A stretch of 42,901 nucleotides of DNA from a virus. This document shows, one piece after another, positions 1-42,901 of the stretch. Made by a program: the position numbers and the translations under genes. The notes under the pieces were generated by a model. The model made no database searches. It saw only the letters and a program-made list of their open reading frames with translations, and had not been told where the DNA came from. The stretch spans positions 1 through 42,901 of the IMG/VR virus record IMGVR_UViG_3300038761_000002; one strand, 5' to 3'. The first letter of the stretch is position 1; each line of letters begins with the position of its first letter.

Positions 1-711
1 CTGGTACTGGTGCAAGGCAGGCTCCACCTCACCTTCAAGCGTGGCCGTTTGCACGTTATGCCCGGATTGTTCGAGCTGCCGAGCCGCCTCATCAAGCCCC
101 TCATGGTTATTGCCAACCGTCACCAGATGACAATCCAGCCCCTGAAACAGCGGACTGTCAGCCAGCATGCTCACACCCTTGCGCGAGGTAGCACTGCCGT
201 CGAATGCGAGCATGATGGTTTTCGGTGCCTGAAACTCCCCTGCCGTCACCAGGATTGGGCGATGCAGGCCGCGGATAACACGCTCGACATTGTCTCCCAC
301 CTGAGCACCAATACCCTCGTGCTCTTCGCCTTGCTTGCCAATGACCAGCAAACGCATGTCTTCTTCCAACTCGGCAAGCGTATCCACCAGATCACCGTGA
401 CGCTGACGTTGTTGCGGGTCGCTAATGCCAGCTTCGCTGGCGCGCTGACTTGCCGCTTCCAGCATCATCTTGCCTTGTTCCAGCGCCAGCCGGTTACGCT
501 TGGCATCCAGATCTGCCAGCTCTTCCATCAAGTGCTCGCGACCACCCAGCGCCAGGTTACCACTGAAATCGGCACTGACCGGGTAGCGCGAATGATCCAG
601 CACATGCAACAAGGTCAGCGGCGCACTCAGGCGCTGTGACGCCCAGGCAGCGTAGTCACAAACAGCCGTTGCAGCGTTGGAGCCGTCGATACAGGCGATG
701 ACATTCGTCAT
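1..711 (-). CDS. Universal stress protein, tandem Usp domains (C-terminus cut by window edge)
   Basis: The reading frame runs from ATG at 711 off the left edge, giving 237 visible residues. It opens with MTNVIACIDGS, the typical first strand of a Usp domain with its nucleotide-contacting Asp. A first domain ends near residues 110-135 (LLVIGKQG...GDNVERVI), where the usual G-x2-G-x9-G(S/T) ATP motif has GD instead of GS. A second domain starts near residue 148 (KTIMLAFDGS). Tandem Usp proteins of the UspE kind are about 280-310 residues, so some 50-70 are missing. It lies 19 nt downstream of the sulP gene on the same strand, so the two are probably one operon, a common pairing in gammaproteobacteria. 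Cytoplasmic stress role is inferred from the family. Confidence 0.9.
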   Translation of the reverse strand, partial: MTNVIACIDGSNAATAVCDYAAWASQRLSAPLTLLHVLDHSRYPVSADFSGNLALGGREHLMEELADLDAKRNRLALEQGKMMLEAASQRASEAGISDPQQRQRHGDLVDTLAELEEDMRLLVIGKQGEEHEGIGAQVGDNVERVIRGLHRPILVTAGEFQAPKTIMLAFDGSATSRKGVSMLADSPLFQGLDCHLVTVGNNHEGLDEAARQLEQSGHNVQTATLEGEVEPALHQYQ

Positions 712-730
712 TGTTGTTCTCCTTTGGCGC

Positions 731-2212
731 TTAGTGGCCGCCCATCATTTTTTCAACGGCAGCGGGCTTGTCATGCACACCGAACTTGTCCACCAGCGTA
801 GCACTGGCTTCGTTGAGGCCGACGATATCCACTTCGGTGCCTTCGCGGCGGAACTTGATCACGACCTTGTCCAGGGCGCCGATAGCGGTGATATCCCAGA
901 AGTGGGCACGATGAACATCAATAGTGACTTTATCGATGGCTTCCTTGAAGTCAAACGAGGCGATGAACTGGTCGGAGGAGGTAAAGAATACCTGCCCCAC
1001 CACATCATAAACCCGGTGCCCGTCTTCAGCACTTTCGGTCGCTTTCACGTAGAAGATACGACCCACCTTGTTGGCATAGAACAGGGCACTCAACACCACC
1101 CCGATCCCCACACCAATGGCCAGATTGTGAGTCGCCACGGTGGCCGTCACCGTGGCCAGCATGACCACGGTACTGCTGGCCGGATGTTTTGCCATATTGG
1201 TAATGGACTCCCAGCTGAAGGTACCGATGGACACCATGATCATCACTGCCACCAGCGCGCCCATGGGAATCTGGGAAACCCACTGGCCCAGGAACACCAC
1301 CAGCACCAACAGGAAACAGCCGGCAAACAGGGTCGACAACCGCTTGCGCCCACCGGATTTCACGTTGATCACCGACTGGCCAATCATGGCGCAACCGGCC
1401 ATCCCGCCCAGGAAACCGGACGCGATATTGGCCACGCCCTGGCCTTTGCATTCGCGGTTCTTGTTACTGTCAGTGTCGGTCAGGTCATCAACAATGGTGG
1501 CTGTCATCATGGATTCCAGCAGGCCAACCACGGCCAACGCCAGAGAATACGGCAGGATGATCTTCAGGGTTTCCAGATTCAGCGGAATATCCGGCAACAG
1601 GAAGATTGGCAGGCTGTCCGGCAGCTCCCCCTTATCCCCCACCGTGGGCACATCAATGCCCAGATACATCGCCACACCGGTAATGACCACGATGCAGACC
1701 AGCGGCGACGGCACCGCCGTGGTCAGCAGAGGCAACAGATAGATAATCCCCAGGCCTGCGGCCACCATGGCGTAAACATGCCAGGTCACGTTCACCAACT
1801 CCGGCAACTGCGCCATGAAAATGAGAATAGCCAGGGCATTCACAAACCCCGTGACCACAGAACGCGACACAAATCGCATCAGGTTACCGAGTTTGAGGAA
1901 CCCCGCGATGATCTGCAGTGCGCCAGTGAGCACCGTGGCCGCCAGCAGGTACTGCAAGCCGTGGTCGGCCACCAGAGTCACCATCACCAGCGCCATGGCG
2001 CCAGTGGCTGCAGAAATCATCCCCGGGCGCCCGCCGAAGAAGGCCGTCACCACGGCAATACAGAAAGAGGCATACAAACCCACTTTCGGGTCCACACCGG
2101 CAATGATGGAGAAGGCAATCGCCTCCGGGATCAACGCAAGCGCCACAACGGCCCCTGCCAGCAAGTCGCCACGGACGTTACTGAACCAGTCCTGCTGAAT
2201 CGTTCGAAGCAT
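731..2212 (-). CDS. SulP-family inorganic anion transporter with C-terminal STAS domain
   Basis: This inner-membrane anion carrier (sulfate, bicarbonate or similar; substrate not decidable here) has 493 residues. The N-terminal signature [27 protein letters not shown] is followed by about ten hydrophobic segments to around residue 375. A cytoplasmic STAS domain follows (roughly 400-485, containing [22 protein letters not shown]). The start was placed at ATG 2212, which has AGGA nine bases upstream and begins [16 protein letters not shown]. The longer open frame to 2296 adds an atypical tail. The gene shares an operon with the universal stress protein downstream. It is host chromosome, outside the prophage. 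Confidence 0.92.
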
Positions 2213-2536
2213 GGATTTCAATCCTGTGTTTGGAAATAACAAGCAAAGGCTGCGCAGCGGCAGCAATAAAATACGAAGAACGGCACCAACAGGCACCGCA
2301 CGGCAAAGCCATGTAAGGAGGGCGCGCTAGGGCGGACTCAGCCGTGTTTGGGTCATTATGAACACCCGACAGTAAGGAAAGGCGCGGATTCTAGCAGAAC
2401 GCCCCCGGCAATTACAGGCAGCCCCGGCCGGCTCATTACATCAGCAGCACCTCACCACTACGCCCGATCGGCACAACATGCGATAATCGCCCCCTGTGTT
2501 ACCGCCACCGCGGCCGTCGCGAAGGCCTCCAATCAT
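2213..2536. promoter_or_regulatory. dusA: Intergenic region between sulP and the dusA 5' end
   Basis: This 324-bp gap holds the divergent promoters of sulP (minus) and the original dusA (plus). The only element I can point to is an extended -10 box, TGC-GATAAT at 2479-2487, which would start dusA transcription near 2494, about 43 nt before the dusA ATG. No good -35 is present. I see no convincing sulP promoter and no RNA gene or hairpin. The dusA promoter now feeds only the 34-codon remnant, because the prophage separates it from the rest of the gene. Confidence 0.3.
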
Positions 2537-2641
2537 ATGCCCGATACCGTGTTAATGACCGACCCCACCGCCCACACCACAGCCCGTACACTGGACCGCC
2601 GCCTGAGCGTAGCCCCGATGATGGACTGGACGCAGGCTTAG
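2537..2641 (+). pseudogene. dusA: dusA 5' remnant cut off by prophage insertion
   Basis: ATG at 2537 opens a 34-residue frame ending RTLDRRLSVAPMMDWTQA-stop. The segment TLDRRLSVAPMMDWT is identical in protein sequence to the N-terminal FMN-binding part of the DusA encoded at the other end of the prophage (from 42079). After the shared core (2608-2631) the frame enters phage DNA and stops at 2639-2641. This is therefore the original host start of dusA, left with its promoter but without the enzyme body. Confidence 0.9.
2608..2631 (+). repeat. attL core (24-bp identical direct repeat)
   Basis: The 24 bases from CGTAGCCCC to ACTGGAC are repeated exactly at 42156-42179, and similarity stops at both edges at the DNA level. 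The core lies inside dusA codons for VAPMMDW. It marks the crossover region used by the tyrosine integrase at the other end. Insertion at this position in dusA is a known preference of one integrase group. Confidence 0.93.
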
Positions 2642-2671
2642 AAAAAAGAAAGGGATAACAACAGGATGGAA

Positions 2672-2707
2672 GCACCATAATTCCATATGGTGCAAAAATG
2701 GTGCAAA
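2672..2707. repeat. Left integrase arm-type sites (ATGGTGCAAA repeats)
   Basis: ATGGTGCAAA occurs at 2687-2696 and again at 2698-2707, an 11-bp period. An inverted partner GCACCATA at 2672-2679 pairs with TATGGTGC at 2686-2693. The same decamer is repeated beside attR (42006, 42017, 42049), also with an 11-bp step. Short direct repeats on both sides of the core are the usual layout of integrase arm-binding sites. The role is inferred from placement. From 2708 to 2887 I see nothing further of note. Confidence 0.6.
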
Positions 2708-2887
2708 GCTGGAATTAAAATGATGGAATTTCTTACACCATCCGAGGATGGCTACTGACAGACCCCGACAAGCGAAGCAGGCATTCTGAACCTGCCCGCC
2801 GCCGGCCATCGCAGGATCTCCGTCCTCAGGCCAGCGACAAACATGTCAGCGATACGCGGCGCGGCCCAACAACCGCCAGGGACAGGA

Positions 2888-3181
2888 TCAAGCCGAGGAT
2901 TTTCCGCAGCCACCACACCGACCAGCCCACGGATCCACTGGACCAGCACAATAACGGCACTGCTCACCCTCTGCGCGACCGTTTCGGTACACCGCCCACA
3001 CCCGGACAAAAAAGAATATCAGTGCAGCTATAAACACCACACCGCCCACCGCAACGACATTGCCTGCGATCCTGTCAAAGCCCATAACACCCGGAAAAAC
3101 AAAGCCACCGATCAGGACCAAGCAACTCCCAAAGAAGACCACCGCCACCGGCTGCCCGTAATACCACTTTTGCAATTTCAC
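2888..3181 (-). CDS. Small two-helix membrane protein with C-terminal zinc ribbon
   Basis: The 97-residue frame has two strongly hydrophobic stretches (about 12-31 and 39-60). They are followed by a short basic segment and a C-terminal CRYCAGPVDPWAGRCGGCG, two CxxC pairs that would bind zinc. This hydrophobic-then-cysteine pattern is unlikely in a random frame. The start is a GTG at 3181 with a weak upstream Shine-Dalgarno, so the start is uncertain. It is the last prophage gene before attL, the usual place for lysogenic-conversion cargo. No family was recognised. Confidence 0.5.
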   Translation of the reverse strand: MKLQKWYYGQPVAVVFFGSCLVLIGGFVFPGVMGFDRIAGNVVAVGGVVFIAALIFFFVRVWAVYRNGRAEGEQCRYCAGPVDPWAGRCGGCGKSSA

Positions 3182-3259
3182 CGCAGATCACCAGAAGAGT
3201 TGAAAACCAGGCTCAAGCCCCATATAACACATATGCAATTCATAACACTGGAGGTTCAC

Positions 3260-3484
3260 ATGGGACGTGATAAAGCGAGAGATGACAAGCTGTTTAATTG
3301 CAGCGAAAGCCATGAGGTTGGCTACGTTGCCGGCTTGTATCCCGACAACAAGAAACTCGTGGAAGGTTACCTGATACAGCTTTGCATCGCAGGGGTTATC
3401 AAGAATTTCACCCACGCCCAGGTATACGACATCATCGAGGATCGACTGAAGTTACCTGTTCCAGTCGAGAATCCCACAGGTTAA
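3260..3484 (+). CDS. Conserved small phage/island protein, 74 aa
   Basis: ATG 3260 is preceded by GGAGG at ideal spacing (ctggaggttcacatg), which decides this start over the longer open frame to 2843. The protein begins MGRDKARDDKLFNCSESHEVGYVAGLY and ends with HAQVYDIIEDRLKLPVPVE. I recall short proteins of this shape (K-DD..FNCS..HE..YV..LY...V..I...L..P) from phages and islands, without a known function. It is the only plus-strand gene at this end, convergent with dam, and is probably expressed independently of the late operon. Confidence 0.75.
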   Translation: MGRDKARDDKLFNCSESHEVGYVAGLYPDNKKLVEGYLIQLCIAGVIKNFTHAQVYDIIEDRLKLPVPVENPTG

Positions 3485-3491
3485 ACGGTAT

Positions 3492-3524
3492 CGCTGGCCG
3501 GCCAACATCATTATCCGGCCAGCG
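3492..3524. terminator. Hairpin between convergent genes
   Basis: A perfect 10-bp inverted repeat (CGCTGGCCGG at 3492-3501, CCGGCCAGCG at 3515-3524) with a 13-nt loop lies just after the 74-aa gene and before the end of dam. There is no clear T-tract on either strand, so termination is likely but unproven. Confidence 0.5.
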
Positions 3525-3564
3525 CTCCGTATCAAGCCAACCCATGGGCGCTAGTCATACCCGA

Positions 3565-4374
3565 TCAAGCACCCAACCCAAACAACCCGCCCTGCTGCTC
3601 CACCGCATTGCCGTTCAGAATAACCAGCTCTTTGCAGGCCTGGCGCTTATCCTTCGCCCCTCCACCCACTGTGTACTCATAGTCCTTTGAGTGAATCTCG
3701 AAGCCCTCAAAAATCTCCCTGACCACGGGGTGGTCATTCAGGCTGATCACTACCTTGCCTTTGCACTCACGCCCCAAGCGGGCCATCTGTTCGTACTGAT
3801 CCACACCGAACTCCGTGCCATACCCTGCCGTTTCATAGTAGGGCGGGTCGCAGTAGAACAGCGTGTCGGGGCGATCATAGCGCTCGAACATTTTTGCCCA
3901 ATCTCCCTGCTCCAGCGTCACCTGTGACAGCCGGGCATGAGCGTCAACTAGGTCATTCTCCAATGTCAGCAGGTTGAATTTCGGGCGTGTGGTTGCCGCC
4001 GTGCCGAAGGTCTGGCCTGTCGCTCTGCCACCAAAGGCAAGCTTCTGCAGGTAGAGAAACCGCGCAGCGCGCTGCACATCGGTCAGCGTTTCCGGCGGCG
4101 TGTCACGCAGCCAGGACCACTGATCCCGGCTGACCAGCACCCACTTGAATTGCTTATACAGTTCCTCCAAGTGATGCTTGACCACCCGATATAGGTTGAC
4201 GATCTCGCCATTGATATCGTTCAGCACCTCAATTTGCGACGGGGACTTCGCGAAAAAGATACCCCCTGCCCCAGCAAACACCTCTACATAGCAGCTGTGC
4301 GCGGGAAACAAGGGAATGATTGAACTCGCCAGACGGGACTTTCCACCCATCCACGGGAACAGCGGTTTAGCCAT
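3565..4374 (-). CDS. DNA adenine N6-methyltransferase, D12/Dam class
   Basis: This 269-residue protein transfers a methyl group from SAM to adenine N6 in DNA. Visible motifs are FPWMGGKSRL (6-15) and EVFAGAGG (31-38), forming the SAM site, and the catalytic DPPYY (176-180). Length fits the D12 family. ATG 4374 has GAGGA seven bases upstream, so it is preferred over the upstream frame to 4428. It follows the tail genes on the same strand after two hairpins, as late-operon cargo or a separate unit. A likely role is masking phage DNA from host restriction. Target sequence cannot be read from the protein. Confidence 0.93.
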   Translation of the reverse strand: MAKPLFPWMGGKSRLASSIIPLFPAHSCYVEVFAGAGGIFFAKSPSQIEVLNDINGEIVNLYRVVKHHLEELYKQFKWVLVSRDQWSWLRDTPPETLTDVQRAARFLYLQKLAFGGRATGQTFGTAATTRPKFNLLTLENDLVDAHARLSQVTLEQGDWAKMFERYDRPDTLFYCDPPYYETAGYGTEFGVDQYEQMARLGRECKGKVVISLNDHPVVREIFEGFEIHSKDYEYTVGGGAKDKRQACKELVILNGNAVEQQGGLFGLGA

Positions 4375-4414
4375 TGGGGATTCCTCATATTTGCCGATTA
4401 AGGTAGGCTCACCG

Positions 4415-4432
4415 CGCTGTGTCGACACAGCG
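4415..4432. repeat. 18-bp perfect palindrome upstream of dam
   Basis: CGCTGTGTCGACACAGCG is its own reverse complement and lies 41 bp upstream of the dam start codon. A perfect palindrome of this length is a candidate operator for a dimeric regulator of the methylase gene. I see no second copy in the window. Confidence 0.45.
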
Positions 4433-4475
4433 GCGGGCCTTGCTTGGCAAACGAGGTATGCTCTCGCTTGTTAGG

Positions 4476-4561
4476 ACCACCCAGGTGTTACAGCACCCGG
4501 GTGGTGCCCGTCTCTCACACCTGAACGGTGTAGGAAGGTAGGTTCGGGGCCTGGCCCCGAA
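4476..4561 (-). terminator. Two hairpins ending the tail gene run
   Basis: Two inverted repeats follow the last tail-region gene (stop at 4585). One is TTCGGGGCC/GGCCCCGAA at 4543-4561. The other is a 12-bp stem, ACCACCCAGGTG (4476-4487) with CACCCGGGTGGT (4494-4505), which has one G-U pair. Neither has a strong T-tract on the minus strand. They separate the structural genes from dam and probably reduce read-through. Confidence 0.45.
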
Positions 4562-4584
4562 TTTCTCTTACGCTTAGCAGTGGC

Positions 4585-4818
4585 TCACACCTCGACGGTC
4601 GATACCGTCAACACCGGCACTTCATAAGACAGCCGGCCGTTTTCGATCATTGCTTTCTTGGTGGCGGCCACATCTTCGCCTTTCACGGTGATGTTGATGC
4701 CATCGCGGGTTTGCACGGTGCTGGTGCCGTCGCCGTTGTTGCTCTGCACGGTCACCACATACCGGCCCTCGCCTTGCAGCAAGCGCCGGAACTTCAGCCA
4801 GGGGTTACGGGTACTCAT
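4585..4818 (-). CDS. Small tail-region protein, 77 aa, unknown
   Basis: The protein begins MSTRNPWLKFRRLLQGEGRYVVTVQSNNGDGTSTVQTRDG and looks like a small beta-rich domain with no membrane segment. ATG 4818 overlaps the stop of the upstream hub-like gene (4815) in an ATGA arrangement, which fixes the start and implies coupled translation. Its place as the last gene of the tail run, after the hub and receptor-binding candidates, suggests a minor tail-tip or assembly role. I do not recognise the family. Confidence 0.75.
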   Translation of the reverse strand: MSTRNPWLKFRRLLQGEGRYVVTVQSNNGDGTSTVQTRDGINITVKGEDVAATKKAMIENGRLSYEVPVLTVSTVEV

Positions 4819-6698
4819 GCGCTGCGCTCCAGGGTCACGGATTGATAAATCTCGGCACCTCCCGCTTTCTGCACACTGATCGACACAGCAAGCACCAGGG
4901 CCATGTAGTCGAGCAAAGGGTCATCGTGCATGACTTTCACCATCATCCCAGGCAGAACCACCCCCGGCGCGGCCCCGGACTCAGGAATGAGCACGCTCAG
5001 GGTTTCCACCACCTTGTTCCCCGCCCCGGCCAATTCGGCTGTACCGCGGCTAATGGCGGGCTGGCTATCAGTGATCAGGTCTTCGTAAATGTCAGGCATC
5101 GGGGCCGTGCCACCACTGCCAGCACGCTGCACATCAACGGCTACCCCTTGGCTAACACCGCTCACATAGCAGGCATTGAACGCGGGTGCCGGTTCGTACT
5201 GCGCGGAGCGCGAGCGCACCATGCCAATGTAGATGCCTGCATCCGGCGTCGCCGTTTCCCAATTCCACGGCGCCACCTTGTAGCGAGGCTGCACGGTCCA
5301 GTTATCTGCCGCCATGGCAGGCACCATAATCCCGCCTGCCGCCGTTACAATTTGCGCCACCACCTGCGCTGGAGACTTATCACGGAAGCTCAACGCCCCG
5401 GGCGGAATCGGCCAATCCGGCAGGTCCTCATCGTTTCCGGTTGGCCAAGTCAGGGAGAAACCCGTGTTTTGCAGCTCTGCCGTTGCCGCCTGGGCAGCGG
5501 TGGTAGCGCTCGCGTTGGTATAGCTGCGAGTCGGCGCGAATGGCGCAGCCATATACTGCGTGCGGCTCACACCGGTGATGGTGAATTTTTCAGTAGGGAA
5601 ACGCTCATCACTGGTGTAGCGCTCGATAGAGAATACCCAGTCGTGGGAGTTGATCGTCACGCTGATATCTTTCATGCCGCCGGCACCAGGCGCCACCAGC
5701 GCCAAAGAGCCCTGCCCGTAGAGCGTGCCGGAGAATTTCCACGCCCATGAATCGATATCCAGCCCGATGGTCACCCCTTGAATATCCAGCGGTGTACCCG
5801 TCGCAACGTCCGTAATTTGCAGCGTATTCATAATCAGATAGACCGTTTTGAATTCCGGCGGCTCCACCGGATCAGGGTCCGGGTTTGGCTCCACAGGGTA
5901 TGGGAGGTTGTAGTCATGCCAAACGCTCTGGCCAGCGCCCCACGGTAGGCGCTGACCGCAATCGCGGGGCTCAGCTTGGCGGGCTGTGATTCGGTACGTC
6001 ACGTCATGGGGCACGCTCGGCCGCGCCGGCTTCACCCAGCCGAACCGAAGCTCGACGTTATCCGGGTCTGTAATCTCAATCGTGCCCGAGTCGGCGGCGA
6101 GCGTGATCGTGGTGGCCGTGTCGGTCTGCAGGAGCGCGTAGCGTTCGGCCGCGTCGTCGTAAACCGTGCCGGTCAGGTTCACCGAGTACCAGGCAAAGCC
6201 CCTCTCTGCATCTCTGGCGGGCGTTTTCATTACCCAGGAGCTGACGTAGCCCATACGGTCGATCGAGAACGCTCGGCCCCATGGAAGGCCCTGCTCGCGA
6301 TCGCGGGCGCCTGACTGACTCCACAGCGCCGCACGCTCGCCCTGCTTGGTGGCTGCCAGCCCCCAAGCCAGCACACCGGCGCTGTCCTTCTGACCGGATG
6401 CCTCGAAGCGGGCACGGATCCCGAGATCCTGGTCGGTCGCCCGGATCCAGCGCAGGCCGCGCTCGCCGCCCGCTGGTGTCGCCGGGGTGATCGTGATCGA
6501 GGTCGCCCCCTGAGCGGATCCCGCCCGTTGAATAGGCGCCAGGTACTCAGCGAAAAGGCTCGGCTTTGTCCACGGTAGAGGCGGGACAAGCCCTTGGGCG
6601 AAGTCCAGGGAGATTGCGAGCGATTCAGTCGATACCGCGTAAGGCCCGCCACGAAAGTTTAGATCAACGCTGCTCCACTGCTCGACGACATAGCTCAT
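4815..6698 (-). CDS. Large tail-tip/hub-like protein, 627 aa
   Basis: The C-terminal half resembles phage tail hub proteins. It has LQITDVATGTPLDIQGVTIGLDIDSWAWKF-type strands near 290-320, and a long beta-rich segment with a FRDKSPAQVVAQIVTAAGG helix near 440-460. The N-terminal 270 residues carry three short repeats of the type RGLRWIRATDQDLGIRARFEASG / QGLPWGRAF / ERGFAWYSV, each with an LPWG or similar Trp-rich turn. A proline-rich linker (PNPDPDPVEPPEF, about 272-284) joins the halves. It lies in a tightly packed tail cluster. I infer a central tail-tip component; no enzyme motif is visible. Confidence 0.82.
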   Translation of the reverse strand: MSYVVEQWSSVDLNFRGGPYAVSTESLAISLDFAQGLVPPLPWTKPSLFAEYLAPIQRAGSAQGATSITITPATPAGGERGLRWIRATDQDLGIRARFEASGQKDSAGVLAWGLAATKQGERAALWSQSGARDREQGLPWGRAFSIDRMGYVSSWVMKTPARDAERGFAWYSVNLTGTVYDDAAERYALLQTDTATTITLAADSGTIEITDPDNVELRFGWVKPARPSVPHDVTYRITARQAEPRDCGQRLPWGAGQSVWHDYNLPYPVEPNPDPDPVEPPEFKTVYLIMNTLQITDVATGTPLDIQGVTIGLDIDSWAWKFSGTLYGQGSLALVAPGAGGMKDISVTINSHDWVFSIERYTSDERFPTEKFTITGVSRTQYMAAPFAPTRSYTNASATTAAQAATAELQNTGFSLTWPTGNDEDLPDWPIPPGALSFRDKSPAQVVAQIVTAAGGIMVPAMAADNWTVQPRYKVAPWNWETATPDAGIYIGMVRSRSAQYEPAPAFNACYVSGVSQGVAVDVQRAGSGGTAPMPDIYEDLITDSQPAISRGTAELAGAGNKVVETLSVLIPESGAAPGVVLPGMMVKVMHDDPLLDYMALVLAVSISVQKAGGAEIYQSVTLERSA

Positions 6699-6701
6699 TA
6701 C

Positions 6702-7811
6702 CTAGCCTTCAAAATCAGGCGGCGCCGCCTTATAGGGGTGTGATGGTGCAAGATTGTCAGCGATGCCCCACTTGTGCGCGAGGTAACCTTCAACCTGTTG
6801 CTTCTCAGATAACGAAAAGCCTCCATTCTTGGACCAGACGGCCTCCGCAAACAGGCCCTCAAACTGCCAGCCCGTTACTGCACCTTGGAATAGCTTGTCG
6901 ATAAGGTCGGCACTAACATCTAGGTATGTAGCAATTACCCATCGATCCTGCACGATCGCATCATAAGCATCGAAACGAGTAGAAACAGGGTAGGCCACAC
7001 CATCCACTTCCATTGAGGGATCGCCCACGTCGCGATACCAGCTTGTCGAAGTCGCCTTATCAGCAATTGGCAGATAGGCATCATCGCTGTTACCGAAAAT
7101 GGAGAAGTTAGTCTGAGCGTCCGGCGCGTAAACAAGGAGCATAATATCAAACGTCCCAGCGACAGGAGCCATAGAATAGCTATTGTCTCCGCCATTCCAG
7201 CCGATAACAGTCAGGCCATTAACTGGTGCCGGCTCCACCTTAAACTGCTTGGACGGATTGAGCTGCGTCGCGTCCAGTTCGCCACCAGCTAGATCTTTTA
7301 TTCTGAAAACTTTGCCGGCCGAAACCTCAACCCCCCCCTGAGCGGACGCATCGAACCACCGCGAAGCACCTGCATCAGTTGGGTTCCACGGCCTCGCCTC
7401 CAAGATGCCCTCCAGCGGCCCACTCGCTACCGGCCGGTAGTACGGCAAGGCATTGAAAGTGACGCTCCCACTTGTGACGCTCCCGCTCGTTGACCAGGTC
7501 GGCTCCTCAGCGCCGGTAGTGCCGGCGGCCGTCACTTTGTACACATATCCGTTAGGGGCCTCTGGATGAACCACCTGCCCCATATTGAGTGCAGTTTCAG
7601 TGGAGAACTCGTCACCGTATTCGTCCAGAGCCAACGCAATAACAGCGCCCGCCCAATCGTTGTAAGTGATATCGAACGTGCCATCGCCAGCGCTCTGCCC
7701 TTCAGCCACCACCTGCCGCCCTGCCGGGTCATCCTTAATGACAATCACATCACGGGCAGCAGCCACACCGTCGATTTTCACTGTGCCCGCGACACGCGCC
7801 TGAGTAGCCAT
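6702..7811 (-). CDS. Putative receptor-binding tail protein with lectin-like C-terminus, 369 aa
   Basis: The N-terminus (about 7-70) looks like an Ig/transthyretin-type beta domain (AGTVKIDGVAAARDVIVI). The C-terminal 230 residues resemble a concanavalin-like (LamG type) lectin domain and end with EKQQVEGYLAHKWGIADNL.PSHPYK, a motif often found at the end of phage and marine-bacterial lectin domains. Such domains bind glycans, so this is a good candidate for host-surface recognition. The start overlaps the stop of the upstream gene by one base (TGATG). Base composition is noticeably less GC-rich than in neighbouring genes, consistent with recent exchange of host-range DNA. Confidence 0.8.
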   Translation of the reverse strand: MATQARVAGTVKIDGVAAARDVIVIKDDPAGRQVVAEGQSAGDGTFDITYNDWAGAVIALALDEYGDEFSTETALNMGQVVHPEAPNGYVYKVTAAGTTGAEEPTWSTSGSVTSGSVTFNALPYYRPVASGPLEGILEARPWNPTDAGASRWFDASAQGGVEVSAGKVFRIKDLAGGELDATQLNPSKQFKVEPAPVNGLTVIGWNGGDNSYSMAPVAGTFDIMLLVYAPDAQTNFSIFGNSDDAYLPIADKATSTSWYRDVGDPSMEVDGVAYPVSTRFDAYDAIVQDRWVIATYLDVSADLIDKLFQGAVTGWQFEGLFAEAVWSKNGGFSLSEKQQVEGYLAHKWGIADNLAPSHPYKAAPPDFEG

Positions 7812-9352
7812 CAGTTGTGATCCCCTCGCAATTCGATTTTGAGCTGGTCGTCATCGACCGTTGCCTGGCCAGGCAGGACGGTGCGAATCATCCACAGCGG
7901 CGCGGCGGCCGCGTCGGTATCAAAGCGCGCCGTATTGCCCACGCTCCAGCCGGAGCCCCAGCCGTCGGACCGAATGGTGAAATAAGGCGCGCCGGTTTGC
8001 GGGTTAACGGGGGAAAAATCCACTGCCGTGGAACCGGTGGCCACGAGACCCCGCTCCTCGCCGTAAAGCTCAAAGGCGGTTGTCGACGTAAATTTGATCT
8101 TCCACCGCTCGGGCACACTGCCCCTGTTGTCGATCGCGACCGGGTAGGCGATCAAGTTGTAATTTGCGGTGGTCTCTTGGCCGGTGCCGTCGTAGTCGCC
8201 CGGGTCCACGGTGTAGCTCACCCAGTTGCGCACACGGGCGCGCAGATCGCCCAGGTACACGGCTGAGGCGACCCATGTGTCATCCGCTGGGAAGTCGTGA
8301 TAAAGCGGCTGCGCCAGTTGCAAGGTGCCATCGATGCGGGCCTCTGTGCAGAGCGCCATATCGTCAATCCGGTGGACAAAGTGCAAGTCACCGCTCAGGG
8401 CGTTACTGTCGGCGTCTTGAGCTGTGAAGGGGTTGGCGAGGGTGGCAGTGCCGGCGTCCTTGTCCAGCACATACATGGCCGGGTCCAGCCGCGTACCCGC
8501 ATCATCTTCAATCCAGGCATCGTGGAGCAGATCCCGCCCAGCATTGACTACCTGGTCAGCCACCGGGCTGGCGATCAGGTCTTTCTGGGTATGGGTAAGC
8601 ACGAGAATATCGGCATCACGCAAAATCGGGACGCGCCCGTCAGCAGGCAGCCGCACCGGGTCGAGGCCCAAGATGGCAGGATCAAGCGGAATCTGCTTAA
8701 AGCTCACCGCGTTGTAGTACAGGCTTTCGGCTGTTACCGGCACCGGAAACTGAATCTCCACAATGCCGTCCTTGAGCGTCACCTCGCCGGTGATGCCATC
8801 GCCACTGACAACACCCTGATTATCCGCCTCACCGTTGTACTGCTCGCCAGTCGCAAAGTTTTGCGCCCGCACCGTGAAGCCATTCGGGCGCAGCGGTGCC
8901 GCCGAGGTGCGGAATGTCGCCCCACGGGTGACGCTCCAATCATCGCCAATCAGAATTGAAATAGGCGTCACCGTGGCCGATACCGGCCGCCCAGAATAGC
9001 TACTGATCGTGACCATGCCAGATGTGTAACTGATCGTCCCGAGTGCAATGCCGGTGCCCGTGGTGGTGTTGTAGTTTCTCAGCAGGCGCCCTTCCCCATC
9101 ATCGAACCACAACTCGCCACCAATACTTAACACAACGCTACCAGGCACAATCGGCGAGCTTTCTGTGATATAGAACCGCCAGTCCTGATCTGTACCTGCA
9201 AATAATTCCTGCGCAGTGACTTCTGTCCCCGCCGCAAGCTGGTACCCCACATCCACGTCGTGGCTGCGAATTTCCTCTGTCTCTACTGTTGTCTGATAAG
9301 ACGCCGCCGAACCGGTAAGCGACGATTGAGTGACCATTCGGATAGTTGCCAT
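7811..9352 (-). CDS. Beta-rich tail protein, 513 aa
   Basis: No enzyme motif or membrane segment is visible. The N-terminal third (about 63-118) contains a module (PGSVVLSIGGE..FDDGEG...GTISYTSGMVTI) that occurs several times in the neighbouring 649-aa protein, so the two share a repeat unit. The C-terminus (about 400-500) contains FTSTTAFELYGEERGLVATG and FTIRSDGWGSGW, typical of beta-sandwich tail proteins. ATG 9352 has an AAGG box at good spacing. Position between tape measure and hub suggests a tail-tip or side-fibre component. Confidence 0.8.
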   Translation of the reverse strand: MATIRMVTQSSLTGSAASYQTTVETEEIRSHDVDVGYQLAAGTEVTAQELFAGTDQDWRFYITESSPIVPGSVVLSIGGELWFDDGEGRLLRNYNTTTGTGIALGTISYTSGMVTISSYSGRPVSATVTPISILIGDDWSVTRGATFRTSAAPLRPNGFTVRAQNFATGEQYNGEADNQGVVSGDGITGEVTLKDGIVEIQFPVPVTAESLYYNAVSFKQIPLDPAILGLDPVRLPADGRVPILRDADILVLTHTQKDLIASPVADQVVNAGRDLLHDAWIEDDAGTRLDPAMYVLDKDAGTATLANPFTAQDADSNALSGDLHFVHRIDDMALCTEARIDGTLQLAQPLYHDFPADDTWVASAVYLGDLRARVRNWVSYTVDPGDYDGTGQETTANYNLIAYPVAIDNRGSVPERWKIKFTSTTAFELYGEERGLVATGSTAVDFSPVNPQTGAPYFTIRSDGWGSGWSVGNTARFDTDAAAAPLWMIRTVLPGQATVDDDQLKIELRGDHN

Positions 9353-9361
9353 GGGCGTGCC

Positions 9362-11311
9362 TTATGCGTTGACCTGTTTCAAGAAGGTATTACCGGCGAT
9401 AACCAACTGACCGGTGGAATAATTCACAGTCCCGATCACCTCAAAATCCCGGCGGCTGACAAGCGAACCATTGCCGTTATCCGTCACCCAGTGAGACTGA
9501 TCGATATAATTAGTGCTGAGCACTTGCCCAGCACCATCTTTAACGGTCCGTTTCACCGATTTAATCATGGTGAAATCCACAGACCCCGGCTCAATGCTGG
9601 ATGCCGTTTCAATCACAATATCCGCCTGATTACTGTTGTTCGGCACAGTGACAGTTGTTGTGAGCTCAGCCTCATCCTTGTGCGTGTAATCGACGGTCAC
9701 ATCGCCATCAGCCTGGAGCGCAGTGGTAATATCGATTTCACCGCTGGCATAGTTAATCTGCCCTGTAGCATCACCGGTGATGGAACCATCGCCAGCCACA
9801 TCAGTGGCTGTTTTCTGGACACTGCTAACCTCCCAAGTGAGCGTGACAGACCCAGCCACCACTTTGCGGTTTGCCAGGCGAATGCTCAGTGGGGTAACAC
9901 CGGCGTAGGCCTCCGGGTCCTGAACGTAAATGCTTGAGTCTGTCCAACGATAGAAGATGACCGACCCGGCATCTGGCTGCGCCTGCAAGGTGGCAATCAC
10001 ACTGCCCGAGTCGTAACTCACCTGCCCCGACCCATCACCCACCATATTGCCGGTGCCGTCGTCGCGAATGGTGTACCACTTGCCCAAGTAGCGATAACTC
10101 AAGTGCAAGGAAAGCGGTGCAGGCGCCGGATCGAGACTGAGGACGTAATTGAAGTTTCGGTTTGAATCCTCAATGTCGATGCTGCCGGTGTTGGGGATCT
10201 GCTGGCGCAAGGCGCCAGGCTTATAGGAAAGCGTTGTAGAGCCCGACGCACTGCCCCCCCATGTGACCGTACCCGTTGCATAATCAATGGCGCTGCCTTC
10301 CAGAGCACCGGGCACCCCGCCACTGGTAATCAATACACCGCCTTTATCGCTGTAGGATTCACCACCCAGAGAGAACGACACCGACCCCGGCACCACGGCG
10401 GTGGGGAGCGTTGATGCTTCACCACTGGCCACAGTCACGGCCAGGCTCACGCTATCGGAGCCACCGGCCACAATCTGGTTCACATAGCCGCCGGGGCGCT
10501 GATCAATCACAGCAGTTTCATTGCTGGCCGTGGGAATGATCGGGGCGAAGGTATCCGCCACCTGAATGGTCAGGTCCCCCGAAGCAGCCGCCTCCCCAAG
10601 CGAGGTGGAGCCGTAATACTTGGCGGACGTAGCGGGCTGAGTGCTATAGATCAGCGAAGGGCCCGCTGGTTTGGGGCTCGGGTCTGACGCTGGGTAATCG
10701 CGCTTTAGCTCTGCAGACAGCTCCAGAATGTACTGGTCCGCTTTAAACGTGCGAATATCGCCACCGTTCACTTCATAAGTGAAGGTCGCTTCAATGTGCT
10801 GCACATTGAGGATCTTGATGAACTGCTGGGTGCCGAGATCCTGCCCTTCTTGGAGCAACAGCGTGTCGCCAATCTCAGGCGCGGCAATGTTGTTCACCGT
10901 GGGTGCATAGCAAATGATTGAGCGCTGACCTTGCAGCTGGTTACCCCGCAGCGCCAAACCGGTGACAGGGCCGGGAATCACAAACGATTCCACCCGCTGC
11001 CGCGCCGCCTCGCGCTCATCGTAGAAATTCTGCGTGGTAAACAGCAAACCAGACACATTCGGGTCCAGCGGCTGGGCACTCAGAATAGAGTGCGCATCCA
11101 GGTAAAGGTCTGTGGTTGCGGTATCCACTTTCAGAAACGCCTTACGCAAGCTCACTTCACCGTAGGTTCTGTCCACACGGGAAATGTCCTCGAAGAGGTT
11201 ATTGATATCACCATCAATCACCTCGTTACCCGTCATCTGCCCACCACCATCTTCGTTGTCGGTGAGCCGTTCGGGCTGCATCAGTTTGATATCGTCGCTT
11301 GTGATCGCCAC
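9362..11311 (-). CDS. Repeat-containing tail protein, 649 aa
   Basis: The first 220 residues are unique and start MAITSDDIKLMQPERLTDNEDGGG, a form I recall from tail genes of marine gammaproteobacterial phages. From about 307 on there are four copies of a roughly 60-residue module at about 307-363, 395-457, 484-543 and 573-640. Each has a GSV strand, a D-G-x-G turn and a closing G-x-I/V-x-Y-x-S/T-G-x-V. These look like tandem beta-sandwich domains that extend a tail-tip structure. Function is inferred from position after the tape measure. Confidence 0.82.
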   Translation of the reverse strand: MAITSDDIKLMQPERLTDNEDGGGQMTGNEVIDGDINNLFEDISRVDRTYGEVSLRKAFLKVDTATTDLYLDAHSILSAQPLDPNVSGLLFTTQNFYDEREAARQRVESFVIPGPVTGLALRGNQLQGQRSIICYAPTVNNIAAPEIGDTLLLQEGQDLGTQQFIKILNVQHIEATFTYEVNGGDIRTFKADQYILELSAELKRDYPASDPSPKPAGPSLIYSTQPATSAKYYGSTSLGEAAASGDLTIQVADTFAPIIPTASNETAVIDQRPGGYVNQIVAGGSDSVSLAVTVASGEASTLPTAVVPGSVSFSLGGESYSDKGGVLITSGGVPGALEGSAIDYATGTVTWGGSASGSTTLSYKPGALRQQIPNTGSIDIEDSNRNFNYVLSLDPAPAPLSLHLSYRYLGKWYTIRDDGTGNMVGDGSGQVSYDSGSVIATLQAQPDAGSVIFYRWTDSSIYVQDPEAYAGVTPLSIRLANRKVVAGSVTLTWEVSSVQKTATDVAGDGSITGDATGQINYASGEIDITTALQADGDVTVDYTHKDEAELTTTVTVPNNSNQADIVIETASSIEPGSVDFTMIKSVKRTVKDGAGQVLSTNYIDQSHWVTDNGNGSLVSRRDFEVIGTVNYSTGQLVIAGNTFLKQVNA

Positions 11312-11321
11312 GCGGGGGCTC

Positions 11322-11705
11322 CTATTGCGGGGGCTCTACAGTCAGCAGCCGGAGGGTCGCGGTGTACCACGCCCCCGGCTCCAGGCTGATATGGGTGTGT
11401 TCTTTAATCGGAGTGGCCTCAACGGCAACACCCCGGGCGCGGTCAAACACAACGGAAAATTCACGGGCGTCATCCAACGTGAGCTCCATTGCAGCAAGCC
11501 CTGCAGATTCTTTGGCCACCAGAGCATCCAGCGTGGCCCGTTCCAGCCAGCCCACCAGCGTCACTGCCTGGCCGTACTGCTTCACGCCACTTTGAATAAT
11601 CATGCCGCCAGTGAGGCTGCGCTCTTGAGCCTGGGCCACGCCGTTGTGGCTGAATTCGTCTTGCCAGATTAGGTTGTCGGTGAGGTCGATCTCATCAAGC
11701 GTCAC
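11322..11705 (-). CDS. Small tail-tip protein, 127 aa
   Basis: The protein (MTLDEIDLTDNLIWQDEFSHNGVAQAQERSLTGGMIIQ) is compact and beta-rich. ATG 11705 overlaps the tape-measure stop (11702) as ATGA. A small gene directly after the tape measure usually encodes a distal tail or tail-tip adaptor (lambda gpM place). Sequence similarity to such proteins could not be tested here, so the role rests on gene order. Confidence 0.75.
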   Translation of the reverse strand: MTLDEIDLTDNLIWQDEFSHNGVAQAQERSLTGGMIIQSGVKQYGQAVTLVGWLERATLDALVAKESAGLAAMELTLDDAREFSVVFDRARGVAVEATPIKEHTHISLEPGAWYTATLRLLTVEPPQ

Positions 11706-14700
11706 TGCGTTGCCCTCATGCCGGCTTCATTCAGGAATTCCATCAGCCTGTTCACGTCATCCGGATCACCGGCCAGTGAAGACGTACCGCCATTCGGTAG
11801 CGCAATTTCAACACGCTGGGTGGGCGTATTAGGCTGGGTCGTTGCCTGCTGGCCACCGCCCTGCCCTTGCGCCTGCTGGATGCGTTGTTGCCGCGCATCC
11901 GCCTGCGCCTTCACTTCTTCCTGTTTCAGGTCCTGCACGCGCTGGCGGTAAATTTGCTCGTTGATCTTCATGGCCTCGGCATACTCACGGGCCGCACGGC
12001 TTGCCCCTTGCTCGGACGCGGCTTTCATTTGCCGCTGTAGATCCTTCTGCCGTTCCTCAAACCGCCGCCGCTCAATATCCTGCGCGGTGCCGTTCATGTT
12101 GATCAGCTCGGTGCGTAGGCTCTCCGTAGTGCTCGCCGCACTGTCGGCCAGGCCATCGAGCTGCTGTTTGGCGCTTTCAATCGCCGACTTCAGGGTGGAC
12201 AGCTTCTCTTCGCCCAGCAGCTTGGCACCTTGCTTAGCACGGCTGGCGGCATTTAAGAAACTGTTCAAATTACCGCCTTGGCGAGCCATGGCACGGTCGT
12301 AATTTTCCTGCGCGCTGGTCACTTGTTCCTGCACCGCCGCTTTTGTTTCGTAAACCGTTTTCAGCCAGGTGCCGATGCTCAACACGGCAAAGTCCGTTTG
12401 CTCTTTGTAGAGTCGGTCGAACAGTTGCCCCGCCCCCTCGCCGGTGTCGTAGAAGCTTTGGCGGATACCGGTAAAAATTTGCAGCAGTGCCGCACCGGCA
12501 CTACCCGCTTTGCTGGCGCCTTGCTGGGCTTTGTTGCCCACCTCTTGCGCGGCTTGGCCTTGCTGCTGGTAGGCCTGAGTGGTTTTTTGGGCGGCCTGCG
12601 CTTTTTGGTTTTCGCCAGCAGTGGCTTGCTCGGTGGTTTTTTTGGCAGATTCGGTAGCCGCCTTGGTGCGCTTCAGCACATCGTTTGTGGCGGCAGCAAC
12701 TTCCCGCATGGCTTCGGCATACTGGCCCTGCGTGAGAATGTTTTCCTTCATCGCCTGGTCCAGCTCTTTCACCAACGCCGCACCGCCTTCCTCGGACTCA
12801 ATGGCACTCAGAGCTGCCTGAAAGGCTTCCAGCAACACCTTTGCGGATTGCTCACCTTCCAGCCCCGCTTTGGCAATTTGCTTATTGATGGACTGGAACT
12901 TGGTGATGGCCTCTTTTTCCAGCTCTGTCATGCTGTCGGTGATTTTACCCAGGTCGAGGTCCAGCTCTTTCAGCGCCGCACCCAGCTTGCTGCGCGCCGC
13001 ACGAGCAGCACGATCAGACGCAGAGACTTGCTTGGCGGAGGCCTCGTCACCCTTGCTGATTAGCGCAGCAAGATCAGCGTTAATTTTCTTTCTGGTAGAC
13101 TCACTGGCCGCTTTTTGACGCTCGGCGGCAGCCTCTGCCGATTCCGCACTATCAAGAAAGGCTTTGCTAAAGTGGCGCTTAATATCCTCGCCATCTTCAG
13201 CGACTTTATCGACCAACTCGCCGGCGGCACCTTTCGCTCTGTCCGCGAACTCTTTCAGCGAGGCAGACAGATCACCAGCCCCAATCAACCCCGTTAGTTT
13301 TGAAAAACCCTCTGCAATACTGCCGATAGCTGCAAGCCAAATAGCGGCCCCGGTTCTGAATCCTGCAGTCAGCCCATTCCAAAATATGGCGAACCCTGAG
13401 CCGAAACGCTCAATGGCATTCAGGGTTGTCCTGAAGGAATCAGAAACGCCCTGTGCCCACTCTTCAATGCTGCCGTCTTTTTGCATTTCCCGAAGAGTGG
13501 TCAGCAACTCTCTCATCCGGACTTTTATTGCATCTAAAGCGCCCAGTTCACTGGCCAGCGCAAAAAAATCCGTGAACTCTTTCCGAAGAGAAGACAGCAA
13601 CCCCCTAGCGCCATCAATGCGATCAGCCCCTGCCCCTTCGGACATCCGCCCCAGCTCATCGATCAATCGGCTCAGCACATCAGTGCCGAGCAAACCATCA
13701 CTAGCCATCTGCCGGATCTCGCCGCCAAAGCGTCCGGTAACATTACCCAGAGCTTCCATAATCGGAATGCCCGAATCGGTAATGCTGTTCAGCTCTTCCA
13801 ACTGCAGCCGGCCGCTCTGCCAGGCTTGGCCCAGCTGGGTGATCACGGTATCCAGCGTTTGTGCGCCGCTACCGTATTTGGCATTGGCATCGGTCAGGCT
13901 TTGCAGGGAACCGTTAAGGGGATCAATACCAGCAACTTTTAGTCGCCGCGCCGCTTCGGCTGTGTCGCCCAAGCTCTGGCTGTTCCGCTCGGCAATGCGG
14001 TCGACTTCAGCCAACACGCGCCGGCCTTCTTCCATGGAGCCGTAGAGCGCACCGAATTGGCGTTCCAATTCCTCCAGATCGCTGCCAGAAGTAACCAGCT
14101 TCTCCAGCCCTCGCCGCAGCAACTCAAAGACACCGACACCCGCCGCCAACCCCAGCAGCTTGCCCTTAATGCCATCCACGGCACTACCGAAGCGGTTACC
14201 CTTGGCGCTGGCCAGCTCTAGCGCCTGGGCATGCTCACGGGCCTCTGCGGTGGCTTTGCTCAGCTTCTGCTGGGTTTGATCCAGCTCCTTCTGGATGCGG
14301 TCTTCCGCCTGCCCCAGCTCGTTGGTGTCGATTCCGGCTTTATCGAGCGTGCGGCTGTATTTGGCCAGCTCTCGGTTGCTGCGCCCGTACTCGGTGGTAG
14401 CAATGCTTTGCGCGGTTCGCGCTTGCCGCACTGCCACGGAATATTCAGCCTGGCTCTGCCCGGCCTTTTTGCCTTCGCGCTTCAGGTCTTCATAGGTATG
14501 GACCTGTTTATCCATTTCCTTGCGCGCTTTCTCGGCCGCTTCCTGTGCCGCTTTCCAACCCTTGGCCGCTTCCTGCTGTTTATCCAGTTCCCGCAGTTCC
14601 GCTTCCAGCTTTTCCGCTTCGCGCTGCACTTCCTGCAGGGATTCCGCAGCCGGATCTGCCTCTGGGCTGATCGCGTTCTTGGCCTTCAGTACAAGGCTGA

Positions 14701-14722
14701 CTACGGCTTCTTTAAGTGCCAC
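11702..14722 (-). CDS. Tape measure protein, 1006 aa
   Basis: This scaffold sets tail length and is ejected with DNA. It shows long charged coiled-coil stretches (about 20-190 and 500-700), hydrophobic patches (185-200 LLGLAAGVGVFELL; 430-475) and Ala/Gln-rich segments, ending in a Gln/Gly-rich tail. A DIEELERQFGALYGSMEEG-like region and the GQAWQSGRLQLEELNSITDSGIPIMEALG block near 295-325 are typical of siphovirus tape measures. At about 1.5 angstrom per residue it predicts a tail near 150 nm. The start is GTG 14722 with GGAG upstream. The Shine-Dalgarno lies directly after a terminator T-tract. Confidence 0.92.
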   Translation of the reverse strand: MALKEAVVSLVLKAKNAISPEADPAAESLQEVQREAEKLEAELRELDKQQEAAKGWKAAQEAAEKARKEMDKQVHTYEDLKREGKKAGQSQAEYSVAVRQARTAQSIATTEYGRSNRELAKYSRTLDKAGIDTNELGQAEDRIQKELDQTQQKLSKATAEAREHAQALELASAKGNRFGSAVDGIKGKLLGLAAGVGVFELLRRGLEKLVTSGSDLEELERQFGALYGSMEEGRRVLAEVDRIAERNSQSLGDTAEAARRLKVAGIDPLNGSLQSLTDANAKYGSGAQTLDTVITQLGQAWQSGRLQLEELNSITDSGIPIMEALGNVTGRFGGEIRQMASDGLLGTDVLSRLIDELGRMSEGAGADRIDGARGLLSSLRKEFTDFFALASELGALDAIKVRMRELLTTLREMQKDGSIEEWAQGVSDSFRTTLNAIERFGSGFAIFWNGLTAGFRTGAAIWLAAIGSIAEGFSKLTGLIGAGDLSASLKEFADRAKGAAGELVDKVAEDGEDIKRHFSKAFLDSAESAEAAAERQKAASESTRKKINADLAALISKGDEASAKQVSASDRAARAARSKLGAALKELDLDLGKITDSMTELEKEAITKFQSINKQIAKAGLEGEQSAKVLLEAFQAALSAIESEEGGAALVKELDQAMKENILTQGQYAEAMREVAAATNDVLKRTKAATESAKKTTEQATAGENQKAQAAQKTTQAYQQQGQAAQEVGNKAQQGASKAGSAGAALLQIFTGIRQSFYDTGEGAGQLFDRLYKEQTDFAVLSIGTWLKTVYETKAAVQEQVTSAQENYDRAMARQGGNLNSFLNAASRAKQGAKLLGEEKLSTLKSAIESAKQQLDGLADSAASTTESLRTELINMNGTAQDIERRRFEERQKDLQRQMKAASEQGASRAAREYAEAMKINEQIYRQRVQDLKQEEVKAQADARQQRIQQAQGQGGGQQATTQPNTPTQRVEIALPNGGTSSLAGDPDDVNRLMEFLNEAGMRATQ

Positions 14723-14730
14723 GGGTATTG

Positions 14731-14761
14731 CTCCAAAAAAGAACCCCGCCGAAGCGGGGTT
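14731..14761 (-). terminator. Intrinsic terminator between tail tube and tape measure
   Basis: On the minus strand AACCCCGC-TTCG-GCGGGGTT (14761-14742) is followed by TCTTTTTT. This is a classic GC stem with UUCG loop and T-run. It lies after the tail-tube stop (14789) and merges with the tape-measure ribosome binding site, so it probably lowers tape-measure expression relative to the abundant tail tube. Confidence 0.85.
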
Positions 14762-14788
14762 TAAGGACTAGGGAAGCAGGGTGGTGCT

Positions 14789-15541
14789 TTAGTCGAGCAT
14801 GATCACTTCAAAGGGGCTGGCTTTGCCGGCGGGGGTACGCAGCGCACCACTCAGCTGACCATTGATAAACTCATCGCTCATCAGGTCGGTGGCTTCGGAA
14901 GCGTTCAGTACGGCTTCATGCACGATCACCCGGGCCTTCTTGCCGGTGGCCAAGTTCTTGCCTTCCAGAATGATGTGGCGGGGTTTCTGGATTTCTGTGG
15001 CACCCAGCACCTGCGTGCCGGTCTCGCCGTTGTAGCCGTAGTCCACTTCCACTTCTGTGGCGGCACCCGCGTTCAACGCTTTGATGAGGCCGGCATCGGT
15101 GTCCACTTCCACGTCAGTACCAACCGCCAGGTTGCTACTGCCGGTGGTTTCAGTCACCTGGACGCTTTGATCATCGATGTTCGCGTGCGCCAGCTTCACC
15201 CACTGCCCTTCGATCAAGGTGACGGTTTCCGCCGTTACCGTGCCCGCAGTAACACTGTGGGCAGCACTGGTGCCCCCCAGCGCTTCGGCCAGCAGTTCCG
15301 CTGGCAGGGAATCAAAGGTGATGGCCATTTGCGCCGGATCACCGGGAATGTTCACTACATCCAGCGCCTGGCCGTAGGTAGCGGGTTGCTTGGAAATCCG
15401 GTTGCGCGCTTCAGTGCTTGGCGGGGTGAGCTCAAAGCTGGGGACGTTGATGGGGCCATTGAATGCGCCGATAACGCCCTGCTCTACCGGGGCAATGTAG
15501 ACCTTGCCGGCAAAGATGAGGCCGGTGTCCTGGTAAGACAT
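14789..15541 (-). CDS. Major tail tube protein, 250 aa
   Basis: The protein opens MSYQDTGLIFAGKVYIAPVE and has the pattern of siphovirus tail tubes: an N-terminal beta domain, a central insert rich in Val/Thr/Glu (about 95-175, AGTVTAETVTL..GTDVEVDTDAG), and a C-terminal HIILEGKNLATGKKARVIVHEA segment. ATG 15541 has AAGGAG six bases upstream, the strongest Shine-Dalgarno in this operon, as expected for a protein needed in many copies. A strong terminator follows the gene. Confidence 0.87.
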   Translation of the reverse strand: MSYQDTGLIFAGKVYIAPVEQGVIGAFNGPINVPSFELTPPSTEARNRISKQPATYGQALDVVNIPGDPAQMAITFDSLPAELLAEALGGTSAAHSVTAGTVTAETVTLIEGQWVKLAHANIDDQSVQVTETTGSSNLAVGTDVEVDTDAGLIKALNAGAATEVEVDYGYNGETGTQVLGATEIQKPRHIILEGKNLATGKKARVIVHEAVLNASEATDLMSDEFINGQLSGALRTPAGKASPFEVIMLD

Positions 15542-15580
15542 GCTGTTCTCCTTTGGCGCAGGGCGCCGATGGGTTGGGGT

Positions 15581-16045
15581 TTACGTTTTAGGTTCGAGGG
15601 TCATCTGGTAGCGAGCGGTGACGGTGAGCGCCACCCAAGCCACCGGATAACCTTCTTCGGGAATGTTGTATTCGGCATCGCCCACTTCACTGTCGAGCGC
15701 GTGGCCGTCGAGCTGTTCCGTGTTGTTGCGGTCGGCCAGGGCGTTGATCAGGTCGTGCAGGTGGCGTTGCAGTTTCAGGGCGACACCTGCTTCGGCCTTT
15801 TCGGCCACGATGATCTGGTGTGACACTTCGCGCACCAGCCGCCCGCCACTGCTTTTACTGGCGCGGCGGTCATCACCCGGTTGTAGGGCAATAAACGGGA
15901 ACGCCTGCTGCTGGTCCATCACTAGCGCGTGGGCCAGCCAGCCTTCGTACAGTTCGGCGCCCGCATCGCTGCTGTAACCGTTTGCGGTGGCGATGCTTTC
16001 CAGCCGCTGCCGGTACACGGCATAAATAGCTTCGCTGGGGATCAT
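15581..16045 (-). CDS. Tail terminator-like (gpU-type) protein, 154 aa
   Basis: The start MIPSEAIYAVYRQRLESIATANGY and the block VSHQIIVAEKAEAGVALKLQRHLHDLINAL match the general shape of tail-completion proteins that cap the tube. The gene lies exactly between the gpZ-like gene and the tail tube, the place of lambda U. ATG 16045 overlaps the upstream stop (16042) as ATGA. Family assignment rests on order and shape rather than a diagnostic motif. Confidence 0.8.
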   Translation of the reverse strand: MIPSEAIYAVYRQRLESIATANGYSSDAGAELYEGWLAHALVMDQQQAFPFIALQPGDDRRASKSSGGRLVREVSHQIIVAEKAEAGVALKLQRHLHDLINALADRNNTEQLDGHALDSEVGDAEYNIPEEGYPVAWVALTVTARYQMTLEPKT

Positions 16046-16620
16046 TCAAATGCCTCCAACAACAGACCGGCCACTTGCCGGGCGGCACGGTCCTGCAGTT
16101 CCGGCGCAATGTCGTTACGCACGGACTGAAACACCTGGCTCACACTGGGGCCGTGCAGCACTTTGTAGGCATCGCGCCCTTGGCCGGTACGCACGGCAAT
16201 GCCCTTGGCACCGCTGCCGCGCAGCCCGATAAAGAAAAACTTTGGCTCGGTATAACGCCGGCCGGGCTTCACCATGCCGGTAACGCCGCCATGCTTGGTG
16301 CTGCCTTTGCCACGGCGCGAATGCTTCTTGGGCACCCTCAGGCCACGGTTTTCAAACCGGGAAAGCAACACGCCACGACGGGTGGCCTGCACGCCGGACG
16401 CCCATGAGCCGCCCTTTTGCGCGGGGGGCAGCACACGCAGGTGCCGCTTGATGTAGGGCTTGCCCAACGCCACTTGTCCAGCAATGGCAGATACCGCCCG
16501 CTCACGCCCATGCTTGGCGGCATCGCTGAGCACCGTCTGTAGGGCCACGGCACTGTGTTTACCGGTGAGCTGCGCCATGGCATCGAGCACGATTTTCATG
16601 TCCCGGGTGGCTTTGCTCAT
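16042..16620 (-). CDS. Minor tail protein Z-like, 192 aa
   Basis: ATG 16620 (MSKATRDMKIVLDAMAQLTGKHSAVALQTVLSDAAKHG) overlaps the previous stop as ATGA, which excludes the longer open frame to 16728. The basic, Lys/Gly-rich middle (LRVPKKHSRRGKGSTKHGG) and C-terminal helix (VRNDIAPELQDRAARQVAGLL) resemble lambda gpZ, needed for head-tail joining and DNA positioning in the tail. Gene order between the FII-like and U-like genes agrees. Confidence 0.8.
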   Translation of the reverse strand: MSKATRDMKIVLDAMAQLTGKHSAVALQTVLSDAAKHGRERAVSAIAGQVALGKPYIKRHLRVLPPAQKGGSWASGVQATRRGVLLSRFENRGLRVPKKHSRRGKGSTKHGGVTGMVKPGRRYTEPKFFFIGLRGSGAKGIAVRTGQGRDAYKVLHGPSVSQVFQSVRNDIAPELQDRAARQVAGLLLEAFE

Positions 16621-16934
16621 TGGGTCACCTCCACCACCAGGGTGGTGTCGTTGTCGCGCTCCAGGGTGTGCACTGTCCAGACCTTCCCTTTCATCGCGAT
16701 CTTGTCGCCTCGGCGCGGGTACGGCCACGCAGCTTTGGGGTACTCGATATAAATCAGGGTGGCGATCAGGGCGCTCATGTCGTCGCGAACGTCGTCGTAA
16801 CTCAGGGTGGCGACGGTTTCCGGGCTGGTGCCCCGCTCCGGTTTCAGTGGCCCGGCTGTGATGGTGGCCGGGTCACCGTAGAAATTGAAAACGGCGCCAT
16901 CCAGCGCCGTTTTGTAGCCATCGAACTGGCTCAT
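16617..16934 (-). CDS. Head-tail attachment protein, FII-like, 105 aa
   Basis: The protein starts MSQFDGYKTALDGAVFNFYGDPATITAG and ends with a strand set RRGDKIAMKGKVWTVHTLERDNDTTLVVEV. This is similar in outline to lambda gpFII, which joins the head neck to the tail. ATG 16934 lies 2 nt after the upstream stop, and the gene ends by ATGA overlap with the next. The assignment is moderate because it relies on outline and order. Confidence 0.75.
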   Translation of the reverse strand: MSQFDGYKTALDGAVFNFYGDPATITAGPLKPERGTSPETVATLSYDDVRDDMSALIATLIYIEYPKAAWPYPRRGDKIAMKGKVWTVHTLERDNDTTLVVEVTQ

Positions 16935-16936
16935 GG

Positions 16937-17263
16937 TTAGAAGCTGCTGTTCAGACGCACGCGGCAAACGACGTCACCATTCACGCCGCCTTCCACAAAC
17001 ACGCCTACGGCCGTGTTGTCAGTGGATACGGTGGTGATTTCGCTGCCGTCCCAGTAAGCAGGATCCCCCACTTCAGGTTCGTCGGCAGTGGTTTTGGGAA
17101 GCTCGAACACGCCACCGGTTTTCAGAGTGAGCTCTTCGTTGGCAGCCGCGCCATGCAACGCCACACCGAACAGAGAGCCCATAACAACCAGGTCACCAGA
17201 GGCGGCCAGGGCGGCAGCAATGACGGTGATGTTCTCGCCACGCTGGATGAAGTTTTTAGCCAT
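16937..17263 (-). CDS. Capsid cement/decoration protein (DUF2190 type), 108 aa
   Basis: MAKNFIQRGENITVIAAALAASGDLVVMGSLFGVALHGAA followed by TGGVFELPK and a C-terminal VVCRVRLNSSF is the standard layout of DUF2190-family proteins, encoded just downstream of many capsid genes and thought to stabilise capsids. The gene follows the capsid fusion on the same strand with a 90-bp gap that holds no clear terminator. Confidence 0.85.
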   Translation of the reverse strand: MAKNFIQRGENITVIAAALAASGDLVVMGSLFGVALHGAAANEELTLKTGGVFELPKTTADEPEVGDPAYWDGSEITTVSTDNTAVGVFVEGGVNGDVVCRVRLNSSF

Positions 17264-17353
17264 GATTGCACCTTTGCATCCCTCGTCGGGATAGATGGGT
17301 AAATTAGGTGCGGGCCCCGAAGGGCACCGCGGGGAGAGAGGGTTTAGCCGGGG

Positions 17354-19561
17354 TTATGCGCCGGCGTTTTTGAACAGGCCACGGTGATCAATGACGCCGG
17401 CACCGAAGTCCAGACGCGCTTTGATCTTCACGCCATCCACGTCGAAGCCCTGCTGGGTTTCGATGTACACACCTTCTTCACCGGTGAGGTAGGCGTATTC
17501 GATGGTGTCGATACGGGACGGCGCAGCCGCCAGATACCAAGAAGATCCACTCTTCTCATCCAAGCGCGGCTCAACGATAACCGTGAGGGTGCCCGCGAAC
17601 GGGTTCACGTCGCTGGACTTCGCGCTGAGGATTTCCGCAACGATCTGCTGGGCCTTGGTTTCCAGTGCCGCCGGCACAATCAGGAATTCCGCCTGCAGGT
17701 TCAGCGGGCGCTTGCTTTTAACGCCTTTCTGTAGACGCAATTGCTTGCGGCCTTCAGAGAGCGTTTCCACACTCAGAGCCCCGGCAGTGCCCAGGTTGTT
17801 GTGGCTGGCATGGAACAGGGTGACGTTATCAGCCATTTTCACGTTCTCGGTGATCAAGGCCCACACTGTGTTGCTTTCCAGTTCCGCAGCGCTGGCACCA
17901 AAGGCCGCTGGCACCCGGCTGAAAGCGTCCAGGTCATCGTTAATGATGGTCTGGCGGGTCAGGGCGATGATCTTGCCGTAGGTTTCCAGCTTGTAACGCT
18001 GGTTGTCTTCACCCATGGAGCCATATTTGTATTCACCCGCTTCATTGACCTTCTCCAGCTCGGGCGCATCACCCAGCTGCGCCCGGTTAATGAACTTGAA
18101 GTCGCTGGCGCTGGATTGGCGGCAGAATGCCTTGAACGTCTGCGGTGCCGCTTCATACCCGGCACGCAGGGTATTGTTCGCCACATCCGCCAGGATGGCC
18201 GGGAAGTCGTCGGTGGAGTGCATGGCTTTGGCGGCGATTTCCATGCCAGTCATGCCACGGGTGGAGCCCCCGCCCGCGTGGATCACTTCCGCAGCCATAT
18301 TCAGCAGGTTCATGCCACGAAAGTCGCGCGCTTCATCCGGCAGCTGGTTAGCCCCCGGGTTAACGCGATTCATCAACGCTGCCACCATGCCGGCACGCAA
18401 TGCTTCACCGTTGTGGCCCACGACGATGTGACCACCAGGCACATTGTTCTGGCTGCGGGTGGCCAGCAGGTTCAGCACTTCGTTGCGGGCATCCGCCACG
18501 CTAGTGCCGGTGTCGATCATGCGGTTCAGATCCGCTTCTTCGACACGGTGGGTGGATGCCAAAGCGCGCAGAGCGCTGACGCGGGTGCGCTCTTGGGCGA
18601 TGGCTTGGGTAGCTACTTCGCCCGCGTTCTGGGCAGCGGCTGCCGGTACCGGCGGGGGGTCATTACGGGTACCACGGTTCTGGGCACCAGCGGCGGCCAG
18701 GGGTGGCTCCTCTTCTTCCTCGCCACCACCGGCAGCTGCAGCGGCCTGGGCTTTGGCTTCAGCGGCAGCCACACGGACTTCCAGCTGCTCATTGGTTTCG
18801 CCGGCATGACGGGACAGGCCCACCGCCTTCGCGCGTTGTTCGAGAGTCATAACATTACCTTTCGGGTTGGTGTTTGCGGCAGCGGTGGCCGCCGTGATTT
18901 GGCCCGAAGCGGGCCGGTGATACAGGTTGACTGCGCCAGCTGGCGCATTCTGGAATGCGGCGAGATCTGCCTGGGCGACAGCCTGCACCGGTTCAATCAA
19001 TTCATCGGCAAAGCCCAGCTCTACGGCTTGCTCACCGCTCAGCCAGGTTTCTGCCGCCATCATGGCTTTGAGGGTGTCTTTATCCAGGCCGGTTTTGGTG
19101 GCGTAGATGTTGGCCAGGGTGTCTTCAAACTGGTCATACACATCGGCCGTGCGGCGGTGGTCGTCCGCCTCTCCCAAGCTTGGGCCACTGGGCTTGTGGA
19201 TCATGATGAAAGCGTTGGCCGGGATGCGGACCATATCGCCGGCCATGGCGATAACGCTGGCCATGCTGAGCGCGATGCCATCAATGGTGACTTCTACACG
19301 GCGCTCGCTGTTGGCCAGCGCGTTATAGATGGCGAGGCCTTCAGTGATAAACCCGCCTTCACTGTGGATCCGCACGGACAGCGGGCCATCGTTCAGGGAT
19401 TCAACTTCACGCACGATGGTCATGGCGTCGAGGCCATCCCACCAATCACCGATGACGCCGTAGAGCAGCAGCTCACCTTTGGCGTTGATCTGGTTTGTTG
19501 CAGACAAAGCGAGTCCGCCGTTGACCGCTTGGGCCAACGCTTTCAGTTTCCATTTAGGCAT
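17354..19561 (-). CDS. ClpP-like prohead protease / major capsid protein fusion, 735 aa
   Basis: Residues about 1-200 form a ClpP-type serine protease. They include ALSMASVIAMAGD with Ser99 as likely nucleophile and AFIMIHKPSG with His122, and end in AVELGFADELIE. A central region (about 238-365) is Ala/Glu-rich and helical, like a scaffold or delta domain. Residues about 370-735 resemble Mu gpT-type major capsid proteins (AGYEAAPQTFKAFCRQSSASDF, LTRQTIINDDLDAFSRVP, YIETQQGFDVDGVKIKARLDFGAG). Such protease-capsid fusions are known. The protease would have to free the capsid part by self-cleavage. An internal start at 18850 may also yield the capsid part alone. Confidence 0.92.
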   Translation of the reverse strand: MPKWKLKALAQAVNGGLALSATNQINAKGELLLYGVIGDWWDGLDAMTIVREVESLNDGPLSVRIHSEGGFITEGLAIYNALANSERRVEVTIDGIALSMASVIAMAGDMVRIPANAFIMIHKPSGPSLGEADDHRRTADVYDQFEDTLANIYATKTGLDKDTLKAMMAAETWLSGEQAVELGFADELIEPVQAVAQADLAAFQNAPAGAVNLYHRPASGQITAATAAANTNPKGNVMTLEQRAKAVGLSRHAGETNEQLEVRVAAAEAKAQAAAAAGGGEEEEEPPLAAAGAQNRGTRNDPPPVPAAAAQNAGEVATQAIAQERTRVSALRALASTHRVEEADLNRMIDTGTSVADARNEVLNLLATRSQNNVPGGHIVVGHNGEALRAGMVAALMNRVNPGANQLPDEARDFRGMNLLNMAAEVIHAGGGSTRGMTGMEIAAKAMHSTDDFPAILADVANNTLRAGYEAAPQTFKAFCRQSSASDFKFINRAQLGDAPELEKVNEAGEYKYGSMGEDNQRYKLETYGKIIALTRQTIINDDLDAFSRVPAAFGASAAELESNTVWALITENVKMADNVTLFHASHNNLGTAGALSVETLSEGRKQLRLQKGVKSKRPLNLQAEFLIVPAALETKAQQIVAEILSAKSSDVNPFAGTLTVIVEPRLDEKSGSSWYLAAAPSRIDTIEYAYLTGEEGVYIETQQGFDVDGVKIKARLDFGAGVIDHRGLFKNAGA
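18848..18864 (-). promoter_or_regulatory. Internal ribosome binding site and start inside the protease-capsid fusion
   Basis: Within the fusion gene, AAAGG sits seven bases before an in-frame ATG (18850-18848), codon 238, at the junction between protease and scaffold-like region. Translation here would give a 498-residue protein (MTLEQRAKAVGLSRHAGE...) lacking the protease. The arrangement recalls the nested start of lambda Nu3 inside C. Usage is inferred from spacing only. Confidence 0.5.
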
Positions 19562-19573
19562 GGGGTGCTCCGG

Positions 19574-21046
19574 TTATTCGTCGCCGGGTTCGGGGTATGC
19601 CGCGCCGGGGGCGCGGGCCTGGGTAACGCCGGCATCACTCACGCGGCCTGCATCGGTGGTAACGATAATGCCGTCACGGTTGAGGCTGTCGCGTTCTTGT
19701 TTGATTTCGGCGAACACGTCTTCGGGCTCAAAGCCCATGGAGCGGATCTGTTCGGATAGCGAGCCCAGGCCTGCGCGAACCATGTCGACAATCGGCGGAA
19801 TTTCCCGCGATGGGTCGATCATTTCACGGCGCGGCGGGGTCCATTCCCAGCGCACGGGCTGCTTGATTTCACCGACCAGCATGGCCGCCTGGTTGAACCA
19901 TTCGGCCACGCCTTGGCACACGGTGGGTATCAACGATGCCCAGCGGTATTGCTCCACGTTGCGGGTGAATTCCAGGTGCCCCATACGCCCGCTGCTAAAA
20001 TTCACGCGCTCCAGGTTGCCGGTGAGCGCGGCGAACGGTACGCCGTAGGCGATGGCGATGGCGTGTTGTTCAACGCTAACGAATTCACCATGGCCGGATA
20101 CGCTAGGCGGGTTGTTGAAGCGCACGTCCTCGCCGGTTTTCAGGCGCGGGAACATGCCGGGTTCCAGCTTTTCTGGCAGCACGTCACCTTTGCGATCGGT
20201 GTCGCCTTCTGGCTCCACCACGACGCCCACCAAGCAGGCGGCGCTTTTGGCGGCCTCGATGCGGGCATCTTGGTAATCGTCCAGGTTCTTCATGCGCATG
20301 ATGGCGGCGGTGCCACGCGGCACGCCGCGCACTTGCCCTGGGCGCAGCATTTCAAACAGGTGAATCACATCCGCCGCCGGCGTGAGCTTGCTGGCACTGA
20401 AACCGCCCAGCGCATCACCGGGGTGGCTGGTGTGCAGCCAGTAGCCCACGCGCTGGTGCTGCGCGTTGAACTGCACGCCTTGCACGGCGTAGCCGCCATT
20501 CATCTGGCCGTTTTTGGTGTGATCCAGATAATCACCTTCCAACAACCGCAGCTTGAGCGGCACTTTCAGGGCGGGGTCTCTGTCGGTCACACGCACGATA
20601 ATCGCATCGCCGCTTTCTACAGCGGTGCGCACGGCCAAGGCTTGCAGGCCGTACAGGTTATGCCGGCCGTCATAGTCGATGGCCGTGCTCTCGCACCAAT
20701 TCAGCATGGTGCGCTGGAGCGGTTTCTTTTCTTCAGCATCGCTCACCAGCGCACTGGGGCGGATGCCAGTGCCGACGATGTTGGTGGTGAGCACCCGCAC
20801 TGCGCTGGCGGCATACGGGTTGTTTCGCACCAGCTCGCGGTGCCGGGCACGCAGCAGTGGGAGCGCGGCGCGGCTTTCGGCGTTGGCGCTGCTATCGCTG
20901 CCCCGTGTCCAGGTGTTGCGCCGGCCTTTGCCAGCACCGTCGTAGCCGTTCACGGCGCGCAGGCGATCCGTTACCACGCGGGCACGGGTGCGGCGGGCTT
21001 CGGCTTCCGGGGAAAACCAGCCGATGGTGCGATCAATCCAGCTCAT
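19574..21046 (-). CDS. Portal protein, lambda gpB family, 490 aa
   Basis: The portal forms the dodecameric DNA gate of the head. The N-terminus MSWIDRTIGWFSPEAEARRTRARV and blocks ARHRELVRNNPYAASAVRVLTTNIVGTGIRP, ESGDAIIVRV and FEMLRPGQVRGVPRG are typical of this family (usual length about 480-550). The start overlaps the gpW stop (21043) as ATGA. The order terminase-gpW-portal-protease/capsid is exactly that of lambda. Confidence 0.94.
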   Translation of the reverse strand: MSWIDRTIGWFSPEAEARRTRARVVTDRLRAVNGYDGAGKGRRNTWTRGSDSSANAESRAALPLLRARHRELVRNNPYAASAVRVLTTNIVGTGIRPSALVSDAEEKKPLQRTMLNWCESTAIDYDGRHNLYGLQALAVRTAVESGDAIIVRVTDRDPALKVPLKLRLLEGDYLDHTKNGQMNGGYAVQGVQFNAQHQRVGYWLHTSHPGDALGGFSASKLTPAADVIHLFEMLRPGQVRGVPRGTAAIMRMKNLDDYQDARIEAAKSAACLVGVVVEPEGDTDRKGDVLPEKLEPGMFPRLKTGEDVRFNNPPSVSGHGEFVSVEQHAIAIAYGVPFAALTGNLERVNFSSGRMGHLEFTRNVEQYRWASLIPTVCQGVAEWFNQAAMLVGEIKQPVRWEWTPPRREMIDPSREIPPIVDMVRAGLGSLSEQIRSMGFEPEDVFAEIKQERDSLNRDGIIVTTDAGRVSDAGVTQARAPGAAYPEPGDE

Positions 21047-21252
21047 TGATACCCCCGGTCAAACGTGGGGGCATACGCCCGGTGTTGGCCACCGGCGTTT
21101 GGGCCCTTCACACTTTTGCGGATCATGTCGCGCACACGAATCATGTCATCGAGGCTACGGAATTCCGTGGTCTTACCGTTGTGCGTAATGCGCAGGGTGC
21201 CTGTGGCAATCGCGGCTTCAATGCGATCCAGATCTGCTTGCTTGTAAGCCAT
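21043..21252 (-). CDS. gpW-like head-tail joining protein, 69 aa
   Basis: MAYKQADLDRIEAAIATGTLRITHNGKTTEFRSLDDMIRVRDMIRKSV is a clear gpW match in form and size. The protein sits in the portal region and is required before tail attachment. ATG 21252 lies 6 nt after the terminase stop, and the gene overlaps portal by four bases. Confidence 0.92.
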   Translation of the reverse strand: MAYKQADLDRIEAAIATGTLRITHNGKTTEFRSLDDMIRVRDMIRKSVKGPNAGGQHRAYAPTFDRGYQ

Positions 21253-21258
21253 GGGCGG

Positions 21259-23301
21259 TTACCAGTAGTTGGATTTGCGGCGGCCACCGCCGGCGTCTTC
21301 CGGGGTGTCATCGCCACCGAACAGGTCGCTTTGTTTGAGCTGGGCCTCAAGCTGATCCCAGCGTTCATCTTTCCAGGTGTGCAAGCGCAGGCTGTAGGCC
21401 GCGTGCAGGGCGTAGACTTCGCAGTCAGCCGCTTCAATGGGCTGGCCGGGTTTGTCGTGCCACACGAGCTTGCCGCCCATGCGGGCGTTGGGCGCTTTGA
21501 TCACACCGGTGAGTTGTTCGTAGTAGTCGTCGCGCACGTTGGTGTACCAGTGCATGCGCCCTGGGCCTTCACCTTGCAGGCTGAGCCTACCGCCTTCGCC
21601 GAAGATCAGGTCTTTGGCTTTGTGGGTGCCCACCTGGTACACCTGCAGGCCGAATTTCGCGGCCTTGGTTTTGTGCCCGTTCTTTTTGCTGTAGTCCGTT
21701 TTGCGCGGGGCGCTGAATATCTCGCGACGGCCGTAATCGTTACTGCTGCCCTTGATGGCCATGACGCCGCGCTTCTGCCGGGGGCGTACCCAGTTGTACA
21801 CCTGCTCGGTGCTGTGGCCGCCGGAGTCGATGCTGATGGCTCGCGGGATCATCCTGAATCCGTCCGCGCTTTTGCGGGGGGTAAACAGGAAATCATCAAG
21901 CTCTTTCCAAACCGGGTCGCTGCTATCAGTGGTGCTGACCTTGGCGAAGAATTCGCCCCAGTAGATCAGCCAACCTTCCATGCCTCTGCCCCAGGCACGC
22001 AGCACAACGGCAACGCGATCGCGTTGCACATCGATGCCGGCGGTGAGGATCAGGCCGCCGTGAGGCACCACCAGTTCGGGGTAATCTTCCGCGCGTTCGC
22101 GCAGGGCGTCCGCATCGGGAGCTGCGGTTTCGTATTCAAAGGTGCGGCCCAGTTTCTGGTTGGTGAACGTGATCAAACCAGAAAGGTCGCCTTTCTCAGC
22201 CAGGTGATCCGCTTTCAGCTTGTCGCGCACCACATCCGCGAGGCTGGTACCCGGTACGCAGGCATATAGCTCGCCGAGCTGGGTGAAGCCAGCCTTCCCG
22301 TGGAATGGCCGTGTTGGAACCCAGCCACATAGCGGGTCGCCCTGCTCCACCGCGTTGTACACGGTGTCGCGGATGTTGGTTTGTCGCTGGTGATCATCCC
22401 AACCGCTGCCACAGCCCGGGCAGCAATACACGGCGGTATCCGGCATGGCGCGGCCGTACACTTCGTGCACTGGGGCTTCGTCATCGGCATCCAGCCAGCT
22501 TACGTTTTCCCATGCCAGCACATGGCTCTCTTCGCATTCGTGACACACCACCGGCAGCACCCGGCAATCGGATTCACGCACGCGGTGTTCCGTTTTGCTC
22601 AGGTCCTTGATGGTTGGGGTGCCACCCACAATCAGCTTGCTGCCGGGGTAGCGTTTCAGCCGCTCTTCCAGCAGACCGATCGCATCACCCTGCCGCTTCA
22701 CATCCACGCTGGTATCGTCGGGTTCTTCAACCACACCCACGCCCACCGAGCTGGTGGACTTCACGTTGCCGGGGCTGTTGGAGCCAACCAGTTTCAGGAA
22801 ACCGCCCGGGAAGGTTTTCAAATCCCAGCGATTGCCCGCCTTGCGGCTGGTTGTCACATCGACCACGCCTTTCATTGCCGGCGTGGCACTGAGGGCAGGC
22901 ACCAGCTTTTCATCGTGAAAGGCCTTGCCGTCTTTCTCTTTCGCGAACAGCACCATCAGCGGTGCCGGGTGGCCGTCAATGCGTTTGGCCAAGTACCCGA
23001 TGAGAAAGTAAGTCCAGCCCAGCTGGGCGGCTTTCATCAGGTCCACTTCATCCACACTGGTATCATCCAGCGCAGCAGCTACGCCCAAGAAATAAGGCGA
23101 ATAATAAAAGTCGTACAGCCCAGCCAGATCACCGATGGTTTCCGGCAGGTGGTAGTGTTCCTGCATCCATTGCGCTGTCGGAACATGCCGACGGGGCCGG
23201 AATTTACTCGACGCCCTCAGTAAGACCTTTCGCAGCGTCGCCTGCAAACTCGCCAATTCGCTCAATTGCAGGTTCAACGACATCGCTAAGTGTTGCGGCA
23301 T
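21259..23301 (-). CDS. Terminase large subunit, lambda gpA family, 680 aa
   Basis: This ATP-driven packaging motor and nuclease carries the family's offset P-loop MKAAQLGWT (89-97, Lys90). It also has an acidic Walker B-like VVEEPD (190-195), two CxxC zinc pairs in the middle (CHEC and CPGC), and a nuclease-type ISIDSGGHSTEQVYNWV. Length suits the family. The gene overlaps the end of the small subunit by about 100 bp. The start is uncertain among TTG 23304, ATG 23301 and ATG 23283, and none has an ideal Shine-Dalgarno; AAAGGAG lies 16 nt before 23301. Translational coupling with the small subunit is likely. Confidence 0.93.
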   Translation of the reverse strand: MPQHLAMSLNLQLSELASLQATLRKVLLRASSKFRPRRHVPTAQWMQEHYHLPETIGDLAGLYDFYYSPYFLGVAAALDDTSVDEVDLMKAAQLGWTYFLIGYLAKRIDGHPAPLMVLFAKEKDGKAFHDEKLVPALSATPAMKGVVDVTTSRKAGNRWDLKTFPGGFLKLVGSNSPGNVKSTSSVGVGVVEEPDDTSVDVKRQGDAIGLLEERLKRYPGSKLIVGGTPTIKDLSKTEHRVRESDCRVLPVVCHECEESHVLAWENVSWLDADDEAPVHEVYGRAMPDTAVYCCPGCGSGWDDHQRQTNIRDTVYNAVEQGDPLCGWVPTRPFHGKAGFTQLGELYACVPGTSLADVVRDKLKADHLAEKGDLSGLITFTNQKLGRTFEYETAAPDADALRERAEDYPELVVPHGGLILTAGIDVQRDRVAVVLRAWGRGMEGWLIYWGEFFAKVSTTDSSDPVWKELDDFLFTPRKSADGFRMIPRAISIDSGGHSTEQVYNWVRPRQKRGVMAIKGSSNDYGRREIFSAPRKTDYSKKNGHKTKAAKFGLQVYQVGTHKAKDLIFGEGGRLSLQGEGPGRMHWYTNVRDDYYEQLTGVIKAPNARMGGKLVWHDKPGQPIEAADCEVYALHAAYSLRLHTWKDERWDQLEAQLKQSDLFGGDDTPEDAGGGRRKSNYW

Positions 23302-23692
23302 CAATAGTGATGCCGTGCTCCTTTTCCAGTGCCTGGCGCAGACGCTCTACCGCACCGCGAATTTCACGGTTCGCATAGCCCGCCCAATTCGTGATTGCCT
23401 GGGCAGCTTCTTCAGCCAGCACCAGCAATCCCAGTTTTTCGTTATAGGTCAGCCGACCTAGCGCCGCCTTCACCTGAGCTTCCTCGGTTTTGGCAGCCGC
23501 CAGATCCGCTTGTTTCTCACCGCCCCGCCCTGCCGCGTGGGTGCGCAGGTGGTCGCAGTAATCACGCAGCCACTCAGCATAAGAGCCATCGCGGCGCAGG
23601 TTTCCATCAGATGCATGCTTGCTAGCCGCCTGCTGGCTAATACCAACCAGCCGCGCGAAGCCAGAAGCCGTTGCTTGTGCATCAAGATCCAT
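23204..23692 (-). CDS. Terminase small subunit, Nu1-like, 162 aa
   Basis: It recognises the cos region and hands DNA to the large subunit. The N-terminus (FARLVGISQQAASKHASDGNLRRDGSYAEWLRDYCDHL) is the winged helix-turn-helix seen in Nu1-type proteins. It is followed by a helical region (EEAQVKAALGRLTYNEKLGLLVLAEEA) for oligomerisation. ATG 23692 with GGTGG at close spacing is preferred to the TTG at 23704. It is the first packaging gene after the lysis cassette. Confidence 0.9.
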   Translation of the reverse strand: MDLDAQATASGFARLVGISQQAASKHASDGNLRRDGSYAEWLRDYCDHLRTHAAGRGGEKQADLAAAKTEEAQVKAALGRLTYNEKLGLLVLAEEAAQAITNWAGYANREIRGAVERLRQALEKEHGITIDAATLSDVVEPAIERIGEFAGDAAKGLTEGVE

Positions 23693-23807
23693 GGAAACCA
23701 CCAATAATCGGGGAACAACTACAACCCCCTATAGAAACCCACATCTGCAAACAACCCGCGCTCTGCGCACCCGTATGCGGTCGATCTCAGGGAGGACCCG
23801 CGCGGTC
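23693..23807. other. Non-coding gap before terminase: candidate cos region
   Basis: In lambda-type phages cos lies just upstream of the small terminase gene. Here that place is this 115-bp gap between Rz and the small subunit. It contains a GC-rich stretch with a 6-bp stem AGGACC-CGCGC-GGTCCT (23793-23809) that overlaps the Rz stop. No nicking sequence can be recognised by eye, so the assignment is by position. Confidence 0.4.
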
Positions 23808-24311
23808 CTATTCCGCCCCCAAGTGAGAATTACTCTCATAACCGGGGCAGACTTTCCGGACGTAATCTTGCAGCGCCGTCAGGGTTCTGATGGCGGCGTC
23901 ACCTTCGTTAGCGAGTCCGACAATTCTTCCAGCATGCGCTGGCTCAAGTTCGGCTCGAACTGTTGCATCATCCAGGCTTCCGGCGCCGGGGGCTTCAACG
24001 GTTCGGCAGCTACTCGCGAGCACTGACAACCGCCGCTCACCAGACAGAACAGCAGCAAGACGCTCACGCTCGGCAGCTTCAGCATTGGCCTTTTCCTTCT
24101 GATGCAGCTGGCCAAGCTGGGCCAGCTCTTCACTTAACGTATCGCGCTGTGCGATCAGGAATGACTGATCAACCAAGGCAGCTTCCGCCTGCGCCTCTCT
24201 GTACTCAGCAAACGCCTGACCAACCTGCGCGCGGCCCATCAGTAAACCTGTTGAGAAGACAATCGCAACCGCAGCCAGCAGAACAAGACCCCGAACTGTC
24301 GCGATGCTCAC
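23808..24311 (-). CDS. Inner-membrane spanin Rz-like, 167 aa
   Basis: One N-terminal membrane helix (about 7-25, VRGLVLLAAVAIVFSTGLLMG) is followed by a long periplasmic coiled coil (about 30-90, rich in Ala/Glu/Gln) and a Cys-containing C-terminus. This is the build of i-spanins that fuse inner and outer membranes in lysis. The start is GTG 24311, overlapping the endolysin stop by four bases. The outer partner Rz1 is encoded entirely within it in another frame. Confidence 0.88.
   Translation of the reverse strand: MSIATVRGLVLLAAVAIVFSTGLLMGRAQVGQAFAEYREAQAEAALVDQSFLIAQRDTLSEELAQLGQLHQKEKANAEAAERERLAAVLSGERRLSVLASSCRTVEAPGAGSLDDATVRAELEPAHAGRIVGLANEGDAAIRTLTALQDYVRKVCPGYESNSHLGAE
23879..24085 (-). 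CDS. Outer-membrane spanin lipoprotein Rz1-like, nested in Rz, 68 aa
   Basis: MLKLPSVSVLLLFCLVSGGC is a lipoprotein signal with the acylated Cys at residue 20. The mature part is short and proline-containing (EPLKPPAPEAWMMQQFEP...VTPPSEP), as in Rz1 proteins. ATG 24085 has AAGGA eight bases upstream. The frame is +1 relative to Rz and lies completely inside it, the lambda arrangement. The longer open frame to 24133 adds residues before the signal and is unlikely. Confidence 0.87.
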   Translation of the reverse strand: MLKLPSVSVLLLFCLVSGGCQCSRVAAEPLKPPAPEAWMMQQFEPNLSQRMLEELSDSLTKVTPPSEP

Positions 24312-24778
24312 AGCTCATCCATGCAGAGCGAATACTCTGCCTCACGCCGTTTAACTAACCCACCCAACCGAACACCGCCGGCATAGACCCAGCGCTTCAA
24401 CTCCGGGCACCATTCCTGGTATGAATCACCTCGGTTAATCCTGACCACCAGCGTGCTGTTACATGCAGCCCCAACACCGACGTTATAAGCCCAGCTCAGA
24501 ACCGCCGCCCACTGGTTAGGCGTGAGGTAGCCATCAACGCAAGCCTCAACACCAGCAAGGTGGGTACGCATTTCACGCTGGAGCGCAGCATCACATTCAG
24601 CATCAGTCGCCGTGTCGCCCATCTGCACATCAGCAGTTATGCCCTCGCAGATCGTGGGCACACCCACCGGGTCAAGGTAAGCAACCAGGCTGCGACCTTC
24701 GTAAGGAGCAATCACAGAACCAGCAATGGCCAGCACACCAGCACCAATGATCCCTGCCAAGCGCGCTTTACTGGCCAT
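24308..24778 (-). CDS. Endolysin, GH24 lysozyme with N-terminal SAR/anchor segment, 156 aa
   Basis: This muramidase cuts peptidoglycan. The catalytic triad pattern E-x8-D-x5-T is exact (Glu27, Asp36, Thr42 in PYEGRSLVAYLDPVGVPT). The start ARLAGIIGAGVLAIAGSVIAP is a weakly hydrophobic signal-anchor-release type segment, so export may be Sec-driven and activation release-dependent. ATG 24778 has GAGG nine bases upstream. Four Cys after the active site (GACVD, GAACN, EWCPE, SLCMD types) could form disulfides. It overlaps holin upstream and Rz downstream. Confidence 0.93.
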   Translation of the reverse strand: MASKARLAGIIGAGVLAIAGSVIAPYEGRSLVAYLDPVGVPTICEGITADVQMGDTATDAECDAALQREMRTHLAGVEACVDGYLTPNQWAAVLSWAYNVGVGAACNSTLVVRINRGDSYQEWCPELKRWVYAGGVRLGGLVKRREAEYSLCMDEL

Positions 24779-24998
24779 CACTATCAACCTCTTGAAGTCT
24801 ATCCAGCCTCAACTTGAACAACCGCTGCTCGCGGCGATCTTTGCGAAACTGATACACCCCATTAATAAACAAGGTCAGCAACGCAGTGAATATACCGACG
24901 ATGACGCCCCATTCAGTCAGGGTCAGCCCGGCCAGCACCGATACGCCCGCCCCGGCATAGCTGCCAGCAGCGACCACACTGTCCGTCTTTGGCGTCAT
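24768..24998 (-). CDS. Holin, two membrane helices, 76 aa
   Basis: The protein times lysis by forming inner-membrane lesions. Two hydrophobic stretches (about 10-25 and 30-48, LTEWGVIVGIFTALLTLFING) are followed by a basic C-tail (FRKDRREQRLFKLRLDRL), as in HP1/P2-type holins. ATG 24998 has GGTGGGG upstream. It is the first gene of the late operon after the leader and overlaps endolysin by 11 bp. Confidence 0.88.
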   Translation of the reverse strand: MTPKTDSVVAAGSYAGAGVSVLAGLTLTEWGVIVGIFTALLTLFINGVYQFRKDRREQRLFKLRLDRLQEVDSDGQ

Positions 24999-25011
24999 TA
25001 ATGGCCCCACC

Positions 25012-25038
25012 AGAAATAAAAAGCCCCGCCGAAGCGGG
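25012..25038 (-). terminator. Terminator just before holin
   Basis: On the minus strand CCCGC-TTCG-GCGGG (25038-25025) is followed by GCTTTTTATTTC. It stands at the end of the late leader, 14 bp before the holin start, so late transcripts must read through it. Confidence 0.75.
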
Positions 25039-25051
25039 ACCGGGAGAAAAT

Positions 25052-25189
25052 TGGTTGCAGCAGCAGGAATCGAACCTGCTCCGACCAGCGCCTCACTGGC
25101 CTACACATTTTCCCTGCATCAATGGGCTACCGATACAAAGCGTGTGTCGCGCGTAAAAACCCGCCGCTCTACCCTTGAGCTTCGCTACA
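25052..25189 (-). ncRNA. tRNA-like structure in the late leader (about 138 nt)
   Basis: Read on the minus strand the 5' end TGTAGCG (25189-25183) pairs with 3' TGCTGCA (25062-25056), seven pairs with two G-U. A D-arm GCTC-AAGGGTA-GAGC follows (25180-25166). Near the 3' end is a perfect T-arm GCAGG-TTCGATT-CCTGC (25079-25063), then the acceptor strand, a discriminator A and an encoded CCA (25054-25052). Between D- and T-arms are 86 nt instead of about 22. They contain a GGCCAG-TGAGGCG-CTGGTC hairpin directly before the T-arm and a weaker CGACACA/TGTATCG hairpin. No standard anticodon arm is found, so no amino acid is assigned. Confidence 0.6.
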
Positions 25190-25195
25190 TCACAA

Positions 25196-25228
25196 ACAAA
25201 AAAGCCCGCAGGCATAAACCAGCGGGCT
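25196..25228 (-). terminator. Terminator upstream of the tRNA-like element
   Basis: On the minus strand AGCCCGC (25228-25222) pairs with GCGGGCT (25209-25203), followed by TTTTTGTTTG. It is the second terminator of the late leader. Confidence 0.75.
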
Positions 25229-25242
25229 CGAATTACAGGCAT

Positions 25243-25278
25243 AAAAAAACCCGCCGAGATTTCTCTGGGCGGGTTTTT
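25243..25278. terminator. Bidirectional terminator at the start of the late leader
   Basis: AACCCGCC (25248-25255) and GGCGGGTT (25268-25275) form an 8-bp stem with A-run on the left and T-run on the right, so it can stop transcription on both strands. It lies about 10-15 bp downstream of the predicted late start, the position of lambda tR'. Confidence 0.88.
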
Positions 25279-25291
25279 CCACGATGGGAAA

Positions 25292-25320
25292 ATGATGGTC
25301 GTTTTTGTCCGGTCCGTCAA
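25292..25320 (-). promoter_or_regulatory. Predicted late promoter (pR'-like)
   Basis: On the minus strand the -35 TTGACG (25320-25315) is separated by exactly 17 bp from the -10 CATCAT (25297-25292). It lies 31 bp after the Q-like gene and 15 bp before a strong terminator. Transcription would start near 25285 and run through the leader into lysis and structural genes. The -10 is only four of six to consensus, so strength is uncertain. Confidence 0.6.
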
Positions 25321-25350
25321 TAGGTCAAGAGAAGAAAAATAAACATTCTC

Positions 25351-25947
25351 TCATGCGGCCATATCAGCGAACTGATGCCACAAGTGCCGCAGCACTTTAT
25401 CCTCATGGGTAAAGATCGTTGCCATCATGTCATCAGCCCGCGCTGCCCAAACATCGTTGAACTGTGACTTGCCTATCTTCGCAATCGCCGCCCGGTTCCT
25501 CACCGTCAACACACTCTGCCCTGTCGCCTTGCAGGCCGAACAATCCACCCACCGGTCCGCCATCCGCAACAACTCACCATCATCCGACATTTCCGGCTCC
25601 TGCTGCCACACCTTGCCACGCCCGCCACACGGTCTGCACCGCATCGGGTGAACCAGCTCAAACACACACAGCGTCGCCAGGCCCTCACAGTAATCCGTCT
25701 TCCAGCCACTGCGCATACACCGCCGCCGGAACTCAGTCTGCACCCAGCCGGCCAAGGCCAGCTGCGCCTGGTTGTCATCACAGAACTTTGCCCGCCCCAC
25801 TAACTCAGCCTCAACAGGCAGGTTACCCATTCCCATAGCGCCCGCCACATCCTGTGGCGTCACTAGCACCACACTCCCACCAAAGCCACCACCATCAATC
25901 AGTAGCCCTTTAGCCGTCATCTTTGCCATCAACCGGATCGGATTCAT
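25351..25947 (-). CDS. Q-like late antiterminator with zinc finger, 198 aa
   Basis: The central CRPCGGRGK (Cys104, Cys107) and CSACKATG (Cys136, Cys139) form a DnaJ-like zinc finger, as in phage Q antitermination proteins. A basic helical segment (RNRAAIAKIGKSQFNDVWAARADD) follows. It is the last gene of the leftward early operon and stands immediately before a promoter-terminator pair and the lysis genes, the lambda position of Q. ATG 25947 has AGGGG at good spacing. Its start region is almost identical to that of cro. The antitermination role is inferred from finger and location. Confidence 0.8.
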   Translation of the reverse strand: MNPIRLMAKMTAKGLLIDGGGFGGSVVLVTPQDVAGAMGMGNLPVEAELVGRAKFCDDNQAQLALAGWVQTEFRRRCMRSGWKTDYCEGLATLCVFELVHPMRCRPCGGRGKVWQQEPEMSDDGELLRMADRWVDCSACKATGQSVLTVRNRAAIAKIGKSQFNDVWAARADDMMATIFTHEDKVLRHLWHQFADMAA

Positions 25948-26001
25948 AAAACACCCCTAACCATTTTTGAATTGTTTGTCGTGGAACATGAAAAAATAGA
26001 A

Positions 26002-26272
26002 GGCCGGATGCAGGCCGGAGGGTAAGCCGGAGGGCAAGCATCCATTAACTGACTGATAAATAAGAAAAGGCCGGAGGGCCGGAAGGGCCGGAGGGTGTTT
26101 CTCGCGTGTGGGTACAACAAACCGAGATTGTTGCTATCCACCACACCACATAACACGCACACACGCACGCGCGCGTTACCCCTCCGGCCCTTCCGGCCCT
26201 CCGGCCTTTCGTTACTATTCAACGGCTTACGAAAAACCGAACCTCCGGCCACCCTCCGGCCTACCTCCGGCC
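26002..26272. repeat. Symmetric array of GGCCGGAGGG repeats: candidate replication origin
   Basis: The left block has six forward copies of GGCCGGAGGG or close variants (26002, 26013, 26025, 26069, 26077, 26086). The right block has six copies in reverse orientation (26180, 26188, 26197, 26241, 26252, 26263). The inner three of each block form a perfect 30-bp inverted repeat (26066-26095 with 26180-26209) around an 84-bp spacer. The spacer has its own small hairpin CAACAA/TTGTTG (26115-26133). The array lies between the helicase stop and the Q gene. Iterons beside replication genes suggest an origin; a long RNA hairpin is the alternative. Confidence 0.7.
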
Positions 26273-27930
26273 TAGTCATGTGCTGGCTCCAAATTCTTCG
26301 CCCAGCGATCAGCAAAGCCACCCAGCCACTCCTTCTGCGCCGTGCCAGCCGGCGGCTCATCCACCTGAATAAACGTGCCCTTGCGCTCGTTAACACCCTG
26401 CTGATACTTCACATCGCGCCGGCGGCGCTCCCTACCGGAAAGGGCATTGGAAAACCGCTCACGCGTCATCGCACGCTCACCCGCATCCGAACACCACTGC
26501 CGATACACCTGGTACAGATGCATCACCAGGCAAGTCTCATAGGGATACCGGGGCGCCAAGTGCCCAGCCTTCCACTCCATGTGGAACAGATCCCAACTCG
26601 GCCTACCAAAATCAATCAACCGAGCCTTCGCCTCAGTCATCGGCGGCTCCCGGTGCGTATCAAACGCCGCAGCCGTTTCCTGCCCCCGGTCCTGCCACTG
26701 CATACCGCGGCGAACCAGCCAGCCATAGAACGCTTCCACACCCCCGTTGTTCACCTCATGCAACACACCCTGCTTCAAAGACTCAGGCAACTTAGTGCAA
26801 GGCCACACAACGAGCATTCGGCGGTCAGTCGGCTCAACAGGGAAAGGTTGGATCTCATTAGAAAGGAACGCCGCATTCATGTGGTTAGCCTCTTCCCAGC
26901 CACTCACAAACTTCTTCTCGATGCGGTGCGTCTCACCGGTAATCATGTGCTTCAGCGTACCGGTGTGGCTGTACTTCTGATCGCGGCTGAAAATCTCCTC
27001 AAACAGCCCGAAGAGCTTCTGGCTGCGCCAATCCGTGTACTGCGATTCCAACTGGTGCTGCCCCAGCGTCGCCGCATACTCACCGTACATTGGCTTAATA
27101 ACCCGCTCGAACAGCAAACTCTTGCCCGTGCCCTGCGTCTCCGAATGCATCAGCACCGCAGTCGCCATCTTCGCCCCCACATGCTGCAGCGGGTAAGCAA
27201 ACCAGCACATCAACCACTCAAACACCACAGGGTCGTTATTACACAAATGATCAACCAACTGGCGGATGTGGTCGCACCGGCCTGGAGCATTTACCGGCTT
27301 CAACGGCAGCCCCCGGAACATATTGATATAGCCATCTTCAGGCCGGTGCTGCTGAATCGGGTCGAACACCAACTTCTCGCGGTCAATCACCTCGCGCTCA
27401 GGGTGCTCCAACCACTGCGAATACCAACGGTGCAGCATCGGCTTCAAATCATTCAGCGGCACCACCTCACGCCGCTCACGGTCCCAAGCATTCTGCGAAG
27501 GGTAAAGCAGCACATACCGCCGCAACGCTTGCGACAGCTCCCCTCCCCCCCTTTTTTGGGCGGCAGACGCCTCACGGCACACATCCGCGTGCTTCACCGT
27601 CCGGCGCTGGTCGCTGTCCTTCCACTGCTTATAAACATCACTACCGAGCCAATCCCTGACCTGCTTTTCCTTCAGCAGCTTCTTTTCATGCGTATCCCAA
27701 ATGCGCCCTTCAGGCACCGTCCACGCAAACCGCTTAAAGGCCTCATCAAGGTCTGGCACCTCGGCCACATCAGAATCGGAGCTCCCAACATCAGAGGGCG
27801 CGGGAGACCCAGAATCATTAGCAGCAGCCTGTAACGCAGCAGCCAGCTGCTCCTTCAACAACACCTTTACTTTGGCCTTACCCAGTTCAGCAACCAGGTC
27901 ATTCCAATCACCATGCCAAGGCTCAGCCAC
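26272..27930 (-). CDS. Replicative helicase/primase-type ATPase (DUF5906-like), 552 aa
   Basis: A P-loop SETQGTGKS (263-271, Lys270) follows the hydrophobic strand MATAVLMH. A Walker B-like KLFGLFEEI (305-313), a sensor NAAFLSNEIQPFPV and a TDRRMLVVW arginine motif complete a superfamily 3-type ATPase as found in P4/D5-like phage helicases. The N-terminal 60 residues are acidic and low-complexity. The gene is in the early leftward operon downstream of the primase, separated from it by an oppositely oriented membrane gene. The stop codon lies in the last repeat of the origin-like array. Confidence 0.88.
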   Translation of the reverse strand: MAEPWHGDWNDLVAELGKAKVKVLLKEQLAAALQAAANDSGSPAPSDVGSSDSDVAEVPDLDEAFKRFAWTVPEGRIWDTHEKKLLKEKQVRDWLGSDVYKQWKDSDQRRTVKHADVCREASAAQKRGGGELSQALRRYVLLYPSQNAWDRERREVVPLNDLKPMLHRWYSQWLEHPEREVIDREKLVFDPIQQHRPEDGYINMFRGLPLKPVNAPGRCDHIRQLVDHLCNNDPVVFEWLMCWFAYPLQHVGAKMATAVLMHSETQGTGKSLLFERVIKPMYGEYAATLGQHQLESQYTDWRSQKLFGLFEEIFSRDQKYSHTGTLKHMITGETHRIEKKFVSGWEEANHMNAAFLSNEIQPFPVEPTDRRMLVVWPCTKLPESLKQGVLHEVNNGGVEAFYGWLVRRGMQWQDRGQETAAAFDTHREPPMTEAKARLIDFGRPSWDLFHMEWKAGHLAPRYPYETCLVMHLYQVYRQWCSDAGERAMTRERFSNALSGRERRRRDVKYQQGVNERKGTFIQVDEPPAGTAQKEWLGGFADRWAKNLEPAHD

Positions 27931-27952
27931 ACATCACCCCCATGCAGCCGGC

Positions 27953-27981
27953 TTGCCTTATCGGCCCCCGGCCATTACAAA
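27953..27981 (+). promoter_or_regulatory. Predicted promoter of the inserted membrane gene
   Basis: TTGCCT (27953-27958) and TACAAA (27976-27981) are 17 bp apart, 38 bp upstream of the plus-strand ATG at 28019. The gene is oriented against the surrounding operon, so it needs its own promoter, which supports this otherwise modest match (four of six in each box). Confidence 0.5.
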
Positions 27982-28018
27982 CAACAGAGGAACTCGTAAA
28001 AACACCACTGGGGGGAAA

Positions 28019-28522
28019 ATGAACAACAAGCCCAAAATCATTCTGGCCGCCGCCATAGGCATCGGCTTCTGGGGACTCATCATTGGCAGCATCATTGGGG
28101 ATAACCAGGCTAAACCCGCCCCCGAACCGGCCACCAAACAAGAGACAGCAAAGCCCAAAGCCGCCCCCCCAGCCGAAACCGTAGGCAGCTTCAAGCAAGC
28201 CATGGAAGCCTGCCCCAACACACCCGCCTGCATTCAACAAGGGCTGCTGGCCGACTATGGCAACATCTGCAAAAACTGGATCAAACAAGAAACAGACAAG
28301 CCCTTCACCGCTTCCAGCGAAGGCAAGCTGAATAGAATTTTCTTTGAGCACAAAACCACAGGCCCAGGAACCTACCGGCTGGAAGGCACCGCCATCTACG
28401 ATCACGCAACCGGCATTCGTTATTGGTATGGCTGCGAAGTAAATACCCAAACCGGAGACATCATCGCCATCGCGCCGCCCGTTTCTGTAGGAACAAAACG
28501 GCAGTACAAGCCCTTCAACTAA
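28019..28522 (+). CDS. Membrane-anchored periplasmic protein, 167 aa, single-gene insertion
   Basis: One N-terminal membrane helix (about 7-27, IILAAAIGIGFWGLIIGSII) is followed by a Pro/Ala/Lys-rich linker (30-53) and a soluble domain with four Cys (ACPNTPACIQQG, NICKNW, YGCEV) that could form two disulfides in the periplasm. GGGGGG lies just before ATG 28019. It is encoded against the early genes, convergent with the primase (2 bp apart), and has its own promoter. This is the classic layout of a moron expressed in the lysogen. Superinfection exclusion or envelope change is a reasonable guess. No family recognised. Confidence 0.8.
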   Translation: MNNKPKIILAAAIGIGFWGLIIGSIIGDNQAKPAPEPATKQETAKPKAAPPAETVGSFKQAMEACPNTPACIQQGLLADYGNICKNWIKQETDKPFTASSEGKLNRIFFEHKTTGPGTYRLEGTAIYDHATGIRYWYGCEVNTQTGDIIAIAPPVSVGTKRQYKPFN

Positions 28523-28524
28523 AC

Positions 28525-29583
28525 TCATGCCGCCTCCCCTTCCGGGAAATGCGGCACCAACATCACCCCCCCAAACTCAGCCTGGCAGCGCTCTGCAGCA
28601 TCTTGCCCAGCGCGCTTACCAGTGCGGGGGTTAACCTTATCGTTGTCAGCCAGCCAGATCGGCGTCTTACCCTCCAGCAGCCCGGCATCACGAAACGCCT
28701 CCGCCACCGTAAACATATTGCCGGAATCAAAGCAGGCCACTACCGGCCAGCCAGAGCCAATCTCATAAGCCGTTGCTGCCGTCGCATAGCCCTCAGCAAA
28801 ACCCACCAGCTCAGAGCCATTCAAATCACCCAACAAATGGCAGCAGCCTTTCTTGCGGGAATATTTCGGGAATAATTTAGTGCCCTGCTCATTCACCGTC
28901 TGAATCGCCCACACCTTGCCAGCGGCATCGCGCATGGGCACCGCAATAGCACCGCTATCCAGCTTCAGAAAGGAAATATGGTCCGGCCGGGGCTTGGCCA
29001 GGGTATTGAAGAAAGCCCGAATGTCCGGCCCGGTTTTCACATCACAAGCCATCGCCTGGTCATCGATCACCAACAACGCCGCATGCTTGAAAAAACGAAT
29101 ACCGTGGGCACCCACCCCTTTTTTTCCCAAGTAAGCACTGCGCCCAATGGACTGGGTATGGTTATCCCAAATGGCCTGGCAAGCGTCAGCCACCGCCTCT
29201 TGCAGCTGAGCAGATCGCTCCGCATCAGCCTCCAACTCTTTCTGGCGAACAGCCCGGCGGGCCTTTGCCTCATCGGCAAGCCCCCGCTTTTCCTCTGCCG
29301 TAAGCTCACGCTTGGGCCGCTGCCAGCCCCCCTCTATCGCCAACTTAATCAGCGTACCAATACTGTAATGGCCAGCCTTCGCGCTGCGCCAGGTGGCCTT
29401 GCAGGCCCCCTTGTCATAACTCTGGCCCTGCTGGCTCCAGCTATCGAAAAGCTCGAAGCCCGCCTCGCCGTATTCATCTTTCAGTGCCCCCGCCATCGGG
29501 AACCAAACCGTTTCCCGGTCTCCATCCGCGCTGACATACAGCAACGCCTGCTCCGCCTCATGAATTGGCAACGGCTCACCCAT
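28525..29583 (-). CDS. Phage primase, PriCT-2 and TOPRIM domains, 352 aa
   Basis: The N-terminus (about 1-90: VWFPMAGALKDEYGEAGFELFDSWSQQGQSYDKGACKATWRSAKAG..SIGTLIKLA) is a PriCT-2 domain found in phage and plasmid primases. A Glu/Lys/Ala-rich helical linker follows. The C-terminal half carries a TOPRIM core with ELVGFAEGYATAATAYE (catalytic Glu) and PIWLADND (metal-binding Asp). It makes primers for replication with the downstream helicase. ATG 29583 overlaps the CII-like stop by 8 bp. Confidence 0.88.
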   Translation of the reverse strand: MGEPLPIHEAEQALLYVSADGDRETVWFPMAGALKDEYGEAGFELFDSWSQQGQSYDKGACKATWRSAKAGHYSIGTLIKLAIEGGWQRPKRELTAEEKRGLADEAKARRAVRQKELEADAERSAQLQEAVADACQAIWDNHTQSIGRSAYLGKKGVGAHGIRFFKHAALLVIDDQAMACDVKTGPDIRAFFNTLAKPRPDHISFLKLDSGAIAVPMRDAAGKVWAIQTVNEQGTKLFPKYSRKKGCCHLLGDLNGSELVGFAEGYATAATAYEIGSGWPVVACFDSGNMFTVAEAFRDAGLLEGKTPIWLADNDKVNPRTGKRAGQDAAERCQAEFGGVMLVPHFPEGEAA

Positions 29584-30082
29584 GGGTCACCCCATCAAAC
29601 AAGCGCGCCGCTTCCACCAACCGGCACCCCGACTGGAAGAGGCGCAGCAGGTCCTTTTCCAAAACCGCCAACTCATCAGCATCAACACGCCCATCTTTCA
29701 GCGCATCACGGGTGTTACTGGTCATCTTGCCCACCCGCGTAACAAGCTCAGCAACCTCCCCAAAAAGCTCAGTCTTACCCGTCTCGCCAGCGTCAGGCTT
29801 TGGCAACCACACACAACCCGTAATCAACGCCAGAGCATCCAGAATCTGCTCCACGTCGTCATGGTCACGGGCATACTCGGTAATCAACTCGAATTGCTGC
29901 AAGGTCGGGTTGCGGTCGGTGTCGTTTAAATTGAGGTTGTTATAAAACTGCTGGGGATTCAGGTCATAGGTAGCAGCCAGCTTCTTGATGCCCTGCCGTT
30001 TGGCTGTCATTACCAGCGCTGTTTTCAGGTCAGGCAAAGTATTCTGAGCCAGCTCAATGCGGCTCATACGAGTAATAGACAT
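29576..30082 (-). CDS. CII-like phage regulatory protein (CP76/YmfL type), 168 aa
   Basis: The segment LKTALVMTAKRQGIKKLAATYDLNPQQFYNNLNLNDTDRNPTLQQFELI matches the phage CII/CP76 family, a helix-turn-helix DNA-binding protein in lambdoid elements. The position directly after cro and before the replication genes fits. A GGGAGAG box lies about ten bases before ATG 30082; an alternative ATG is at 30067. Likely role: balance of lysogeny and lysis. Confidence 0.87.
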   Translation of the reverse strand: MSITRMSRIELAQNTLPDLKTALVMTAKRQGIKKLAATYDLNPQQFYNNLNLNDTDRNPTLQQFELITEYARDHDDVEQILDALALITGCVWLPKPDAGETGKTELFGEVAELVTRVGKMTSNTRDALKDGRVDADELAVLEKDLLRLFQSGCRLVEAARLFDGVTHG

Positions 30083-30113
30083 GATGAAACTCTCTCCCGG
30101 GTTTCTCTAAACA

Positions 30114-30128
30114 GGCAGCCTGGCTGCC
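30114..30128. terminator. Short hairpin between cro and cII
   Basis: GGCAGCC and GGCTGCC form a perfect 7-bp inverted repeat around one base. It lies between cro and the CII-like gene, the place of lambda tR1. There is no T-run, so it would be Rho-dependent or weak. Confidence 0.35.
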
Positions 30129-30143
30129 ACTATTCTGTGATGG

Positions 30144-30359
30144 TCAGGCCGCCTTGCTGCCGCGAAAAACGTCAGGGCGCAGCTCTTGGCAGGTCACCTC
30201 ACCGCCTGTCATATCCTCAATATCCTGACAAAGCTCAGCCGGCACACGGCGAAGCCCGGAGGCGATCTGGCTAATAAACGGGGCAGACACCCCAAGCCGC
30301 TCGGCAAACTCCTTCTGGGTGGTACCTACCACTGCAATTGCTTTTTTGATCGGGTTCAT
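30144..30359 (-). CDS. Cro-like repressor (YdaS type), 71 aa
   Basis: MNPIKKAIAVVGTTQKEFAERLGVSAPFISQIASGLRRVPAELCQDIEDMTGGEVTCQELRPD is a compact helix-turn-helix protein of the Cro/YdaS group. ATG 30359 has GAGGGG six bases upstream, which rejects the longer frame to 30422 that would run through the operator. It is divergent from CI and the first gene of the leftward early operon. Confidence 0.9.
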   Translation of the reverse strand: MNPIKKAIAVVGTTQKEFAERLGVSAPFISQIASGLRRVPAELCQDIEDMTGGEVTCQELRPDVFRGSKAA

Positions 30360-30387
30360 AGAACACCCCTCAGATGCATACCCAGAC

Positions 30388-30442
30388 AAATTAGCACCGG
30401 CTAATGGATGAATCAATAGCAAAAGGTAATTTACTTTTGCTA
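30388..30442. promoter_or_regulatory. cro/cI operator-promoter region
   Basis: A 16-bp inverted repeat ATTAGC-ACCG-GCTAAT spans 30390-30405. A second, wider one (TAGCAAAA at 30417-30424, TTTTGCTA at 30435-30442) has an inner GTAA/TTAC. The predicted cro promoter on the minus strand, -35 TTGATT (30416-30411), 17 bp, -10 TAATTT (30393-30388), is overlapped by the first repeat, so a bound repressor would block it. The same TTAGC-N4-GCTAA element recurs three times at 32122-32180. Confidence 0.75.
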
Positions 30443-30463
30443 AAGGCTAGGGAGAATTGGCCC

Positions 30464-31132
30464 ATGAATGACACGACATACGCACACAAAGCCCGCGTGG
30501 AAGCCTTACGCACCCTAGTCCAGGAGCACGGCTCCCAAGCTAGCTTCGCCCGAAAATTCGGCCTGGATGCCAGCTATATATCTCAGATACTCAGCGGTCA
30601 CAGAGCCTTTGGGGAAAAATCTGCCCGTAACATGGAAAGCAAACTGGGCATTCCACCCGGCGCACTGGACGGCCGGGCATTACACCGCGAGCTAAATGAA
30701 CCAAACGTGGAACCGGCCTATGTCCCCCACACCACCCGATCAGCACCCGTCGTGAGCTGGGTTCAAGCCGGACAATGGGCTGAAGCGGTTGATCTATACA
30801 GCGTAGGTGAAGGCGAAAGCCAAGAAGAAACCCCCGCCACCGCCGGCCCGCATGCATTCTGGTTACGGGTGAAAGGCGATTCCATGACGGCCCCCGCAGG
30901 GCTAAGTGTTCCAGAGGGCTACCTAATCATGGTCGACCCGGACACCCAGCCTGAAAATGGCAGCCTGGTAGTTGCAAAGCTGGACAGCGAAGATGAAGCC
31001 ACCTTTAAAAAGCTGGTGATCGATGGTCCCAACCGGTACCTGAAGCCGCTTAACACGGCCTACGACACCATCAAAATCAACGGCAATTGCCGAATTGTTG
31101 GGACCGTAAAAGAAATTCGCTTTCGGCCCTGA
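30464..31132 (+). CDS. CI-type repressor with LexA-like (S24) self-cleavage domain, 222 aa
   Basis: The N-terminal helix-turn-helix (ASFARKFGLDASYISQILSG, about 26-45) binds operators. The C-terminal peptidase has the Ala102-Gly103 scissile bond (VSWVQAGQW), Ser140 (VKGDSM) and the Lys of EATFKKL (182-183). RecA-stimulated cleavage is therefore expected on DNA damage. ATG 30464 has AGGGAG upstream; the earlier ATG 30404 lies inside the operator and is rejected. The two repeat regions with TTAGC-N4-GCTAA are its likely targets. Confidence 0.93.
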   Translation: MNDTTYAHKARVEALRTLVQEHGSQASFARKFGLDASYISQILSGHRAFGEKSARNMESKLGIPPGALDGRALHRELNEPNVEPAYVPHTTRSAPVVSWVQAGQWAEAVDLYSVGEGESQEETPATAGPHAFWLRVKGDSMTAPAGLSVPEGYLIMVDPDTQPENGSLVVAKLDSEDEATFKKLVIDGPNRYLKPLNTAYDTIKINGNCRIVGTVKEIRFRP

Positions 31133-31174
31133 CACAACAATAATTAACTAGACGCCTACGGATGGGGGAAGAAA

Positions 31175-32059
31175 TTGGAAAACACATTCACAGTTGAAAC
31201 TCGGTATCGGATCAAATACACCACCGAGCAACCCGTACCAATCGATGATGTTGTCGCAAGCCTCAGAGCCCTAGAAAAGCTTCTAAAGAGAACAGCACCG
31301 TTCGTCGAAAAAGCCTACCCAGGCATTCAAGTAATCGACACTCAGGTCTATATTTCAGAATTACACGCGGGGAGCTTGATCAAAGAATACATTGTCAAAC
31401 ATGTATTCGGCGGGCAAGACAATTATGACCAAGCAAAAGCATGCTTCGATAACATTCTGGGTGACAGCACAAAAATGAAAGCTGTAGTTGGAATTGGTGT
31501 TGGCATCCTCATAGGCGTAGGCGTTAGCCAAATAATGCCCAAAGGGGAGCCGTCAAAAAACACCGAAGCATACAACTCGCTCGTCATCCAGGCAGGAAAC
31601 GACGTCAATCTTTCCGGCGAATCTATTAAAGAAATAGTAGACGGCATACGCGACAAAAAAACTCTTTCCAAAGAAGCTGTCGACGCCGTCCACCCCGCGA
31701 AAGGGGACAATTCACGAATTGAAATTGAAAGCACTCCAACACTATCTCTCCCGAAAGAGGTTGTCGCAGAACTCCCCGAAGAATACGAGCCACCCCAACC
31801 AACCGAGAAAACCGAAAAGTACGAAAACGTCGTTGTCAAAATATACGCCAGCGACAGAGATAATAATGACAAAGGCTGGGCAGGCATTGTCGTTGGCGTG
31901 GCGGAGAAAAGAGTGAAGCTAATTCTGGCAGAAACTGTTGACCCCAGGGACCTACACGGCAAAACAAAAATCAGTGCAAATGTCTCAGTAACAAGCCGCT
32001 TTAGCAAATCCAAAAAGGAATATGAAGCCAAGGTGGTTGAAATTAAGTCCCTCCACTGA
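31175..32059 (+). CDS. Membrane protein downstream of CI, 294 aa, possible exclusion factor
   Basis: The start is TTG 31175 (ENTFTVETRYRIKYTTEQPV), with GGGGGAAG just upstream; no ATG is available for about 100 codons. Residues 1-98 form a soluble alpha/beta domain. A Gly-rich membrane helix lies at about 103-120 (AVVGIGVGILIGVGVSQI). A charged linker and a C-terminal beta-rich domain follow (210-294, VVVKIYASDRDNNDKGWAGIVVGVAEKRVKLIL). The gene is clearly AT-richer than its neighbours and ends at a strong terminator. Being co-oriented with CI, it is probably expressed in the lysogen. Defence or superinfection exclusion is an inference. Confidence 0.8.
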   Translation: MENTFTVETRYRIKYTTEQPVPIDDVVASLRALEKLLKRTAPFVEKAYPGIQVIDTQVYISELHAGSLIKEYIVKHVFGGQDNYDQAKACFDNILGDSTKMKAVVGIGVGILIGVGVSQIMPKGEPSKNTEAYNSLVIQAGNDVNLSGESIKEIVDGIRDKKTLSKEAVDAVHPAKGDNSRIEIESTPTLSLPKEVVAELPEEYEPPQPTEKTEKYENVVVKIYASDRDNNDKGWAGIVVGVAEKRVKLILAETVDPRDLHGKTKISANVSVTSRFSKSKKEYEAKVVEIKSLH

Positions 32060-32078
32060 CCCCCACAAACCAACTTAA

Positions 32079-32103
32079 AACCCGCCTAGAGCGGGTTTTT
32101 TTA
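32079..32103 (+). terminator. Terminator of the cI transcript
   Basis: AACCCGC-CTAGA-GCGGGTT followed by a run of T (to 32102) is a standard intrinsic terminator on the plus strand. It isolates the lysogeny transcript from the rightward early promoter that follows. Confidence 0.9.
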
Positions 32104-32120
32104 TGCCTCCCTGAAAATAA

Positions 32121-32193
32121 ATTAGCATTAGCTATTGACTCCATTATTTAGCCTGCGCTAACGTATTTAGCACAAGCTAACGGAGTCATTAGC
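32121..32193 (+). promoter_or_regulatory. Rightward early promoter with three CI-type operators
   Basis: Operators TTAGC-N4-GCTA(A/T) lie at 32122-32135, 32148-32161 and 32167-32180, and a half site TTAGC at 32189. The -35 TTGACT (32135-32140) is followed 18 bp later by TAACGT (32159-32164). The second operator overlaps the spacer and -10. The layout GCTATTGA...TTAGCC..GCTAA is nearly the same as that of the cro promoter, so CI probably shuts both early operons. Confidence 0.75.
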
Positions 32194-32194
32194 A

Positions 32195-32434
32195 ATGAGC
32201 ATCCACATCCATCCGACTGCCGCCACACCGGCAGCCATCTACAAGCTGCAACGCCAAACCGGCCTGGTCGCCGTTATCCACGGCACCAGCGCCCAACTGA
32301 TTCCCCACAGCCACTGGCTGGCCCGCAAAGGCAATGCCATGCCGCGCCAACAGCGCCGCTCTGCCGTGCCGGCCATCCAGCGCCTGAGCACCCACCACCG
32401 TAATCACGGTGGCGACGGCCCCAGCGCGGCCTGA
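32195..32434 (+). CDS. Early small protein, 79 aa, unknown
   Basis: The first gene of the rightward early operon (MSIHIHPTAATPAAIYKLQRQTGLVAVIHGTSAQLIPHSHWLARKG), with GGAG ten bases before ATG 32195. The C-terminus is basic (RQQRRSAVPAIQRLSTHHRN). There is no membrane segment or known motif. Being first after a CI-controlled promoter, it would be among the earliest products on induction. Confidence 0.7.
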   Translation: MSIHIHPTAATPAAIYKLQRQTGLVAVIHGTSAQLIPHSHWLARKGNAMPRQQRRSAVPAIQRLSTHHRNHGGDGPSAA

Positions 32435-32447
32435 TCGGGTGACCACC

Positions 32448-32678
32448 ATGACCAGCATTCCAGCCCGCATTCACAACGCGCAGCGCGCCTTCAAGCGCCT
32501 ACAGACCACTGCCGACATGGAGCAAGCCATGCTGCGCAGCGGTCGGTTGCTGGACCGCTACATGGCCGAACTGCCCGTCAGCAATCAAACGCTCACCGCC
32601 CGCGCCCGCATCACCGAACAGGCAGACCAGTACTTGGCCCGCTGCCGCCGCAAACGTACAGGGAGTAACGCCGCATGA
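32448..32678 (+). CDS. Early small helical protein, 76 aa, unknown
   Basis: MTSIPARIHNAQRAFKRLQTTADMEQAMLRSGRLLDRYMAELPVSNQTLTARARITEQADQYLARCRRKR is predicted almost all-helical and basic. ATG 32448 has a GGGTG box. It ends by four-base overlap with the next gene. No family recognised. Confidence 0.7.
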   Translation: MTSIPARIHNAQRAFKRLQTTADMEQAMLRSGRLLDRYMAELPVSNQTLTARARITEQADQYLARCRRKRTGSNAA

Positions 32679-32926
32679 GACTCACCATGCAGAACGAAAA
32701 GGAACTTCGCACCGCCATTCGCGGTACCGACAAAGGCGCCAGCAGCACCACGCTAATCCGTGTCCACGGCATCACCCTTGCCGCCGCCGTAAGCAAAAGC
32801 GTAGAAGCCACCACCGTGACCATCTACCCCGCCGCAGACCCGAGCCAGGTGATCTACCACGGCACCGGCACAGCTGGCGAATGCTACGCCGATGCAGCCG
32901 ATGCCATTGAAGGGGCCGTTGTATGA
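32675..32926 (+). CDS. Early small protein, 83 aa, unknown
   Basis: The protein (MRLTMQNEKELRTAIRGTDKGASSTTLIRVHGITLAAAVSKSVEATTVTIYPAADPSQVIYHG) is an alpha/beta domain with no known motif. Both ends overlap neighbours by ATGA (32675 and 32923), which supports the call and the start. Confidence 0.72.
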   Translation: MRLTMQNEKELRTAIRGTDKGASSTTLIRVHGITLAAAVSKSVEATTVTIYPAADPSQVIYHGTGTAGECYADAADAIEGAVV

Positions 32927-33228
32927 ACCTGCTACCAGAAGGCACACGCGCCTCAGCCGATGATGTCGAATTCGTTAGCGACACCATCATGCGCATGGCA
33001 CACCGCGGGGTTCGGCATGCACTGAATGACGAACTCAATCTATGCCACCAAACCGAAAGCAACCTTATGGGGATCTGGCTTTGCTTTCCCAACCACCCGC
33101 TCGGCCACCTCACTCAACGCGCCCAAATGCTGATCACGGCCGCCAAATACCACCACAAAGGCCGGTCATACACTCCCAGCGAAGCCGAACTCGACTTGGC
33201 AGGCCTCACCACCGGAGAACCCGCATGA
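32923..33228 (+). CDS. Early protein, 101 aa, unknown
   Basis: MNLLPEGTRASADDVEFVSDTIMRMAHRGVRHALNDELNLCHQTESNLMGIWLCFPNHPL has no recognised domain. It is flanked by ATGA overlaps with both neighbours, so it is translated in series with the dNMP-kinase-like gene. Confidence 0.72.
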   Translation: MNLLPEGTRASADDVEFVSDTIMRMAHRGVRHALNDELNLCHQTESNLMGIWLCFPNHPLGHLTQRAQMLITAAKYHHKGRSYTPSEAELDLAGLTTGEPA

Positions 33229-33770
33229 AAATCATCGCCTTCACCGGCCCAGGTGGCGCCGGCAAGAACACCGCCGCCGAAGGAACTGGCACAGAGTGGG
33301 ACGTCATCACAGTGGCTTTTGCCGCCCCACTGTATGAAATGGCTGCCGTTGCCTTGGGGATCACCCCGGCACAGGTCAACCAGCTCAAAGAGCAGGGTGA
33401 CAAAGCCGTTCGTGCCCTGCTGGAACAACTGGGCGATGTGGTGCGGAACACCATTCGCTCTGACTACCTGATTGTGCGCCTGGTCGACACCTTGCGAGAA
33501 CTCGAAGATAGCCAAGACACACCGGAACTGGCCGCCATCACCGACCTGCGCACCGAAGAAGAAGCAAGCTGGGTACGCGCCATGCGCGGCCATGTCATCC
33601 ATGTAGCCCGCCCAGAAGGCACCAGCGATAGCCAGCACAGCACCAACAAGCCCATCACCATGGAGCAAGGCGACGGCTACCTGCTGAACGCAGGCACGCT
33701 GGAAGATTTGGAAGAAGAGGCGCGGATAGCCATTCATCGCTGGCTCATGAACAGCGAGGTGGCTGCATGA
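33225..33770 (+). CDS. P-loop deoxynucleoside monophosphate kinase-like protein, 181 aa
   Basis: A nucleotide-binding loop GPGGAGKNTAAE lies at residues 8-19 after the first strand (MKIIAFT). This GKxT form with Asn or Asp after the Lys is seen in phage dNMP kinases. A second conserved region VVRNTIRSDYLIVRLVDTL and EEEASWVRAMRGHVIHVARPEG (like the DVR..NE. region of T4/T5 enzymes) supports nucleotide kinase function. It would feed dNTP synthesis for phage DNA. Confidence 0.78.
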   Translation: MKIIAFTGPGGAGKNTAAEGTGTEWDVITVAFAAPLYEMAAVALGITPAQVNQLKEQGDKAVRALLEQLGDVVRNTIRSDYLIVRLVDTLRELEDSQDTPELAAITDLRTEEEASWVRAMRGHVIHVARPEGTSDSQHSTNKPITMEQGDGYLLNAGTLEDLEEEARIAIHRWLMNSEVAA

Positions 33771-34291
33771 ACCTGCTAGCCCGCATCCTCTACCGGCTCA
33801 CGGCCAACCGCCCCACTCGCCTTATCAAGATCGAAGGCAAAGCCTACATGGAGCGGTACTTCATCGGCCAGCTGCTGGGCCTCACGGTCTACCTCCACCG
33901 GTTCGTGCGCGACGATCACGAACGCAGCCTTCACAACCACCCGTGGAACCACGCCATCAGCCTGGTGCTCACCGGCCATTACCGCGAACACCACGCGCCC
34001 TATGCCCGGTGGATTGAGCCAGACCTGGTAGTGACCACCGTAGAGACCCGCCCGGTCCGCTGGTTCAACCACATCACGCGGGCAACCCTGCACCGCATCG
34101 CAGGCGTAAAGCCGGAGACCTGGACGCTCTTCATCCACACCGATTGGAAGCACAAATGGGGCTTCCTGCACCGCCTGGGCGTGCACTGGCCTCACTACGA
34201 ATACCGGATTTACCAATCCGATCAGCCCCGGGAATGGTGGCACACCGCCAAACCGGGCCGGCTGATCGGCAGGGAGCCATTCGGAGGTTAA
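33767..34291 (+). CDS. Cupin-like phage protein, 174 aa
   Basis: HRFVRDDHERSLHNHPWNHAISLVLTGHYREH contains the His-x-His...hydrophobic strand pattern of a cupin (metal-binding beta barrel). A later HRI near residue 109 may be the second motif. The gene overlaps the kinase gene by ATGA. Its reaction is unknown; small cupins are frequent in phage early regions. Confidence 0.7.
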   Translation: MNLLARILYRLTANRPTRLIKIEGKAYMERYFIGQLLGLTVYLHRFVRDDHERSLHNHPWNHAISLVLTGHYREHHAPYARWIEPDLVVTTVETRPVRWFNHITRATLHRIAGVKPETWTLFIHTDWKHKWGFLHRLGVHWPHYEYRIYQSDQPREWWHTAKPGRLIGREPFGG

Positions 34292-34293
34292 CC

Positions 34294-34554
34294 ATGAGCC
34301 AGCCCACCTACCGCATCAAGCAAGCCGCGTACCGCCTTGGCATCAAGCCAGGCCAGCTCCGCGACCAGCTGCGAGACATGGGCGCCATCACCGAAGACGA
34401 ACGGGCCCACCCGGCCTGGGTGCGCGAGGGCTGGCTCAAAGAAGACCACCGTCAATACCACCACCCCGTAGTGGGCTGGAAATGGCGGACACGCATCGAC
34501 ATTACCGAAGCCGGCCTGGCTGAACTATTTGGCCGGATTGATCAAGCCGCATAG
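34294..34554 (+). CDS. KilAC-like DNA-binding domain protein, 86 aa
   Basis: YRIKQAAYRLGIKPGQLRDQLRDMGAITEDERAHPAWVREGWLKEDHRQYHHPVVGWKWRTRIDITEAGLAELFG follows the antirepressor KilAC domain plan: helix-turn-helix, wing and a final T-x-x-G-L-x-x-L. It stands alone, without the usual N-terminal antirepressor part. GGAGG precedes ATG 34294. It probably acts as a regulator. Confidence 0.7.
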   Translation: MSQPTYRIKQAAYRLGIKPGQLRDQLRDMGAITEDERAHPAWVREGWLKEDHRQYHHPVVGWKWRTRIDITEAGLAELFGRIDQAA

Positions 34555-34562
34555 AGGGGCAC

Positions 34563-34841
34563 ATGGAATGGACGCAAAAGCACAAATACGCGCTCAGCGC
34601 CGGGGCCTACCAGGTCAGCAAGACATACACAGCCACCAAAGCCGTGTACACCGCCTGGCCACCCAAACCGCCATACAACAGAGCCCTGCCATGGCAGGCC
34701 CTCGTGCACCAGTGCATTGGCTGCTACAGCGATGCCGGCCAGGCAAAAGCCGCCTGCGAAGCCCACGCGGCCCTGTCCAGCTTATGCAGCTTCCTCTACC
34801 GACAGAGCGACAGCAAAAACAAACCGACTGCGCCCTGCTGA
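34563..34841 (+). CDS. Small Cys-containing early protein, 92 aa
   Basis: ATG 34563 has GAGGGG three bases upstream. The protein (MEWTQKHKYALSAGAYQVSKTYTATKAVYTAWPP..., with QCIGCYS and SLCSFL) has no recognised domain. Its 3' end overlaps a short membrane-peptide frame. Confidence 0.68.
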   Translation: MEWTQKHKYALSAGAYQVSKTYTATKAVYTAWPPKPPYNRALPWQALVHQCIGCYSDAGQAKAACEAHAALSSLCSFLYRQSDSKNKPTAPC

Positions 34842-34894
34842 TCATCACCCTGGTCAGCGGCAGCGCCCTTGCAATCTGGCTGCTACTGCGATGA
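34784..34894 (+). CDS. Possible 36-aa single-pass membrane peptide
   Basis: The frame MQLPLPTERQQKQTDCALLIITLVSGSALAIWLLLR begins inside the previous gene in another frame and ends by ATGA overlap with the PrtN-like gene at 34891. The C-terminal half is a clean membrane helix. There is no strong Shine-Dalgarno, so coupling with the upstream gene would be needed. Confidence 0.35.
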   Translation: MQLPLPTERQQKQTDCALLIITLVSGSALAIWLLLR

Positions 34895-35151
34895 ACACAC
34901 TCTTCCTACTCATGGCCGAATTCGAGACAGCGGAAATCCCGCTGGACGCCCTCGCCGAAAAATACCTCGGCCTGAGCCCGGCCCAAGCCAAACGCCGTGC
35001 TGCCCGCCAGGCACTGCCGTTTCCCGCACACCGGGGAAGCCGCAGCCAGAAGGCCCCGTGGCTAGTGCACACCCAAGATCTCGCCAACCACCTCGACGCG
35101 CAACGCAACGAAGCCGCCCGGGAATGGAAAGCGATCAACGAAGCAGCTTAA
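34891..35151 (+). CDS. PrtN-like pyocin/late activator family protein, 86 aa
   Basis: MNTLFLLMAEFETAEIPLDALAEKYLGLSPAQAKRRAARQALPFPAHRGSRSQKAPWLVHTQDLANHLDAQRNEAAREWKAIN fits the PrtN family, small DNA-binding activators of pyocin genes in Pseudomonas. Here it lies in the early rightward operon of a phage that also has a Q-like gene. It may regulate other promoters. Confidence 0.75.
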   Translation: MNTLFLLMAEFETAEIPLDALAEKYLGLSPAQAKRRAARQALPFPAHRGSRSQKAPWLVHTQDLANHLDAQRNEAAREWKAINEAA

Positions 35152-35170
35152 CCACAACAAGGAAGCAGAT

Positions 35171-35416
35171 ATGAAGATTGAAATGGGAGCGAATTACAAA
35201 GACCGCATCACCGGGTTTACCGGCACAGCCATAGGTCACGTCGAATACCTGACTGGCTGCAACCAAACATTGCTTGCACCCACAACAGAAGACCCATCCA
35301 AGCTACCCGAATCTTACTGGATGGATGACCAGCGGCTGCACCGCATCGGCACGGAGGCGATCAAACTGGATAACGGCAGCAACCCCGGCTGCGCCAAGCA
35401 GCCCCCGATCCTTTAA
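35171..35416 (+). CDS. Conserved phage protein, 81 aa
   Basis: MKIEMGANYKDRITGFTGTAIGHVEYLTGCNQTLLAP...ESYWMDDQRL matches a small beta-barrel-like phage protein (G.(K/R)D(R/K)ITGF.G.A.G...Y.TGCNQ) that I recall from many prophages, function unknown. AAGGAAG precedes ATG 35171. Confidence 0.78.
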   Translation: MKIEMGANYKDRITGFTGTAIGHVEYLTGCNQTLLAPTTEDPSKLPESYWMDDQRLHRIGTEAIKLDNGSNPGCAKQPPIL

Positions 35417-35452
35417 CCGAACCACCACCAACCCCCAATGGGAGAGAAAACC

Positions 35453-35794
35453 ATGCGTACAAACGTAGATGACTTCATCAGCGAGCTAGACGGCGGCGTG
35501 TTCGCCCAAAAGCTCGCCCAAGCCCTGTCCGATGTTGCCGCCGGCACCATCGACCACGGCAAAGGCAAGAAGAAAGGGAAAATCACCATCGAGCTGGACG
35601 TTCAGCAGATCGGCGAATCCCACCAGGTGCAAATCGGCCACACCCTGAAAGTGTCGCGCCCCACCCTGCGCGGTAAGGCTACCGAAGAAGACACCACCAC
35701 CACACCCATGTATGTGGGCAAGGGCGGCAAGATGACCATCGCCCCCGATGCCCAGATGGATTTCCTGAAAACCCCCGCAACTGAGGAGCAATAA
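35453..35794 (+). CDS. Early phage protein upstream of DUF2303 gene, 113 aa
   Basis: ATG 35453 with GGGAGA upstream opens MRTNVDDFISELDGGVFAQKLAQALSDVAAGTIDHGKGKKKGKITIELDVQQIGESHQVQIGH. This is a helical N-terminus followed by a beta domain. It is paired with the DUF2303 gene 4 bp downstream; I recall this pair elsewhere in prophages, possibly in single-strand DNA metabolism, but this is not shown here. Confidence 0.75.
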   Translation: MRTNVDDFISELDGGVFAQKLAQALSDVAAGTIDHGKGKKKGKITIELDVQQIGESHQVQIGHTLKVSRPTLRGKATEEDTTTTPMYVGKGGKMTIAPDAQMDFLKTPATEEQ

Positions 35795-35798
35795 CCCG

Positions 35799-36626
35799 AT
35801 GGAAACAATCACCTCAACCAGCATGCTGGAATACATCCAGGATAACGGTACCCGCCTGGCCTTCAACTTCACGGCAGCGGAACAAAATCTCGACGTAGCC
35901 GCCCTGCCCAACGATACAAAGGTGCTGGATCTGGAGCAGTTCAAACCCCGCCGCAATCGCTTTCGCGGCAAATTCGCCACCAGCAGCGTTGAAGATTTTG
36001 TCAACTACACAGAGGCCAAGGCTGATCTCGGGGCCGAGTGCTTCGTCTACCCGGACGACATGACGGCCACCGCAGTACTGAACCTCGGCAGCATCAATGC
36101 GCCGGGCCACGCCGACAGCCTGGCTAAGATGAAGCTGAAAACCACCGCAGCCTTCGACGCTATCAACAAAACCGATGGCGCCGCACGCTCCCAGCAGCAG
36201 CTGGCCGAGTGGCTGGAAGACTGGCGCGACAGCGTTCAGGGGCTCACCAACGACGAACAGGCACTCACAGCCAACCAAGTCATCGCCGCCATCCGCCGCA
36301 TCACCATCAAGGCCGGCAGCACCAGCGATCACACCGAAGGCCAGCTCAGCGCCACTCGCTCCTCGCTTGAACAAGTGGAAGCCAGCAGCAACAACGAACC
36401 CCTGCCCAGCTTCATCCTCTTCAAGTGCACCCCCTATCAGGGGCTGGCTGAACGCACCTTCGTACTGCGCATGAGCTTGCGCACCGTCGAAGATAACCCC
36501 CTGCTCAGCCTGCGGATCATCCGCCCTGAACAGCACGAAGAAGAAATGGCCGAGGAGTTCGCCGGCCTGCTGCAAGAAAAATTCGGCGACACCCTCCCCG
36601 TCACCATCGGCGCCTTCAGCGCCTAA
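35799..36626 (+). CDS. DUF2303 (YfdQ-like) protein, 275 aa
   Basis: The blocks LDLEQFKPRRNRFRGKFATSSVEDFVNYTEAKADLGAECFVYPDDMTATAVLNLG and LAEWLEDWRDSVQGL are characteristic of DUF2303/YfdQ phage proteins (about 270 residues, as here). The function is unknown; it is usually in early recombination or replication regions. It is 4 bp after the preceding gene and has a clear start. Confidence 0.87.
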   Translation: METITSTSMLEYIQDNGTRLAFNFTAAEQNLDVAALPNDTKVLDLEQFKPRRNRFRGKFATSSVEDFVNYTEAKADLGAECFVYPDDMTATAVLNLGSINAPGHADSLAKMKLKTTAAFDAINKTDGAARSQQQLAEWLEDWRDSVQGLTNDEQALTANQVIAAIRRITIKAGSTSDHTEGQLSATRSSLEQVEASSNNEPLPSFILFKCTPYQGLAERTFVLRMSLRTVEDNPLLSLRIIRPEQHEEEMAEEFAGLLQEKFGDTLPVTIGAFSA

Positions 36627-36637
36627 CAGGAACCAGC

Positions 36638-36895
36638 ATGCTAATCGCCCGTTTCTCCGTGCACGACGACAACCCATGGATAAGCCCCAAGGCCCGCAGC
36701 CTTGGCAGCCGGAAATGGTTAATCAAACTCCACGCGGGAAACGGGCCTGCACGCAGCACAGACGAAATCCGCAACCAAAACCCCTGCAACCTGGTGGACA
36801 TACTCGAAACCGCCACCCAGTGCATCGACGGCATGCTGAGCGAACACGCCCACACCGTCACCGATGCCGGGTTCCAGGTGTTTTTGTTGCGGTAG
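36638..36895 (+). CDS. Early protein, 85 aa, unknown
   Basis: MLIARFSVHDDNPWISPKARSLGSRKWLIKLHAGNGPARSTDEIRNQNPCNLVDILETATQCIDGMLSEHAHTVTDAGFQVFLLR has no known motif. AGGA precedes ATG 36638 at good spacing. Confidence 0.68.
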   Translation: MLIARFSVHDDNPWISPKARSLGSRKWLIKLHAGNGPARSTDEIRNQNPCNLVDILETATQCIDGMLSEHAHTVTDAGFQVFLLR

Positions 36896-36905
36896 GGAAA
36901 AAACA

Positions 36906-37160
36906 ATGACCGAAAAACTACGCGAACAAGTGCTGGCCCAAGTCCAAGAAAACGGCCCCACCACCTGCCCACTAATCGCAGGCACCATCGGCACCCACTC
37001 CCGCACCATCGCCCCGATCCTGCGGGCCCTGGGAAACGAAGGCCTGATCACACAAACCGGCCTCACCAGCAGCAACGCCATCATCTGGTCAGCCCACCGC
37101 TCCCGGGTTGATGAGCTAATGCAACGCTTCATCACCCAGCCAGCAGGGGCCGCGCTATGA
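36906..37160 (+). CDS. Winged helix-turn-helix protein, 84 aa
   Basis: MTEKLREQVLAQVQENGPTTCPLIAGTIGTHSRTIAPILRALGNEGLITQTGLTSSNAIIWSAHRS has the helix-turn-helix-wing pattern of small MarR/ArsR-like DNA-binding proteins. It overlaps the next gene by ATGA. ATG 36906 is chosen over the longer frame to 36864 because that would overlap the previous gene. The ribosome site is weak. Confidence 0.7.
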   Translation: MTEKLREQVLAQVQENGPTTCPLIAGTIGTHSRTIAPILRALGNEGLITQTGLTSSNAIIWSAHRSRVDELMQRFITQPAGAAL

Positions 37161-37573
37161 GTGATCAGCAGCTGAGACTCGACAACGTGAACGAGTTCAT
37201 CCAGATCATTGCCAGCTGTGGCCGAAAGTTTTTCAGCCACAAAGGCACTGTATCAACCATGGAACTGGATGAACGTGGCCGCATCTGGTTCATCGACTAC
37301 TACACCAACCAGCGAATCTATACCCATTACAAGCATGAATGGCGGGGCTTCACCAGCGGAGGAACGCTACGTCGCCTTGTTGAGCTTTTCAGGGAGCACA
37401 TCAAGAAAGGCGCACACATGAACCCCCGCTACTTTGAAGTTAATGATGTGTGGTGCAGCGGCCACCCATGGGGCTATCCCCACGAAGACCTAGCGATGCT
37501 CGACCGTGAGGCCCGCCGGCTTGGGATCATCCGCCCCACCCATAACGAAGGAGAGCAACGATGGAAGAGCTAA
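37157..37573 (+). CDS. Early protein, 138 aa, unknown
   Basis: MSDQQLRLDNVNEFIQIIASCGRKFFSHKGTVSTMELDERGRIWFIDYYTNQRIYTHYKHEWRGFTSGGTLRRLVELFREHIKKG is a soluble alpha/beta protein. No family recognised. It starts by ATGA overlap and ends 13 bp inside the next gene. Confidence 0.72.
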   Translation: MSDQQLRLDNVNEFIQIIASCGRKFFSHKGTVSTMELDERGRIWFIDYYTNQRIYTHYKHEWRGFTSGGTLRRLVELFREHIKKGAHMNPRYFEVNDVWCSGHPWGYPHEDLAMLDREARRLGIIRPTHNEGEQRWKS

Positions 37574-37926
37574 AAATTCTGGTTGGAATGGTTGCAGATC
37601 TGCCTCAGATGGCGCTCTGGGTTGTTGCCCTGTTTTTCACATACAAGGTCACGATAGTCGGGTCCATCTTTGGCGTGCTGCGCCTGCTTATCATCAAGGC
37701 GCACAGCTGGCTGACTACCCCGAGAGAAAACATCGTCAGGGAAGTAAAGGATTCAGATGTCGACCGGCTGACAATCCGGGACGCCTACCCGGAACTGATC
37801 AACCAAATTGAACGCCTTCGCGGCGTAGGCAGAGGCCAGCGCGATTCAAGATACATCCACACCCAGGACGTGGAATGGTTACGCGATGCCATCACCGAGA
37901 AAATAAAGCGCGGTGATCAAGCATGA
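37561..37926 (+). CDS. Early membrane protein, 121 aa
   Basis: One or two hydrophobic segments (about 5-30, LVGMVADLPQMALWVVALFFTYKV; 34-46) precede a charged cytoplasmic tail (REVKDSDVDRLTIRDAYPELINQIERLRG). AAGGAGAG lies before ATG 37561. Ends by ATGA overlap with the methyltransferase. Function unknown. Confidence 0.72.
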   Translation: MEELKILVGMVADLPQMALWVVALFFTYKVTIVGSIFGVLRLLIIKAHSWLTTPRENIVREVKDSDVDRLTIRDAYPELINQIERLRGVGRGQRDSRYIHTQDVEWLRDAITEKIKRGDQA

Positions 37927-39352
37927 ACCACTTCCGCACCCACCCCCAAGCCGGCTTCAACTTCGACGAACTGGTCGTGGACAACTTCGCCGGCGGCGGG
38001 GGTGCCAGCACCGGCATCGAGCAGGCCATTGGCCGCCCCGTGGATATCGCCATCAACCACAACCCGGTGGCACTGGCCATGCACGAAACCAACCACCCAC
38101 ACACCAAGCATTACTGCGAATCCGTGTGGGATGTGGATCCGCGCAAGGTAACCCAGGGCCGGCCAGTGGGCCTTGCTTGGTTCAGCCCAGACTGCCGCCA
38201 CTTCAGCAAAGCCAAAGGTAGCAAGCCCGTCTCATCACAAGTGCGCGGCCTGGCCTGGGTAGTCATGCGCTGGGTGGGTACCGTGAAACCCCGGGTGATC
38301 ATGCTCGAGAACGTGGAAGAATTCGTCACCTGGGGCCCAGTGATCAAAGAAGAACCCCGGACGGCATCATTCACATGCCCTGCCCGAAGCGCAAAGGCCA
38401 CACCTTCCGCAGCTTCGTTAACGCCCTGAAGCGCCACGGGTACCAGGTAGAATGGAAAGAGCTGCGGGCCTGCGACTACGGCGCCCCCACCATCCGCAAG
38501 CGCCTGTTTCTGGTCGCCCGCTGCGATGGCCAGCCCATCGTCTGGCCAGCCGCCACCCACGGCCCGGGCCTCAAGCCCTATCGCACCGCCGCAGACATCA
38601 TCGACTGGAGCCTTCCCTGCCCCAGTATCTTCGAGCGCAAACGGCCCCTCGCCGATGCCACCTGCCGCCGGATCGCCGAAGGCATCCGCCGCTATGTCGT
38701 GGAATCAGGGGATCCGTTCATTGTGCCCATCGCCAACTTCAACGGCAGAGACACCACACACAACATCCGTGAACCGCTCCGGACGATCACGGCTTGGCCA
38801 AAGGGCGGCCACTTTGCACTGGTTCAGGCTTTCCTCGCCAAGCACTACACCGGCGTAGTCGGTACCGACCTGCGCAAGCCCCTGGGCACCGTCACCACCG
38901 TGGATCACCACAGCCTGGTGACCAGCCACATGGTGAAGCTGCGCGGCACCAACATCGGCCACGATGCCCTGGAGCCCCTGCACACGATCAGCGCCCAGGG
39001 CACCCACCACGGCGAAGTCCGGGCCTTCCTGATGAAGTACTACAGCGAGGGCGGCCAGTGGCAGGCCCTGAAGGAGCCACTGCACACCATCCCCACCAAA
39101 GACCGGCTCGGCCTAGTCATGGTGAAAGGCGAGCCCTACCAGATCGTGGATATCGGCATGCGCATGCTGCAGCCCCACGAGCTATTCACCGGCCAGGGCT
39201 TCCCGGCCGACTACATCCACACCCACACCTTCGACGGCAAACGCCTCACCAAAGCCGACCAGGTAAAGATGTGCGGCAACAGCGTTTCGCCCTACCCGTG
39301 CGAGGCACTTGTGCGGGCAAATATGACCCAACCTATGGAGATAGCAGCATGA
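37923..39352 (+). pseudogene. DNA cytosine-5 methyltransferase broken by a one-base frameshift
   Basis: The first frame (37923-38429) carries motif I FAGGGGASTGIEQA, motif IV WFSPDCRHFSKAKG with the catalytic Cys, and motif VI MLENVEEF. The second frame, open through 38375-39352, continues with PDGIIHMPCPKRKGHTF, APTIRKRLF and the C-terminal GNSVSPYPCEALV. The switch is at a CCCC run (38355-38358): one extra C would restore a single protein of about 475 residues reading EEPPDGIIHMPCP. It is either a real mutation, a phase-variable tract or a sequencing error. The upstream product lacks the target-recognition part. Role: protection from restriction. Confidence 0.9.
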
Positions 39353-40254
39353 GCAAACCAATCCTGTGTATTTACCACGCAAACTGCGCCGACGGCTTCG
39401 GCGCCGCCTGGGCAGTCCGCCACACCCTGGGCGACCAGGTAGAATTCCACCCGGGAAAATACGGCGAGACACCACCTGACGTCAGCGACCGCCATGTACT
39501 GATGGTGGATTTCTCTTACAAGCGCCCCGACGTAGATGAGATGGCGGTCACCGCCAAATCCATCCTCATCCTGGACCACCACAAGAGCGCGGCCGAAGAC
39601 CTCACTCACTACGTGGAGCCAGCTGGCGATTGGAACGATCATATTGAAGAAGCCGAACAAGCCCACAGTAACCACCCGCACATACCCTACATCCGCGCGA
39701 TCTTCGACATGGAACGCTCGGGCGCCGGCCTGACGTGGGACTACTTCCATGATGAGACCCGACCCGCACTGATCGACCACATCGAGGATCGCGACCTCTG
39801 GCGCTTCGACCTGGTGGGCACAAAGGAAATTCAGGCTGCGGTTTTCTCATACCCTTACGACTTTAAAGTCTGGGATGAACTGATGCGCACCGCCGAGGAA
39901 GATCTGCGGGCTGACGGCGAAGCTATTAACCGCAAGCACATGAAGGACGTGCAGGAACTGATTCACTCAGCCGCGAGCACGATGGTGATCGCCGGCCACG
40001 AAGTACCAGTACTGAACACCCCCTACTTCTACAGCAGCGAGGCCGGCCACATTATGGCCAAGGGGAAACCCTTCGCCGCATGTTACTGGGACACCGCATC
40101 CGGCCGCACCTTCAGTCTACGCAGCGCAAACGACGGAGTGGACGTTAGCGAAATCGCCAAGCTGTTCGGCGGTGGCGGCCACCGCAACGCAGCAGGATTT
40201 CAACTCAGCCGGGACCAGGTAGCAGCACGGCCATTCGGCCCTGTTGCGGCCTAG
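39349..40254 (+). CDS. DHH-family phosphoesterase, 301 aa
   Basis: Motifs in order are CIYHANCADGFGAA (Asp15), MLMVDFSY-type Asp54, the DHH signature LDHHKS (76-78) and a later DRD near residue 148. The C-terminal DHHA1 part ends GGGGHRNAAGF. This is the metal-dependent nuclease/phosphoesterase fold of RecJ, NrnA and oligoribonucleases. Likely substrates are short oligonucleotides or cyclic nucleotides, not decidable here. ATG 39349 overlaps the methyltransferase stop. It is the last gene of the rightward operon and precedes a strong hairpin. Confidence 0.88.
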   Translation: MSKPILCIYHANCADGFGAAWAVRHTLGDQVEFHPGKYGETPPDVSDRHVLMVDFSYKRPDVDEMAVTAKSILILDHHKSAAEDLTHYVEPAGDWNDHIEEAEQAHSNHPHIPYIRAIFDMERSGAGLTWDYFHDETRPALIDHIEDRDLWRFDLVGTKEIQAAVFSYPYDFKVWDELMRTAEEDLRADGEAINRKHMKDVQELIHSAASTMVIAGHEVPVLNTPYFYSSEAGHIMAKGKPFAACYWDTASGRTFSLRSANDGVDVSEIAKLFGGGGHRNAAGFQLSRDQVAARPFGPVAA

Positions 40255-40261
40255 CGCTATA

Positions 40262-40292
40262 GATGACGGCCTGCCGCCGGCAGGCCATCATC
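40262..40292. terminator. Terminator hairpin between convergent operons
   Basis: GGCCTGCC-GCC-GGCAGGCC (40268-40286) extends with GATGA/TCATC outside one unpaired C and A, giving a 13-bp stem. It lies between the DHH gene and the end of the integrase transcript. There is no long T-run. Confidence 0.65.
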
Positions 40293-40314
40293 CTACTAAC
40301 ACTCACGGTTTAGC

Positions 40315-40848
40315 TTACGGATCCACGGCCGTAACAACATCCCCATAAATGGTTTCATATTCCAGGTAACAGGAAATTTTATTTTGAAGCTCCGTACAAA
40401 TACGGCGCGCCTCGCTTGCTGGGAGTTGATTCTTGGTATCTATCTTCAGCAACAGCAGCTCACTCCCCGCCTGCAAAGCGTACCGATCAGCCAAGTGGGT
40501 AGGGGTTAATGAAGCCCTCTTAAAGAACCCGTCAACTACACGCCCCAACAAGAAAGGCAGCATAGAAACCGGATAACGCCGCCCATCCACTTCGCCTTTC
40601 GCAAAGAACACAATCTTCGTTATTACAGCAGGCCCAATGCCATTATTTTGAAGTATAAAGGTAACGCGCCTGTTATCTGCACAGTCATCAATCCAAGTGT
40701 GCAACAAAGGCTTAACCGACAATTCGTTATGCCTTCGCTGAGCGGCACCATTCCGTGACGCCTCACCCAAGGCTGTAGCGGCAATCACCAGCGAAGATAC
40801 CGATAAACACAGCGTGAAAACCGGCTGAACAGCATCCCACAACGTCAT
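40315..40848 (-). CDS. Membrane-anchored protein behind the integrase, 177 aa
   Basis: One N-terminal membrane helix (about 7-28, VQPVFTLCLSVSSLVIAATALG) precedes a soluble domain starting VKPLLHTWIDDCADNRRVTFILQNNGIGPAVITKIVFF, a beta-sandwich-like pattern. ATG 40848 overlaps the integrase stop as ATGA, so it is co-translated with integrase, an odd partner. This position is a common site for cargo genes. No family recognised; an exclusion or anti-phage role is only a possibility. Confidence 0.78.
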   Translation of the reverse strand: MTLWDAVQPVFTLCLSVSSLVIAATALGEASRNGAAQRRHNELSVKPLLHTWIDDCADNRRVTFILQNNGIGPAVITKIVFFAKGEVDGRRYPVSMLPFLLGRVVDGFFKRASLTPTHLADRYALQAGSELLLLKIDTKNQLPASEARRICTELQNKISCYLEYETIYGDVVTAVDP

Positions 40849-41966
40849 CCCCTCCCCCTCACACCAACAGATTCACTAAACTCAAACCGCTCACCCCGCC
40901 GCGCCGGCATATTCACATACCGGCGAAGACTATCCCAGCTATGGTGCAGGCTCACTTGCTGGATCTGGGGCACCGTCAGCCCGTCCTCACCCAACCGGGA
41001 AAGCGCCTCATGCCGTAAATCATGAAAGCGCAGATCAACGATACCCAGCATCTTGCAGGCCTCATTCCACCGGCTGCCCGCCGATTTCGGGTTAAAGTCC
41101 AACAGCGGGCCTTCATCACCCGGGAAATCCGCCAAGATCCGATCCACCACCTGCCGCCCAGCTTCCGGCAACACCGCCTCCACATCGCGATTCACCCTGC
41201 CTCCAGGGCTCTTAATGCCCCCCTCGACCAGATACACGCCATGCTCACGATCAAAACCACTACGGGGCAGCCTGGCTAACTCTTCCTGCCGGCGACCACT
41301 GTAAATGGCCAACCACATCAGATGCCACATAGGCACCCGCATCCTGCCAGATTGCCACCGCTCAAGCAGATAGGCATCCAGCCGCTTCAACTCATCGGCC
41401 GTCGGCCTTCGCTCCCGCTGGCTGGATTTCGATATCAACCGCCCCGCACGCAAAGCATCCACAGCATCAGACACAACAGCCGGGCTCACAGGCAAGCCCT
41501 GGGCATGCTGCAGGTACCGGATCACCAGCCGCAGAAATATCAAATCACTGTTCAGCGTAGAGGGCCCAACCCCCTTCGGGTGGCTGCGCGTAACAGGCTG
41601 CGCCCGCCGCCAGTGCACATGGTCAATGAAATCCCGAGCCACCAGGTCCACCACGCGCTTTTCCGCGATAGGCATATCCGCTAACGCCCGCAAAGCCGCA
41701 TTCTTACTGCGCCCGAAGTTATCCCCCACCGCCTCAAGATAAACCCGGATGCCATCACGCAACGACATATCTGCCCCGCCGGGCAGCTCAACATCACCCG
41801 TGGCCTCTAGTTCCGTCTCTCGCCGCCGGATCCATTCCTTAGCCAGCTGGCGCCTGCTGAACGTCTTAGACTCAGCCCGCATCCGCTCACCCGCCCGCAT
41901 CACCCGCACCTGCGCCCGGTACCGGGTTTCTCCTTTTGCATTCTTGCGTGCGACAATAGTACCCAC
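40845..41966 (-). CDS. Tyrosine recombinase integrase (dusA-targeting type), 373 aa
   Basis: The enzyme recombines attP with the dusA core. The catalytic set is visible: Arg226 (YSGRRQEEL), Lys252 (IKSPGG), HDLRH (His315, Arg318), His341/342 and nucleophile Tyr350 (HHSWDSLRRYVNM). An N-terminal arm-binding segment (GTIVARKNAKGETRYRAQVRVM) and a core-binding domain (about 70-170) precede. GTG 41966 with AGGGG upstream was chosen; the open frame to 42182 adds a non-integrase tail running through attR. It is divergent from dusA by 112 bp. Confidence 0.93.
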   Translation of the reverse strand: MGTIVARKNAKGETRYRAQVRVMRAGERMRAESKTFSRRQLAKEWIRRRETELEATGDVELPGGADMSLRDGIRVYLEAVGDNFGRSKNAALRALADMPIAEKRVVDLVARDFIDHVHWRRAQPVTRSHPKGVGPSTLNSDLIFLRLVIRYLQHAQGLPVSPAVVSDAVDALRAGRLISKSSQRERRPTADELKRLDAYLLERWQSGRMRVPMWHLMWLAIYSGRRQEELARLPRSGFDREHGVYLVEGGIKSPGGRVNRDVEAVLPEAGRQVVDRILADFPGDEGPLLDFNPKSAGSRWNEACKMLGIVDLRFHDLRHEALSRLGEDGLTVPQIQQVSLHHSWDSLRRYVNMPARRGERFEFSESVGVRGRG

Positions 41967-41985
41967 AACTCCACCCCTATCCCGA

Positions 41986-42058
41986 TTTGCACCACGTTTA
42001 GAAACGTGGTGCAAATATGGTGCAAATAAAGGTGGAAAATAGCACAGAATGGTGCAAA
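41986..42058. repeat. Right integrase arm-type sites and 30-bp inverted repeat
   Basis: A perfect inverted repeat, TTTGCACCACGTTT and AAACGTGGTGCAAA (41986-42015, two-base loop), contains the decamer GTGGTGCAAA. Further copies ATGGTGCAAA occur at 42017-42026 and 42049-42058. Spacing of 11 bp and then 32 bp keeps sites on one helix face. The repeats match those next to attL. They cover the integrase promoter region, so integrase may repress itself, and they also lie upstream of the new dusA start. Confidence 0.65.
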
Positions 42059-42078
42059 ACGTACAAGAATAGAGCGGA

Positions 42079-42901
42079 ATGAAAGAAACGGAAAAGCAGG
42101 CTAAAAGCGAAGAATCACGCGGGATTGCAGCAGATACGCTGGATAGAAGGCTGTCCGTAGCCCCGATGATGGACTGGACCACAAGGGACTACCGGTTTCT
42201 GGCCCGCCTGATCACCCGGCATACGCTGCTGTACACCGAAATGGTGGTAGCCCAGGCCATTCTGCACGGCGATCGTGACCGTTTCTTGAGTTTCAACGAC
42301 GAAGAGCACCCCGTGGCCCTGCAACTGGGAGGCAGCGACCCACAACAACTGGCCGAAGCCGCCCGCATCGCCGGAGACTACGGCTATGACGAGATCAATC
42401 TGAATGTGGGCTGCCCATCCGACCGGGTTCAACAGGGCAAGATCGGCGCGATTCTGATGGCCGAGCCGGAGCTGGTGGCGCGCTGTGTCGAAGCCATGCA
42501 GGCGGCGGTCCGCGTACCGGTGACGGTGAAAACCCGTATCGGCATCGATGACCAGGATGACTATGATTTCCTTTACCGGTTTGTAGGCCGCATGGAAGCC
42601 GCCGGCTGCACCAGCCTGACCATCCATGCCCGCAAGGCGATCCTTTCCGGCCTCTCCCCCAAGGAAAACCGGGATATCCCGCCGCTGATCTATCAGCGCG
42701 CCTATGCCATCAAGCAGGCCTTTCCGCACATCGAAATCATCCTTAACGGCGGCGTAAAGACACTGGATCAGGTACACGAACACATGGGGGAAGTGGATGG
42801 CGTCATGATTGGTCGCGAGGCCTACCAAAACCCCTACTTCCTGGCCGAGGCAGACCGGGTGGTATTTGGCGACGACCACGCCATTCCCAGCCGCCAGGCT
42901 A
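42079..42901 (+). CDS. dusA: tRNA-dihydrouridine synthase A with phage-supplied N-terminus (partial)
   Basis: DusA reduces uridines in the tRNA D-loop with FMN. The visible 274 codons include LSVAPMMDWT (FMN site), NLNVGCPSDRVQ with the catalytic Cys, TVKTRIGID, HARKAILSGLSPKENR and ILNGGV...GVMIGREAYQNP. The start is ATG 42079, the first after an in-frame stop at 42070. The first 26 codons (MKETEKQAKSEESRGIAADTLDRRLS) come from phage DNA and replace the host's MPDTVLMTDPTAHTTARTLDRRLS. The gene runs off the right edge. Its promoter must now be phage-derived; none is obvious. Confidence 0.93.
   Translation, partial: MKETEKQAKSEESRGIAADTLDRRLSVAPMMDWTTRDYRFLARLITRHTLLYTEMVVAQAILHGDRDRFLSFNDEEHPVALQLGGSDPQQLAEAARIAGDYGYDEINLNVGCPSDRVQQGKIGAILMAEPELVARCVEAMQAAVRVPVTVKTRIGIDDQDDYDFLYRFVGRMEAAGCTSLTIHARKAILSGLSPKENRDIPPLIYQRAYAIKQAFPHIEIILNGGVKTLDQVHEHMGEVDGVMIGREAYQNPYFLAEADRVVFGDDHAIPSRQA
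42156..42179 (+). repeat. attR core (24-bp identical direct repeat)
   Basis: Exact copy of 2608-2631, inside the codons VAPMMDW of dusA. Sequence to its right is host dusA; to its left is phage DNA. Reading continues in frame through the junction. Confidence 0.93.

Follow-up and report, generated by a model that had tools for sequence, protein, structure and literature searches.

A non-decoding tRNA-like RNA in the late leader of a marine phage, and what looks like a family of its relatives

Introduction

Non-decoding tRNA-like RNAs of phages have precedents in RNA C and RNA D of phage T4 and in phage Y RNAs. T4 RNA C is a 139-nt late RNA from a tRNA cluster, with a hairpin before its T arm, and both it and RNA D are described as having 'yet unknown functions' (PMC9697503). 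In lambdoid phages, small-RNA cargo can follow the late promoter and precede the lysis genes, and StxS of Shiga-toxin phages is produced from leader transcripts terminated in the lysogen (PMC7873438). Phage-encoded tRNAs have been considered as decoys, or as supplements, in the face of defences that cut tRNA (PMC13096335).

Here we analyse a stretch of viral DNA of 42,901 nucleotides (IMG/VR record IMGVR_UViG_3300038761_000002, positions 1 to 42,901; the window hereafter), in which the late leader of a marine phage contains a tRNA-like RNA of an architecture that we did not find in T4 RNA C or D or in phage Y RNAs. With its relatives it looks, from sequence comparison, like a family of phage-encoded non-decoding tRNA-like RNAs; no description of such a family was found in the open-access literature searched, and Rfam 15 holds no specific model for the RNA, only the general tRNA model.

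The late leader

The minus strand of the window carries, in order, a Q-like gene, a promoter-like site, terminators t1 and t2, the tRNA-like RNA, terminator t3, and the holin, lysozyme, Rz and terminase genes (Table 1). An earlier note, made from the letters of the window, had proposed the promoter, two terminators, tRNA-like fold with encoded CCA and third terminator between the Q-like gene and holin, and these were confirmed. Its reading of the leader as following the lambda pR'-tR' plan also holds: the Q-like gene lies directly upstream of a conserved promoter, and t1 begins ~9-10 nt past the inferred transcription start at about 25285, where the note had placed a terminator about 10 bp after the start. 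The Q-like protein has no Pfam match. As a pattern match alone the promoter is at chance level (1 found versus 1.1 expected); TTGACG, the spacer and CATCAT (or CATGAT, CACTAT) are kept in nearly all of the 16 leader relatives, collected by a search with the window's Q protein, that were aligned with the window. Terminator t1 is present in all 17 of these leaders, the window included. Weak Rfam matches over t1 and t2 (trpB, STnc370 and others) were dismissed as terminators matching terminators.

Between t1 and t3 (25243-25041, minus strand), the leader appears to have grown stepwise, with some relatives having t1 and t3 only, others adding t2, and three adding the tRNA-like RNA.

Table 1. Features of the late leader and of the tRNA-like RNA, in window coordinates
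Feature	Position	Strand	Basis or remark
Q-like antiterminator gene, 198 aa	25351..25947	-	phrog_127 'anti-termination protein Q-like', E 1.4e-5
Putative late promoter, pR'-like, TTGACG-17-CATCAT	25292..25320	-	-35, spacer and -10 conserved among 17 phages
Terminator t1	25243..25276	-	Fold and alignment; segment MFE -23.3 kcal/mol
Terminator t2	25198..25229	-	Segment MFE -20.0 kcal/mol; only in closer relatives
Segment missing from seven close relatives	25047..25193	-	L003-L010 compared with window, L006, L011
tRNA-like RNA, whole, 138 nt	25052..25189	-	Encoded CCA at 25054-25052
Acceptor stem	5' strand 25183..25189, 3' strand 25062-25056	-	Double-sided changes in 7/7 pairs, 9 sequences
D arm, GCUC-AAGGGUA-GAGC	25166..25180	-	Stem invariant in 9 members
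Hairpin H1	25149..25164	-	In place of anticodon arm, without 7-nt anticodon loop
Arm H2, closed by core helix ACACA/UGUGU	25103..25147	-	Invariant ACAC/GUGU
H2 loop GCCC	25124..25127	-	Complementary to H3 loop G(A)GGC, 25094-25090 (loop-loop contact)
Hairpin H3	25083..25101	-	Covariation and shuffle test
T arm, GCAGG-UUCGAUU-CCUGC	25063..25079	-	Rfam tRNA match and alignment of 9
Terminator t3	25013..25041	-	Segment MFE -14.9 kcal/mol
Holin gene, first of lysis cassette	24768..25010	-	phrog_20, E 4e-12

Fold of the tRNA-like RNA

The Rfam tRNA model (RF00005) matches positions 25189-25055 with 32.4 bits (cut-off 29), and ARAGORN, run on the window, finds no tRNA there. The minimum free energy (MFE) fold has the acceptor stem, D arm, three hairpins, T arm and CCA (z -2.9), and seven helices can be named along the RNA: acceptor, D arm, H1, the core helix ACACA/UGUGU, H2, H3 and T arm, with acceptor and T stems stacking into 12 bp. 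The tRNA-like fold of the earlier note therefore stands as regards acceptor, D and T arms and CCA, but three arms lie between D and T, and there is no anticodon arm. Folding the entire leader gives a global MFE that differs from the tRNA-like fold, a warning that the RNA may misfold before the transcript is processed.

By its sequence, this is not a decoding tRNA. It has no 5-bp anticodon stem with a 7-nt loop and constant anticodon; H1, which is 15-18 nt long across members, has unlike loops. The base after the acceptor, the discriminator, is A, A, U and G in the four closest members, and acceptor identity pairs vary among members.

Presence and absence among relatives

Only 2 of the 16 relatives with a related Q carry the tRNA-like RNA. 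One is L006 (the same as L027) and the other L011 (the same as L139), a prophage of Alcanivorax sp. DSM 26293 (L146). Seven close relatives have a cleanly empty site in a leader that is otherwise nearly the same, reading GTTT|CTCCC where the window has 147 further bases; in one of these seven the Q protein is 99% identical to that of the window. The earlier note had remarked that a tRNA-like element is foreign to the pR'-tR' plan, and these shared leaders with the site empty agree with it; they also indicate that the RNA is a cargo module rather than part of the switch. Its presence is independent of which downstream lysis gene follows. Divergence of the RNA (96.4 and 85.6% identity) tracks that of the leader (94.4 and 83.4%), so that, where present, the RNA is old and maintained. 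A self-contained mobile element was not found: there is one copy per phage record and no target duplication.

Members of the family

Further members were sought with pattern scans and covariance models, and viral contigs as a whole were scanned by motif. This brought the total to nine loci, with relatives of the window RNA in six unrelated phage contexts that include phages of Bacteroidota. One member lies in an early operon (L140), and occurs also in a genome from the same order as Alcanivorax; another is located after a Cro-like gene (L021), and a third (L237) is flanked by an Rz-like gene and a lipoprotein frame. The T arm and acceptor of this L237 member seem to share sequence with the start region of the outer spanin-like lipoprotein (L237:9850-10224, minus strand). 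L272, L274 and L270 are three further members, the first of which sits between the tRNA-Phe and tRNA-Ile genes of a 23-tRNA array with a 3-nt gap on each side. In seven unrelated contexts the RNA always has the sense of the neighbouring genes, for which the chance is about 1/128 if orientation were random. The four gammaproteobacterial members encode a free CCA, and L272 has one near its end; L274, L270 and L237 do not encode it.

Model R1, built from four sequences, gives the five others 74, 69, 64, 62 and 46 bits and ordinary tRNAs about 25-36 bits, and with model R2 members reach 74 or more bits and everything else 54 or less. The Rfam tRNA model gives L274 28.5 bits, just under its cut-off of 29. 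Since some of the nine loci were selected by the core motif (L140, L270, L272 and L274 were found with it in the search pattern), its conservation is partly by construction; in L021 and L237, CGACACAC was not required by the search, yet is present in both. The nearest matches of the L270 terminase and of the L274 Mu B-like protein are in Bacteroides and Porphyromonas phages, which makes it probable that the family extends over phages of two or more phyla.

Members are sparse. The RNA is found in 1 of 46 genomes of the Alcanivorax family and 2 of 391 of its order, with no other member among 369 genomes of the class, and it is missing from the searched stretches of Bacteroidota phages akin to those that carry L270 and L274. 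Searches by blastn with six members against 50,697 phage records, and with the window copy against 72,556 plasmids, gave no relative, only T-arm and terminator matches. Among the T-arm matches, L294 and L295 are ordinary tRNAs and L296 is a different tRNA-like RNA outside the family. Two matches in Bacteroidota genomes (L291 and L292, about 50 bits) were dropped, as they are without the core, and most matches of one pattern scan proved to be D and T arms of neighbouring tRNAs or TROVE-linked RNAs.

Other RNAs were observed in the searched records. The L296 RNA (L296:699-826, plus strand) is an unannotated 128-nt tRNA-like RNA of the N4-like Escherichia phage VTCCBPA_322, with a 7-bp acceptor, a hairpin ahead of the T arm and CCA, in the style of T4 RNA C; it scores 20.5 bits. 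A tRNA-Asn-like gene with an anticodon-loop insert of ~65-70 nt and GGACC/GGUCC closing occurs at L103:2258-2403 (minus strand) and in L071 and L116; the insert could be a small intron. Long-insert tRNA-like RNAs follow each other closely, at least two at a time, at L030:526-947 (minus strand), L080:872-1122 (plus strand), L120:1488-1820 (plus strand) and, several of them, in L109; the L030, L080 and L109 records have no TROVE gene. Just upstream of the L274 member lies a second short T-arm-bearing sequence (L274:8480-8580, plus strand) with no Rfam match. The phage with the L021 member has two matches to the C4 antisense RNA of P1/P7 (RF01695; 3828-3910, minus strand, and 10835-10920, plus strand), a family with no match in the window.

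Covariation and a loop-loop contact

In the unfitted alignment of four sequences (A3), double-sided changes occur in 10 of 45 pairs, which 0 of 500 shuffles reach. In the nine-sequence alignment (A4), which unlike A3 was fitted to the covariance model, compensatory changes are seen in 30 of 45 pairs and 95% of cells are paired. By arm, they fall in 7 of 7 acceptor pairs and 2 of 5 T-stem pairs. The earlier note had proposed to judge the fold by compensatory changes in acceptor, D and T stems; acceptor and T stems bear it out, and the D stem, being invariant, says nothing either way. Neither the D stem nor ACAC/GUGU varies in any of the nine members, which points to constraint at the level of sequence there.

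The hairpins were also assessed outside the alignment that defined them. H1, H2 and H3 are better than shuffles in the five members outside R1, with combined p of 1e-6, 3e-5 and 4e-5. The MFE folds of the first four members agree without alignment, and those of L272, L237 and L270 keep the same seven-helix plan, save that the T stem is missing from the L270 optimum; in L021 and L274 the plan fits within about 3 kcal/mol of the optimum.

In every family member the H2 loop is complementary to the H3 loop, for example GCC/GGC in the window, ACC/GGU in L139, UCC/GGA in L140, GUAACC/GGUUAC in L272 and GCUCAA/UUGAGC in L021. This complementarity was noticed first in L021 and then tested in the rest, with hand-set loop borders, and an exact permutation test reaches it in 8 of 40,320 arrangements (p = 0.0002). 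None of 14 other loop pairs is significant in the same test (p of 0.1 or more).

Discussion

As a whole, the locus is probably best explained by a non-decoding tRNA-like RNA that is made late, processed in the manner of a tRNA, and acts in trans. The RNA would have no promoter of its own and would ride on a host transcript, which in the window would begin at pR'. The Q-like protein would let RNA polymerase past t1 and t2, so that the RNA is made late; RNase P would cleave at 25189/25190, and tRNA 3'-end enzymes would complete the CCA end, giving a free, stable RNA. Two features speak against this reading: L274, L270 and L237 do not encode a CCA, and position 8, a U in true tRNAs, is A in the window and in L027, L139, L140 and L021. 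For the L272 member, in its tRNA array with 3-nt gaps, processing of the tRNA type seems all but required. More tentatively, the free RNA may act in trans as a decoy or scaffold, its tRNA elbow and acceptor end being offered to a protein of the host or the phage, for example against tRNA-targeting enzymes, with no decoding and no fixed mRNA base-pairing target. Because conservation resides in the D arm and core and not in the loops, a protein-binding tRNA mimic is our best guess, and the discussion of phage tRNAs as decoys (PMC13096335) makes the decoy version reasonable by analogy. We are less confident, at rather below even, of the broadest proposal: that such RNAs form a class of three-dimensional tRNA mimics, with elbow and kissing hairpins, whose target in trans is a host enzyme that binds tRNA or a tRNA-targeting defence, and that they travel as single-RNA cargo in phages of at least two bacterial phyla.

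It is unlikely that the element is a processing device in cis and nothing else, an RNase P site at which the lysis mRNA is cut free of the terminator-rich leader and acquires its 5' end. The location in the leader, the 12-bp acceptor-T stack and the CCA would suit such a device, and so would relatives that lie between operon genes, one of them beside Rz in a lysis cassette; but phages in unlike contexts all keep the three additional hairpins, the invariant core helix and the contact between loops, and the tRNA array of L272 needs no such device. The processing signal for RNase P suggested earlier is probably right as a step but does not account for the entire function: the conserved core, the hairpins and the loop contact exceed what cleavage needs.

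We see a small chance that this is a base-pairing regulatory RNA, which silences phage or host mRNA and borrows tRNA ends for stability. RNAs such as StxS, encoded close to the late promoters of lambdoid phages, are precedents (PMC7873438), but the terminal loops of all three hairpins vary from member to member, and the H2 loop is taken up by its contact with the H3 loop. A very small chance attaches to an orphan Y RNA, that is, a Ro60-type RNA with a tRNA-like domain whose Ro60 partner is encoded elsewhere. Phage Y RNAs also have D and T arms and a large insert, and the scan pattern that retrieved family members also picked up phage RNAs from TROVE-bearing records (11 of 30 records); the same TROVE search finds the gene in none of the 9 family records and in neither of the 2 host genomes, and the GGUUA-type strand common in TROVE-linked phage RNAs is, by eye, absent from the new family. 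Rfam Y RNA and YrlA models have no match in the window, and the phage RNAs of TROVE-bearing records miss them too.

Those TROVE (Ro60) phage contigs with long-insert tRNA-like RNAs (L087, L120, L038, L162, L182, L058, L099, L104, L068, L057 and L175) are worth recording in their own right. Many of the RNAs have the GGUUA-type strand, and those tested match the general Rfam tRNA model or nothing.

Two further proposals of the earlier note fare badly. An antitermination or attenuation structure acting on RNA polymerase in the leader, as the two-stem put RNA of HK022 does, would suit an element between t2 and t3, but we find it barely credible: the element is downstream of t1 and t2, seven relatives have the same leader without it, and other relatives occur where no such terminators are seen, one in a tRNA array. 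A stable RNA made from terminated leader transcripts in the lysogen, the StxS route, is disfavoured, since transcripts ended at t1 or t2 stop short of the element and antitermination or read-through is needed to reach it. As for the idea that this is what remains of a normal tRNA gene, its insertion being meaningless, the Rfam tRNA score just over the cut-off and tRNA-Gly as the nearest ordinary tRNA by model speak for it, but the hairpins of the insertion show covariation and are shared by unrelated phages, which contradicts a remnant and leaves it next to no chance.

Non-decoding tRNA-like RNAs of phages, T4 RNA C and D among them, have gone decades without a function, and the family provides a comparative handle on them: a conserved core, a covarying tertiary contact, and natural presence/absence pairs in the same leader. 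It also has a named host in Alcanivorax sp. DSM 26293, whose prophage carries the RNA.

Compared with known RNAs, the window RNA shares acceptor, D and T arms with the tRNAs of RF00005, from which it differs in having two extra arms and no standard anticodon arm, and in being silent to ARAGORN. T4 RNA C and D, without a D arm or the core motif, are unlike the family; the family model gives T4 rnaC 15.3 bits, under several ordinary tRNAs and far under members, and does not match rnaD. With tmRNA it has in common tRNA-like ends, a large insert and no anticodon, but it is 138 nt long, has no tag reading frame, and has a full D stem; ARAGORN finds no tmRNA, and no tmRNA family is among the Rfam matches. 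The bacterial and phage Y RNAs are likewise non-decoding, have D, T and acceptor arms with a large structured insert, and occur in phages; the insert architecture differs, the ACAC/GUGU core and the H2-H3 contact belonging to the new family. The lambda pR'-tR' leader has the same Q-like gene, promoter and terminator near the start, and StxS-type small RNAs are likewise cargo ahead of lysis genes. In the window, however, the cargo is tRNA-like and placed past two terminators, not a terminated leader fragment, and the late-leader site of a Q-type phage here carries a structured RNA instead of a protein gene.
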